Below are positions 1 to 39,432 of a DNA stretch of 39,432 nucleotides, piece by piece. This DNA comes from Candidatus Bipolaricaulota bacterium (GTDB lineage: Bacteria > Bipolaricaulota > Bipolaricaulia > UBA7950 > UBA9294): contig JAGGSO010000132.1 of the NCBI GenBank assembly GCA_021159055.1, forward strand, positions 1-39,432, read 5' to 3'. How positions within the stretch are numbered: the first letter of the stretch is position 1; the number at the start of each line of letters is the position of its first letter. The notes under the pieces are model-generated. The model made no database searches. It saw nothing but the letters and a program-made list of their open reading frames with translations, and had not been told where the DNA came from. A program made the position numbers and the translations under genes.

Positions 1-177
1 ACCTAAGCGGGACCCAGATCACCGACGCAGGGCTCGTCCACCTAGAGAAGCTCACGAACTTGTGGTTCTTGCACCTAAGCGGGACCCAGATCACCGACGC
101 AGGGCTCGTCCACTTGGAGAAGCTCACAAACTTGTTTTTCTTGGATCTAGCGAAGACCCAGGTCACCGACGCAGGGC
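1..177 (+). repeat. 72-bp tandem repeat encoding LRR units
   Basis: Units begin at 1, 73 and 145. The first 41 bases of units 1 and 2 are identical, and the remainder differs at only a few positions. Unit 3 is more diverged and is truncated at the end of the LRR array. The near-identity implies recent duplication or gene conversion inside the LRR gene. The array continues beyond the left edge. Confidence 0.85.
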
Positions 178-224
178 TGAAGGCTTTAAGGCAACGCTTG
201 CCCAATACCAGTGTATCCTGGTGA
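1..224 (+). CDS. C-terminal end of a leucine-rich-repeat protein (partial)
   Basis: Reading from base 3, the frame is open to TGA at 222-224 and gives about 73 residues. They consist of 24-residue leucine-rich repeats with the core SGTQITDAGLVHLEKLTNL, followed by a degenerate last repeat (AKTQVTDAGLKAL) and a short tail ending SVSW. The pattern L..T.ITDAGL..L..L..L is the T/Q-ITDAGL LRR class found in many environmental bacteria, where it builds a curved protein-binding surface. The N-terminus, and any signal peptide or enzymatic domain, lies outside the window, so the role of the whole protein is unknown. It converges on the acyl-CoA ligase gene with a 25-base gap that holds no terminator-like hairpin. 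The repeat assignment is firm; any function would be a guess. Confidence 0.8.
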   Translation, partial: LSGTQITDAGLVHLEKLTNLWFLHLSGTQITDAGLVHLEKLTNLFFLDLAKTQVTDAGLKALRQRLPNTSVSW

Positions 225-249
225 CAATACGAGGTCTCCAACGCCCCCC

Positions 250-1869
250 TTAGCCCTTGCTCGGCTTGAGTTTGGTGAGCTTCCCTGCTTCCAGTGCCTC
301 CCTCGCCATCTCGCGGAGGCGGAACTTTTGGATCTTGCCGGATTGGGTCATCGGGAACTCGTCGACGATCTCGACGTAGCGGGGGACCTTGAAGTTCGCG
401 ATCTTGCCAGCGCAGTAGTCGACGATCTCCTGCGGGTCGATCGAGACCCCCTCCCGCGGGATGATGTAGGCGATCGCCACCTCGCCCATTACATCGTCCG
501 GCACCCCGACGACAGAGACGTTCTGCACCTTGGGATGGGTGAACAGGTACTCCTCGATCTCGGCCGGATAGACGTTGAACCCGCCGGTGATCAGCATGTC
601 CTTCTTCCGCCCGACGATCCTGACGTACCCCTCCTCGTCCATCGTAGCAAGGTCGCCGGAGTAGAGCCACCCCTCGGAGTCTATCGCCTCGGCGGTCACC
701 TCCGGCATCTTGTAGTAGCCCATCATCACGTTGTACCCGCGGCAGGCGAGCTCGCCCATCTCCCCGGGCGGAAGCGGGTTGTGATCGTCGTCGACGATCC
801 GGACCTCGATCCCGGGAAGCGGCCGCCCGACCGTCTCCACCCGCCGTTCGAGCGAGTCGTCGAACCGGGTCATGGTGATGACGGGCGAGGCCTCGGTCAG
901 GCCGTAGGCGATCGAGACGTTGCACCCGAGCTCCTCCATCGTCCCGCGCATCACCTCAACCGGGCACGGCGCTCCGGCCATGATCCCGGTGCGAAGCGAC
1001 GATACGTCGTAGGATGAGCCGTCCTCCTTCCCCTTCCGGTACTCCTCGAGCTCGAGGACGAACATCGTCGGGACCCCGTAGAGGATCGTAACCTTCTCCT
1101 GTTCGACCAGCTCGAGCGCCTCCTTCGCTTTGAACACCGGCATCGGGACGATGCTCGCCCCCCAGGTGACAGCGCCGGTGATTCCCATGACGCAGCCGAA
1201 GCAGTGGAAGAACGGGACGGCGAGGAGGAAGACGTCCTTCTCGGTCGTGTGCAGGACCTCGGTCACCTGCTCGGCGTTCTTCGCGATGTTGTGGTGGGAG
1301 AGCATCGCCCCCTTCGGGTTTCCGGTCGTGCCCGAGGTGTAGAGGATGAACACGTTCTCCAACGGATCGCACGCCTGCTCCCGCGCCTCGAGCACCCCGT
1401 CCCCAAGGAGCTTTTCCCCCAGGTCCTCGACCGCGGCGAATTCGTGCATTCCCTCACCGGTCCTCCCGTGGACGATCACGTTCTTCAGGCCAGGAAGATC
1501 CTTTCGCACCTCATCGATCATCTTGAGGTAATCGATCCCGACGAACGAGTCGACCATGAACAGGGCGGTCGCCTCGGAGTTTCCCAGGATGTAGCTTACC
1601 TCGTGGGGCTTGTAGCGGGTGTTCATCGGGACGACTACCGCCCCGATCCGCGCGATCGCGAAGTAGGCGATCACCCACTCGGGAATGTTCGGCATCCACA
1701 GTCCGACCTTGTCCCCCTTCTCCACTCCGAGCTCGATCAGGCCGCGGGCGAGCCGGTCGACCCGGGCGTCGAGCTCGCGGTAGGTTATCGTCTCGCCCTG
1801 ATAGCGGATCGCATGACGGTCGGGGAACCTCGCTGCGGTTTCGGACAGGACGGAGGATAGCGTTCTCAT
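250..1869 (-). CDS. AMP-forming acyl-CoA synthetase (fatty-acid-CoA ligase type)
   Basis: A 539-residue member of the ANL adenylating superfamily. It should activate a carboxylic acid with ATP to an acyl-adenylate and transfer it to CoA, in the cytoplasm. The sequence shows the A3 phosphate-binding loop (YTSGTTGNPKGAMLSH), the A5 region (YGLTEASPV), the A7/A8 hinge (YSGDLATMDEEGYVRIVGRKKD) and the C-terminal A10 lysine (MTQSGKIQKFRLRE). The open frame extends upstream, but ATG 1869 is chosen: it has the Shine-Dalgarno GAGGGG 7 bases before it, and MRTLSSVLSETAARFPDRHA is a typical family N-terminus. Substrate cannot be read from sequence; medium- or long-chain fatty acid is most likely. Since the next gene, divergently read, is an aldehyde oxidoreductase producing carboxylic acids, the pair could form an aldehyde-to-acyl-CoA route, but that is inference. 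Confidence 0.9.
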   Translation of the reverse strand: MRTLSSVLSETAARFPDRHAIRYQGETITYRELDARVDRLARGLIELGVEKGDKVGLWMPNIPEWVIAYFAIARIGAVVVPMNTRYKPHEVSYILGNSEATALFMVDSFVGIDYLKMIDEVRKDLPGLKNVIVHGRTGEGMHEFAAVEDLGEKLLGDGVLEAREQACDPLENVFILYTSGTTGNPKGAMLSHHNIAKNAEQVTEVLHTTEKDVFLLAVPFFHCFGCVMGITGAVTWGASIVPMPVFKAKEALELVEQEKVTILYGVPTMFVLELEEYRKGKEDGSSYDVSSLRTGIMAGAPCPVEVMRGTMEELGCNVSIAYGLTEASPVITMTRFDDSLERRVETVGRPLPGIEVRIVDDDHNPLPPGEMGELACRGYNVMMGYYKMPEVTAEAIDSEGWLYSGDLATMDEEGYVRIVGRKKDMLITGGFNVYPAEIEEYLFTHPKVQNVSVVGVPDDVMGEVAIAYIIPREGVSIDPQEIVDYCAGKIANFKVPRYVEIVDEFPMTQSGKIQKFRLREMAREALEAGKLTKLKPSKG

Positions 1870-1899
1870 CTGCACACCCCTCAGTTTAATTTTCACTAA

Positions 1900-1927
1900 A
1901 TTATCAGAAAACCGGGAACGGGCGCAA
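1900..1927 (-). promoter_or_regulatory. Candidate sigma70-type promoter for the acyl-CoA ligase
   Basis: On the minus strand TTGCGC (1922-1927) is followed after 16 bases by GATAAT (1900-1905), about 30 bases upstream of the ligase start. It lies in the 108-base divergent gap with the AOR gene, in a locally AT-rich stretch that stands out from the GC-rich surroundings. Read from consensus only. Confidence 0.4.
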
Positions 1928-1977
1928 CCTGGCACCGGGGATGGACTGCCCATAAAATGGTGGGGAAGGAGGGATCT

Positions 1978-3819
1978 ATGCGGGCAGCGTTTGGAAGATA
2001 TCTCGACGTCGACCTCAGTGCGGGAAGGATTCAGGAGTACGCGGTCCCGGCCCGGTGGTACGATCTCCACCTCGGGGGGAAGGGGATCGGAGCGCGGATT
2101 CTGCTTGCGGAGCTGACCGGGAAGGAGGATCCCCTCTCGCCGGAGAACATCCTCGTCTTCGCCACCGGTCCGTTTCAAGGGACCGGACTGATGGGGGCAG
2201 GGCGGCACGCGGTCCTCGCGCTATCCCCGAAGACCCGATCGGTCGCCGATTCCTACGTCGGCGGCTACTTCGGCCACGAGCTCGGCCGGAGCGGGTACGA
2301 TGGGATCATCGTGCGGGGAAGGGCCGATACGCCGGTCTACATCTCCCTGATCGACGGGAAGGCCGAGATCCACCGTGCGGATGACCTGTGGGGAAAAGGG
2401 GTGGGGGAGACGGACCGGACCCTCCGCAATCGCCACCCCGGAGGCCGGGTCGCCGCGATCGGGATCGCCGGTGAGAACCTCGTGCAAATGGCGTGCATCA
2501 TGCACGATGTAACCCGTTCCGCTGGCCGTCCCGGGCTCGGCGCGGTGATGGGATCGAAGAACCTGAAGGCGATCATCGTCCACGGGACGGAGGATAAACC
2601 GCTCCACGACCGGGCTAGGTTCCAGTCGGAGCGTACCGCCTACGTCCGCGCGATGTTCGACAAGGCGGCACGGGACTTCGGAGAGTACGGGACAGTTGGC
2701 GGACTCACCTGGCTCTCCGAGCACGGGATCCTCCCGACGAAGAACTTCCAGGAGGGGACGTTCGACCGGGCAGAGGAGATCGGGGGAGAACGCCTCCATG
2801 ACACGATCCTCGTCGACCGCGAGACGTGCGCCGGGTGTCCGATCCGGTGCAAGCGGGTCGTGGCAGCGGAGTTCGCCGGGAGGAAGGTCGATCCCCTGTT
2901 CGGCGGGCCGGAGTACGAGACGACGGCCGCGTTCGGCTCCCTGTGCATGAACGACGACCTGCGCGTCATCGCTTTCGCCAATCAGCTGTGCAACGACTAT
3001 GGGCTGGATACAATCTCGGCCGGAGTGGCGATCGCGTTCCTGATGGAGGCCTCGGAGAAGGGGTTGATCGAGGCCCGGATCCCGTGGGGGGACGGGGAGA
3101 AGATCATCGAGCTCGTGGAGAAGATCGCCCGACGCGAGGGGATCGGTGATCGGATCGCCGACGGCCTCGAAGGCTTCGCTTCCGAGCTCGGGGCCGATTT
3201 CGCGATGACGATAAAAGGGGTCGAGGTCCCGATGCACGAGCCGCGGGGGAAGCAGGCCCTCGGCCTGTCTTACGCTACGAGCCCGCGCGGGGCGACGCAC
3301 ATGGAGGGGATCCACGACACGATGCTCGAGATCGATTCCCCTACCCCGGAGCTCGGGATCGACCGGGCCTACGACCGGTTCACCCTCCTCGACAAGCCTG
3401 TGATCGGAAAGATCTACGAGGACCTGCGCTCGTTCGTGAACTCGCTCGTCCTGTGCGCGTTCACTGTCCATGAGACCGGTGATCGTTATAATTTTCCCCA
3501 GGTCAGATCCCTGCTCGCTGCGGCGACCGGGATCGAGCTGACACCGCAGGGGATGCTCGAAGTCGGGGAGCGGAACTACGCCCTGATGCGCCTGCACGCT
3601 GCCCGGGCCGGGTACACGACCGACCGGGACGGGCTGCCGCGGCGGTTCCACGCGCCGCTTCCCCGCGGGGCGAGCGCCGGTCGGCCGGTCGATCCGGACG
3701 AGTTGAAGAAGGCGATCGCCGACTACTACAAAGCCCGCGGCTACGACCGCTACGGCCCGACCGACGCGACACTGCGCCGGCTCGGTCTTGACGATCTCAT
3801 CGGGGTGATCGAGCGGTGA
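1978..3819 (+). CDS. Aldehyde:ferredoxin oxidoreductase (tungsten/molybdenum AOR family)
   Basis: A 613-residue AOR-family enzyme that oxidises aldehydes to carboxylic acids with ferredoxin as electron acceptor (reversible in vivo), using a W or Mo bis-pyranopterin cofactor and one [4Fe-4S] cluster. The cluster ligands are visible: C284, C287 and C291 in ETCAGCPIRCKR, and a fourth at C493 in NSLVLCAF. The pterin-binding N-terminal domain (GKGIGARIL, GTGLMGAGRHAV, GGYFGHELGRSGYDGI) and the family signature SYATSPRGATHMEG are also clear. The frame opens at 1957, but ATG 1978 follows AAGGAGG with 5-base spacing and the earlier ATG lies within that site. The stop overlaps the mobB start by 4 bases (GTGA), so the two are translationally coupled. 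Whether it is AOR, FOR, GOR or another subfamily cannot be decided here. Confidence 0.95.
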   Translation: MRAAFGRYLDVDLSAGRIQEYAVPARWYDLHLGGKGIGARILLAELTGKEDPLSPENILVFATGPFQGTGLMGAGRHAVLALSPKTRSVADSYVGGYFGHELGRSGYDGIIVRGRADTPVYISLIDGKAEIHRADDLWGKGVGETDRTLRNRHPGGRVAAIGIAGENLVQMACIMHDVTRSAGRPGLGAVMGSKNLKAIIVHGTEDKPLHDRARFQSERTAYVRAMFDKAARDFGEYGTVGGLTWLSEHGILPTKNFQEGTFDRAEEIGGERLHDTILVDRETCAGCPIRCKRVVAAEFAGRKVDPLFGGPEYETTAAFGSLCMNDDLRVIAFANQLCNDYGLDTISAGVAIAFLMEASEKGLIEARIPWGDGEKIIELVEKIARREGIGDRIADGLEGFASELGADFAMTIKGVEVPMHEPRGKQALGLSYATSPRGATHMEGIHDTMLEIDSPTPELGIDRAYDRFTLLDKPVIGKIYEDLRSFVNSLVLCAFTVHETGDRYNFPQVRSLLAAATGIELTPQGMLEVGERNYALMRLHAARAGYTTDRDGLPRRFHAPLPRGASAGRPVDPDELKKAIADYYKARGYDRYGPTDATLRRLGLDDLIGVIER

Positions 3820-4304
3820 GAGCGGTCTCGATCATCGGGCACAAGAATACGGGAAAGACGCGCCTGATCGAGGAGCTGATCCCGATCCTCCAGGCCCGCG
3901 GCTACCGGGTGGGGACGGTGAAGCACGCCCCCCACACCCTGATCCAGGAAGACCCGAACGCCGACTCGGCCCGCCACCGGGAGGCGGGAGCGGAGAGGAC
4001 CCTCCTGATCGGGGAGGACGGAGCAGCGCTGTTCTTCGATCCGGCCGGAGATATCGCGGAGACGATCGAGCGGGCGTTCGCCGGGGTCGACCTCGTGTTG
4101 ATCGAGGGGATGAAGCACGGACCGTTCCCCAAGCTCGAGGTCTTCCGTCCATCCCGCGCGCTGCGCACCGAGCCCCTCGCCGGGGAGATCGAGGTCATCG
4201 GAGTGATCACCGCTGCGCACGTCGCCCTCCCCGATGGGGTGGAGGTCCTATCCCCCCGCGATCCGGAGGGAATCGCCGACTTCATCGAGGAGCGGATCCT
4301 CTAG
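3816..4304 (+). CDS. mobB: Molybdopterin-guanine dinucleotide biosynthesis protein MobB
   Basis: A 162-residue P-loop GTPase of the MobB family, which assists nucleotide attachment to molybdopterin or delivery of the finished cofactor. Walker A is GHKNTGKT at residues 8-15. The characteristic VKHAPH switch region and LIEGMKHGPFPKLEVFR (Walker B plus the family signature) follow. The GTG start overlaps the AOR stop, tying cofactor maturation to synthesis of the W/Mo enzyme. Because tungsten AORs usually carry the cofactor without a guanylate, MobB here may serve insertion or a related step rather than classical bis-MGD synthesis. The length is typical for stand-alone MobB. Confidence 0.9.
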   Translation: MRAVSIIGHKNTGKTRLIEELIPILQARGYRVGTVKHAPHTLIQEDPNADSARHREAGAERTLLIGEDGAALFFDPAGDIAETIERAFAGVDLVLIEGMKHGPFPKLEVFRPSRALRTEPLAGEIEVIGVITAAHVALPDGVEVLSPRDPEGIADFIEERIL

Positions 4305-4337
4305 CAGGGGGGAGGAGTTTGTGGTACCCTTCTTCCC

Positions 4338-5294
4338 ATGAAGACGCAATGCACAACCGCATCTCCTGGGGCCACGATAGTCATCGTCCCCCCCGGGATT
4401 CCGCGCCTCGAGACGGGCCGGCGCCTCGCCGCCGGACTGATCGGGGGCGAACCCGAGCGGATCGCGCGCGGGGCACATCCTGACCTGATCGAGCTTTCTC
4501 CGATGAAGGGGAAGGAGCGGATCGGGATCGAGCAGGTGCGGGAGGTGATCCGGGCCGGACAGTTCGCCCCGGTGGAGGGAGTGAGAAAGGTGTGCCTGAT
4601 CCCGCGCGGAGAGGCCCTCACCCCCGAGGCGGAGAACGCCCTGCTCAAGGTGTTGGAGGAGCCGAGCCGCGATCTCTCGTTCCTCATCCTCGTCGGGGAG
4701 GCGCAGGACCTCCTCCCCACGATCCGCTCCCGGGGACGGATCGTCCGCCTTCCCTCACCATCCCCGGACGAGCTCGCCGCCCGACTCGGGGCGCTCGGGT
4801 ACGATGAGCGGGTGATCCCCTACCTCATCGGCCTCCTCTCCGGGGAGGAGCTCGCTCCGTTCCTGGAGAACCGGGTGGACGTGTCCGCCGCTATCGAGAC
4901 GGCGCGGGCTGAACTGGACGGAGCCGACCTCAAGACTGCTGCCTCCCTCGCCGTGGGAGAGGCCCCGATCCCTGGCTACGAGGGGACGATCCGGATCCTG
5001 ACGGAGGTGGACGCGCGCGGGCCGACGGCGGCGGTCGCAGCCGCCCGCGGGATCGCGGGCTTCGGGCGGGCGGCGGGACTCGTCTTCCTCGCGCGGACTA
5101 CGCGGGTGTTGTTCGCCGCGGCCCGGCGGAGGGAGTCCCTGTTCCCCCCTCATCCGGGGATCGACCGCCTGGCGCGGGCCGACGTGGTCGCGCTCGCACG
5201 CGAGGCGGAGAAGGCACGGCGGGCGCTCGAGGGGTACACTTCGACGGAGGCGGTACTACTCTCGTTCTTCCTCCAATGCGGAGGTGAGGGATGA
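4338..5294 (+). CDS. holB: DNA polymerase III delta-prime-type clamp-loader subunit
   Basis: A 318-residue clamp-loader AAA+ protein. Signature segments are the region around ELSPMKGKERIGIEQVRE, GEALTPEAENALLKVLEEP and LLPTIRSRGRIV (the SRC-like arginine-finger motif, reading SRG here). The Walker A site is missing: the N-terminus reads PPGIPRLETGRRLA where a GxxGxGKT loop would be. The four-cysteine zinc module of gamma/tau is also absent. Both fit a delta-prime subunit, which acts as a stator and need not hydrolyse ATP. It is followed with ATGA overlap by the RicT/YaaT gene, the same holB-yaaT order known in Firmicutes, which supports the call. The ATG at 4338 gives the expected length; the Shine-Dalgarno site is weak. 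Confidence 0.85.
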   Translation: MKTQCTTASPGATIVIVPPGIPRLETGRRLAAGLIGGEPERIARGAHPDLIELSPMKGKERIGIEQVREVIRAGQFAPVEGVRKVCLIPRGEALTPEAENALLKVLEEPSRDLSFLILVGEAQDLLPTIRSRGRIVRLPSPSPDELAARLGALGYDERVIPYLIGLLSGEELAPFLENRVDVSAAIETARAELDGADLKTAASLAVGEAPIPGYEGTIRILTEVDARGPTAAVAAARGIAGFGRAAGLVFLARTTRVLFAAARRRESLFPPHPGIDRLARADVVALAREAEKARRALEGYTSTEAVLLSFFLQCGGEG

Positions 5295-6115
5295 TGGATG
5301 GGGATCGGATCGTCCTCGTGCGGGTGTACGATTTGACCCGGTCGAGCGAGTACTTCCACGCATCCGGGATCGAGCTCTCTCCCGGGGACAAGTGCGTGGT
5401 CGACCATAACGGCCTCCGGCTCGGGGAGGTGCTGAACGTACTCGATGCCGGAAGCGGGCTCAGCGGGCAGCTGGAGCGGGTGGTGCGGATCGCAACTCCC
5501 CGCGACATTGAGACCCATTCCCGCAACCTGGCCGAGTCCGAGCAGGTTCTCTCCTCCGCCCGGGAGGTGGTGAACCGCCACGGCCTTCCGATGCACCTCG
5601 TCGCCGCGGAGTATACCCTCGACCGCGCACAGCTGCGCATCTACTTCACCGCTCCCCACCGGGTTGACTTCCGCGCACTCCTGCGCGAACTCGCCGGGCT
5701 GTTTGGGGTGCGGATCGACCTGCGCCAGATGGGGGCGCGCGACGAAGCGAAGATCAAGGGCGGGATCGGGCGCTGTGGCCGGCCTGTGTGCTGCCATGCC
5801 TTCCTGCGGGAGCCGCGCTCCATCCCGATGGAGATCGCCTACGACCAAGAGCTGTTCGTGTCTCCGGAGCGGATCACCGGGATCTGCGGGCGGTTGATGT
5901 GCTGCCTTGCCTACGAGCACGAAACCTACAAGGAAGCCCTCCCCCGCCTCCCCCGGCTCGGAGCACGGGTAAGCCACGGGAAGAAGAAGGGGAAGGTGAT
6001 CTCGCACAACATCTTCCGCAACACGGTCATCGTCCTCACCGACAACGGGGAACGGGTCGAACTCCCCGCCGACAAGGTCGAGGTCATCTCCGGGGAGAAG
6101 CGGCAGGGGAAATGA
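5291..6115 (+). CDS. ricT: PSP1-domain protein, RicT/YaaT family
   Basis: A 274-residue PSP1 C-terminal-domain protein. In Bacillus subtilis the homologue YaaT (RicT) is part of an iron-sulfur-containing complex with YlbF and YmcA that affects mRNA maturation by RNase Y, biofilm formation and sporulation. The conserved cysteine blocks are present: GRCGRPVCCHAF and ITGICGRLMCCLAYEHE, the likely [4Fe-4S] ligands. The central segment DFRALLRELAGLFGVRIDLRQ and the C-terminal KGKVISHNIFRN also fit the family. The start ATG overlaps the holB stop; a second in-frame ATG follows at once (5294). The 3' end overlaps the oppositely transcribed hflX by 32 bases. The family call is strong; the physiological role in this organism is unknown. 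Confidence 0.9.
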   Translation: MMDGDRIVLVRVYDLTRSSEYFHASGIELSPGDKCVVDHNGLRLGEVLNVLDAGSGLSGQLERVVRIATPRDIETHSRNLAESEQVLSSAREVVNRHGLPMHLVAAEYTLDRAQLRIYFTAPHRVDFRALLRELAGLFGVRIDLRQMGARDEAKIKGGIGRCGRPVCCHAFLREPRSIPMEIAYDQELFVSPERITGICGRLMCCLAYEHETYKEALPRLPRLGARVSHGKKKGKVISHNIFRNTVIVLTDNGERVELPADKVEVISGEKRQGK

Positions 6116-7400
6116 TTTCGACCCCGGCGCGGCGCAGGCGGGGAAGGAGCGCGGGAGGGATTGTAACCGTCGTCTCCATCCCACCCGGGACGTAGTTGAG
6201 CTCTTCCCCTTTTCCCACCATCCGGTGGAACAGGGCGATCGCGGAATAAGGGACGAACAGACGGACCCTCTCTTGCCCGCGGTCGAGCTCCTCCTTGATC
6301 CGCGCGCGCAATCGGTCGATGTTCGTCCCCTCCCGCGCCGAGATCCATACCCCACCGGGAAACCCGCTCTCTCCCTCCACCAGATCGCACTTGTTCAGCA
6401 CGTCGAGGATCGGGGGAGGGACGGTTCCAGCGGTGAAGACCTGGGCGGTGAGGGTCTCCCGCACCGCGCGGTGCTCCGCGTCCCGGTTCGGACTCGCTGC
6501 GTCGGTGACATGAAGGATCAGGTCCGCCTCCTGGGCCGCCTCCAGGGTGGAAGCGAACGCCGGCACGAGGTGGTGGGGGAGGTCGCGGATGAATCCGACG
6601 GTGTCGATGAACAGCGCCGGCCGACCCGGGGCGACCTCGCCGCGTCGGACCGCGGTGGATAGGGTGGCGAACAGCTTGTCCTCCACCAGCAGATCGGCGG
6701 AGCAGAGGCGGTTGAGGAGGGTCGACTTCCCGGAGTTGGTGTAGCCGACGATCGCGATCAGGGGGAGTTCCCCCCGCACCCGCCGCGCCCGCTGCGTCTC
6801 CCGCTCGGCCCGTGCCTTCTCCAGCCGCTTCTTGATGGCGTGGATGCGGCGGGTGATCTTCTTCCGGTCGAGCTCGAGCTTCGTCTCTCCCGGTCCGCGC
6901 GTTCCGATCCCTCCCCCCAATCGGGTGAGGGCCTTTCCCCACCCGCGCAGGCGGGGGAGGAGGTAACGCAGCTGAGCCAGCTCGACCTGAAGGCGGGCCT
7001 CTTTGGTCACCGCGTGCTGGGCGAAGATGTCCAAGATGAGCTGGGTGCGGTCGATGATCTTGCAGTTCGTCCGGGCCTCCAGGTTGCGCGCCTGCCCCGG
7101 GGTGAGCTCGCGATCGAACAGGAGGACGTCTGCCCCCAATTCCTTGGCAGCGGCGGCCACCTCCTCCGTCTTTCCCTTTCCGATCACGGTCGCCGGGTCG
7201 GGACGGGTCCGTGTCTGGGATACGAGCCCAAGGACCGTCAGCCCGGCCGTCCCGGCGAGGGACTCGAGCTCACGCAGCGAGTCCGTGCACTCCCACTCCG
7301 ACCGCCCGACGGCAACGAGGATCGCCCGCTCCTCCTCGAAAACGCGCGCCCGCTTCCCGGTGTAGTCCTCGATGATCCTACTGGACATCTCTTCGCTCAA
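6084..7400 (-). CDS. hflX: Ribosome-associated GTPase HflX
   Basis: A 438-residue HflX-family GTPase, which binds 50S/70S ribosomes and splits stalled or hibernating ribosomes. The N-terminal HflX domain (ATVIGKGKTEEV, DRTQLILDIFAQHA), the glycine-rich linker (RLGGGIGTRGPGETKLELDR) and the G domain are all visible: G1 GYTNSGKS, G2 LFATLSTAVRR, G3 DTVGFI, G4 NKCD. The start is probably TTG at 7400, because TAGGAG lies 7 bases upstream; the in-frame ATG at 7388 has no comparable site. The gene overlaps the murA end by 23 bases and is last in the seven-gene operon. Its 3' end runs 32 bases into the convergent ricT gene. Confidence 0.95.
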   Translation of the reverse strand: MSEEMSSRIIEDYTGKRARVFEEERAILVAVGRSEWECTDSLRELESLAGTAGLTVLGLVSQTRTRPDPATVIGKGKTEEVAAAAKELGADVLLFDRELTPGQARNLEARTNCKIIDRTQLILDIFAQHAVTKEARLQVELAQLRYLLPRLRGWGKALTRLGGGIGTRGPGETKLELDRKKITRRIHAIKKRLEKARAERETQRARRVRGELPLIAIVGYTNSGKSTLLNRLCSADLLVEDKLFATLSTAVRRGEVAPGRPALFIDTVGFIRDLPHHLVPAFASTLEAAQEADLILHVTDAASPNRDAEHRAVRETLTAQVFTAGTVPPPILDVLNKCDLVEGESGFPGGVWISAREGTNIDRLRARIKEELDRGQERVRLFVPYSAIALFHRMVGKGEELNYVPGGMETTVTIPPALLPRLRRAGVEIISPAASPRR

Positions 7401-8631
7401 TCTTCGCTCCTAATCGCGTTAGTTTGCCCTCGAGGTCGGCATAGCCGCGGTCGAGCTGGTCGAGCCCGGCGATACTGCTCTCCCCACGGGCGGCGAGCCC
7501 GGCGAGGACGAGGGCCGCCCCGGCGCGGATGTCCGGCGCGACGAGGTCGGCACCGTGCAGCCCCTTCACTCCGGTGATGCGGGCCGTCCCGCCCGCGACC
7601 GCGATTCGCGCCCCCATCCTGATGAGCTCACCCACGTACCCGAATCTGGTCGGGAAGACCGTATCCTGTACCGTGCTTTCACCCTCCGCCAGGGATAGGA
7701 GGGAAACGAGCGGGGGCTGGAGATCGGTGGGGAACCCTGGGTACGGAGCCGTCCGCACCGCGACCGGCTGCAGCCTTCCCCCACCCTCGACCGTGACCGC
7801 GTCCGCGGACGTCTCGACCCGCGCTCCCGCCTCCCCGAGGACCTGCGCAAGGGAAGCGAGGTGCTCGGGGCGGACATCGGCCACCGTCACCCTCCCTTCG
7901 GTGATCGCCCCGGCGATCAGGTACGTCCCCGCCTCCAGCCGATCGGGGATCACGGTGTGCTCCGTCCCGTGGAGGGCAGGGACCCCTTCCACATTAAACC
8001 CGTCCGCTGACATCTCGATCCGCGCTCCCATCCCGCGCAGCAGCTCCACGAGGTCGAGGACCTCCGGCTCACGGGACGCGTTCTCGATCGTCGTGTCCCC
8101 ATCGGCGAGGGCCGCTGCCATCAGGAGCTGCTCGGTCGCCCCTACTGATGGGTAGGGAAGGCGGAACCGCGTCCCCCGCAGCTTCTCCGCTGTGAGGACG
8201 ATCGTCCCGTCCCCCTCTTCCCGCACGGCAGCCCCGAGCGCCCGCAGTCCCTGGAGGTGGTAATCGACCGGGCGGGGGCCGATCGTACACCCGCCGGGGA
8301 GCGGAACCTCCGCCCGCCCGAGGCGGGCGAGGAGCGGGCCGAGGACGAGGAACGAGGCGCGCATCTGCTCGACGTACTCCCGGCTCGGATTCGGCTGGAG
8401 CGGGCGACCGTGGCGGATCGTCACCGTCCCGTCCGAGTACTCGACCTCCTTCCCCAGCTCGCGGATCACGGCGATGATCGTCCGCACGTCGCGCAGAGGC
8501 GGAACGCGGTGGACGATCACCGGCTCGTCGGTGAGGAGGGAGGCTGCGCATGCGGGGAGGACGGCGTTCTTCGCCCCCTCGACCGCCACGGTCCCTGACA
8601 GCTCCTTGCCCCCTGCGATCAGAAGGTGCAT
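7378..8631 (-). CDS. murA: UDP-N-acetylglucosamine 1-carboxyvinyltransferase
   Basis: A 417-residue MurA, which transfers enolpyruvate from PEP to UDP-GlcNAc, the first committed step of peptidoglycan synthesis, in the cytoplasm. The catalytic cysteine lies in LPGGCTIGPRPVDYH and falls at position 115 when ATG 8631 is used, the same number as in E. coli MurA. Thus fosfomycin sensitivity is predicted, unlike variants with Asp at this site. K21-N22 (VEGAKNAVLP) are the conserved substrate-binding residues. A TTG codon lies directly before the ATG (8634); ATG is preferred. The gene starts 3 bases after the LysM-M23 stop with no obvious Shine-Dalgarno site, so translation probably depends on coupling. 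A wall precursor enzyme beside a wall peptidase is a sensible pairing. Confidence 0.95.
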   Translation of the reverse strand: MHLLIAGGKELSGTVAVEGAKNAVLPACAASLLTDEPVIVHRVPPLRDVRTIIAVIRELGKEVEYSDGTVTIRHGRPLQPNPSREYVEQMRASFLVLGPLLARLGRAEVPLPGGCTIGPRPVDYHLQGLRALGAAVREEGDGTIVLTAEKLRGTRFRLPYPSVGATEQLLMAAALADGDTTIENASREPEVLDLVELLRGMGARIEMSADGFNVEGVPALHGTEHTVIPDRLEAGTYLIAGAITEGRVTVADVRPEHLASLAQVLGEAGARVETSADAVTVEGGGRLQPVAVRTAPYPGFPTDLQPPLVSLLSLAEGESTVQDTVFPTRFGYVGELIRMGARIAVAGGTARITGVKGLHGADLVAPDIRAGAALVLAGLAARGESSIAGLDQLDRGYADLEGKLTRLGAKIERRDVQ

Positions 8632-8634
8632 CAA

Positions 8635-9630
8635 TTACGGAAGATAACGGATCGGGTCGACCGGGAAGTCGCCGTTGCGGATCTCGAAATGGAGGTGGGG
8701 GCCGCTCGACACCCCGGTGTTCCCGGATTCGGCGATCTCCTGGCCGGCTTCGACGAACTGCCCCTTGTAGACGAGGAACTTGGAGAGATGCCCGTACACG
8801 GTGTAGTAGCCGTCGGAGTGTTGGAGGATCGCCTCGTTCCCGTATCCTTCCTCCTCCCCGATGAAGTAGACCCTCCCCGGGGCGGCGGCGTAGACGGGTG
8901 TCCCTTCGGGGAGGTCGATGTCGATCCCGTTGTGGAAGTGGCGCACCTTGTACACCGGGTGGATCCGCCACCCGAACCCGGAGGTGACCTTCCCCAGAGC
9001 AGGCCAGATGAACCGCGACTCGACCCCGTTGGAGAGCTTGATGACCCTCTTCCACAGGGCAGGGCTCGCCCCGGGGATGATCAGCTCCTCGCCGGCGTAG
9101 ATCTTCGACGGGTCGGTGATGTCGTTCGCCGCCGTGATCTTCTCCACGGGAACGGAGTAGGTAATCGAGATATCGGTCAGGGTCTGACCGGGCTTCACCA
9201 GGTGCAGGATCCCGTCCTTAACTGCGTGCAGGATCTGCCCCGGCTTGAGCGACTGGGGTGAGAGGATCCGGTTGTCGGCCATCAGCTGGTCGACGCTCAC
9301 CCCGAGCTTCGCCCCGATCTTAGCGAGGGTGTCCCCCGCGGCCACGGTGTAGGTGATGATCGGGGACGTCGGGGTCTCCGTCGGCGTGGCGGCTGGGGTT
9401 TCAGTCGTAGTCGGTTCGGTCGGGGTCGTCGGTTCAGTCGTCTCCGGTTCGGTCGCGGGAGTGGTTGCCGGAGGGGCGACGACCGTGGTCGGGGTCTCCG
9501 AGATCACCTGCACCGGCGGGGCTTCCTTCCCACCGGAGTGGGTGAGGAGGATCGGGATGAGGATCACCGCGATGAGGAAGATCACGGCGATCGCCACACG
9601 GTCTTTTCTGATCGGCTTCTTCTCAATCAC
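8635..9630 (-). CDS. Membrane-anchored LysM and M23 peptidase (DipM/NlpD/EnvC-like)
   Basis: A 331-residue envelope protein. Residues 11-30 form one N-terminal transmembrane segment. Residues 40-90 are a Thr/Pro/Glu-rich linker suited to spanning or binding the wall. Two LysM domains follow (about 92-136 and 141-187), then an M23 lysostaphin-like domain (about 210-331). The M23 zinc and catalytic residues are present: H233 and D237 in HNGIDID, H281, and HLH at 312-314. It may therefore be an active endopeptidase rather than an EnvC/NlpD-type degenerate activator. The start is GTG, overlapping the rho stop by 8 bases. Genes upstream and downstream in the operon are rho and murA, so it is probably expressed constitutively with core functions. 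Confidence 0.9.
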   Translation of the reverse strand: MIEKKPIRKDRVAIAVIFLIAVILIPILLTHSGGKEAPPVQVISETPTTVVAPPATTPATEPETTEPTTPTEPTTTETPAATPTETPTSPIITYTVAAGDTLAKIGAKLGVSVDQLMADNRILSPQSLKPGQILHAVKDGILHLVKPGQTLTDISITYSVPVEKITAANDITDPSKIYAGEELIIPGASPALWKRVIKLSNGVESRFIWPALGKVTSGFGWRIHPVYKVRHFHNGIDIDLPEGTPVYAAAPGRVYFIGEEEGYGNEAILQHSDGYYTVYGHLSKFLVYKGQFVEAGQEIAESGNTGVSSGPHLHFEIRNGDFPVDPIRYLP

Positions 9631-10873
9631 CGTTCATCAACTCGAGGAACTGCTCGTTATCCTTTGTCGCCTCCATCTTGCTTTTCACGAGCTCCAGCGC
9701 CGCCTGTGGATCGTTCAGTTCACTCATCATCTTACGCAGAATCCACACCCGATTCAATACCTTCTCCGGGAGGAGGAGCTCCTCCTTCCGCGTTCCGGAC
9801 TGCTCGATGTCGATCGCCGGGTAGATCCGCTTGTTGGACAGGTTCCGATCGAGGACCAGCTCCATGTTTCCCGTCCCCTTGAACTCCTCGAATACCACCT
9901 GGTCGAGCTTGCTCCCGGTATCGACCAGTGCGGTGGCGATGATCGTCAGGCTCCCCCCTTCCTCGATGTTCCGCGCCGCGCCGAAGAACTCCTTCGGTTT
10001 ATACAGCGCGGTCGGGTCCATCCCCCCGGAGAGGAGCTTCCCGGACGGGGAGACGGACAGGTTGTATGCCCGTGCCAACCGGGTGATCGAATCCATCAGG
10101 ATCACCACGTCCTGCCCCAGCTCCACCATCCGCTTCGCCCGGTTGGTGACGAGCTCAGCGATCCGAGTGTGATGGCGCGGCTCGAGGTCGAAGGTGGCGG
10201 CGATCACCTCCCCGTTCTCGATCGAGCGGCGGAAGTCGGTCACCTCCTCCGGCCGCTCGTCGACGAGGAGGACGAGGAGCTTGATATCCGGGTGGTTGGC
10301 ATTGATCCCGGCCGCGATCTTCTTCAACAGGGTCGTCTTCCCCGCCTTCGGAGGGGAGACGATCAACCCCCGCTGCCCCTTCCCGATCGGGCAGAACAGG
10401 TCGATTATCCGGGTCGAGACGTCGTTCGGATCGTGCTCAAGCTTGATCTGCTCGTTCGGATGGAGCGGGGTCAGCTCGTGGAACTCAGGGCGGCGGTAGA
10501 TCTCCTCCGGGTCGAGCCCGTTGATCTTCTCCACCTTGAGTAGGGCGAAGTAGCGCTCATCGTTCTTCGGAGCGCGGATCAGCCCGGTGATCGCGTCTCC
10601 ATCCCGCAGCTTGAACCGCTTGATCTGGGACGGGGAGACGTAGATGTCGTTACGCCCGGGAAGGCTCGTCCCATTGCGCAGGAACCCGTACCCGTCCGGA
10701 AGGATCTCCAGGATCCCGTTCTCGAAGTAGAGGTCGTTCTGCTTGGCGAAGTGTTCCATCACCGCGCGTACGAGCTCCCTCTTCCCCATGTGGTTTCCGT
10801 TCTGGATTCCGACTTCGTCTGCCAGCTTCTGGAGAGAGTCGATGTCCATCAACGTCAGTTCATTTACTTCCAT
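9623..10873 (-). CDS. rho: Transcription termination factor Rho
   Basis: A 416-residue Rho, the hexameric RNA-dependent ATPase helicase that ends transcription. The N-terminal helical Rho_N segment, the cold-shock-like RNA-binding domain ([34 protein letters not shown]), the P-loop ([15 protein letters not shown]), Walker B ([16 protein letters not shown]), the Q-loop region ([21 protein letters not shown]) and the R-loop ([12 protein letters not shown]) are intact. No N-terminal insertion of the actinobacterial or Clostridial kind is present. A GAGGTGAT site precedes ATG 10873. This gene gives context to the many convergent overlaps in the window, where intrinsic terminators are lacking. Confidence 0.97.
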
Positions 10874-10885
10874 TTTTCTATCACC

Positions 10886-11884
10886 TCAAAGATGAATTCC
10901 CCTTGCAATAATCAGTGCTGTTCCCGCCAGATAGCCGAGGAGGATGCCTGCCGCGTCGGCTCCCATCCCGAGGATGCGGCGGGACGAACGTGCCCCGATT
11001 CCGATGACGGCGATCGCGGTGATCCCGATCCCGATGATCCCGACGAGGAGCTGATCGCTCCTCCCTGCCCCCAGCGCGGCGAAGATCGACCCCTTCCGCA
11101 GTGCGAGGTCAGCGAAGAAGATCGTGAGGATGTTGAACATGTTCGACCCAAACAGGTTTCCCACGATCATATCGTACGCTCCGATCTTGAGCGCCCCGAT
11201 CGAAGTGGCGAGCTCAGGGAGCGAGGTGACGATCGCCACCAGCACCGCTCCGATCAGGGAGGAGGAGATCCCTGTCCCGTCGGCGATCGCCTTGCTCGCC
11301 CGGATGAGGAATATCCCGGCGACGATGATCAGGGCAGCGCTGACCAGGAACCCGGTGAGAGCGCGGGACAGGGACATCGTCCCCTCATCCGGGGCATCGG
11401 TCCCTTCCTCCCGCCGTTCGATGCGATAGAGGAGGTAAGCCCCGAACAGATACCCGATCAAGATGAGGTAGCTCACCGGGCTGATCCCCCCGAGGGTCGC
11501 CTCGTGCGGGACGAGGATCCCGACAAGGGCGAGTGCGGTGAGGAGGATGGCCAGCCCCCCGCTCGTCGTGTGGTACGCCTTCACCTTGCTCAGGAACGGA
11601 CCTTTCCCGAGGAGGAGGACGTCGACGACCGCGATGATCGCCACATTGAACAGGTTGCTCCCCAACGCGTTCCCCACCGCAATGTTCGGGGCCCCGATCG
11701 CTGCCCCGGTGACGGTCGTCGTCAATTCGGGGATGGAGGTGATCACCGCCAGGAAGACCAGTCCGATCCAGCCCTGGCCGATCCCGGTCCTCCGCCCGAG
11801 TGCCTCCCCAAACGAGGCGAGCTTGATCCCCGCCCCGACGATCACCGCGGCGGAGAGCAGAAACGTGATCCATTGGATGGTCAT
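10886..11884 (-). CDS. CaCA-family Na+/Ca2+ (cation/calcium) exchanger
   Basis: A 332-residue membrane protein with about ten transmembrane helices in two inverted halves. The two alpha repeats are clear: VFLAVITSIPEL with GNALGSNLFN in the first half, and VLVAIVTSLPEL with GNLFGSNMFN in the second. These match the YrbG/NCX_Mj type, which exchanges Ca2+ for Na+ or H+. The glutamates in the two SxPEL motifs, the expected ion ligands, are retained. A charged loop (about residues 155-170) links the halves. It lies 12 bases upstream of rho and 18 bases after rpiB in the same operon. The actual ion pair is inferred from family only. Confidence 0.92.
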   Translation of the reverse strand: MTIQWITFLLSAAVIVGAGIKLASFGEALGRRTGIGQGWIGLVFLAVITSIPELTTTVTGAAIGAPNIAVGNALGSNLFNVAIIAVVDVLLLGKGPFLSKVKAYHTTSGGLAILLTALALVGILVPHEATLGGISPVSYLILIGYLFGAYLLYRIERREEGTDAPDEGTMSLSRALTGFLVSAALIIVAGIFLIRASKAIADGTGISSSLIGAVLVAIVTSLPELATSIGALKIGAYDMIVGNLFGSNMFNILTIFFADLALRKGSIFAALGAGRSDQLLVGIIGIGITAIAVIGIGARSSRRILGMGADAAGILLGYLAGTALIIARGIHL

Positions 11885-11902
11885 GTCATATAGGTCCTAT
11901 GA

Positions 11903-12343
11903 TTATTCGATCTTCCCCACCCGACGGGCATGTCTCCCCCCTTCGAACGGGGTATTCAGCCAGACCTCCACGGTCCGGGAAGCGAGCTCGACCCCGGTGA
12001 TCCGCGCCCCAAGGCAGAGGATATTAGCGTCGTTGTGCCTCCGGCTCAGCTCGGCGGAGAACGGCTCCGTGCACCGTGCCGCCCTGATCCCCCGCACCTT
12101 TCCCGCCGCGATCGACATTCCGATGCCGGTACCGCAAATCAGGATCCCTTTGTCCGCCTTCCCCGCGGCTACGACCGTCGCCACCCTGCGGGCGATGTCG
12201 GGATAGTCGACCGGGGCGGTGGAGTCGGTCCCCAGGTCGATGACGTCGTAACCCTTAAGGACCGTCTCCAGCAGGGCTTGTTTCAACGGATAACCGGCGT
12301 GGTCGGCGCCGATCGCTATCGTCACAGCTTCTTTATCAACCAT
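11903..12343 (-). CDS. rpiB: Ribose-5-phosphate isomerase B
   Basis: A 146-residue RpiB/LacA-family sugar-phosphate isomerase interconverting ribose 5-phosphate and ribulose 5-phosphate in the pentose phosphate pathway. The hallmark residues are visible: IAIGADHAGY near the N-terminus, the catalytic cysteine C70 in ILICGTGIGMSIAAGK, and RHARRV at the C-terminus for phosphate binding. The frame extends upstream, but ATG 12343 gives the usual length and has GGAG about 10 bases before it. The gene overlaps the end of the glycosyltransferase gene by 22 bases. LacAB-type specificity is less likely because there is one subunit and no lactose or tagatose genes. Confidence 0.93.
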   Translation of the reverse strand: MVDKEAVTIAIGADHAGYPLKQALLETVLKGYDVIDLGTDSTAPVDYPDIARRVATVVAAGKADKGILICGTGIGMSIAAGKVRGIRAARCTEPFSAELSRRHNDANILCLGARITGVELASRTVEVWLNTPFEGGRHARRVGKIE

Positions 12344-12957
12344 TTTATCATGTCTCCGTACATCTTGAACCGCTCGCGTATCCCCTGAGAGAAGCCGCGC
12401 TTCTCCTCCTTGAGGACGTGCGTCACTCCATCGAGCTTCACCTTCTCCTTCGTCCACCCCTCCTTTGCCGCGAGCTTGGACAGGGCCATCTCGATCCCGT
12501 AATCCATCTCGTGTACCTTCTCCCGCGCCCGCGCCCATATGGTCTTGGAGATGACCCGCTGGCCGGAGGCGAACGGGTTGAAGAACTGTGCAATGTCGGT
12601 ATTCACCCGCCCGTCCGCGAATACCCCGACCACCATGTCGACCCCTCCGTCTGCGTAGGCGTTGATCATCCGCTCGATGTGCTCCGGGCGTAGCCCGACG
12701 AGATCGGCGTCAAGGAACAGGAGGACGTCGTTCCGCGCCGCGTTCACCCCCGCATCCAGGGCGGCGGCCTTCCCCTGGTTCTCCGGAAGCTCGATCACCC
12801 TGACTCCGAACCGACGCGCCACCGCCGCTGTTCCGTCATCCGACCCATCGTCGACCACGATAACCTCGTCGACAAGCGGACAGGAGACGAGCGGACGAAG
12901 TACTGCGCCGATTCGAGCGGCTTCATTATAGGCGGGCACCACCGCGGAAATTTTCAT
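12322..12957 (-). CDS. Family 2 glycosyltransferase (dolichyl-phosphate-mannose-synthase-like)
   Basis: A 211-residue GT-A fold enzyme transferring a sugar from a nucleotide sugar to an unknown acceptor. The N-terminal SAVVPAYNEAARIG, VDEVIVVDDGSDDGT, the lysine-containing NQGKAAALDAGV and the DxD-like LFLDADLVGL are typical of GT2. The final segment KMYGDMIKWLIKKL is amphipathic and basic, suggesting peripheral membrane association; no transmembrane helix is seen. It is the first gene of the seven-gene operon. A product such as a lipid-linked sugar for the cell envelope would fit with murA and the M23 peptidase downstream, but substrates cannot be read. No Shine-Dalgarno site is evident before ATG 12957. 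Confidence 0.85.
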   Translation of the reverse strand: MKISAVVPAYNEAARIGAVLRPLVSCPLVDEVIVVDDGSDDGTAAVARRFGVRVIELPENQGKAAALDAGVNAARNDVLLFLDADLVGLRPEHIERMINAYADGGVDMVVGVFADGRVNTDIAQFFNPFASGQRVISKTIWARAREKVHEMDYGIEMALSKLAAKEGWTKEKVKLDGVTHVLKEEKRGFSQGIRERFKMYGDMIKWLIKKL

Positions 12958-13007
12958 CTGTATGTAGGAACAACTCGATCGTCGGTGAGATTCGCTCGAC
13001 AGACTCC

Positions 13008-13036
13008 ATTTTACATTCCCTACGGGAGGAAGTCAA
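13008..13036 (-). promoter_or_regulatory. Sigma70-type promoter of the glycosyltransferase-rpiB-rho-murA-hflX operon
   Basis: On the minus strand TTGACT (13031-13036), a 17-base spacer and TAAAAT (13008-13013) form a near-consensus promoter. The expected start is near 13001, giving a leader of about 44 bases to ATG 12957. No other strong promoter was seen down to hflX, so it may drive all seven genes. Confidence 0.7.
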
Positions 13037-13289
13037 TCCGAAGGGGTGGATGCGCCAGAAGCAGTGCGATTAAGCGCGGGACACCGCACTTTGGGGCAGG
13101 GGAGCATGGTGGCCACGTCGATGAAGTCGAGGATCCCCTTTCGGGGTATGACGTTCCCGGCAGAGATAACGGTAAAACGGGAGAGGGAAAGATCCTTCCG
13201 CCTTTATCCCGCGGGCGGCTATCAAGCCCCACCATTGGACCACGAAACTCATGCACTCTGGGGGTGTAACTGCTAACGAGGTGATTGCA
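13037..13289. other. Intergenic stretch with hairpins and a possible small ORF
   Basis: About 250 bases without a recognised gene. Visible structure includes GTGCG/CGCAC around 13070-13094, a CCCC-TTTC-GGGG hairpin at 13134-13145, and CCGCC/GGCGG around 13199-13218. On the plus strand a frame opens at GTG 13046 and at ATG 13106 (GGGGAGC just before it) and ends with TAA at 13274-13276, 13 bases before the chagasin start. This gives a possible 56- or 76-residue basic peptide ending LWGCNC. Codon choice is not clearly that of the neighbours. No plus-strand promoter for the chagasin gene was convincing. It could be a structured RNA, a small gene or decayed sequence; I cannot choose. Confidence 0.35.
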
Positions 13290-14090
13290 ATGCAGAAGCT
13301 TTTCATCGGGAGCGTGATCGTATTGATGCTGGGAGCGGCGTTTTCCCTGTCTGGATTCGCCCAGGCGCGGGCATCGAGCTCCGCTTCCACGGACGGTCCG
13401 GTACGTGCGACGGTGGGTACGTTCGTACTCGAGGAGGGAAGCAGGATCGCGTTCGAGCTCAGGCGGAGCGATCCGTGTCCGTGTATGTGCGGGGATATCT
13501 TCGTCACCGGCATGAGCGTCGTTGATCGAGCCGGGAAAGAGGTCTACCGCGAGGGGGTGGACTCGGTCCCCTACACCGACTGGACCGGGATGTGGGATCT
13601 CTCCCGGGCGGATGGAACGCCGGTTGCACCCGGGGAATATACGATCCTTATTCGCACTTCGCTCGGGGAGTTCCGCGCCGAGGTGAGAATCGTCCACCCC
13701 GGGGAGGGGAGCTTCTCCGGAAGGTTGTGCGCCACCGCGTCGGTATGCGGACTGGGGCTCGATGTCTACCGCTTGGTCACCAAGGATGACGACGGTAAAA
13801 CGATCCCACTGCGGGCCGGGGACAAGGTCATGATCGCCCTTCCCGGCAACCCGACGACCGGCTACGAATGGACGGGACCGGATGCCCTCCCCGCTGGAGT
13901 GTTGGAGCCGATCCCCGGGGTGAACTACCGCCCGGAGAGCGGTCTCATCGGAGCGGGTGGGACATTCCTATTCCGCTACGCTGCGATCGGACCTGGTAGG
14001 GTCGAACTTTCGTTCTCCTACCGCCGTCCGTGGGAGGAGGCCCCGGCCTCCGATTCTTTCTCCATCGTAATCTCAGTCGGAGGTGTCTAA
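13290..14090 (+). CDS. Secreted chagasin-family (I42) cysteine-protease inhibitor with an N-terminal Ig-like domain
   Basis: A 266-residue exported protein. Residues 1-28 are a Sec signal peptide (MQKLFIGSVIVLMLGAAF, then a polar end). Residues about 40-135 form a beta domain resembling FlgD/Ig modules, with DWTGMWDLSRADGTPVAPGEY and an unusual CPCMC at 63-67. Residues about 155-266 are a chagasin domain with all three inhibitory loops: NPTTGYEW (187-194), GAGG (221-224) and RRPW (245-248). In known chagasins these loops wedge into papain-like active sites. The frame opens at 13251, but ATG 13290 follows GAGGTGAT with 5-base spacing and begins the signal peptide. A natural target is a secreted papain-like or C39-like enzyme; a candidate lies at 19506. 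The chagasin call is strong; the target is inference. Confidence 0.85.
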   Translation: MQKLFIGSVIVLMLGAAFSLSGFAQARASSSASTDGPVRATVGTFVLEEGSRIAFELRRSDPCPCMCGDIFVTGMSVVDRAGKEVYREGVDSVPYTDWTGMWDLSRADGTPVAPGEYTILIRTSLGEFRAEVRIVHPGEGSFSGRLCATASVCGLGLDVYRLVTKDDDGKTIPLRAGDKVMIALPGNPTTGYEWTGPDALPAGVLEPIPGVNYRPESGLIGAGGTFLFRYAAIGPGRVELSFSYRRPWEEAPASDSFSIVISVGGV

Positions 14091-14130
14091 AAAGTTGTGG
14101 TTTGAGGAATAATCAAAGCGAGTCGGAAAG

Positions 14131-14140
14131 AAGGAGGTGA
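14131..14140 (+). promoter_or_regulatory. Perfect Shine-Dalgarno sequence upstream of the riboswitch, with no start codon nearby
   Basis: AAGGAGGTGA matches the 16S anti-Shine-Dalgarno over ten bases, yet no ATG, GTG or TTG lies in the usual window after it. It ends 4 bases before the P1 helix of the c-di-GMP aptamer. The start codon of the secreted protein begins 6 bases after the 3' end of P1. If the aptamer folds, the site and ATG are about 10 unpaired bases apart in space. Confidence 0.6.
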
Positions 14141-14143
14141 AAA

Positions 14144-14230
14144 ACTTCGGACCGATAAGGGCAAACCTCACGAACAGGAAGTGAGGGGCGCAAAGTCACG
14201 GGCCTGAGATGGCAGCCGGACTACCGAAGG
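14144..14230 (+). ncRNA. Cyclic di-GMP-I (GEMM) riboswitch
   Basis: The sequence matches the GEMM-I aptamer consensus: AAGGGCAAACC (14158-14168), a hairpin closed by CCTCAC/GTGAGG, then GGGGCGCAAAGTC, GGGCCT, and GGCAGCCGGACTACCGAAG at the end. The terminal P1 helix pairs CTTCGG (14145-14150) with CCGAAG (14224-14229), six perfect pairs. No transcription terminator lies between the aptamer and the ATG at 14236, so control should be at translation. The weak GAAGG at 14226-14230 overlaps the 3' strand of P1, while a perfect ribosome-binding site lies on the 5' side at 14131-14140. The L2 loop here (GAACAGGAA) is longer than the usual GNRA tetraloop. It is transcribed in the direction of the secreted-protein gene. 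Confidence 0.92.
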
Positions 14231-14235
14231 CGAAG

Positions 14236-14751
14236 ATGAAACGATGGATAGTTATTTCCCTTCTTCTTACGATCCTTTTCTCCATCCCCGTGTTTGCCGG
14301 TAGCTCGGCAAGCGCGACGGTCACTGTATCGTGGAAGGTTCTCCCGTTCCAATCGCTTACCATCCTCGGCGGTGAAGGGAACGGGACGAGCGTGACCTCG
14401 CACTTCGAGCTTGGTACTCCCACCCCGGCCGAGATCGCTGCCGGGTTCATCGAAGAGGACGGCGCCCTCACCCTGGTCGCGGCGAGCAACATCCCGTGGA
14501 CGGTGAAGGTGCACGCCGTGGAGGCGAACATGGGGGAGAGCTACGATGGAACCTATGTGAAGCCGCTCTCCGATTTCCTCATCCGGGCCAACGGCGGCGA
14601 GTTCACCCCGATCTCCCAGCTGGATCAGACGCTGGCGAGCGGGACCCGGGGTTCCTACCAGCTCACAATCGACTACAAGGTTCTCCTCGACCCCGAGTTC
14701 AAGCCCGGTGACTACGGGATCACGCTGGTGTACACGATAACCGGAGAATAG
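14236..14751 (+). CDS. Small secreted beta-rich protein under c-di-GMP riboswitch control
   Basis: A 171-residue exported protein I do not recognise as a named family. It begins with a clean signal peptide (MKRWIVISLLLTILFSIPVFAGSS). The rest is predicted beta-strand: alternating patterns such as SATVTVSWKVLP, LTLVAASNIPWTVKVHAV and a C-terminal GDYGITLVYTITGE, without cysteines. This resembles the style of WxL, DUF4402 or coat-protein-U-like surface sandwiches, but no signature proves it. The frame runs back to 14209, but that ATG lies inside the aptamer; ATG 14236 starts the signal peptide. Because c-di-GMP governs adhesion and matrix in many bacteria, a structural or adhesive surface role is a reasonable inference. 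The stop is one base from the convergent ComEA-like gene. Confidence 0.8.
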   Translation: MKRWIVISLLLTILFSIPVFAGSSASATVTVSWKVLPFQSLTILGGEGNGTSVTSHFELGTPTPAEIAAGFIEEDGALTLVAASNIPWTVKVHAVEANMGESYDGTYVKPLSDFLIRANGGEFTPISQLDQTLASGTRGSYQLTIDYKVLLDPEFKPGDYGITLVYTITGE

Positions 14752-14752
14752 A

Positions 14753-15133
14753 TCACGGGCCGCCGAGGCTCACGGAATCCTTTATCTCTTCCACCGTCTT
14801 CTCCCCGATCCCGGGGACGTTTTTCAGTTCGTCCACGCTCCTGAACGGTCCGTGTTCCTGCCGATAGGCGACGATCCGCTGTGCCAGGGTCTCTCCGATC
14901 CCGGGAAGACGGGTCAACTCTTCCACCCCGGCGGAGTTCAGATCGATCCGCGGGCGGGAGGAGAGGAACTCCGGGACGATCACACGCACGTCAGGGAGTA
15001 TGACCTCCACAGGCGGCGGGATCCGCGGACGACGAAACTCGGGGATGAAAATGGCAATCCCCGCCGCCACGATCGCCAGCCCGATGAGAATGATCAGCCC
15101 CCGCTCCTGGGCCGAGGAGAGACCGCGGGTCAT
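14753..15133 (-). CDS. ComEA-like helix-hairpin-helix protein with membrane anchor
   Basis: A 126-residue protein with one N-terminal transmembrane helix ([19 protein letters not shown], about residues 12-30), a proline-rich linker, and two HhH motifs at the C-terminus: [19 protein letters not shown] and [19 protein letters not shown]. The layout is that of ComEA, the outward-facing DNA-binding protein of natural transformation. The same layout also occurs in uncharacterised envelope proteins, and no comEC or other competence gene is in the window. The start overlaps the upstream gene's stop by 4 bases (ATGA). The gene ends one base from the convergent riboswitch-controlled gene with no terminator between. 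Confidence 0.88.
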
Positions 15134-15651
15134 GGGAGGGAGAAAAGCTCCTTTATCCTGTTGAGGCCGTACTTCTCCCGCGCGAGCCGCATCCGCTCGG
15201 GAAACCGCTCGTAGCGGGGTCGCCCGAACTTGTCTGAGTATGCCTGGTAGAAGATCTTCCCCAACCTGGTCCTCAGGTCCTGGTCCTGTGCCAGGATATC
15301 CCCCTTCTCCGCCACCAGTCGCTCCAGCTCGGGGATGTAGGTCTCGATCGCCGCCGCCTGAGAGAAGAGCTCGACGGCTGTATCCGGATCGCTATCGAGT
15401 GTCTCTTTCGCCCTGTGGAAGAGATCGCGCCGCCGTAGCTCCGCCGCGGCGAGCTCCCGCATCCTCCGTTCCTGCTCGCGGTAGTAGGAGAGCTCGCGCC
15501 GCGGGAACGCGAGGATCCGATGCGGGCAGTCGTCCGCATCGGGAAACTCGCGCGGATCGGACGTGATCTTCCCGTGGAGAGCAAGGCACTCCTTTGGTGT
15601 AGAGTAGGTCACGTTCGTGTAGTATTGGTAGTAGGTTCGACTGAGCATCAT
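15130..15651 (-). CDS. Unknown protein with phage-head-protein-like Cys/His motif and helical C-terminus
   Basis: A 173-residue protein of unknown function. The N-terminus ([20 protein letters not shown], then [11 protein letters not shown]) has the arrangement C-x3-H...C-x-H. This resembles the end of the Mu gpF/SPP1 gp7 head-morphogenesis domain (C..LHG...CPHR). The rest is charged and helical ([20 protein letters not shown]), with a stretch that looks like TPR or coiled-coil ([26 protein letters not shown]). There is no signal peptide or membrane segment. No other phage gene is near, so it is more likely a domesticated or unrelated zinc-binding module than a prophage part. ATG 15651 (or 15648) has GGAG upstream; the open frame extends to 15693. 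It is coupled to the ComEA-like gene. Confidence 0.6.
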
Positions 15652-15710
15652 GGTCACCCGCTCCAGTCTAATCCGCGGTCGGGGGCGGGACAAGTGAGGG
15701 AGGAGGTAGA

Positions 15711-15986
15711 ATGCTCAAGATAGTGCTGACGACGTTTGTCGCCGTATTCCTTGCCGAGCTCGGAGACAAGACCCAGCTTGCGATTCTGTCGTTCACGACC
15801 CGATCCCATGCTCCGATCCCGGTCTTCATCGGCGGCGGCGCGGCGCTCCTGTTGTCCACCGCCATCGCCGTCGGGGCGGGCTGGCTCTTAGTGCGGACCG
15901 TCCCGGAAGCCGGCTTCAGGATCGTCCGCTACGTGGCCGGGGGACTGTTCATCGGGATCGGAATCTGGACGATCGTCAAGGCCTAG
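15711..15986 (+). CDS. Half-size GDT1/TMEM165 (UPF0016) family cation transporter
   Basis: A 91-residue membrane protein with three hydrophobic helices and the family motif ELGDKTQLA at residues 15-23. The full-length family has two such halves and moves Mn2+ and/or Ca2+ against protons. Here only one half is encoded in the window, so it must act as a homodimer, or with a second half elsewhere. The Shine-Dalgarno site is strong (GGAGGAGG, 5-8 bases before ATG). The stop shares the palindromic CTAG with the convergent surE stop, an overlap of 3 bases. Ion specificity is not readable. Confidence 0.88.
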   Translation: MLKIVLTTFVAVFLAELGDKTQLAILSFTTRSHAPIPVFIGGGAALLLSTAIAVGAGWLLVRTVPEAGFRIVRYVAGGLFIGIGIWTIVKA

Positions 15987-16786
15987 TCGTCCCCGAACCA
16001 GGACCTCTCCTCCCACGACTCGAGCTTCTTCAACAGGGAATACTCGGTCATGTCGAGGTGGATCGGGGTGATGGAGATATGATCGTTCGCGATCGCCCAG
16101 ATGTCGGTCCCCTCCTCCTCCGGCGGAACATCAGTGAGCGGGTCTCCGGTGATCCAGTAGTAGCTCCGCCCGCGTGGGTCCTTCCCGGTTACGAGGTAGT
16201 TGCGAAACGCCTGTCCCCCCAACCGGGTGAGCTTCACCTCCGGCTTCTTCCCCTGGGGAACGGAGGGGACGTTGACGTTCAGCAGTATCCCTTTCGGGAG
16301 GGGAGAGCTCTCCAGCAGGAACGAGGCCAGCTTCGCGGCGAACCGGGCGGCGAGACTGTAATCGGGATCGGTGCGGGGATCGATCCCGACCTCGAACGAA
16401 ACGGCAACGGACGGGATCCCGGCCCGCACCCCCTCCATCGCCGCGGCGACTGTCCCGGAGTAGGTGATATCCTGCCCGACGTTCAACCCGGCGTTGATCC
16501 CGGAGACAACGAGATCGGGGCGGGCGTCGAGCAGGCCGAGGAGAGCGAGGGAGACGCAATCCGACGGCGTTCCGCTCGTCACGTGCCCGATCGTCCCATC
16601 GAGGAGCTGCACCCGATCGACGCGGAGCGGCTTGTGGAACGTCATCGTCCGGCTCGCCGCCGACCAATTTCTGTCGGGTGCGTATACCTCCACCCGCGCC
16701 ACGCGGTCGAGCTCGCGCTTGAGGGCGGTCAGCCCCGGAGCGTTTACACCATCGTCGTTGGTGATCAGTATCAATCGGTCCGCCAA
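15983..16786 (-). CDS. surE: 5'/3'-nucleotidase SurE
   Basis: A 267-residue SurE, a metal-dependent survival phosphatase acting on nucleoside monophosphates. The N-terminal ILITNDDGVNAPG carries the metal-binding aspartates; TSGTPSDCVSLAL, SGINAGLNVGQDITYSGTVAAA and the substrate region around LNVNVPS are all conserved. The frame opens at GTG 16807, but AGGGAGGGG followed by 6 bases leads to TTG 16786. That start places the family motif close to the N-terminus as usual, so TTG is preferred. It is read after rsmD with a 33-base gap and ends by overlapping the convergent GDT1 gene. Confidence 0.93.
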   Translation of the reverse strand: MADRLILITNDDGVNAPGLTALKRELDRVARVEVYAPDRNWSAASRTMTFHKPLRVDRVQLLDGTIGHVTSGTPSDCVSLALLGLLDARPDLVVSGINAGLNVGQDITYSGTVAAAMEGVRAGIPSVAVSFEVGIDPRTDPDYSLAARFAAKLASFLLESSPLPKGILLNVNVPSVPQGKKPEVKLTRLGGQAFRNYLVTGKDPRGRSYYWITGDPLTDVPPEEEGTDIWAIANDHISITPIHLDMTEYSLLKKLESWEERSWFGDD

Positions 16787-16819
16787 CTGGATCCCCTCCC
16801 TTTCCACATCTTACCCAAT

Positions 16820-17380
16820 TTAGCCCTTCGCTCCCATCTCGTAGAAGTGGAGAGTGTTATCCCCGTAGGTGCGGGAATCGATCCGCGTCAGCCCACCGTA
16901 AGCGGGGGCGAGCTCCTCCTTCTTGTACACCTCGGTCGCCACGATCGCCCCCTTCGCGACGATCTCCCCCACGCCGAGGAGGGCAAGGGCGCGGGCGGCG
17001 AGCCCTCGCCCGTACGGCGGACCGACGAAGACGAGGTCGAACCTCCGCCCCCGGCGGGCAAGACGGGCGATCCCGTCCTGATAATCAGCCTGGATCACCT
17101 GCGCTTTGGGGATGAGCCCGAGCCGGTCCAGGTTGCGGCGGACGATCGCGCACGCCTCCGGGGAGGAATCGACGAACGCGCACTCGCGCGCCCCGCGCGA
17201 CAGCGCCTCCAACCCCACGCTCCCCGTCCCGGCGAACAAATCGAGGAAACGAGCATCGGGGACGAGGTCGGAGATGATGTTGTAGAGTGCACTGCGCACG
17301 AAATCACGCATCGGACGAATTCCCGCATCCTCCCAATCGACGAGCTTCCTCCCCTTCCTCGATCCGCTTATGATCCGCAT
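16820..17380 (-). CDS. rsmD: RsmD-type 16S rRNA (guanine-N2)-methyltransferase with altered catalytic motif
   Basis: A 186-residue RsmD-family protein. The family N-terminus MRIISGSRKGRKL, the IRPMRDFVRSALYNII signature and SAM motif I (FLDLFAGTGSVGLEALSRGA) are clear. RsmD methylates G966 of 16S rRNA in the 30S subunit. The catalytic motif IV, normally (D/N)PPY/F, reads VGPPYGRG: the acidic residue is glycine (codon GGT). Either the lineage uses a variant motif, or the enzyme is impaired or altered in substrate. ATG 17380 is chosen over the adjacent ATG 17383 because AAGGAG is better spaced. It is divergent from the HAD gene and followed by surE. Confidence 0.88.
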   Translation of the reverse strand: MRIISGSRKGRKLVDWEDAGIRPMRDFVRSALYNIISDLVPDARFLDLFAGTGSVGLEALSRGARECAFVDSSPEACAIVRRNLDRLGLIPKAQVIQADYQDGIARLARRGRRFDLVFVGPPYGRGLAARALALLGVGEIVAKGAIVATEVYKKEELAPAYGGLTRIDSRTYGDNTLHFYEMGAKG

Positions 17381-17485
17381 CATCTCTCCTTGATTTTGGC
17401 CACGCCCGTCCCTAACATCTCCGGTTGGCCGCATGCTAAGAGGCTTTCGCTAGAGGATAAGATAGAGGGAGGGACTTCTCAACCG

Positions 17486-18178
17486 ATGAAATTCACCGGG
17501 CTCAGCACCGTCGTGTTCGACCTCGATGGGACCCTGTGCCGCTACAAGATGGGGACCGCGGAGGCGATCGCTGCAACCCTGGAACGGACCGGGCTTTCGC
17601 CCGACGTGCTCGGCCCGACGGAGGACGCCGCCATCCGCTACCTCGAGTTATGGCACGAAGAAGAGCAGCGTGAATCGGATATCCCGTTCCGGACGCGGAT
17701 CTGGACCCGCCTCCTCCATGAGCATGGGATCGACGATCCCGGGCTCGCCGCCGCATTGGGGAATACGTACGTCGAGATTCGCCTCCCGTCCCTGGAACTA
17801 GAGCCGGTCGCTCTTCGGCTCCTGTCCTCACTCCGGGCCCGCTACCGGCTCGGCCTGCTCACGAACGGGCCGAGCGAGATGCAGTGGCCGAAGATCGAGC
17901 GGTTCGGACTGACGCGCTACTTCGACGCGGTCCTTGTCGCGGGAGACGTCGGGATCTACAAGCCCGACCCGCGCGTCTTCTCCCTCCTCCTCTCCCAGCT
18001 GGGAGCAGCGGCCACGGGCGCGGTCTACGTCGGAAATTCCTACGAGATGGACGTCGTCGGAGCAAAGGCGGCCGGAATGCACTCGATCTGGGTGAGGACG
18101 GACGGGGAAGCGGCGGGTGATTCGATCCGCCCTGACCTTGAGATCGACCGTCTCGAACGATTGGAGGAGGTATTGTGA
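17486..18178 (+). CDS. HAD-superfamily hydrolase (phosphatase)
   Basis: A 230-residue HAD hydrolase with a helical cap. Motif I is FDLDGTL (D12 nucleophile, D14), motif II LLTNGPS, the motif III lysine is in YKPDPRVF, and motif IV reads VGNSYEMDVVGAKAAGM. In motif IV the first acidic residue of the usual GDS is Asn, but the second aspartate (EMD) is kept, as in several YjjG/NagD-like subfamilies. The substrate is a phosphate ester that cannot be named; nucleotide or sugar phosphates are usual. ATG 17486 is used; the long in-frame upstream extension is antisense to surE and rsmD and not credible. The stop overlaps the next start (GTGA). Confidence 0.88.
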   Translation: MKFTGLSTVVFDLDGTLCRYKMGTAEAIAATLERTGLSPDVLGPTEDAAIRYLELWHEEEQRESDIPFRTRIWTRLLHEHGIDDPGLAAALGNTYVEIRLPSLELEPVALRLLSSLRARYRLGLLTNGPSEMQWPKIERFGLTRYFDAVLVAGDVGIYKPDPRVFSLLLSQLGAAATGAVYVGNSYEMDVVGAKAAGMHSIWVRTDGEAAGDSIRPDLEIDRLERLEEVL

Positions 18179-19506
18179 AGGAATTCGACGTTGCCATCAT
18201 CGGGGCGGGACCGGCCGGGCTGTTCGCGGCCGAGGTCCTGGCAAAGAGCGGTCTCAAGACCGTGCTCATCGACCGGGGGGCAGACCCGAAGAAACGGACT
18301 CACATCGCGTTTGGGGTCGGAGGCGCAGGGGCGTTCTCCGACGGGAAGCTGAACCTCACCCCGAAGATCGGGGGGGATCCGGAGAGCATCGGGCGGACCC
18401 CGGAGGAGATCCAACGCTACATCGACCGGATCGACGCCGCCTTCACCGCGTTCGGGGCGCCGGAGAAGTACTCCGGAGATGACGCCGCTTCCCTGGGGGA
18501 GCTGAAGCAGACGGCGAGCCGGTACGGGATCGAATTCATCCCGGGGCGCCAGCGCCACATGGGGACCACGGCGGTGCGGGAGGTGGTCGACCGGTTCTAT
18601 CATCACCTCCGGGAACAGGGGATCGAGGCATCGCTCGAGAACAAGATCGAACGGATCGAGCGACGGGATGACCGGTTCGTCCTGCACGGCCGCGAGGAGA
18701 TCTCCGCGCGCTACCTGATCGCCGCGCCGGGGCGCGCCGGGGCGTACTGGCTGCGGGAGGAGGCGACCCGGCTCGGGATCACGACCGAGTACGGACCGAT
18801 CGACGTCGGTGTCAGGGTCGAGTTCCCGGCCGAGCTGTACACCCCGATCGAGCGGGTGATGTACGACGCCAAGTTTCGGGTGCGCACTCCCACTTACGAC
18901 GACATGGTCCGCACATTCTGCACCAACCCGCGCGGGTTCGTGGTGCGGGAGCAGTACAAGGAGTTCTCGCTCGTGAACGGCCACGCCGAGAACAAGCTGA
19001 AGACGGAGAACACGAACTTCGCGCTTCTGTCCCACATCGAGCTCACCGACCCGGTGGAGGACACGACCGAATACGGCCGGGCGATCGCCAAGCTGGCGAC
19101 GACGATCGGGGGCGGACGGCCGATCATCCAACGGCTGAAGGACCTGACCCAGGGGCGGCGCTCGACCGCGGAGCGGCTGCGGCGGGCGACGATCACCCCG
19201 ACCCTGACCGATGCCACTCCCGGAGACATCTCGATGGCCCTCCCCGATCGGGTGGTGGTCAACCTGGTCGAGGGGTTGGAGCAACTCGACAACATCATCC
19301 CCGGCCTGACCACGGACAACACCCTGGTCTACGCCCCGGAGATCAAGTTCTACGACACCCGCTACCCGGTGACGCACGAGATGGAGACCGCTGTTCCCGG
19401 ATTCTTCGTCGTCGGGGACGCCTCCGGCCACTCCCGCGGGATCGTCTACTCCGCTGTCACCGGGATGATCGCGGCCGAGGCGATCAAGGAGCGCGCCGCG
19501 GACTGA
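18175..19506 (+). CDS. FAD-dependent dehydrogenase (COG2509-like)
   Basis: A 443-residue flavoprotein with an N-terminal Rossmann FAD site (DVAIIGAGPAGLFAAEVLAKSG), ending in the FAD-closing motif FFVVGDASGHSRGIVYSAVTG. The segment GVGGAGAFSDGKLNLTPKIGG is characteristic of the uncharacterised NAD(FAD)-utilising dehydrogenase group COG2509. The reaction is unknown. There is no transmembrane segment or cysteine pair to suggest a disulfide reductase. The GTG start has GGAGG 4-5 bases upstream and overlaps the HAD stop. Its own stop overlaps the start of the peptidase gene by one base (TGATG), so the three genes form one transcript, although the third product is exported. Confidence 0.88.
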   Translation: MKEFDVAIIGAGPAGLFAAEVLAKSGLKTVLIDRGADPKKRTHIAFGVGGAGAFSDGKLNLTPKIGGDPESIGRTPEEIQRYIDRIDAAFTAFGAPEKYSGDDAASLGELKQTASRYGIEFIPGRQRHMGTTAVREVVDRFYHHLREQGIEASLENKIERIERRDDRFVLHGREEISARYLIAAPGRAGAYWLREEATRLGITTEYGPIDVGVRVEFPAELYTPIERVMYDAKFRVRTPTYDDMVRTFCTNPRGFVVREQYKEFSLVNGHAENKLKTENTNFALLSHIELTDPVEDTTEYGRAIAKLATTIGGGRPIIQRLKDLTQGRRSTAERLRRATITPTLTDATPGDISMALPDRVVVNLVEGLEQLDNIIPGLTTDNTLVYAPEIKFYDTRYPVTHEMETAVPGFFVVGDASGHSRGIVYSAVTGMIAAEAIKERAAD

Positions 19507-20663
19507 TGCGCACGGCGGCCATCCTTTTCATTCTCCTCGTCCTTTCTCTCTCCGGGTTCGCCCAATCCCTCTCCATCCCCGGGTTCAACCAGGCGTACCG
19601 CGACGCGACCGGGTACTGGGGAGCGTGTCCGATGGGGACAGGGGGATGCCCGGACCGGATCGAGACCGCCGGCTGCCTGATCACATCCCTCGCCGCTGTG
19701 TTGGACTACTACCGGATCAGGCTGGCGGTCCCGGCAACGGAGTCGTGCACCGGGAGCGCGCAGTTCGGGATGGATCCCGGAATCCTTAATGCCTGGCTGA
19801 GGACCCATGGGGGATACGGGCGCTGCTCCACCGATCCGGTCGGGGACTGCTGCCTGGAGTGGAGCGCCGTCACCCAGGTCGAGCTGCGGCAATACGAGAA
19901 CACCGCTTCGACCGGGATCTCATCGACCGCGCGGGCGGAGATCGACCGCGCCCTCGGGCGCGGCTACCCGGTGATCGCCGGAGTGCACTGGGGAGCGCAT
20001 TGCCACGGGACGACGACGCAGAGCGAGAACTGCCATTGGGTCGTCATCACTGGTGCAGCAGGGACGACGTACACGATCACCGATCCCTACAACAGGGACG
20101 TCCATGACCCGCGCGGGGTCCACACCACTCTGAATCACGGCGTATTCGGGGCCTACACCATCGATCGGTTCGTGGTCGCCGCTGGTCCAGTCCCAGCACA
20201 GCCGGAGGAGGCGATCCGCATCACCCTCTCCCCAGGGGGGCTCCCAGGAGAGGTGGAGGTGACCCTCTCCGCGCGCACGGGTGGGGAGTACAAGATCTTC
20301 GTTCAGGTCGTCGACCCCGCTGGAAACGTGTACTACGCGCGGAGGCCGGCTCCGGGATCCACCCGGATGGAGCTCTCCGGGAGGCTCGTCCCGCTCCTCC
20401 CCACCCCGATCTACCTCGCGCCGGGAGAGGACCGGATCGGGTCGATCGTGCTGCAGAAATCCGGAGAGTACTCCTTTCTCGTCCGGCTGGAGGACCCGAA
20501 CCGGCCTGGGACCGCTGTCGCTTCGGCCGTCGCCGCCTATGCGGTCGGAAGCGGGAGCCCCCCTCCCCGTCCGGTCGGATGGGGGGAGATCGGGCTGGCG
20601 ATCGGGGCGGCGCTCATGCTCAGCCTGTTCGTCGCCCTAATCGCCATCGCGGCCAAGCCGTAG
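19506..20663 (+). CDS. Secreted C39-like cysteine peptidase with C-terminal membrane anchor
   Basis: A 385-residue exported protein: signal peptide (MRTAAILFILLVLSLSGFAQ), then a papain-like C39_2-type domain of about 200 residues, a beta domain (about 210-340) and a C-terminal transmembrane helix (GLAIGAALMLSLFVALIAIA). The catalytic Cys is likely C57 in TAGCLITSLAAVLDYY, the His H177 in ENCHWVVITG, and the third residue D193 or N196 in DPYNRD. Four other cysteine pairs in the domain suggest disulfides outside the cell. Such domains cleave peptides at double-glycine sites or remain uncharacterised. The chagasin-type inhibitor at 13290 is the right class to block this fold. The 3' end overlaps the convergent polyferredoxin gene by 27 bases. 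Confidence 0.8.
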   Translation: MRTAAILFILLVLSLSGFAQSLSIPGFNQAYRDATGYWGACPMGTGGCPDRIETAGCLITSLAAVLDYYRIRLAVPATESCTGSAQFGMDPGILNAWLRTHGGYGRCSTDPVGDCCLEWSAVTQVELRQYENTASTGISSTARAEIDRALGRGYPVIAGVHWGAHCHGTTTQSENCHWVVITGAAGTTYTITDPYNRDVHDPRGVHTTLNHGVFGAYTIDRFVVAAGPVPAQPEEAIRITLSPGGLPGEVEVTLSARTGGEYKIFVQVVDPAGNVYYARRPAPGSTRMELSGRLVPLLPTPIYLAPGEDRIGSIVLQKSGEYSFLVRLEDPNRPGTAVASAVAAYAVGSGSPPPRPVGWGEIGLAIGAALMLSLFVALIAIAAKP

Positions 20664-21461
20664 GAAGGCCCGCTTCGCCCGCGGCTTAGGGCGCTCGATC
20701 TGGGGAGAGAACGTCAGCTCTAATGCATCCAGGGGACAGGCGGTCGTGCACTCCCCGCACTTGATGCAGTTGTGCGTGTCGTATTCCTCGTGCGGCTTCA
20801 GCCCCATCGGGCAGGCGCGGGCACACTCGCCGCAGCGGGAGCACCGGTTCGTATCCAGCTTCAGGTGAAGGAAGCTCACCCGGTTGAACAGGGACAACAG
20901 CGCTCCCATCGGGCACAGGTACCGGCACCAGAACCGGGAGATGATCGCCATCCCGGCCAGGGTGGCGACCAGGGTCCCGAGGTGAACGAGGAACGGGCGA
21001 TTGATGGAGGCGACCCCGAGGAAGAAGTAGGGGATCGATGCCTCTAGCCCCCCGACCGGGCACAGCTTGCAGAACATCGTGTCGGCGAACGCCCACGCGG
21101 CGACGATCGTCCCGACGAGGACGACGTACTTGGAGTAGGAGGCGATCCCGTTGATCCGCACCTTGCGGAACGAGAGGAGGTCGTTCAGGGTCCCGAACGG
21201 ACAGAACCAGCCGCAGAACCCGCGCCCAGCGATGAGCCCGTAGGCGACGATCGTCGCGACCCAGAAGTAGGGGACGGTCCCGTAGATGACCAAGTTTTGG
21301 GCGAGCCCGATCGGGCACACCGTGACCGCAAGTGGGCACGCGTAGCAGTGGAGCCCGGGGAAGATGATGTGCGTCATCCCGATTCCGGTGAATCCGAACA
21401 GACCGAGGAGGAGCCCGAACCCCTGGCTGATCCGGCGCACGAACGTCAACCTGAACCTCAT
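20637..21461 (-). CDS. NapH-like membrane polyferredoxin
   Basis: A 274-residue membrane iron-sulfur protein with about five transmembrane helices and many cysteines. The membrane part carries HCYACPLAVTVCP (C39, C42, C49), GFCGWFCPFG (C83, C87), FCKLCPVGG (C131, C134) and WCRYLCPMG (C179, C183). The C-terminus holds two classical [4Fe-4S] ferredoxin motifs at C207-C217 and C232-C242. NapH, NosR and related proteins pass electrons across or along the membrane. ATG 21461 overlaps the stop of the DsbD-like gene by 4 bases, so the two are coupled; the longer open frame is not credible. In this setting it may supply electrons from cytoplasmic ferredoxin to the thiol proteins encoded just upstream. 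This role is inference; the family is clear. Confidence 0.9.
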   Translation of the reverse strand: MRFRLTFVRRISQGFGLLLGLFGFTGIGMTHIIFPGLHCYACPLAVTVCPIGLAQNLVIYGTVPYFWVATIVAYGLIAGRGFCGWFCPFGTLNDLLSFRKVRINGIASYSKYVVLVGTIVAAWAFADTMFCKLCPVGGLEASIPYFFLGVASINRPFLVHLGTLVATLAGMAIISRFWCRYLCPMGALLSLFNRVSFLHLKLDTNRCSRCGECARACPMGLKPHEEYDTHNCIKCGECTTACPLDALELTFSPQIERPKPRAKRAFLRLGRDGD

Positions 21462-22450
21462 CCCCCCACCCCCAACAGCTCGAGCAGCCGTGGCTCGAGG
21501 TTCCTGATCCCGAAGATCACGGCCCCGGTGTCCGCCCGCAGGATCGCCGGGACGATCGTGCGCTGGTTGCGAATCACGCCGTGAGCGGCGGCGATCTCGC
21601 GGTCGGTGTCTACATTTACGAACTTGTAGCTTATGCGCGGGTTCACCTGCGCCGCCGCCTTCACCATCTCCTCGGCGAACGGACAGGTGTGACACCACGG
21701 GGCGTAGAACACGACGAGCTCGACCTCATGGTCGATCCTCCCGAGCGCGGCGCGCGCCGCCGGGGAGAGCCGGGGCGGGGCGTGTTGCACTGCCTCGATC
21801 CCCACGCACGAGGTGCACAACACCGCGCCGATCCCCTGCGCCTGCTCGTGCTGGCCGAGCCTGATCCCGTACACGAATCCCCCGACCACGAAGACCAAAA
21901 GAACGAAGTAAAGGGGAAGGCGGAACCCGCTCGCCCACAGGCCGATCCCGACTCCAAGGAGGAGCAACCCGATCCCCGGGATCACCCACGCCGGGAGAGA
22001 GCGGCGAACGACTTTATGATGGACCGGGCCGGCCGCTGTGGTCGTCACTGTCACCGGGATGGTGATCTCATCGGCGATCTGGAAGCAGCTCACCTCGATG
22101 CAGTAGGTGTAGAGGATCGATAGAGTCAGGGTGTAGGTCAGCGGAGCGAGGCCGGAAGCGGCGGACACGGTGAACTCGATCTCTCCCTTTCCGAACGGGG
22201 CGATCTCCTTGATGCTCCCCTTCGCCGGGGTTACGACGAGCCCGTCCGGGGCGGAGACCTCGATCGTGAGGTCGTCCCCGGGGTGGACGGAATTGTTCGC
22301 CGCGACGACCCGGACCGTCGCCTCCCCGCCCGGGGCGATGCGGACCACGGGAGGATCGGCGGAGAAGGAGAGGATCGGCTCCTGCCCGAGCGCAACCACG
22401 CCGAGGAGCGCGACGATCAGGAACGCGATCCCAAACCTCGTCATCCTCAT
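21458..22450 (-). CDS. DsbD-like envelope protein: Ig-like redox domain, two membrane helices, thioredoxin domain
   Basis: A 330-residue exported membrane protein. A signal peptide (1-22) is followed by an Ig-like domain (about 25-137) ending in YTYCIEVSCFQ (C117, C122) and IPVTVT, very like the cysteine pair of the DsbD alpha domain. Two transmembrane helices (about 154-173 and 178-196) lie next to a CTSC pair (C212, C215) and a C-terminal thioredoxin fold with the active site APWCHTCP (C253, C256) and a cis-proline (IVPAI). The topology puts both redox domains outside the cytoplasmic membrane. What is missing is the multi-helix central domain by which DsbD carries electrons through the membrane. 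The adjacent polyferredoxin could replace it. Starts and stops overlap both neighbours (ATGA). Confidence 0.82.
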   Translation of the reverse strand: MRMTRFGIAFLIVALLGVVALGQEPILSFSADPPVVRIAPGGEATVRVVAANNSVHPGDDLTIEVSAPDGLVVTPAKGSIKEIAPFGKGEIEFTVSAASGLAPLTYTLTLSILYTYCIEVSCFQIADEITIPVTVTTTAAGPVHHKVVRRSLPAWVIPGIGLLLLGVGIGLWASGFRLPLYFVLLVFVVGGFVYGIRLGQHEQAQGIGAVLCTSCVGIEAVQHAPPRLSPAARAALGRIDHEVELVVFYAPWCHTCPFAEEMVKAAAQVNPRISYKFVNVDTDREIAAAHGVIRNQRTIVPAILRADTGAVIFGIRNLEPRLLELLGVGG

Positions 22451-23589
22451 CCTCCCGGATGGACCAGTTCCTCCACCGCCTGGCGGAGGGCGTCCCCGCG
22501 CAGGTCCTTGCCGACGATCTTCCCGTCCCGATCGATCAGGTAGCTCATCGGGATCGCCGTCACCCGGTACAGGGCCGCGATCTTCCCGTCGGAGCCGTCG
22601 AACACCTGAGGATAGTCGAGTCCGTTCTCCGCCACCGCCCGCTCGAACTCCGCCTCGCTGCGATCGAGGTTGATCCCGATCACGATGAGATCAGCGGCGT
22701 AATCAGCGGCGATCTTCTTCACGTTCGGAAGCTCGTGCAGACACGGAGTGCACCACCCGGCCCAGAAGTCGAGGAGCACGATCTTCCCCTTGAGCTCGGA
22801 CAGGGCGATCTCCTTTCCCTCTGCCGTCGTCCCCGAGAAATCCGGGGCGGGGAATCCCACCTCGAGCGGGAGCTTCTCCGGAACGTAGGTGTCGGACTCC
22901 TCGATCACGATACGCGCCCCGTCGGCGCTGATCGATTTCACGGCGTACACCGTGCCGCCGATGTTGAACGGTTCGGAAAGGTTGAACCGCTCGTGCGAGT
23001 CACGACTGGTGAGGAGCTCGCCGTCGCGATCGGTATCGATGAACAGCGTCCCGTTTTCGCGGTCGTCGTAGCGCCCATCAGTGTTCTCGTCCAGCACAGC
23101 GATCTTGTACTCCGTGTCCCTGAGCACGACCTTCCCGGTTCGGTATCCGCCCCGGAAGTAGACGAGGACCGTGGGGTAAGCCGGATCCCATACCGCGATG
23201 AGCGCGTACGGCTCGCGTCCGGAGATATAGGAGACGTCCAGCGAAAACATGGCGACGTGCTGGCCCGAGGTGTAGACCTTGGTCCACGCGACCGGGACGA
23301 AATCGCCGTCCCCGCTCAGGCGCACGTATAAATTGACGGTATCCCCGTCGCGGTACAAGAGGACAGGAAATCCCTGCCCGTTCAGCGGGATCACCCCGTA
23401 GCCCGGGTCCCCCGCGGCGCCGGACGGGAGCGCGACGTCCGCCGGTGGGGATGTAAGCCGGATCGCCTGGGGATGGAACAGCCCGGTCAGCTCAAGCACG
23501 TTGCTATCGTACGCGAGGTCGGCCTGTGCCGCCGCGGCAACGCAGGCGAATACAGTCAAGATAAAGATGGCTGAGATGAACTTCCGCAT
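22447..23589 (-). CDS. Exported TlpA-like thioredoxin with N-terminal beta domain
   Basis: A 380-residue protein. After a signal peptide (MRKFISAIFILTVFACVAAA) comes a beta-rich domain of about 220 residues. It contains two aspartate-rich, calcium-loop-like stretches (DENTDGRYDDREN and DTDRDGE, about 167-190). The C-terminal 140 residues form an AhpC/TlpA-type domain with the active site WAGWCTPC (C280, C283) and the cis-proline AIPMSY. TlpA-like proteins reduce disulfides in the envelope and need a membrane reductant; the DsbD-like protein encoded next is an obvious partner. ATG 23589 follows GAGGAGTG; the open frame runs further up into gltX and is not used. It begins 2 bases after the gltX stop and overlaps the next start. 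Confidence 0.87.
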   Translation of the reverse strand: MRKFISAIFILTVFACVAAAAQADLAYDSNVLELTGLFHPQAIRLTSPPADVALPSGAAGDPGYGVIPLNGQGFPVLLYRDGDTVNLYVRLSGDGDFVPVAWTKVYTSGQHVAMFSLDVSYISGREPYALIAVWDPAYPTVLVYFRGGYRTGKVVLRDTEYKIAVLDENTDGRYDDRENGTLFIDTDRDGELLTSRDSHERFNLSEPFNIGGTVYAVKSISADGARIVIEESDTYVPEKLPLEVGFPAPDFSGTTAEGKEIALSELKGKIVLLDFWAGWCTPCLHELPNVKKIAADYAADLIVIGINLDRSEAEFERAVAENGLDYPQVFDGSDGKIAALYRVTAIPMSYLIDRDGKIVGKDLRGDALRQAVEELVHPGG

Positions 23590-23591
23590 TT

Positions 23592-24878
23592 TCACTCCTC
23601 GTGGATCAAATCGCGCAGGCGCGCGATCGTGATATCCCGGCCGATGAGGGCGATCGTCTCGAACAGGCCCGGTCCGGCCCTCCGCCCGGTGACCGCCATC
23701 CGGCACGCGTGCCCCACGTCCTTGAGCTTTGCTCCGTGCGCGGCGAGCGTCTCCCGCATCGCTTGCTCCACCGCCTCCGGGGTGAACTCGGTCATCCCGG
23801 AAAACGCATCGATTAACGCTTCAATTAACTCCCGCTGCCGGTCGTCCAGCTCGATCTCCTCCTCGCGGTCGATCTCGACCGGGAACACGATCTCCAGCAC
23901 CCGCGCCAGGTCGACCAGGGTCTTGCACCGGTGGCGGAGCCGCTCCACTGCCTGGGTGAGACGGTCACGATCGATCCCGCTCCACATTTCCTCGGTTACC
24001 TTCCCCTGCTCGCGCACGAACGGAGCGACGAGCTCGACGAGCCTTCCCGGATCGGCCGCCTTCATGTGCTGTTGGTTCAGCCAGTGGAGCTTCTCCTCGT
24101 CGAACACCGACGCGGATTTGCCGATGTGGTCGAGCGAGAACAGCTCGATCAGCTCATCGCGGGTGAAGAACTCCTGATCCCCGTGCGACCAACCGAGGCG
24201 GGCGAGGAAGTTCACCAGCGCCTCGGGGAGGAACCCGCGGCGGCGGTACTCGAGGACCGACGTCACCCCGTGCCGCTTGGATAGCCGGGTGCGATCCGGC
24301 CCGAGGATCATCGGGAGGTGGACGAAGTGGGGGAGCGGCTTTCCGAGTGCCTGATAGAGGAGGATCTGCTTCGGAGTGTTGTTCAGGTGGTCGTCGCCGC
24401 GGATGACGTGGGTGATCCCCATATCGGCGTCGTCGACCACCACCACGAAGTTGTACACGAAGCTCCCGTCGGAGCGGCGGATGACGAAGTCCTTGAGCTG
24501 AGAGTTCGGGTAGACGACGTCCCCAAGGAGATCGTCGTGCACGACCGTCTCCCCCTCGGTCGGGACGCGGAACCACCACGCTCCGTCCTTCTCGTACGCC
24601 GCATTCTGCGCCATCAGCGACTCCGCCGCGCGGAGGTGGAGCTCAGTGCGGTCGGTCTGACGGTAGTACTCATCCCAGTCGAGCCCGAGCCAGCGCATCG
24701 CCTCGAGGATCTGGGCGATCGACTCCTCGGTCGAACGGGCCCGATCGGTGTCCTCGATGCGCAGCACGAACGTCCCGTTGTTGTGGCGGGCGAACAACCA
24801 GTTGAACAGCGCGGTACGGGCCCCACCTACGTGCAGGTACCCGGTCGGGCTGGGGGCGAACCTCACTCTGATCGTCAT
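23592..24878 (-). CDS. gltX: Glutamyl-tRNA synthetase
   Basis: A 428-residue class I aminoacyl-tRNA synthetase charging tRNA-Glu. The HIGH-like motif is PSPTGYLHVGGARTALFNWL, the KMSKS-like motif TRLSKRHG, and IRGDDHLNNTPKQ and VRIEDTD-type (LRIEDTDRARS) segments are conserved. The length is slightly below the usual 465-500, mostly from a compact anticodon-binding end. Whether it also charges tRNA-Gln cannot be told. ATG 24878 is preferred over the GTG two codons earlier because GAGG is then 5 bases away. It is unusual to find it inside an operon for exported redox and protease proteins; the tight spacing argues for shared transcription. Confidence 0.95.
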   Translation of the reverse strand: MTIRVRFAPSPTGYLHVGGARTALFNWLFARHNNGTFVLRIEDTDRARSTEESIAQILEAMRWLGLDWDEYYRQTDRTELHLRAAESLMAQNAAYEKDGAWWFRVPTEGETVVHDDLLGDVVYPNSQLKDFVIRRSDGSFVYNFVVVVDDADMGITHVIRGDDHLNNTPKQILLYQALGKPLPHFVHLPMILGPDRTRLSKRHGVTSVLEYRRRGFLPEALVNFLARLGWSHGDQEFFTRDELIELFSLDHIGKSASVFDEEKLHWLNQQHMKAADPGRLVELVAPFVREQGKVTEEMWSGIDRDRLTQAVERLRHRCKTLVDLARVLEIVFPVEIDREEEIELDDRQRELIEALIDAFSGMTEFTPEAVEQAMRETLAAHGAKLKDVGHACRMAVTGRRAGPGLFETIALIGRDITIARLRDLIHEE

Positions 24879-24880
24879 CT

Positions 24881-25525
24881 TCACCTCTTCTTCGATTGGA
24901 TGACCATTTTACCGGAATCGACCGCAAGCCCGCCAACCGTGGCTGGAGCGAGCTCGGGTCGTGCGAGCCAAGAGTCGATGCGGATATCCCACTCCGCTTG
25001 CGCGGAAGGGTCGGTCCCGTGCCCGGTCTCATCGTCGTAGAGCTCCTGCATCGCGGAGAGGGTGGAGAGGATCTGCGCGGCCGTCCCGTTTATCCTCTCC
25101 GACAGGGCATGCTTCGCTGCGTCCGCCGTCTTTCCCGTCGCCGAGACGCGGCACAGTTCAGCCCGGAGTCGGAGGGCGTAGACCTCGTTCAGGTCGAAAT
25201 GGCGCTGCTCATGGTTGAGGAGGCCCCTGTTCTCCTTCCCCGGGACCACCCACGAGCCGTACGGATCCATCGTGTTCTCGACCGTGATCCCATCGATCCG
25301 TCCGGTCCAGCAGCTCCGGCTTGGATCGTAGGAGACGGTGTAGGCGACGTGCCAGGTCACCCGCATGTCGATCGACGCCGCTTCGAGCATCGGCTGAGAC
25401 GGGGGAGCGCCACGGAAGTCGGCCCAGCGCAGCGGCTGGTTCACCGCCCATTGGATCCCGTCCGCCGCGAGGGGAAGGGAGACTAAACTCACAACGATAA
25501 AGAAAAAGACGACGCACGCACGCAT
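24881..25525 (-). CDS. Exported DUF922-like putative zinc metallopeptidase
   Basis: A 214-residue exported protein with a signal peptide (MRACVVFFFIVVSLVSLPLAA). The core has LLNHEQRHFDLNEVYALRLR, which contains HExxH (HEQRH) followed by FD, as in the DUF922 family of predicted zincins. The preceding WADFRGAPP segment is also typical of that group. A third metal ligand is not certain. No activity is known to me for the family. ATG 25525 has GGGTGGTGA upstream; the longer open frame has no signal peptide and is rejected. It is the first gene of the gltX redox operon and is divergent from the subtilase gene, so the two proteases might share regulation. Confidence 0.75.
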   Translation of the reverse strand: MRACVVFFFIVVSLVSLPLAADGIQWAVNQPLRWADFRGAPPSQPMLEAASIDMRVTWHVAYTVSYDPSRSCWTGRIDGITVENTMDPYGSWVVPGKENRGLLNHEQRHFDLNEVYALRLRAELCRVSATGKTADAAKHALSERINGTAAQILSTLSAMQELYDDETGHGTDPSAQAEWDIRIDSWLARPELAPATVGGLAVDSGKMVIQSKKR

Positions 25526-25576
25526 CGCATCACCACCCTTCGAGCGGGAATGATACCCGAGCCCACCCGGGGTTGC

Positions 25577-25640
25577 GAGCCGGACGGGGTTGTCTAACCC
25601 ACCCAGTTCTGTCATAATAGCTCCAAATGAGCCGGACGGG
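25577..25640 (+). repeat. Two copies of GAGCCGGACGGG around the subtilase promoter
   Basis: The 12-base sequence occurs at 25577-25588 and 25629-25640, 52 bases apart, on either side of the predicted promoter. It may be a pair of regulator sites. The second copy also forms the 5' arm of the leader stem. Confidence 0.5.
25590..25618 (+). promoter_or_regulatory. Candidate sigma70-type promoter for the subtilase gene
   Basis: TTGTCT (25590-25595), a 17-base spacer and CATAAT (25613-25618) predict a start near 25625 and an 80-base leader. It is in the 180-base divergent gap with the DUF922-like gene. Confidence 0.5.
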
Positions 25641-25693
25641 AAAAAAAGGAGGTGATCGGGCGTTTGAGTGATTCCCTGTCCGTCTGTAACTAA
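25633..25693 (+). promoter_or_regulatory. Structured leader with possible nine-codon peptide ahead of the subtilase
   Basis: CGGACGGGAA (25633-25642) can pair with TTCCCTGTCCG (25672-25682) with one bulge, enclosing a perfect AAGGAGGTGA (25646-25655). After that site, TTG at 25664 opens a short frame (MSDSLSVCN) ending TAA at 25691-25693, directly before the AAGGAGG that serves the subtilase ATG at 25706. This resembles a translated leader coupled to the main gene. Neither the stem nor the peptide is proven. Confidence 0.4.
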
Positions 25694-25705
25694 AAAGGAG
25701 GCGAC

Positions 25706-27121
25706 ATGAAGAAACGAGGGGTTATCGCCATCGTGGCCGTTTTGGCTTTTCTACTTGCCTTAACCGGTTGTACGTCCCTGTTCGGACCGCAGTCCAACCT
25801 TTCCTCATCCCCGCAGGCGGCCGATCAGGCAGGGAAGGATTACCTAGTGATGATGAAGGGGAACAGGCTCCCCGCCGATTTCGACCGAGAAGTGACGGCC
25901 GCTGGAGGAGCGGTGAAAGAGGAGTTCGCCACGATCGGGGCTGCGGTTGTCACCGCGAAGAGCGCAACGTTCGTGGACGAGATTGCCGCACTGCCCGCGG
26001 TTAAGTACGTCCTCCCTGATGTAAAGCTGAACTGGCTGCCGGGAGAGGATTACGTGAACGTCCTCCCGGCGGACCAGGCCGGACCGGCAGCGGGCGGGGT
26101 GGCGAGCCAGAGCATCGGGGACGATGAATGGTTCTTCAACGCCTATCAATGGAGCATGTTCGCGATCGATGCCCCCGCGGCGTGGGACGCCGGCTACACC
26201 GGAGCCGGGGTACGGGTGGCGGTCCTCGATTCCGGAATCGACTATACCCATCCCGATCTCGCTCCCAACGTGAATACCGCTCTCAGCACCTCGTTCGTCC
26301 CGTACGAGCCGTACATCGATGACGAGGCCGGACATGGAACGCACGTCGCCGGGATCATCGCTGCTGCCCACAACGAGTTCGGCTCAATCGGGGTCGCTCC
26401 GGACGCCGAGCTGGTGGCGGTGAAGGTGCTCGACCATACGGGAAGCGGAAACTTCAGCTGGCTCATTCAAGGGCTTCTCTACGCCAACGCCGTTGGGGCG
26501 AAGGTCATCAACATGAGCCTTGGGGCGTACCTCCCGCGGTCGGGGTTCATCACTGAGGATGGAACCAAGGTAGGGGCAAACGAGGTCGCCGGGTTGACCA
26601 GTCTCCTCACCCGCGTGATCGACTACGTGTGGCAAAACGGGACGTTCGTGGTGGCAGCAGCCGGGAACGATGCGGCGAATCTGACCGGCGACGCGAGCTG
26701 GATCTCCATCCCGGCCGAGTCGGGCCGCACGGTCTCCGTATCCGCGACCGGTCCGCAGGGATGGGGGATCGATCCGACGGTCAGCCTGGACACCCCGGCC
26801 TACATTTACACCAACTATGGGACCGGTGTCGATTACGCCGCCCCGGGCGGGAACGTGGATCCCTCCCTATATCCGGATGGTCCATGGTACTACGACCTCG
26901 TGTTCAGCACCTACCCCGGGGGATGGGCGTGGATGGCCGGGACGAGCATGGCCTCCCCCCACGTCGCCGGTATCGCAGCGTTGATCCTGCAGGCAACCCC
27001 GGGTGCCTCCCCGAACCGAGTGGAGAGCATTCTGCGCGGTAGCAGTGACGATCTCGGGAAGCCCGGACGGGATCCGTGGTACGGACTCGGTCGGGTGAAC
27101 GCTGCCCAGGCGGTGAAGTAG
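25706..27121 (+). CDS. Subtilisin-like (S8) serine protease lipoprotein
   Basis: A 471-residue exported protease. The N-terminus is a lipoprotein signal with lipobox LALTGC (C22 would be lipidated). Residues about 44-107 look like an I9 inhibitor propeptide (YLVMMKGNRLP ... VKYVLPDVKL). The catalytic domain has D175 (VAVLDSGIDYTHPDL), H210 (GHGTHVAGI), the oxyanion N321 (AAAGND) and S414 (AGTSMASPHVAG). It should degrade proteins or peptides at the outer face of the cell while tethered to the membrane, after propeptide removal. ATG 25706 has AAGGAGG 4 bases upstream. It is a single-gene transcript closed by a strong intrinsic terminator. Confidence 0.95.
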   Translation: MKKRGVIAIVAVLAFLLALTGCTSLFGPQSNLSSSPQAADQAGKDYLVMMKGNRLPADFDREVTAAGGAVKEEFATIGAAVVTAKSATFVDEIAALPAVKYVLPDVKLNWLPGEDYVNVLPADQAGPAAGGVASQSIGDDEWFFNAYQWSMFAIDAPAAWDAGYTGAGVRVAVLDSGIDYTHPDLAPNVNTALSTSFVPYEPYIDDEAGHGTHVAGIIAAAHNEFGSIGVAPDAELVAVKVLDHTGSGNFSWLIQGLLYANAVGAKVINMSLGAYLPRSGFITEDGTKVGANEVAGLTSLLTRVIDYVWQNGTFVVAAAGNDAANLTGDASWISIPAESGRTVSVSATGPQGWGIDPTVSLDTPAYIYTNYGTGVDYAAPGGNVDPSLYPDGPWYYDLVFSTYPGGWAWMAGTSMASPHVAGIAALILQATPGASPNRVESILRGSSDDLGKPGRDPWYGLGRVNAAQAVK

Positions 27122-27133
27122 CGATCAGATCTT

Positions 27134-27167
27134 ACGTCGGGCGGGATAACCCGCCCGACGTTTTTTC
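27134..27167 (+). terminator. Intrinsic terminator after the subtilase gene
   Basis: CGTCGGGCGGG (27135-27145), loop ATAA, CCCGCCCGACG (27150-27160), then six T. It is a perfect 11-bp stem beginning 14 bases after the stop. It is the only textbook Rho-independent terminator seen in the window. The reverse side lacks a T-run, so it should act mainly on the plus strand. Confidence 0.95.
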
Positions 27168-27172
27168 TCTGA

Positions 27173-28936
27173 TCAGACCTCTATTTCCTCCCAGTCAGTC
27201 TTGTGCTCCCGCAGAATCTCCACCCCTTCCACCAGCAATTCTCCCGCGGTGGTCAACTTGTCACCGCGGATGAAGTGGGCGCGGGACGCCTGGGTCCGCA
27301 CCTCGTTGAACAGAACCGGATCGAACCGTGTACTCCGTTCGATCTCGCGCCAGTCGGTCCGTCCCTCCCGCTCGATCACTTCCACCATGGTGACGAGGAG
27401 CCGGAGGATGTGGGGGGTGACGTAGAACTTCATCTCATCAGGGACCGGAGAGATTCCGCGCTTGAACTTCTCCCCCGCCTCGGTGACGGAGTAAAGCCTC
27501 CCGGGGAGAGCGTCGACCAGCCCGTGGGCGATAAGCTTCCGCACTGCAGCAAGGACGCGCTCGCGCTCCGCGGACGGGAAGAGGGAGAGGAGCTTGTCCT
27601 CGAACATCCCGCGCCAGAGCGGCAGAGCGCCGAGCACCTTACCCTCGAACGCGGAGATCAACGGGAGACGCTCCATCTCCCCGGCGAGACGGGCGAACAG
27701 TCGTCCCGACTTGGTGGGGTATCCGTTCCCGACGAGCCCTTGCTCGACGGCCGTCTCCACCCATCCATCGTCGGGGGAGAGGTTCTCCATCCGCGTCGTG
27801 GTGATCGCCATCACCCCGGTAGAGAACACCGGCTTCATCCCGTGCTCCCTCCGATCCGCAAGCACCTTTCCGCCCCATTCGGTCAGCCGGTACACCAGTC
27901 CCCCTGGCTCGATCCGTTCGGAGTCAATGAGGCGGAAGCTCTCAAGGAGGTGGAGGCTGTATGCGACGTCCCACGCTGCCAAACCATCCCGCTTTCTCTC
28001 CACCTCCCTGCGTATCGTGTCGTAGGAAGGGATGAGATCCGGGTTCGCGCTGTGCCGCTTCCACAGCTGCTCAATCGTCTCCAACGTCAATAAGTCGACC
28101 TCTCCGAAGTCGACCGCGGGATTGATCGGGATGGATGCCAAGAACAGGAGCTCTGCCGCCGTTTGAAAATGGACCCCGGCCGGGAGGAGCTCAAGCTCAT
28201 CGTTTATCGCCCCGATCGCCATCAGCCCTTCGCTCGCTTCGTCGGACAGCTCCTCCTCGAGGAGGTAGAACAGGAGCTCGGCGGTGATCGGGACGGTCGG
28301 GGCGGCTCCGGTCAACAGGCCGGCCCTGATCTGCTGCCCGGCTCCGGTGAGGGAGTAGTTGTTCCCCATCGGAAGGGAGAACGTGAGAAGGCGCATCGCC
28401 TCCAACTGGAATATCTCCTCGGTGGAGAGGGGAAGGAGTCCCTTCCTTCCCGGCCCGGGCGGGACCTTCCTGATCTTCTCGCACAGGCTTTTGGGAAGGA
28501 ATACGTCGGGCTCGGCGATATTGTACGCCTCAAGCACGGACTCCGCTGTCGGGAGGAGTGTTCCATCCCGCATGAATCCCCGCCGGTCAAGCTCACGGGC
28601 GATGGTCTCCTGGTCCGCGGCGCTCCCCTGGGCGGCACGGACGACCTCGATCATGGAGATCACCTCCGAACCGATCCAGCGAAAGTCGTCGTCCCAATCG
28701 TCGATCGGGCCGGCGGAGCCGACGAACTCATCGAGCGCTTCCGCGATCAGCCACCCGGCCTGGGAGAGGACGAACTTGTCCTCCTCTTCGTAAACAAGCC
28801 CCGCCAGTTCGAGGTGATACAGGGATTCCAGGTCGGCATCGGTGAGTGAGTCCGCTGCCTTCTCCAGCTCCAGCCCTTCCTCCCATTTCGTGGCGATCCG
28901 AGTGATCAGCTTTGCATGCTTTTTCGTTACAATCAT
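27173..28936 (-). CDS. DUF505-like protein made of repeated winged-helix-like units
   Basis: A 587-residue cytoplasmic protein that resembles the DUF505 group known mainly from archaea and thermophiles; its function is not known. The N-terminus MIVTKKHAKLITRIA is distinctive. Several segments end like the wing and last helix of winged-helix domains: FVLSQAGWLIAEAL, YSLTGAGQQIRAGLL, YRLTEWGGKVLADR, YPTKSGRLFARLAG, YSVTEAGEKFKRG and KLTTAGELLVEGV. It may thus be a DNA- or RNA-binding scaffold. ATG 28936 follows AAGGAGATAGA; the longer open frame has no such site. Upstream, TTGGCC, 16 bases, then GATAAC (29005-29032, minus strand) is a weak promoter candidate. It is last on this strand before the terminator region. 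Confidence 0.7.
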   Translation of the reverse strand: MIVTKKHAKLITRIATKWEEGLELEKAADSLTDADLESLYHLELAGLVYEEEDKFVLSQAGWLIAEALDEFVGSAGPIDDWDDDFRWIGSEVISMIEVVRAAQGSAADQETIARELDRRGFMRDGTLLPTAESVLEAYNIAEPDVFLPKSLCEKIRKVPPGPGRKGLLPLSTEEIFQLEAMRLLTFSLPMGNNYSLTGAGQQIRAGLLTGAAPTVPITAELLFYLLEEELSDEASEGLMAIGAINDELELLPAGVHFQTAAELLFLASIPINPAVDFGEVDLLTLETIEQLWKRHSANPDLIPSYDTIRREVERKRDGLAAWDVAYSLHLLESFRLIDSERIEPGGLVYRLTEWGGKVLADRREHGMKPVFSTGVMAITTTRMENLSPDDGWVETAVEQGLVGNGYPTKSGRLFARLAGEMERLPLISAFEGKVLGALPLWRGMFEDKLLSLFPSAERERVLAAVRKLIAHGLVDALPGRLYSVTEAGEKFKRGISPVPDEMKFYVTPHILRLLVTMVEVIEREGRTDWREIERSTRFDPVLFNEVRTQASRAHFIRGDKLTTAGELLVEGVEILREHKTDWEEIEV

Positions 28937-29040
28937 TCTATCTCCTTTTTCCCGTTTGGTGAACAACGCCGCAAGAAACCGCCGACTTCGAACCACCGGT
29001 TAATGTTATCCGCATTTTCCCCGAAAGGCCAAGGGGAGCA

Positions 29041-29934
29041 TCAGAGGAAACTCAGTAGTGCTCCCATGGTGGCGATGTTCCCCACGGTGGTGAGAAAGAC
29101 CACGGATGAGACAAGATCGGGGCGGCGGTTGTACTGGAGGGAGAGGATCAGGGAGTTCACCGCGGCCGGGGTACTCGCCTCCACGATGAGGACGGCACGG
29201 AGGAGACCGTGAATTCCCAACGCCGTGGCGAACCCGAACGCAAGGAGCGGCGGAACGATCAGCTTGGCCGCGGTGAGGGGGATCGCCTCCCGCCACAGGC
29301 CGCGCAACTGTACCTGCCCGAGCTGAATCCCAAGGAGGAGAAGCTGGACCGGGATCGCCGCCTGGGCGAGGAGCTCAATCGGTTCTCCCACCGGCAGCGG
29401 GAGCTCGGTCCCGGTTCCGCGCAGGAGGAGGGCGAGCCCAAACGCGTAGATCCACGGGACCTTCAGCAGGTTCACCGGAAGGCGCCAGAGCGGCATCCCC
29501 TTCCGCCACGACGCCGTCGCCACTCCAAACGTGATCTGAAACGCCATGTGGCCGAGGATGTACAGCAGCCCGAGCGCGAACCCCTGTTCTCCGAACGCGA
29601 ACAGCAGGATCGGGAGCCCGTAGTTTCCGGTGTTGCTCAGAGACAGGGTGAGGACCGCCGCCGTCCGCGTCTCCCGATCGAGGTGAGCGGCGCGGGAACC
29701 GAGGTGGGCGAGCCCGAACAGGGTCCCGTGGACGAGGAAGACGAACAGGAGGACGGTGGCGAGCTCCCCGCCGGAAACCGGGCGGGTGTACAGGGCGTGG
29801 AAGATGAGGGACGGGGTGAGGATGTAGAACACGAGCTTGGTGAGGATCGCCGGGTCGCGGTTCACCAATCGACCGAAGAGGAACCCTCCCCCGGCGATGA
29901 GGAGGACGGGGAGGAGGACGTTCAGGAAGACCAT
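29041..29934 (-). CDS. AEC-family (auxin efflux carrier-like) transporter
   Basis: A 297-residue membrane protein with about ten helices, of the Mem_trans/AEC family. Typical segments are LLPVLLIAGGGFLFGRL at the N-terminus, LTLSLSNTGNYGLPILLFAFG (the NxGNxGLP crossover motif) and a C-terminal VEASTPAAVNSLILSLQYN. Bacterial members export or import small organic acids such as malate or malonate; the substrate here is unknown. ATG 29934 is one base after the PHP gene stop (TGAGATG) and has GGGGGTGAG just upstream. The open frame continues into the PHP gene and is not used. It is the last gene of the galE-wecB-PHP group. Confidence 0.9.
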   Translation of the reverse strand: MVFLNVLLPVLLIAGGGFLFGRLVNRDPAILTKLVFYILTPSLIFHALYTRPVSGGELATVLLFVFLVHGTLFGLAHLGSRAAHLDRETRTAAVLTLSLSNTGNYGLPILLFAFGEQGFALGLLYILGHMAFQITFGVATASWRKGMPLWRLPVNLLKVPWIYAFGLALLLRGTGTELPLPVGEPIELLAQAAIPVQLLLLGIQLGQVQLRGLWREAIPLTAAKLIVPPLLAFGFATALGIHGLLRAVLIVEASTPAAVNSLILSLQYNRRPDLVSSVVFLTTVGNIATMGALLSFL

Positions 29935-29935
29935 C

Positions 29936-30781
29936 TCACCCCCTGCAGAACTCCCGCATCCGCTCCACGTACCGGCACGGGAGCTTGACCTTTCCCAACT
30001 GTTCTTTAACCGAATCGGGACCGTGGTCGTCCGATCCCCCGGTGAGGAGGAACCCATACTTCTCCGCCATGGCGCGGATCTCCTCCGGGGGGATGGACAG
30101 GGGGCGGGAGACGTCCTGGTACGGGTAGAAGACCTCGACCCCGTCCACCCCCTCCCCCTTGACCTGGGAGAGGAAATCTCCCCAGTCGGGGACGTCCATC
30201 AGGCAGGGATGGGGGATCGAGGTGAGGCCGCCTGCTCCGTGCACCGCGGCGGCCACCTCGCGGAAGTTTGGTTTCCTGATCGGGACGTAGCACGGCTTGT
30301 CGCTCCCGATCAGGGTGTCGAACGCCTCCCGCGTGGTGGTGACGATCCCCTTCTGCACCAGAATCCTGGCGAGGTGTGGCCTCCCGATGCTCCCGGCGGC
30401 GAGCCTTCGCACCTCGTCGATCTCTATCCTCGCCCCGGTCACCTCGCGGCAGCGGGCGACCATCTCCTCCATCCGGGCGTCCCGCGCCCGTCGCATGCGG
30501 GAGAACAGCTCCACGAGCGCGGCGGCGCGGGGATCGATGAAGTATCCGAGGAGCTCGCCGCGGATCCCGTCGAAATCGACCTTGAACTCCGCCCCGGTGA
30601 TCACCTCGATTCCGTTGCGAAACTGAGTCGGGCGCGTGAGCTCAGGCGAGATCGTATCGTGATCGGTCACCGCGATGATGGAGAGCCCGACCGCGGCGGC
30701 GCGGGTGACGAGCCGGTCGATCGTCTGCGTCCCGTCCGAGGCGGTGGTGTGAAGATGGAGGTCGGCGTAGCACGCCTTCAT
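29936..30781 (-). CDS. PHP-domain metal-dependent phosphoesterase (YciV/RNase AM-like)
   Basis: A 281-residue PHP-domain protein. Metal-binding motifs are visible in order: ADLHLHTTASDG, AVTDHDT, TGAEFKV, the central GRPHLARILV, IPHPCLM and GGSDDHG. The organisation matches the YciV/TrpH group, whose characterised members hydrolyse 3',5'-nucleoside bisphosphates or trim 5' ends of RNA. The start overlaps the wecB stop by 4 bases, and the gene ends one base before the AEC transporter. It has no evident link to sugar epimerases beyond sharing the transcript. Confidence 0.88.
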   Translation of the reverse strand: MKACYADLHLHTTASDGTQTIDRLVTRAAAVGLSIIAVTDHDTISPELTRPTQFRNGIEVITGAEFKVDFDGIRGELLGYFIDPRAAALVELFSRMRRARDARMEEMVARCREVTGARIEIDEVRRLAAGSIGRPHLARILVQKGIVTTTREAFDTLIGSDKPCYVPIRKPNFREVAAAVHGAGGLTSIPHPCLMDVPDWGDFLSQVKGEGVDGVEVFYPYQDVSRPLSIPPEEIRAMAEKYGFLLTGGSDDHGPDSVKEQLGKVKLPCRYVERMREFCRG

Positions 30782-31881
30782 GTGAACCTCGTTTCCAGTT
30801 CCCGTACGATCTTGGCCGCGGCGTTCCCGTCACCGTAGGGATTCCTTGCTTCACGCATCCGGGCGGAGGCGGCGGGATCGGACAGGATCTCTTCCGCTGC
30901 CGCGACGATCCGCTCCGGGTCGGTCCCCACCAGCCGCGCCGCCCCGGTTTCCAGTCCCTCGGTCCGCTCGGTCCTCTCCCGCAGGACGAGGACCGGGACG
31001 TGGAGGGCCGCCCCTGCCTCCTGGATCCCGCCCGAGTCGGTGAGGATCAGGGCCGAGTCCGCCATCAGGTGGACGAACGAAGCGTAGTCAGGCGGGTCGA
31101 TCAGCGTCACCCGCTCCGCCCCGGAGAGCTCATCCCGGACGACCCGGCTCACGTGTGGATTGGGATGGACGGAGTAGACGATGGTGATCTCGCGGTTCCG
31201 CTCTGCGAGCCGCCGCAGTCCGCGGCAGATCCGGGCGATCCCGCCGGAGAAGCTCTCGCGGCGGTGGGCGGTGACGAGGACGATCCTCCCGGGAAGGTCG
31301 AAGCGAATACGGGGTGGGACGCTCTTCCGCACGTAGAGGAGGGCGTCGATCTCCGTGTTCCCGGTGACGACGATCGACTCGTCCGAGATCCCCTCGGCCA
31401 GCAGGTTTCGGCGCGCGGCCGCGGTCGGAGCGAACAGGAGGGCCGCGATCCGGTCGATCAGGCGGCGGTTCATCTCCTCGGGGAACGGGGCGTACGGATC
31501 GCCGGTGCGCAGCCCCGCCTCGACGTGCACCACCGGGATGCGGGAGTAATAGGCGGCGAGCGCACCGACGAACGCGGTCTGGGCGTCCCCTTGAACGATC
31601 ACCAAATCGGGTTGCTCCTGGCGCAATACCGGCTCGAATCGGGCCAGGGCCGTCCGGGTAACGTAGAACAGGCTCTGTCCCGGGACCATCACTCCCAGGT
31701 CGTGATCGGGGACGATGGAGAAGACCGTGAGGGCCTGGTCGAGGAGGGCACGATGCTGCCCGCTCGTGCACACGATCGGCACGAATCGCGGGTTTTCCCT
31801 GAGATTGAGGATAACCGGAGCGAGCTTGATCGCCTCCGGGCGGGTGCCGAAGAAGAGGAGCACCTTCAGCGGCTCAGCCAA
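30778..31881 (-). CDS. wecB: UDP-N-acetylglucosamine 2-epimerase (non-hydrolysing)
   Basis: A 367-residue member of the WecB/MnaA family, interconverting UDP-GlcNAc and UDP-ManNAc for envelope polysaccharides. FFGTRPEAIKLAPVI at the N-terminus, VIVQGDAQTAF, HVEAGLRTGDPYAPFPEEMNR, LVTAHRRES and LTDSGGIQEAG are the conserved blocks, including the catalytic acidic residues and the UDP-binding His-Arg. The start is TTG at 31881, overlapping the preceding epimerase gene by 16 bases, with GAAAGG 7-8 bases upstream. No UDP-ManNAc dehydrogenase lies in the window, so where the ManNAc goes is unknown. Confidence 0.93.
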   Translation of the reverse strand: MAEPLKVLLFFGTRPEAIKLAPVILNLRENPRFVPIVCTSGQHRALLDQALTVFSIVPDHDLGVMVPGQSLFYVTRTALARFEPVLRQEQPDLVIVQGDAQTAFVGALAAYYSRIPVVHVEAGLRTGDPYAPFPEEMNRRLIDRIAALLFAPTAAARRNLLAEGISDESIVVTGNTEIDALLYVRKSVPPRIRFDLPGRIVLVTAHRRESFSGGIARICRGLRRLAERNREITIVYSVHPNPHVSRVVRDELSGAERVTLIDPPDYASFVHLMADSALILTDSGGIQEAGAALHVPVLVLRERTERTEGLETGAARLVGTDPERIVAAAEEILSDPAASARMREARNPYGDGNAAAKIVRELETRFT

Positions 31882-32810
31882 TCGACGACCTTTCTCATCC
31901 CCTGTTCGAAGCTCATCTCCGGAGAGAACCCGAGGACGGTCCGAGCGCGGGAGATGTCGAGCCTGCTCTCCATCAGCTCTCCGGGGCGCGGGTCACCGTA
32001 CACCGGATCCCCCGCGAACCCGACGATCCCGGCGAGCATGCGGTAGAGTTCGTTCACCGAGGTCGATACCCCGGAGCCGATGTTGAACGCCTGATCGTCC
32101 GGGGTACGCGGTACCGGCGGCCCGGCGAGGAGGTAGTCGATCGCACGCAGGTTGGCGTTCACCACGTCGCCCACGTAGACGTAATCACGCACCTGCTCCC
32201 CGGTTCCGAAGATCGTCGGCGCAGCCCCGGACAGGAGGGCGCCGGCGAAGATCGAGACCACTCCGGCCTCCCCCTTCGGGTCCTGACGCGGGCCGTACAC
32301 GTTCCCATACCGGAGCGCCACCGCAGGCAGTCCGAACGTCCGGCGGTAGACGAACATGTAGTACTCCACCGCCGCCTTCGCCGCTCCGTACGGGCTGATC
32401 GGAGCCTTCACCGCCGTCTCCGGCGCCGGTTCCGGGGTCTCCCCGTAGATCGCCCCGCCGGAGGAGGCGAAGATGAACCCCCGCGCCCCGTGCCGCACCG
32501 CCTGTTGCAACAGGACGATCGAGCCGACGACGTTCACCGTCGCGTCGAACGCCGGGTCATCCACCGAGCGGCGGATGTCGATCTGGGCGGCATGGTGGTT
32601 CACGATCTCCGGGTGAAACTGAGCGAAGGCACGGTCGACCGCGGCTACATCCCGGATATCAGCGTTGGAGAACAGCGCCTTTGGGTTCAGGTTTTGCGCC
32701 TTGCCGGTGGAGAGGTTATCTATGACCAACACCTCGTGTCCGGCGGAAATGTAGGAATCGACGAGATGGGACCCGATGAACCCAGCCCCGCCTGTCACTG
32801 CAATCCGCAT
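31866..32810 (-). CDS. NAD-dependent nucleotide-sugar epimerase (GalE-like extended SDR)
   Basis: A 314-residue extended short-chain dehydrogenase. The NAD site is VTGGAGFIGSHLVD; VIDNLSTGK follows as in UDP-glucose/UDP-GlcNAc 4-epimerases; the catalytic serine is in FASSGGAIYGE and the Tyr/Lys pair in SPYGAAKAAVEYY. It probably makes UDP-Gal or UDP-GalNAc by C4 epimerisation, though dehydratases and reductases share this fold. It precedes and overlaps the UDP-GlcNAc 2-epimerase, so the pair may serve surface polysaccharide synthesis. ATG 32810 has AAGGGGGTAAG upstream. Confidence 0.88.
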   Translation of the reverse strand: MRIAVTGGAGFIGSHLVDSYISAGHEVLVIDNLSTGKAQNLNPKALFSNADIRDVAAVDRAFAQFHPEIVNHHAAQIDIRRSVDDPAFDATVNVVGSIVLLQQAVRHGARGFIFASSGGAIYGETPEPAPETAVKAPISPYGAAKAAVEYYMFVYRRTFGLPAVALRYGNVYGPRQDPKGEAGVVSIFAGALLSGAAPTIFGTGEQVRDYVYVGDVVNANLRAIDYLLAGPPVPRTPDDQAFNIGSGVSTSVNELYRMLAGIVGFAGDPVYGDPRPGELMESRLDISRARTVLGFSPEMSFEQGMRKVVDWLSR

Positions 32811-32839
32811 CTTACCCCCTTTCCGATCTTGACTAAGAG

Positions 32840-32868
32840 AGCCTACTCCGAACCGGTCCCTTGTTCAA
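32840..32868 (-). promoter_or_regulatory. Candidate promoter for the galE-like/wecB/PHP/AEC genes
   Basis: On the minus strand TTGAAC (32863-32868), a 17-base spacer and TAGGCT (32840-32845) lie about 30 bases upstream of ATG 32810, in the 78-base gap after the GNAT gene. It is a moderate match only. Confidence 0.35.
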
Positions 32869-32888
32869 GATGGGTCAGCGAGGCGGAT

Positions 32889-33371
32889 CTACTGGTCCAG
32901 CTCCTTGCGCATGAACACCTGCGCTCCCAGGCGCTTGAACCCGAGGCGGCGGTACAGGTTGATCGCCGGGTTCTGTTCGGAGACATCGAGGAGGACTCCG
33001 GTCCGACCGAGCTTTTTCGCGAGGTCCTCGCACGCGCGGATGAGGGCGCTTGCGATCCCCTGCCCGCGGAACGCCTCATCGACGGCGAGGTAGACGAGCT
33101 GGATCGTCTTGCGCGCCTCGGGGAAGACGAACTCGGACTCCTCCTGCTCCAGGTCCTTGCACAGCGCGAACCCGACCACCTCTCCGTCCTCGGCGGTGGC
33201 GACGAACCCGGCCCAGCCCGGGCGCGCCAGATGCTCTCGCACCCAGCCGCACGCGTCCGGGGCCGGGATCCCGCGGAAGATCGTGGTCGAAATCGGCTCG
33301 AACAGCCGGGCGAGGCGGGCGACCGCCTCGGCGTCATCCTGTTCCATTGCGCGGATTGTGTACCGTCCCAT
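32889..33371 (-). CDS. GNAT-family N-acetyltransferase
   Basis: A 160-residue GNAT acetyltransferase. The CoA-binding motif A is VYLAVDEAFRGQGIASALIR (R/QGxGxA), with LDVSEQNPAINLYRRLGFKRLG as the typical end of the fold, similar to RimI-like enzymes. The acceptor could be a protein N-terminus, an amine or an antibiotic; nothing decides. ATG 33371 is chosen because AAGGGG precedes it, though GTG 33386 would add five residues. It stands between the flavin reductase and the sugar-epimerase genes on the same strand. Confidence 0.85.
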   Translation of the reverse strand: MGRYTIRAMEQDDAEAVARLARLFEPISTTIFRGIPAPDACGWVREHLARPGWAGFVATAEDGEVVGFALCKDLEQEESEFVFPEARKTIQLVYLAVDEAFRGQGIASALIRACEDLAKKLGRTGVLLDVSEQNPAINLYRRLGFKRLGAQVFMRKELDQ

Positions 33372-33426
33372 CGCCTTCCCCTTCACTGCGCTGTATGTTC
33401 CATTAAATGACGGATCGGCGCGAAAG

Positions 33427-33951
33427 TCAACCGGTCCGGTCCGGGTCGACGTAGGCGGCGACGATCTCGCCGATGACGATCATGTGATGATCATCGTTGT
33501 CGTAGTACTTTTCGCGGACGTCGGGGGCGGAGAAGTCCCCCTTCTCCAGTTGCTTGCGCACGATGATCCGACACTCGTAGTACAACGCGCATCCGTCGAT
33601 CACCGGGGTGGCGACCCGCATCCCCGGGCGGAACGCGATCCCGCACGCCGCCGCCTTGTCCATGTCCCTTCCCGAGTTGTGACCGCAGAAATCGAGCGCG
33701 GCGGCAAGGTCACCATTCTTGGGAACGCTGACGGTGAAGCTCTCCTCCCGCAGCAAGCAGCCGTGGGTGTAGCGCGAGCGGCGCACGAGGACGGTGAACG
33801 TCGGGATGCTCCAGATCCGCCCGACCGCGCCCCAGCCGATCGTCATCGGGTTCGCTCTTCCAGCCTCGTCACGGGCGACCAGGAACGCGCCGTTTCCGGC
33901 CAGCGCCCGTTCCAACAGCTCCGTGCGTTCGTGCCATGCTATTTGTTTCAT
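33427..33951 (-). CDS. Flavin reductase-like FMN-binding protein (flavoredoxin type)
   Basis: A 174-residue protein of the flavin reductase/flavoredoxin split-barrel family, which binds FMN and transfers electrons or reduces free flavin. The segments NPMTIGWGAVGRIWSIPTFT, RYTHGCLLREESFTVSVPKNG and DDHHMIVIGEIVAAY are typical. Strict anaerobes use such proteins in iron or sulfur metabolism; the partner here is not evident. ATG 33951 lies one base after the trmO stop and follows GGGAGAGTGAG. A 55-base gap separates it from the GNAT gene. Confidence 0.87.
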   Translation of the reverse strand: MKQIAWHERTELLERALAGNGAFLVARDEAGRANPMTIGWGAVGRIWSIPTFTVLVRRSRYTHGCLLREESFTVSVPKNGDLAAALDFCGHNSGRDMDKAAACGIAFRPGMRVATPVIDGCALYYECRIIVRKQLEKGDFSAPDVREKYYDNDDHHMIVIGEIVAAYVDPDRTG

Positions 33952-33952
33952 C

Positions 33953-34396
33953 TCACTCTCCCTTCAACCATCCGGTTTCGACCTCCTCTGGGGTTATGAA
34001 CAGAGGAACGTAGGGCTTGATGTCGAGGAGAGGGGTGCCGTCGATGATGTCGAGATCGGCGATGCGCAGGATCCTTCCCTCCACCCCGAGCAGCCGCACC
34101 GTGGAGACCCCGATCGGATTCGGGCGGTGCGGGGCGCGGGTGGCGAACAGCCCGCGCAGTCCCTCCCGGTGCGGGGTGGTGACGCGCAGCCGGTATCCGA
34201 CCGCGCGGTGAAAGTGACAGATCAGGGTGATGTGGCTGAACCCATCGAGGTCGGCGAGCCCGTCGGCAAACCCAGGAAATACCTCGACTGTCCCCTCCAC
34301 CCCGCGGCCGAAGCACGGCTGGAACGGGACCCCGTACGGCTCCTTGTACGGAGAGTGGACGATCCCGATCGGTCGGTAGCAGATCCGTTCTTCCAT
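33953..34396 (-). CDS. trmO: tRNA (t6A37) methyltransferase TrmO/TsaA family
   Basis: A 147-residue TrmO-family (former UPF0066) beta-barrel methyltransferase. Homologues N6-methylate t6A37 in threonine tRNAs using SAM. YRPIGIVHSPYKEPYGVPFQ at the N-terminus, LDGFSHITLICHFH and the signature TRAPHRPNPIGVSTVRLLG are all intact. ATG 34396 overlaps the preceding GNAT stop by one base (TGATG) and has GGAGGTGTG upstream; the longer open frame is an out-of-family extension and not used. Confidence 0.92.
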   Translation of the reverse strand: MEERICYRPIGIVHSPYKEPYGVPFQPCFGRGVEGTVEVFPGFADGLADLDGFSHITLICHFHRAVGYRLRVTTPHREGLRGLFATRAPHRPNPIGVSTVRLLGVEGRILRIADLDIIDGTPLLDIKPYVPLFITPEEVETGWLKGE

Positions 34397-34827
34397 CACA
34401 CCTCCGGGCTCTTGCGCTTCGAGTAGTAGTGGATGTCGTCGTGGCGGAGGTAGCCGAGCGCGGCGAAGAACTCCTGCGAGCTTGTGTTCCAGTCCTCGAT
34501 CAGGCAGGTGACGATCTCGATCCCCATCTCCTCCAACCGTCGTTCCACCTCGCGGACGAGCCGCGTCCCGATCCCGCGGCGGCGGTAGTCGGGGTGGACG
34601 GCGAGCCGGTTGATCCATCCCTTGCGCCCGTCGTGCGTCCCGAGGACCGAGCCGACGAGCCGCCCGTCCTCCTCGGCAACGAGGAAGATCGAGCATCCGC
34701 CGGAAAGCTCGCGGGCGATGTGGGCCAGTGAATCGCGCCCGCGCGGGCGGTGGGACAACCCGGCCGCGTTCCACAGCGCGATCAACGCGTCGTAATCGTC
34801 GATACGCAGGGCACGTATCTCGATCAT
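34396..34827 (-). CDS. GNAT-family N-acetyltransferase
   Basis: A 143-residue GNAT enzyme. The CoA-binding motif is INRLAVHPDYRRRGIGTRLVREVE, and the last strand-helix region reads EFFAALGYLRHDDIHYYSK. It resembles the small YpeA/RimI-like group acting on unknown amines. It is coupled on both sides: its start overlaps the S9 peptidase stop (ATGA) and its stop overlaps the trmO start (TGATG). Confidence 0.88.
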   Translation of the reverse strand: MIEIRALRIDDYDALIALWNAAGLSHRPRGRDSLAHIARELSGGCSIFLVAEEDGRLVGSVLGTHDGRKGWINRLAVHPDYRRRGIGTRLVREVERRLEEMGIEIVTCLIEDWNTSSQEFFAALGYLRHDDIHYYSKRKSPEV

Positions 34828-36764
34828 TCCCCTCCCTTCAAATGCTTATCGAACCAAGCGATGATCTCCTCCAGGCGGCGCAGGCGGTGCTTCGGCTTGC
34901 CGGTGCGCGACAGGTCGTGGTTCTCGCCGCGGAACATGACCAACCGCGCCTCGGTCCCATGGTAGCGCAGCGCGGTGAACATCTGGATCCCCTCGGCGAT
35001 CCAGCAGCGGTAGTCCTCCTGGGAATGGATGAACAGCGTCGGGGTCCTCGCCCGGTCGGCGTAGCGGAGCGGGGAGTGCCACCACAGCTTCCGCCCGTCG
35101 TCCTGCCACGGGGTGGCGCCGATCTGGTCGTAGTTGAAGAAATAGCCGATGTCGGTGGTGCAGAACTTGGAGATCCAGTTGGCGATCGAGCGCTGCGAGC
35201 ACGCGGCCTTGAACCGGTCGGTGTGGCCGATGATCCAGTTGGTCATGAACCCGCCGTAGGAGCCGCCCATCACCCCGAGGCGGTCAGGGTCGATCTCCGG
35301 GAACCGGGCGATCGCCGCATCCAGGATCGCCATCAGATCGTCGTAATCGATTGTTCCGTACCTGCCGCGGATGTCGGCGAAGGCGTTCCCCCGTCCGGAC
35401 GAGCCGCGCGGGTTGCCGAACACGATGATGTAGCCCCGACCAGCGAGCAACTGCATCTCGTGGATGAACACCTCGCCGTACACCGTCTTTGGTCCACCGT
35501 GGATGGCGAGGATGGTCGGGTATTTCACGCTCCGGTCGCAGTCCGGCGGGCGGATGATCCACGCGGCGAGCTCGGTCCCGTCCGCGGTGGTGACGGTGAA
35601 CCGCTCCGGGGCGGACACCGCCCTTCCGGCGAGCGCCTTCTCGTTCAGCGCGGTCAGCCGCCGCTCGGTCCCGTTGTCGAGCGTGTACAGCTCCTGCAGC
35701 TTCCCCGGGCGGAGCGCGACGTAGACGAGCCGACCGGCGCGGGCATCGAATGCGTCGATCGAGCCCGGGGCCTCGACCGCGCGGGTGATCTCCCCGTCCG
35801 GCGTGATGCACTCGAGGTAGCAGGAATCGTCCTCGGTCACGGTCACGTAGATCACATCCCCGGCGACGCGCAGCGTCGGCCCGCCGCCGTGACGGACATC
35901 GGAGTTGACCGAATTGCCGGTCGACCGGTCCCATCCCGGGGTGAGGGACGAGTGCGTCCCGGATTCGAGTTCGAACACCAGCACCTCGGGGTTCTCGTTC
36001 AGGCCGTAGGCCTTCATGTCAGTCCCCAGGGCGACGACGCGGTCGTCTCCGAGAAACCGCGGTCCGGAGAGCTCCAGCTCATCCTTGGACAGGCACGTGC
36101 GCGCGCCGGTGGCGAGATCGAGGACCCACAGCTCGTCGGTGAGCCCGGCCTTGTCCGTGAAATCCTTCCCCGCATAGGCGATCTTCGTCCCGCGCGCGTC
36201 GAACCCGGCGACGTCGAACGCCCCGGACACGAGCTCCTCGTCCTTGTTCGTCTCCGGATCGAATACGAACAGGTGGCGGCGGCGCTTGTTGGTGAACCCC
36301 ACCCCGTTCGCCCAGAACGGGATCTCGTCCAGGACCTCGTAGTCCTCATCGCCTTCCTGGGTTTCGTAGAGCGGGACGCGCGCTGAATAGAGAAGACGGC
36401 CGTCTTCCAACAGGTCAAGCGACTCGACCTTATGCGGGATCTCCCCGATCCGCTCCGCCTCGCCCCCGTCGATCCTGATCCGATAAACCGGGCTTACGTC
36501 CTTTTTATCCTTCTCCTCCCGCCGCGAGATGAACAGGATCGCTTTCGAATCAGCGCTCCAAACGAACGGGCCGTCCTTGCCCGAGGTCGTCAGCCGCCTC
36601 ACCGCGCCGTCCTCGAGCCGCACGAGGTAGATGTCACTCGCGTAGTCGTTCTCCTCCTCCCGCGCCCGCTTGACGATAAATGCCGCCAGTTCACCGTCCG
36701 GTGAGATCCGCACCCCGGACAGAAACCGATACGTCAGGAGATCGTTGGTCGTGATCTTCTCCAT
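34824..36764 (-). CDS. S9-family prolyl-oligopeptidase-like serine peptidase
   Basis: A 646-residue S9C acylaminoacyl-peptidase-like enzyme. The first 380 residues are beta-propeller (SPDGELAAFIVKRA, VWSADSKAILF and similar WD/PD40 repeats), filtering short peptides. The C-terminal alpha/beta-hydrolase domain has ILAIHGGPKTVYG, the nucleophile S502 in MGGSYGGFM, D584 in HSQEDYRC and H616 in GENHDLS. No signal peptide is seen, so it works in the cytoplasm, probably in peptide turnover. ATG 36764 has an excellent AAAGGAGGGAGA upstream. It is divergent from the padR gene with a 119-base gap. Confidence 0.93.
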   Translation of the reverse strand: MEKITTNDLLTYRFLSGVRISPDGELAAFIVKRAREEENDYASDIYLVRLEDGAVRRLTTSGKDGPFVWSADSKAILFISRREEKDKKDVSPVYRIRIDGGEAERIGEIPHKVESLDLLEDGRLLYSARVPLYETQEGDEDYEVLDEIPFWANGVGFTNKRRRHLFVFDPETNKDEELVSGAFDVAGFDARGTKIAYAGKDFTDKAGLTDELWVLDLATGARTCLSKDELELSGPRFLGDDRVVALGTDMKAYGLNENPEVLVFELESGTHSSLTPGWDRSTGNSVNSDVRHGGGPTLRVAGDVIYVTVTEDDSCYLECITPDGEITRAVEAPGSIDAFDARAGRLVYVALRPGKLQELYTLDNGTERRLTALNEKALAGRAVSAPERFTVTTADGTELAAWIIRPPDCDRSVKYPTILAIHGGPKTVYGEVFIHEMQLLAGRGYIIVFGNPRGSSGRGNAFADIRGRYGTIDYDDLMAILDAAIARFPEIDPDRLGVMGGSYGGFMTNWIIGHTDRFKAACSQRSIANWISKFCTTDIGYFFNYDQIGATPWQDDGRKLWWHSPLRYADRARTPTLFIHSQEDYRCWIAEGIQMFTALRYHGTEARLVMFRGENHDLSRTGKPKHRLRRLEEIIAWFDKHLKGGE

Positions 36765-36819
36765 TCTCCCTCCTTTCCCGGTGATCTTACCGCCCGCAAC
36801 CCGCCTCTCCCAGTCCGAC

Positions 36820-36847
36820 TTGAAACAGCAGGCCGAACGGCTAATAT
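36820..36847 (+). promoter_or_regulatory. Promoter of the padR-ABC exporter operon
   Basis: TTGAAA (36820-36825), 16 bases, TAATAT (36842-36847), with the start expected near 36854 and ATG at 36884. It is overlapped by the operator described next. Confidence 0.65.
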
Positions 36848-36863
36848 ATCGAGCCCGATATAT
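36844..36863 (+). promoter_or_regulatory. Probable PadR operator (inverted repeat)
   Basis: ATATATCG (36844-36851), spacer AGCC, CGATATAT (36856-36863): a perfect 8-bp inverted repeat. It covers the end of the -10 box and the expected start point, so binding would block transcription. The position, just before padR, fits autoregulation. Confidence 0.7.
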
Positions 36864-36883
36864 CGGATCCAAAGGAGACGAAA

Positions 36884-37399
36884 ATGCAGCGCGGTTTTTT
36901 GCGGATTTACCTGTTGAAGCTGATCGAGGAAGCGGGAGAGGAGGGGATCTCCGGCTACTCCCTGATGAAGCAGATCGAAGAGCGGACCGGGTTCTGGCGA
37001 CCGTCTCCGGGCTCGATCTACCCGCTCCTCGGAGCGCTGGAAGAGGCGGGGGTGATCGAGCACCGCGCCGAAAAGGGCAAGAAGGTCTACTTCCTCACCG
37101 ACAAGGGACGGGCCGGGCTCGCTCAGGCCAAGGCAGTGAAGGAGGAGACGATGGAGGGGGTGCGCCGGTCGATCCGGGTATTAGGGGAGCTGTTCGGGGA
37201 GGATGTTGTCGATGATCTGTCCGCGCACCTCGAACGGCGCCACCGTCTCCTCCCATCCGGCCTCCGGAGTGCGCTCTCCGAACTGCACCTCCTTCTCGGG
37301 GACATTCTTTCTCAGGAGCTTCCTCCGAAGAAAGCGGAGAGGATCGAACGGATAATACGGCAGACGATTGAGGAGTTGAGAGATGAAAAACGCGATTGA
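36884..37399 (+). CDS. PadR-family transcriptional regulator
   Basis: A 171-residue PadR regulator. The N-terminal winged helix is clear: ISGYSLMKQIEERTGFWRPS, PGSIYPLLGALEEAGVIEHR and KVYFLTDKGRAGL, followed by a helical dimerisation region. PadR proteins repress their own operon and a drug exporter until an aromatic or hydrophobic ligand binds. The gene overlaps the ABC ATPase gene by 17 bases and has an inverted repeat over its promoter. This is the common padR-ABC exporter arrangement. AAAGGAG precedes ATG 36884. Confidence 0.93.
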   Translation: MQRGFLRIYLLKLIEEAGEEGISGYSLMKQIEERTGFWRPSPGSIYPLLGALEEAGVIEHRAEKGKKVYFLTDKGRAGLAQAKAVKEETMEGVRRSIRVLGELFGEDVVDDLSAHLERRHRLLPSGLRSALSELHLLLGDILSQELPPKKAERIERIIRQTIEELRDEKRD

Positions 37400-38399
37400 A
37401 GTGGAGAACCTGGTGAAGGTGTACAAGAACGGAGTGCGGGCCGTGGATGGGATCTCGTTTCAGGTGCAAACCGGGGAGATATTCGGGTTCCTCGGTCCGA
37501 ACGGAGCGGGAAAGTCGACGACGATCAAGGTGCTGGTCGGCCTCCTCAACCCGACGGACGGGGTCCTGCGGATCAACGGGGTCGACATCCGCCGCCATCC
37601 GGCGGAGATCAAGCGGGCGACCGGGTACGCCGCCCAGGAGACGGCGATCGACGATCGGCTGACCGGGTGGGAGAACATCACCCTCCAGGGCCGGTTCTAC
37701 CACCTCTCCGGCCGGGAGATCCGCGCCCGGGCGACCGAGGTCCTGCAGATGTTCGACCTGTACGAGCGACGGAACGACCTGACCGAGACTTACTCCGGCG
37801 GGATGCTCAAGCGGCTCGACATCGCGTGCGCTCTCATCCACCGCCCTCAGATCCTGTTCCTCGACGAGCCGACCCTCGGCCTCGACGTCCAGACGCGACA
37901 GACGATCTGGCGCTACATCGAGCAATTGCGGGCCGAACACGGGATGACGATATTCCTCACCACCCACTACATGGAGGAGGCCGACTCTCTGTGCGATCGG
38001 GTGGCGATCATCGATCACGGAAGGATTATGGCCCTGGACGGACCCGGTGCCCTCAAGTCGCAGATCGGCGGGGACCTTGTCACTGTGAGGTTTGCTGGCG
38101 ATGTCGGGAAGGTAAATATGCTCCTAGACGTCATCCGCGGCCTCCCCAGGGTACGAGAGGTCAATGCGGGGGAGGACGGCATCCATCGCATTGTGGTGGA
38201 ACAGCATGGCGACCAACTGGTTCCCGAGATTGTCCGGGTGGCAAACGAGCATGCTGTGGAGGTCCAGTCCATCCGTCTCAAGCGCCCCACGCTGGATGAC
38301 GTCTATCTTCACTTCACCGGACATGAGATCCGCGAGGAAGAGGGAAACCGTGAGGCACAGGTCAAGGCACGTAGGATGAAGAGCAGAGCGAGGAGGTGA
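37383..38399 (+). CDS. ABC-2-type exporter ATPase (DrrA-like)
   Basis: A 338-residue ABC ATPase. Walker A is GPNGAGKS, the Q-loop region GYAAQETAIDD, the signature TYSGGMLKRLD, Walker B ILFLDEPTLGLD and the switch histidine in LTTHYMEEAD. The C-terminal extension (DVIRGLPRVREV ... PTLDDVYLHFTG) is the DUF4162-like tail of DrrA-type drug/antibiotic exporters, followed by a basic end. It pairs with the permease encoded 4 bases further on, probably as a 2+2 complex. Codon choice in the final third looks less GC-biased than the first two-thirds. GAGGAG is upstream of the ATG. Confidence 0.95.
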   Translation: MKNAIEVENLVKVYKNGVRAVDGISFQVQTGEIFGFLGPNGAGKSTTIKVLVGLLNPTDGVLRINGVDIRRHPAEIKRATGYAAQETAIDDRLTGWENITLQGRFYHLSGREIRARATEVLQMFDLYERRNDLTETYSGGMLKRLDIACALIHRPQILFLDEPTLGLDVQTRQTIWRYIEQLRAEHGMTIFLTTHYMEEADSLCDRVAIIDHGRIMALDGPGALKSQIGGDLVTVRFAGDVGKVNMLLDVIRGLPRVREVNAGEDGIHRIVVEQHGDQLVPEIVRVANEHAVEVQSIRLKRPTLDDVYLHFTGHEIREEEGNREAQVKARRMKSRARR

Positions 38400-38403
38400 G
38401 CAG

Positions 38404-39186
38404 ATGACGATCTTCGCTGATACTTGGTACGTAGCAAAGCGCGAGATGATAAAGTTCTTCCGGGCGCGGGTGAGGCTCTTGGTCTCTCTGATTCAGCCAG
38501 TGATCTGGCTCGGCCTCATGGGAAACATAATGCAAGGTTTGACAAGCAACCCGATGGTCGCCGAGACCTTCGGCACGAGTAACTACCTGGCGTTCATGAC
38601 CCCAGGGATCATCATAATGACCACCCTGATGGGGGGAATCTCTGGCGGGATATCGATCGTGTGGGACCGAAGGATCGGATACCTGGAGAAGCTGATGGCT
38701 GCCCCGATCCACCGCGGGGCGATCCCGTTCGGAAAGGTGCTCGCCATAATGCTCCAGAATGCGATCCAGGTGCTGGCGATCATCATCATCGCTGTCCTGT
38801 TGGGGGTGCGTTTCCAATCCGGATTCTGGGGGATCATTCCCACCCTCTTAATAGCGATGCTCTTCGGCGGGGTCCTGAGCAGCTTGGCCCTTTCGCTCGC
38901 CGCGTCTATAAAAACGATGGAGACGCTGATGGCGATCGTCAACTTCCTCATGATGCCGCTCATGTTCACGAGCAACGCCATGTTTCCGACTACGCTGATG
39001 CCAAGCTGGCTGGCGACGATCGCCAAGATCAACCCGGTCACCTATGCCGTCGGTCCGATCCGGGAGCTCGTCCTCCACGGTTGGAACTGGGGGAAGATCC
39101 TCCCCGGAGCGGGGGTTATCCTCGGGCTGCTGCTCGCATTCATGCTCGTGAGTCAGATCGTCTTCCAGCGTGCAACGAGCGAGTGA
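38404..39186 (+). CDS. ABC-2-type exporter permease (DrrB-like)
   Basis: A 260-residue permease with about six transmembrane helices (for example VSLIQPVIWLGLMGNIMQG, YLAFMTPGIIIMTTLM, NAIQVLAIIIIAVLLGV). The family motif EKLMAAPIHRGAIPFGKVLA and the C-terminal region INPVTYAVGPIRELVLHG match ABC2_membrane proteins that export drugs, lipids or polysaccharides. The strong AGGAGGTGAG is shared with the end of the ATPase gene. The exported compound is unknown. PadR control suggests a hydrophobic or aromatic toxic substance. Confidence 0.93.
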   Translation: MTIFADTWYVAKREMIKFFRARVRLLVSLIQPVIWLGLMGNIMQGLTSNPMVAETFGTSNYLAFMTPGIIIMTTLMGGISGGISIVWDRRIGYLEKLMAAPIHRGAIPFGKVLAIMLQNAIQVLAIIIIAVLLGVRFQSGFWGIIPTLLIAMLFGGVLSSLALSLAASIKTMETLMAIVNFLMMPLMFTSNAMFPTTLMPSWLATIAKINPVTYAVGPIRELVLHGWNWGKILPGAGVILGLLLAFMLVSQIVFQRATSE

Positions 39187-39202
39187 AGAGCGTCCATTCG
39201 TA

Positions 39203-39319
39203 CCGGCGGGGCTCGTCCCCGCCGGGGAGCGAAATCGCCCTCCCGTCGTCGACGGAGGTGTAGCGGCGGGCCCTGTGCCCGCCGGTTTGTAGGGGCGGGT
39301 TTTGAAACCCGCCCCCTAC
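39203..39319. repeat. Three GC-rich palindromic (REP-like) repeats
   Basis: Hairpin 1: CCGGCGGGG/CCCCGCCGG (39203-39225). Hairpin 2: CGGCGGG/CCCGCCG (39264-39284). Hairpin 3: GTAGGGGCGGGTTT paired with AAACCCGCCCC-TAC (39289-39319), one bulged C. Units 2 and 3 both begin GTAG(C/G)GGCGGG, so they look like members of one family. None has a T-run, so they are not ordinary terminators, though they could protect the mRNA end of the ABC operon. Confidence 0.8.
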
Positions 39320-39325
39320 GTCCCA

Positions 39326-39339
39326 TGTCAAAATTGACA
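39326..39339. promoter_or_regulatory. Palindrome overlapping the -35 box (possible operator)
   Basis: TGTCAA-AA-TTGACA is a perfect 6-bp inverted repeat whose right half is the -35 box of the promoter that follows. A repressor bound here would block the promoter. No candidate regulator can be named. Confidence 0.4.
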
Positions 39340-39362
39340 CCTCTATCGGCGTCTGTTATAAA
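39334..39362 (+). promoter_or_regulatory. Canonical sigma70-type promoter at the right edge
   Basis: TTGACA (39334-39339), a 17-base spacer, TATAAA (39357-39362); the start is expected near 39369, 13 bases before the ATG at 39382. It is the closest match to consensus in the window. Confidence 0.75.
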
Positions 39363-39381
39363 TGTCACGGAGGACGGTCCG

Positions 39382-39432
39382 ATGAATCACCAGGATGAGC
39401 CGATCACCAAACGCGATCTTGAGGAAGTTAAG
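39382..39432 (+). CDS. Start of an unknown gene (partial)
   Basis: ATG 39382 is preceded by GGAGG at 8-base spacing and by a consensus promoter, and reads MNHQDEPITKRDLEEVK to the window end. The polar, helix-prone start (PITKRDLEEVK) is like that of many short coiled-coil proteins, but 17 residues are too few to assign it. Confidence 0.7.
   Translation, partial: MNHQDEPITKRDLEEVK

Follow-up and report, generated by a model that had tools for sequence, protein, structure and literature searches.

In phage T4, RNA structure shortens the distance between Shine-Dalgarno sequence and start codon from 22 to 5 bases in gene 38 and from 27 to 11 bases in gene 25, and mutations weakening the bridging structure lower initiation of these genes (PMC3014915). 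The Escherichia coli thrS leader likewise has a split site, which is arranged around a hairpin (PMC3936740). Riboswitches of the c-di-GMP-I class that act on translation usually expose or hide the ribosome-binding site or the start codon (PMC7266159), whereas in Clostridioides difficile a c-di-GMP-II aptamer coupled to a group I intron lets c-di-GMP join a distant ribosome-binding site to the start by splicing (PMC3984707, PMC9481103). In direct-occlusion riboswitches, such as SAM-II and preQ1, the site is hidden in the bound state; the portion of a 2024 mechanism review available to us sets out direct-occlusion and strand-exchange groups, names glmS and the T-boxes as hard to classify, and describes no bridging group (PMC10907184). 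A limited literature search, covering few subscription papers, found no ligand-gated split-site riboswitch, and only a modelling paper on thrS was relevant.

The window analysed here is the whole 39,432-nucleotide stretch of DNA, one contig from a Candidatus Bipolaricaulota bacterium, whose 1.62-Mb draft genome contains nine c-di-GMP-I matches. We describe a leader in this window in which an aptamer of that class lies between a strong Shine-Dalgarno sequence and the start codon of a predicted secreted protein.

A c-di-GMP-I-type aptamer separates a strong Shine-Dalgarno sequence from the start codon

All features of the leader lie on the plus strand, where window positions 14131-14238 read, in order, AAGGAGGTGA, AAAA, CTTCGG, the aptamer, CCGAAG, GCGAAG and ATG. 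The positions that the initial annotation had given for AAGGAGGTGA, the two P1 strands, the GAAGG at 14226-14230 and the ATG all agreed with the sequence. AAGGAGGTGA (14131-14140), the upstream half of the ribosome-binding site, had been called a perfect Shine-Dalgarno sequence, and rightly so: because the 3' end of the 16S rRNA of the same genome (L364) reads GGATCACCTCCTTTCTA, ten of its ten bases can pair, and the duplex with the anti-Shine-Dalgarno sequence amounts to -18.1 kcal/mol. The downstream half of the initiation region is the ATG at 14236-14238, at which place the homologues also begin, with a signal peptide.

The aptamer, P1 included, occupies 14145-14229. A search of Rfam confirmed that it is a full c-di-GMP-I (GEMM-I) aptamer, as RF01051 (clan CL00126) matched 14150-14228 with 61.8 bits against a gathering score of 35. 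RF03167 matched 14151-14229 with 59.1 bits, only just reaching its gathering score of 59. The c-di-GMP-I-GGC variant that RF03167 represents was rejected, given this borderline score and a core with GCAAAG in place of the GCGAAG expected from RF03167, the variant-defining core column being our own reading of that model's consensus. GCAAAG is present in 230 of the 261 aptamers surveyed in the phylum. Judged by its sequence, the core looks like that of an ordinary, canonical c-di-GMP-I RNA, with c-di-GMP as the predicted ligand.

In c-di-GMP-I RNAs, P1 closes the aptamer junction and the ligand adjoins P1. Here P1 is formed by CUUCGG (DNA CTTCGG, 14145-14150) and CCGAAG (14224-14229). Between its strands lie a hairpin with the stem CCTCAC/GTGAGG (14166-14186) and a second hairpin (14194-14222), both of which pair in 9/9 aligned sequences, with two-sided changes at one pair of the former and two of the latter. 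Covariation supported the three-helix fold, with 89.7% of cells paired and two-sided changes at four pairs, a result as high as which was reached in 0/500 shuffles. Because the MAFFT alignment misregisters P1 in six rows, P1 was assessed sequence by sequence, and this reading gave 6-8 contiguous pairs in eight leaders.

Short linkers flank P1 on both sides. The 5' linker, AAAA (14141-14144), joins the site to P1 and is 2-6 bases long in homologues, varying with P1 length, while the 3' linker, GCGAAG (14230-14235), joins P1 to the start codon and measures 5-8 bases in homologues. The 3' linker, with an own-site energy of -3.8 kcal/mol, offers no usable site, and no second site near the AUG was found in the leader. 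In line, the site and the AUG are 95 bases apart, as had been claimed for the open P1, and 92-96 bases apart in homologues; across a closed P1 the distance from GGAGG is 10-13 bases. The earlier figure of about 10 unpaired bases for the closed state counts from the last A of AAGGAGGTGA. The 10-13 bases from GGAGG exceed the 4-8 bases usual for most genes of the window but come near the 11 of T4 gene 25. In anatomy alone, the nine leaders examined thus have the make-up of a split site, namely a strong site that is too distant in line and a structure through which a working distance is obtained.

It had also been noted that no start codon occurs within 60 bases of the site. This is correct for ATG, the first of which lies within the aptamer at 14209 and is absent from G002 and G007, but a GTG occurs at 14181-14183, 41 bases past the site. 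Another GTG overlaps the site itself (GGTGA), and it is conceivable that the upstream site serves a short leader ORF, or acts as a standby or anchoring site, and is not the one from which the gene itself is initiated. However, the GTG frame has neither a kept length nor a kept sequence in homologues and lacks a site of its own, and no second site exists near the AUG to which a standby complex could move; we regard this as the least probable of the readings weighed here. A leader peptide starting at the GTG in GGTGA was rejected on the ground that its frame is not kept across homologues.

Scanning for the sigma-70 consensus revealed no complete promoter. A -10-like element, AATAAT, is present at 14108-14113, with TATAAT or a similar sequence at a comparable place in several homologues, and would have transcription begin about 10 bases before AAGGAGGTGA.

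The controlled gene (14236-14751) encodes a 171-residue protein that belongs to no Pfam family and is predicted to be a secreted beta-sandwich (AlphaFold2 mean pLDDT 89). The best Foldseek matches of this model were 9ikj and 9ikk (TLP-1a/b; E 1.5e-4 and 6.3e-4), and chaperone-usher pilins matched weakly, so that the modelled product resembles fibre- or pilin-type surface proteins. The product of the preceding gene (13251-14090) is also a secreted protein; it contains a peptidase inhibitor domain of the chagasin type (PF09394, E 3.4e-19) and matches FlgD-like Ig weakly. On the minus strand, a convergent gene (14753-15133) encodes a protein that by eye is a ComEA-like helix-hairpin-helix protein. 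Similar sequence stands beside the homologues in G001, G002, G013 and G015, in support of orthology.

The upstream site is conserved in homologous leaders

Homologues of the controlled gene were detected in 59 of the 100 genomes searched. The close set comprised the nine nearest, at E of about 1e-50 or lower and with that of the window included; their leaders come from six genera, eight of them (G000, G001, G002, G007, G013, G015, G021 and G027) belonging to one family and G033 to another in the order. All nine leaders (9/9) consist of GGRGGTGA, 2-6 bases, P1, the aptamer, P1, 5-8 bases, and ATG or GTG, so the alignment of homologous leaders proposed with the initial annotation came out in its favor on both sides of P1. 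When the nine leaders were anchored at the site, mean pairwise identity was 0.94 in the eight-base block GGRGGTGA and 0.25-0.31, near chance, in the preceding 67 bases. This difference between block and flank indicates that the site is kept by selection rather than by recent descent. In five more distant homologues the aptamer is missing, and there the site is not split: a Shine-Dalgarno sequence of -9.1 to -11.9 kcal/mol lies directly before the start.

The leaders also bear on a classical occlusion, in which closure of P1 would mask GAAGG in its 3' strand and turn translation off. P1 holds most of this rival site, and GAAGG (14226-14230) is well spaced from the ATG at 14236 in the window. 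Yet only two of the nine leaders, G000 and G013, carry GAAGG, the other seven having CCGAAGA, CCGAAGT or CCGAAAA; CCGAAG belongs to the aptamer consensus; and masking would give no reason for the strict conservation of the upstream site. We consider such masking extremely unlikely, and the suggestion of an alternative or repressive site within P1 did not survive the comparison. Nor does the locus have the layout of a direct-occlusion riboswitch, as the aptamer does not include the conserved site, and the GAAGG inside P1 is not conserved.

Strong upstream sites accompany start codons close to P1 across the phylum

The phylum sample was identical to the class sample and consisted of the same 100 genomes; c-di-GMP-I aptamers were found in 94 of these relatives. 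The survey was built from the highest-scoring matches and covered 261 aptamers with their flanks, 260 of which had enough upstream sequence. P1 and the next start codon were located by script, and pairing with the anti-Shine-Dalgarno sequence was scored. A site of -12 kcal/mol or stronger in the 20 bases 5' of P1 was present in 10/54 aptamers with a start 0-8 bases 3' of P1 and in 0/206 otherwise (p 7e-8); with a single homologue of the window gene kept, a site of -9 or better was present in 9/47 versus 5/206 (p 1e-4); and within 60 upstream bases a site of -10 or better was present in 39/92 aptamers whose start lay at most 12 bases from P1 versus 21/168 (p 1e-7), the p values being inflated by relatedness and the contrast in kind remaining. 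Where the start lay further downstream, the site was usually 3' of the aptamer (90/135). A tight split also occurs before an unrelated secreted-protein gene (G059:C132, L294), whose leader reads AAAGGAGATGAAACC-GGTCC...GGACC-C-ATG.

Leader conservation, the unsplit sites of aptamer-less homologues and the phylum-wide contrast together show that the ribosome-binding site is genuinely split and that selection maintains it in this form. The order of parts originally described, that is, a site, a short linker, an aptamer closed by P1, a short linker and the start, consequently has strong comparative support. A pattern search with GGAGGTG and GGCAAACC in 85,000 genomes yielded no true aptamers among the matches listed after filtering, and a pattern scan of viral contigs likewise gave none among the matches listed after filtering; the pattern was unspecific in both.

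Other arrangements of aptamer, site and start codon

Several further leaders of the phylum combine the same elements in other ways. In G065:C115 and G065:C79 (L048, L014), the hairpin loop of a complete first aptamer contains a perfect site, AAAGGAGGTGAA, and the P1 of a second aptamer holds the start codon. In several f4 genera (L026, L027, L030, L037 and relatives), an aptamer with the ATG in P1 is preceded at a distance of 26-28 or 38-45 bases by a strong site, and an aptamer-like short remnant or a variable hairpin stands between the two. The sequences of the f4 and f5 leaders with the start codon in P1 suggest OFF switches. A leader found in the three genomes of the genus of the window (L002, at G000:C100:13132-13207; L246; L283) has an extended P1, GTGACCAT/ATGGTCAC, which holds the ATG of a secreted protein, and by its sequence this is probably an OFF switch too.

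In genus g7 (L096, L098, L344, L351, L352; G017, G029, G008, G023), the P1 3' strand itself is the site (ACCTCT...GGAGGT). From the sequence this looks like the conventional OFF type, within the same family as the leaders with the site 5' of the aptamer. In G000:C30 (L001, L006), tandem aptamers precede CCTAATGGTGG, which can mask the site; ACCATTAGGAGGTGC lies about 40 bases further downstream, before an ATG. In G099:C80 (L498), the aptamer is followed by a terminator-like CACCTCC...GGAGGTGTTTGTTTG, the 5' arm of which overlaps the P1 region, and a transcriptional switch is likely from this layout.

Closure of P1 by c-di-GMP may switch translation on

We consider it fairly likely that the leader is a c-di-GMP-I riboswitch whose aptamer serves as its own expression platform, closure of P1 by the ligand turning translation ON. 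The mRNA would probably begin shortly before the perfect Shine-Dalgarno sequence, the aptamer parting this site from the start codon. In the absence of c-di-GMP, P1 would tend to be open, leaving site and AUG about 95 bases apart and initiation poor, and in CUUCGG-type leaders the freed P1 5' strand could cover part of the site. Upon binding of c-di-GMP, the aptamer would fold and P1 would close, joining site and AUG across the P1 base; with 10-13 unpaired bases from GGAGG to AUG, the 30S subunit could then engage both and translate the gene. We infer that ribosomes initiate from the site with the folded aptamer lying in between, that closure of P1 depends on a ligand, that c-di-GMP is this ligand and that its binding turns the gene ON; the direction follows because the leader holds no other site and in no predicted fold are site and start brought together unless P1 is formed. 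A fibre- or pilin-type surface product would fit induction by c-di-GMP, which often induces such proteins.

The P1 5' strand (14145-14150) has an alternative partner in the GAGGU of the site. The resulting ACUUC/GAGGU hairpin has a predicted energy of -4.7 kcal/mol in the window and -3.3 to -4.7 kcal/mol across CUUCGG-type leaders, whereas pairing between P1 5' strand and site is weak or absent in leaders of other types. In CUUCGG-type leaders, therefore, closure of P1 would also free the site. A pairing of the site with an ACCUC of the aptamer was noticed by eye and discarded, since it occurred in no predicted fold.

Folding predictions, which ignore tertiary contacts, placed closed P1 at 0.3% to 89% of the ligand-free ensemble, depending on the species. 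Because this predicted probability ranges from 0.003 to 0.89, P1 may close unliganded in some species. Were P1 generally stable without ligand, the two halves would always be joined, as by the hairpin of T4 gene 25, and c-di-GMP would have little effect or merely tune expression. The 6-8 contiguous pairs of P1 and its ligand-free closure at 0.73-0.89 in G001, G002 and G007 agree with such a constitutive arrangement; ligand-free P1 is, however, rare in G000, G013 and G033 and partial in the others, and the leaders retain the ligand-binding core, for which a simple spacer would have no use. A constitutive bridge is thus unlikely.

The bound, bulky aptamer might conversely block the 30S subunit, so that the gene would be translated from an open or remodelled unliganded leader and turned OFF by c-di-GMP. 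In other leaders of the phylum, P1 contains either the start codon or the site, and there closure should repress. In the present leaders, an unformed P1 leaves 92-96 bases between site and AUG, no ligand-free predicted fold uniting them was seen, and the AUG has no other site nearby, which makes obstruction improbable here. The folded aptamer, at 85 bases, nevertheless exceeds in bulk the hairpins that bridge known split sites, and this counts against the proposed bridging.

In the genus of the window, all three genomes show complementarity between codons 6-14 of the controlled gene (within 14236-14280) and the upstream site, beyond what codon-order shuffles give. Such base pairing between site and early codons, aided by P1 closure, might make an OFF or opposing switch. 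In G000-G002 this pairing amounts to -12 to -16 kcal/mol, surpasses 98-100% of the shuffled codon orders, and occurs together with P1 in predicted folds; in the six other homologues it is not significant (0.07-0.83 of shuffles as strong), and the coding stretch encodes a hydrophobic signal peptide. An opposing switch of this kind appears very unlikely as an account of the leaders, although the pairing could oppose initiation in the genus of the window.

For the bridging by a ligand-closed P1 as a wider type, we lean somewhat toward the following description. The aptamer would fold between Shine-Dalgarno sequence and start codon as a ligand-gated splint that sets a working distance and activates translation, the closing helix being its sole moving part; it would occur in one order, before the gene of a surface-fibre-like protein, with variant forms (the site lying in the loop of an aptamer further 5', the start codon in P1) phylum-wide.

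Comparison with known split sites and riboswitches

If the proposed mechanism is true, an ON riboswitch needs no separate expression platform, as an aptamer inserted into a normal ribosome-binding site would suffice. This would open a simple evolutionary route to ON switches, provide an annotation rule for "orphan" strong sites 5' of aptamers, offer an ON-switch design ready for synthetic use, and mean that a large folded tertiary structure can be spanned by an initiating ribosome.

With T4 genes 25 and 38 and with thrS, the leader shares the principle that RNA folding between the two parts of the initiation region gives a working distance, which is 11 bases in gene 25 and 10-13 here. The bridging element differs, being a plain hairpin in the T4 genes and an operator hairpin in thrS but an 85-base metabolite-binding aptamer in the present leader. 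Aptamer fold and core are like those of the c-di-GMP-I (GEMM-I) riboswitches of RF01051 and RF03167; unlike in the usual members of this class, the site lies upstream of the aptamer, and the aptamer is inside the initiation region. The C. difficile system relies on a class II aptamer and on splicing, whereas here, if our reading is right, folding alone would act, and reversibly. As in direct-occlusion riboswitches, the aptamer would act alone, without a separate expression platform, but its bound state would complete the site rather than hide it. Provisionally, the new element is thus a split ribosome-binding site bridged by a metabolite aptamer, the parts of which have precedents.
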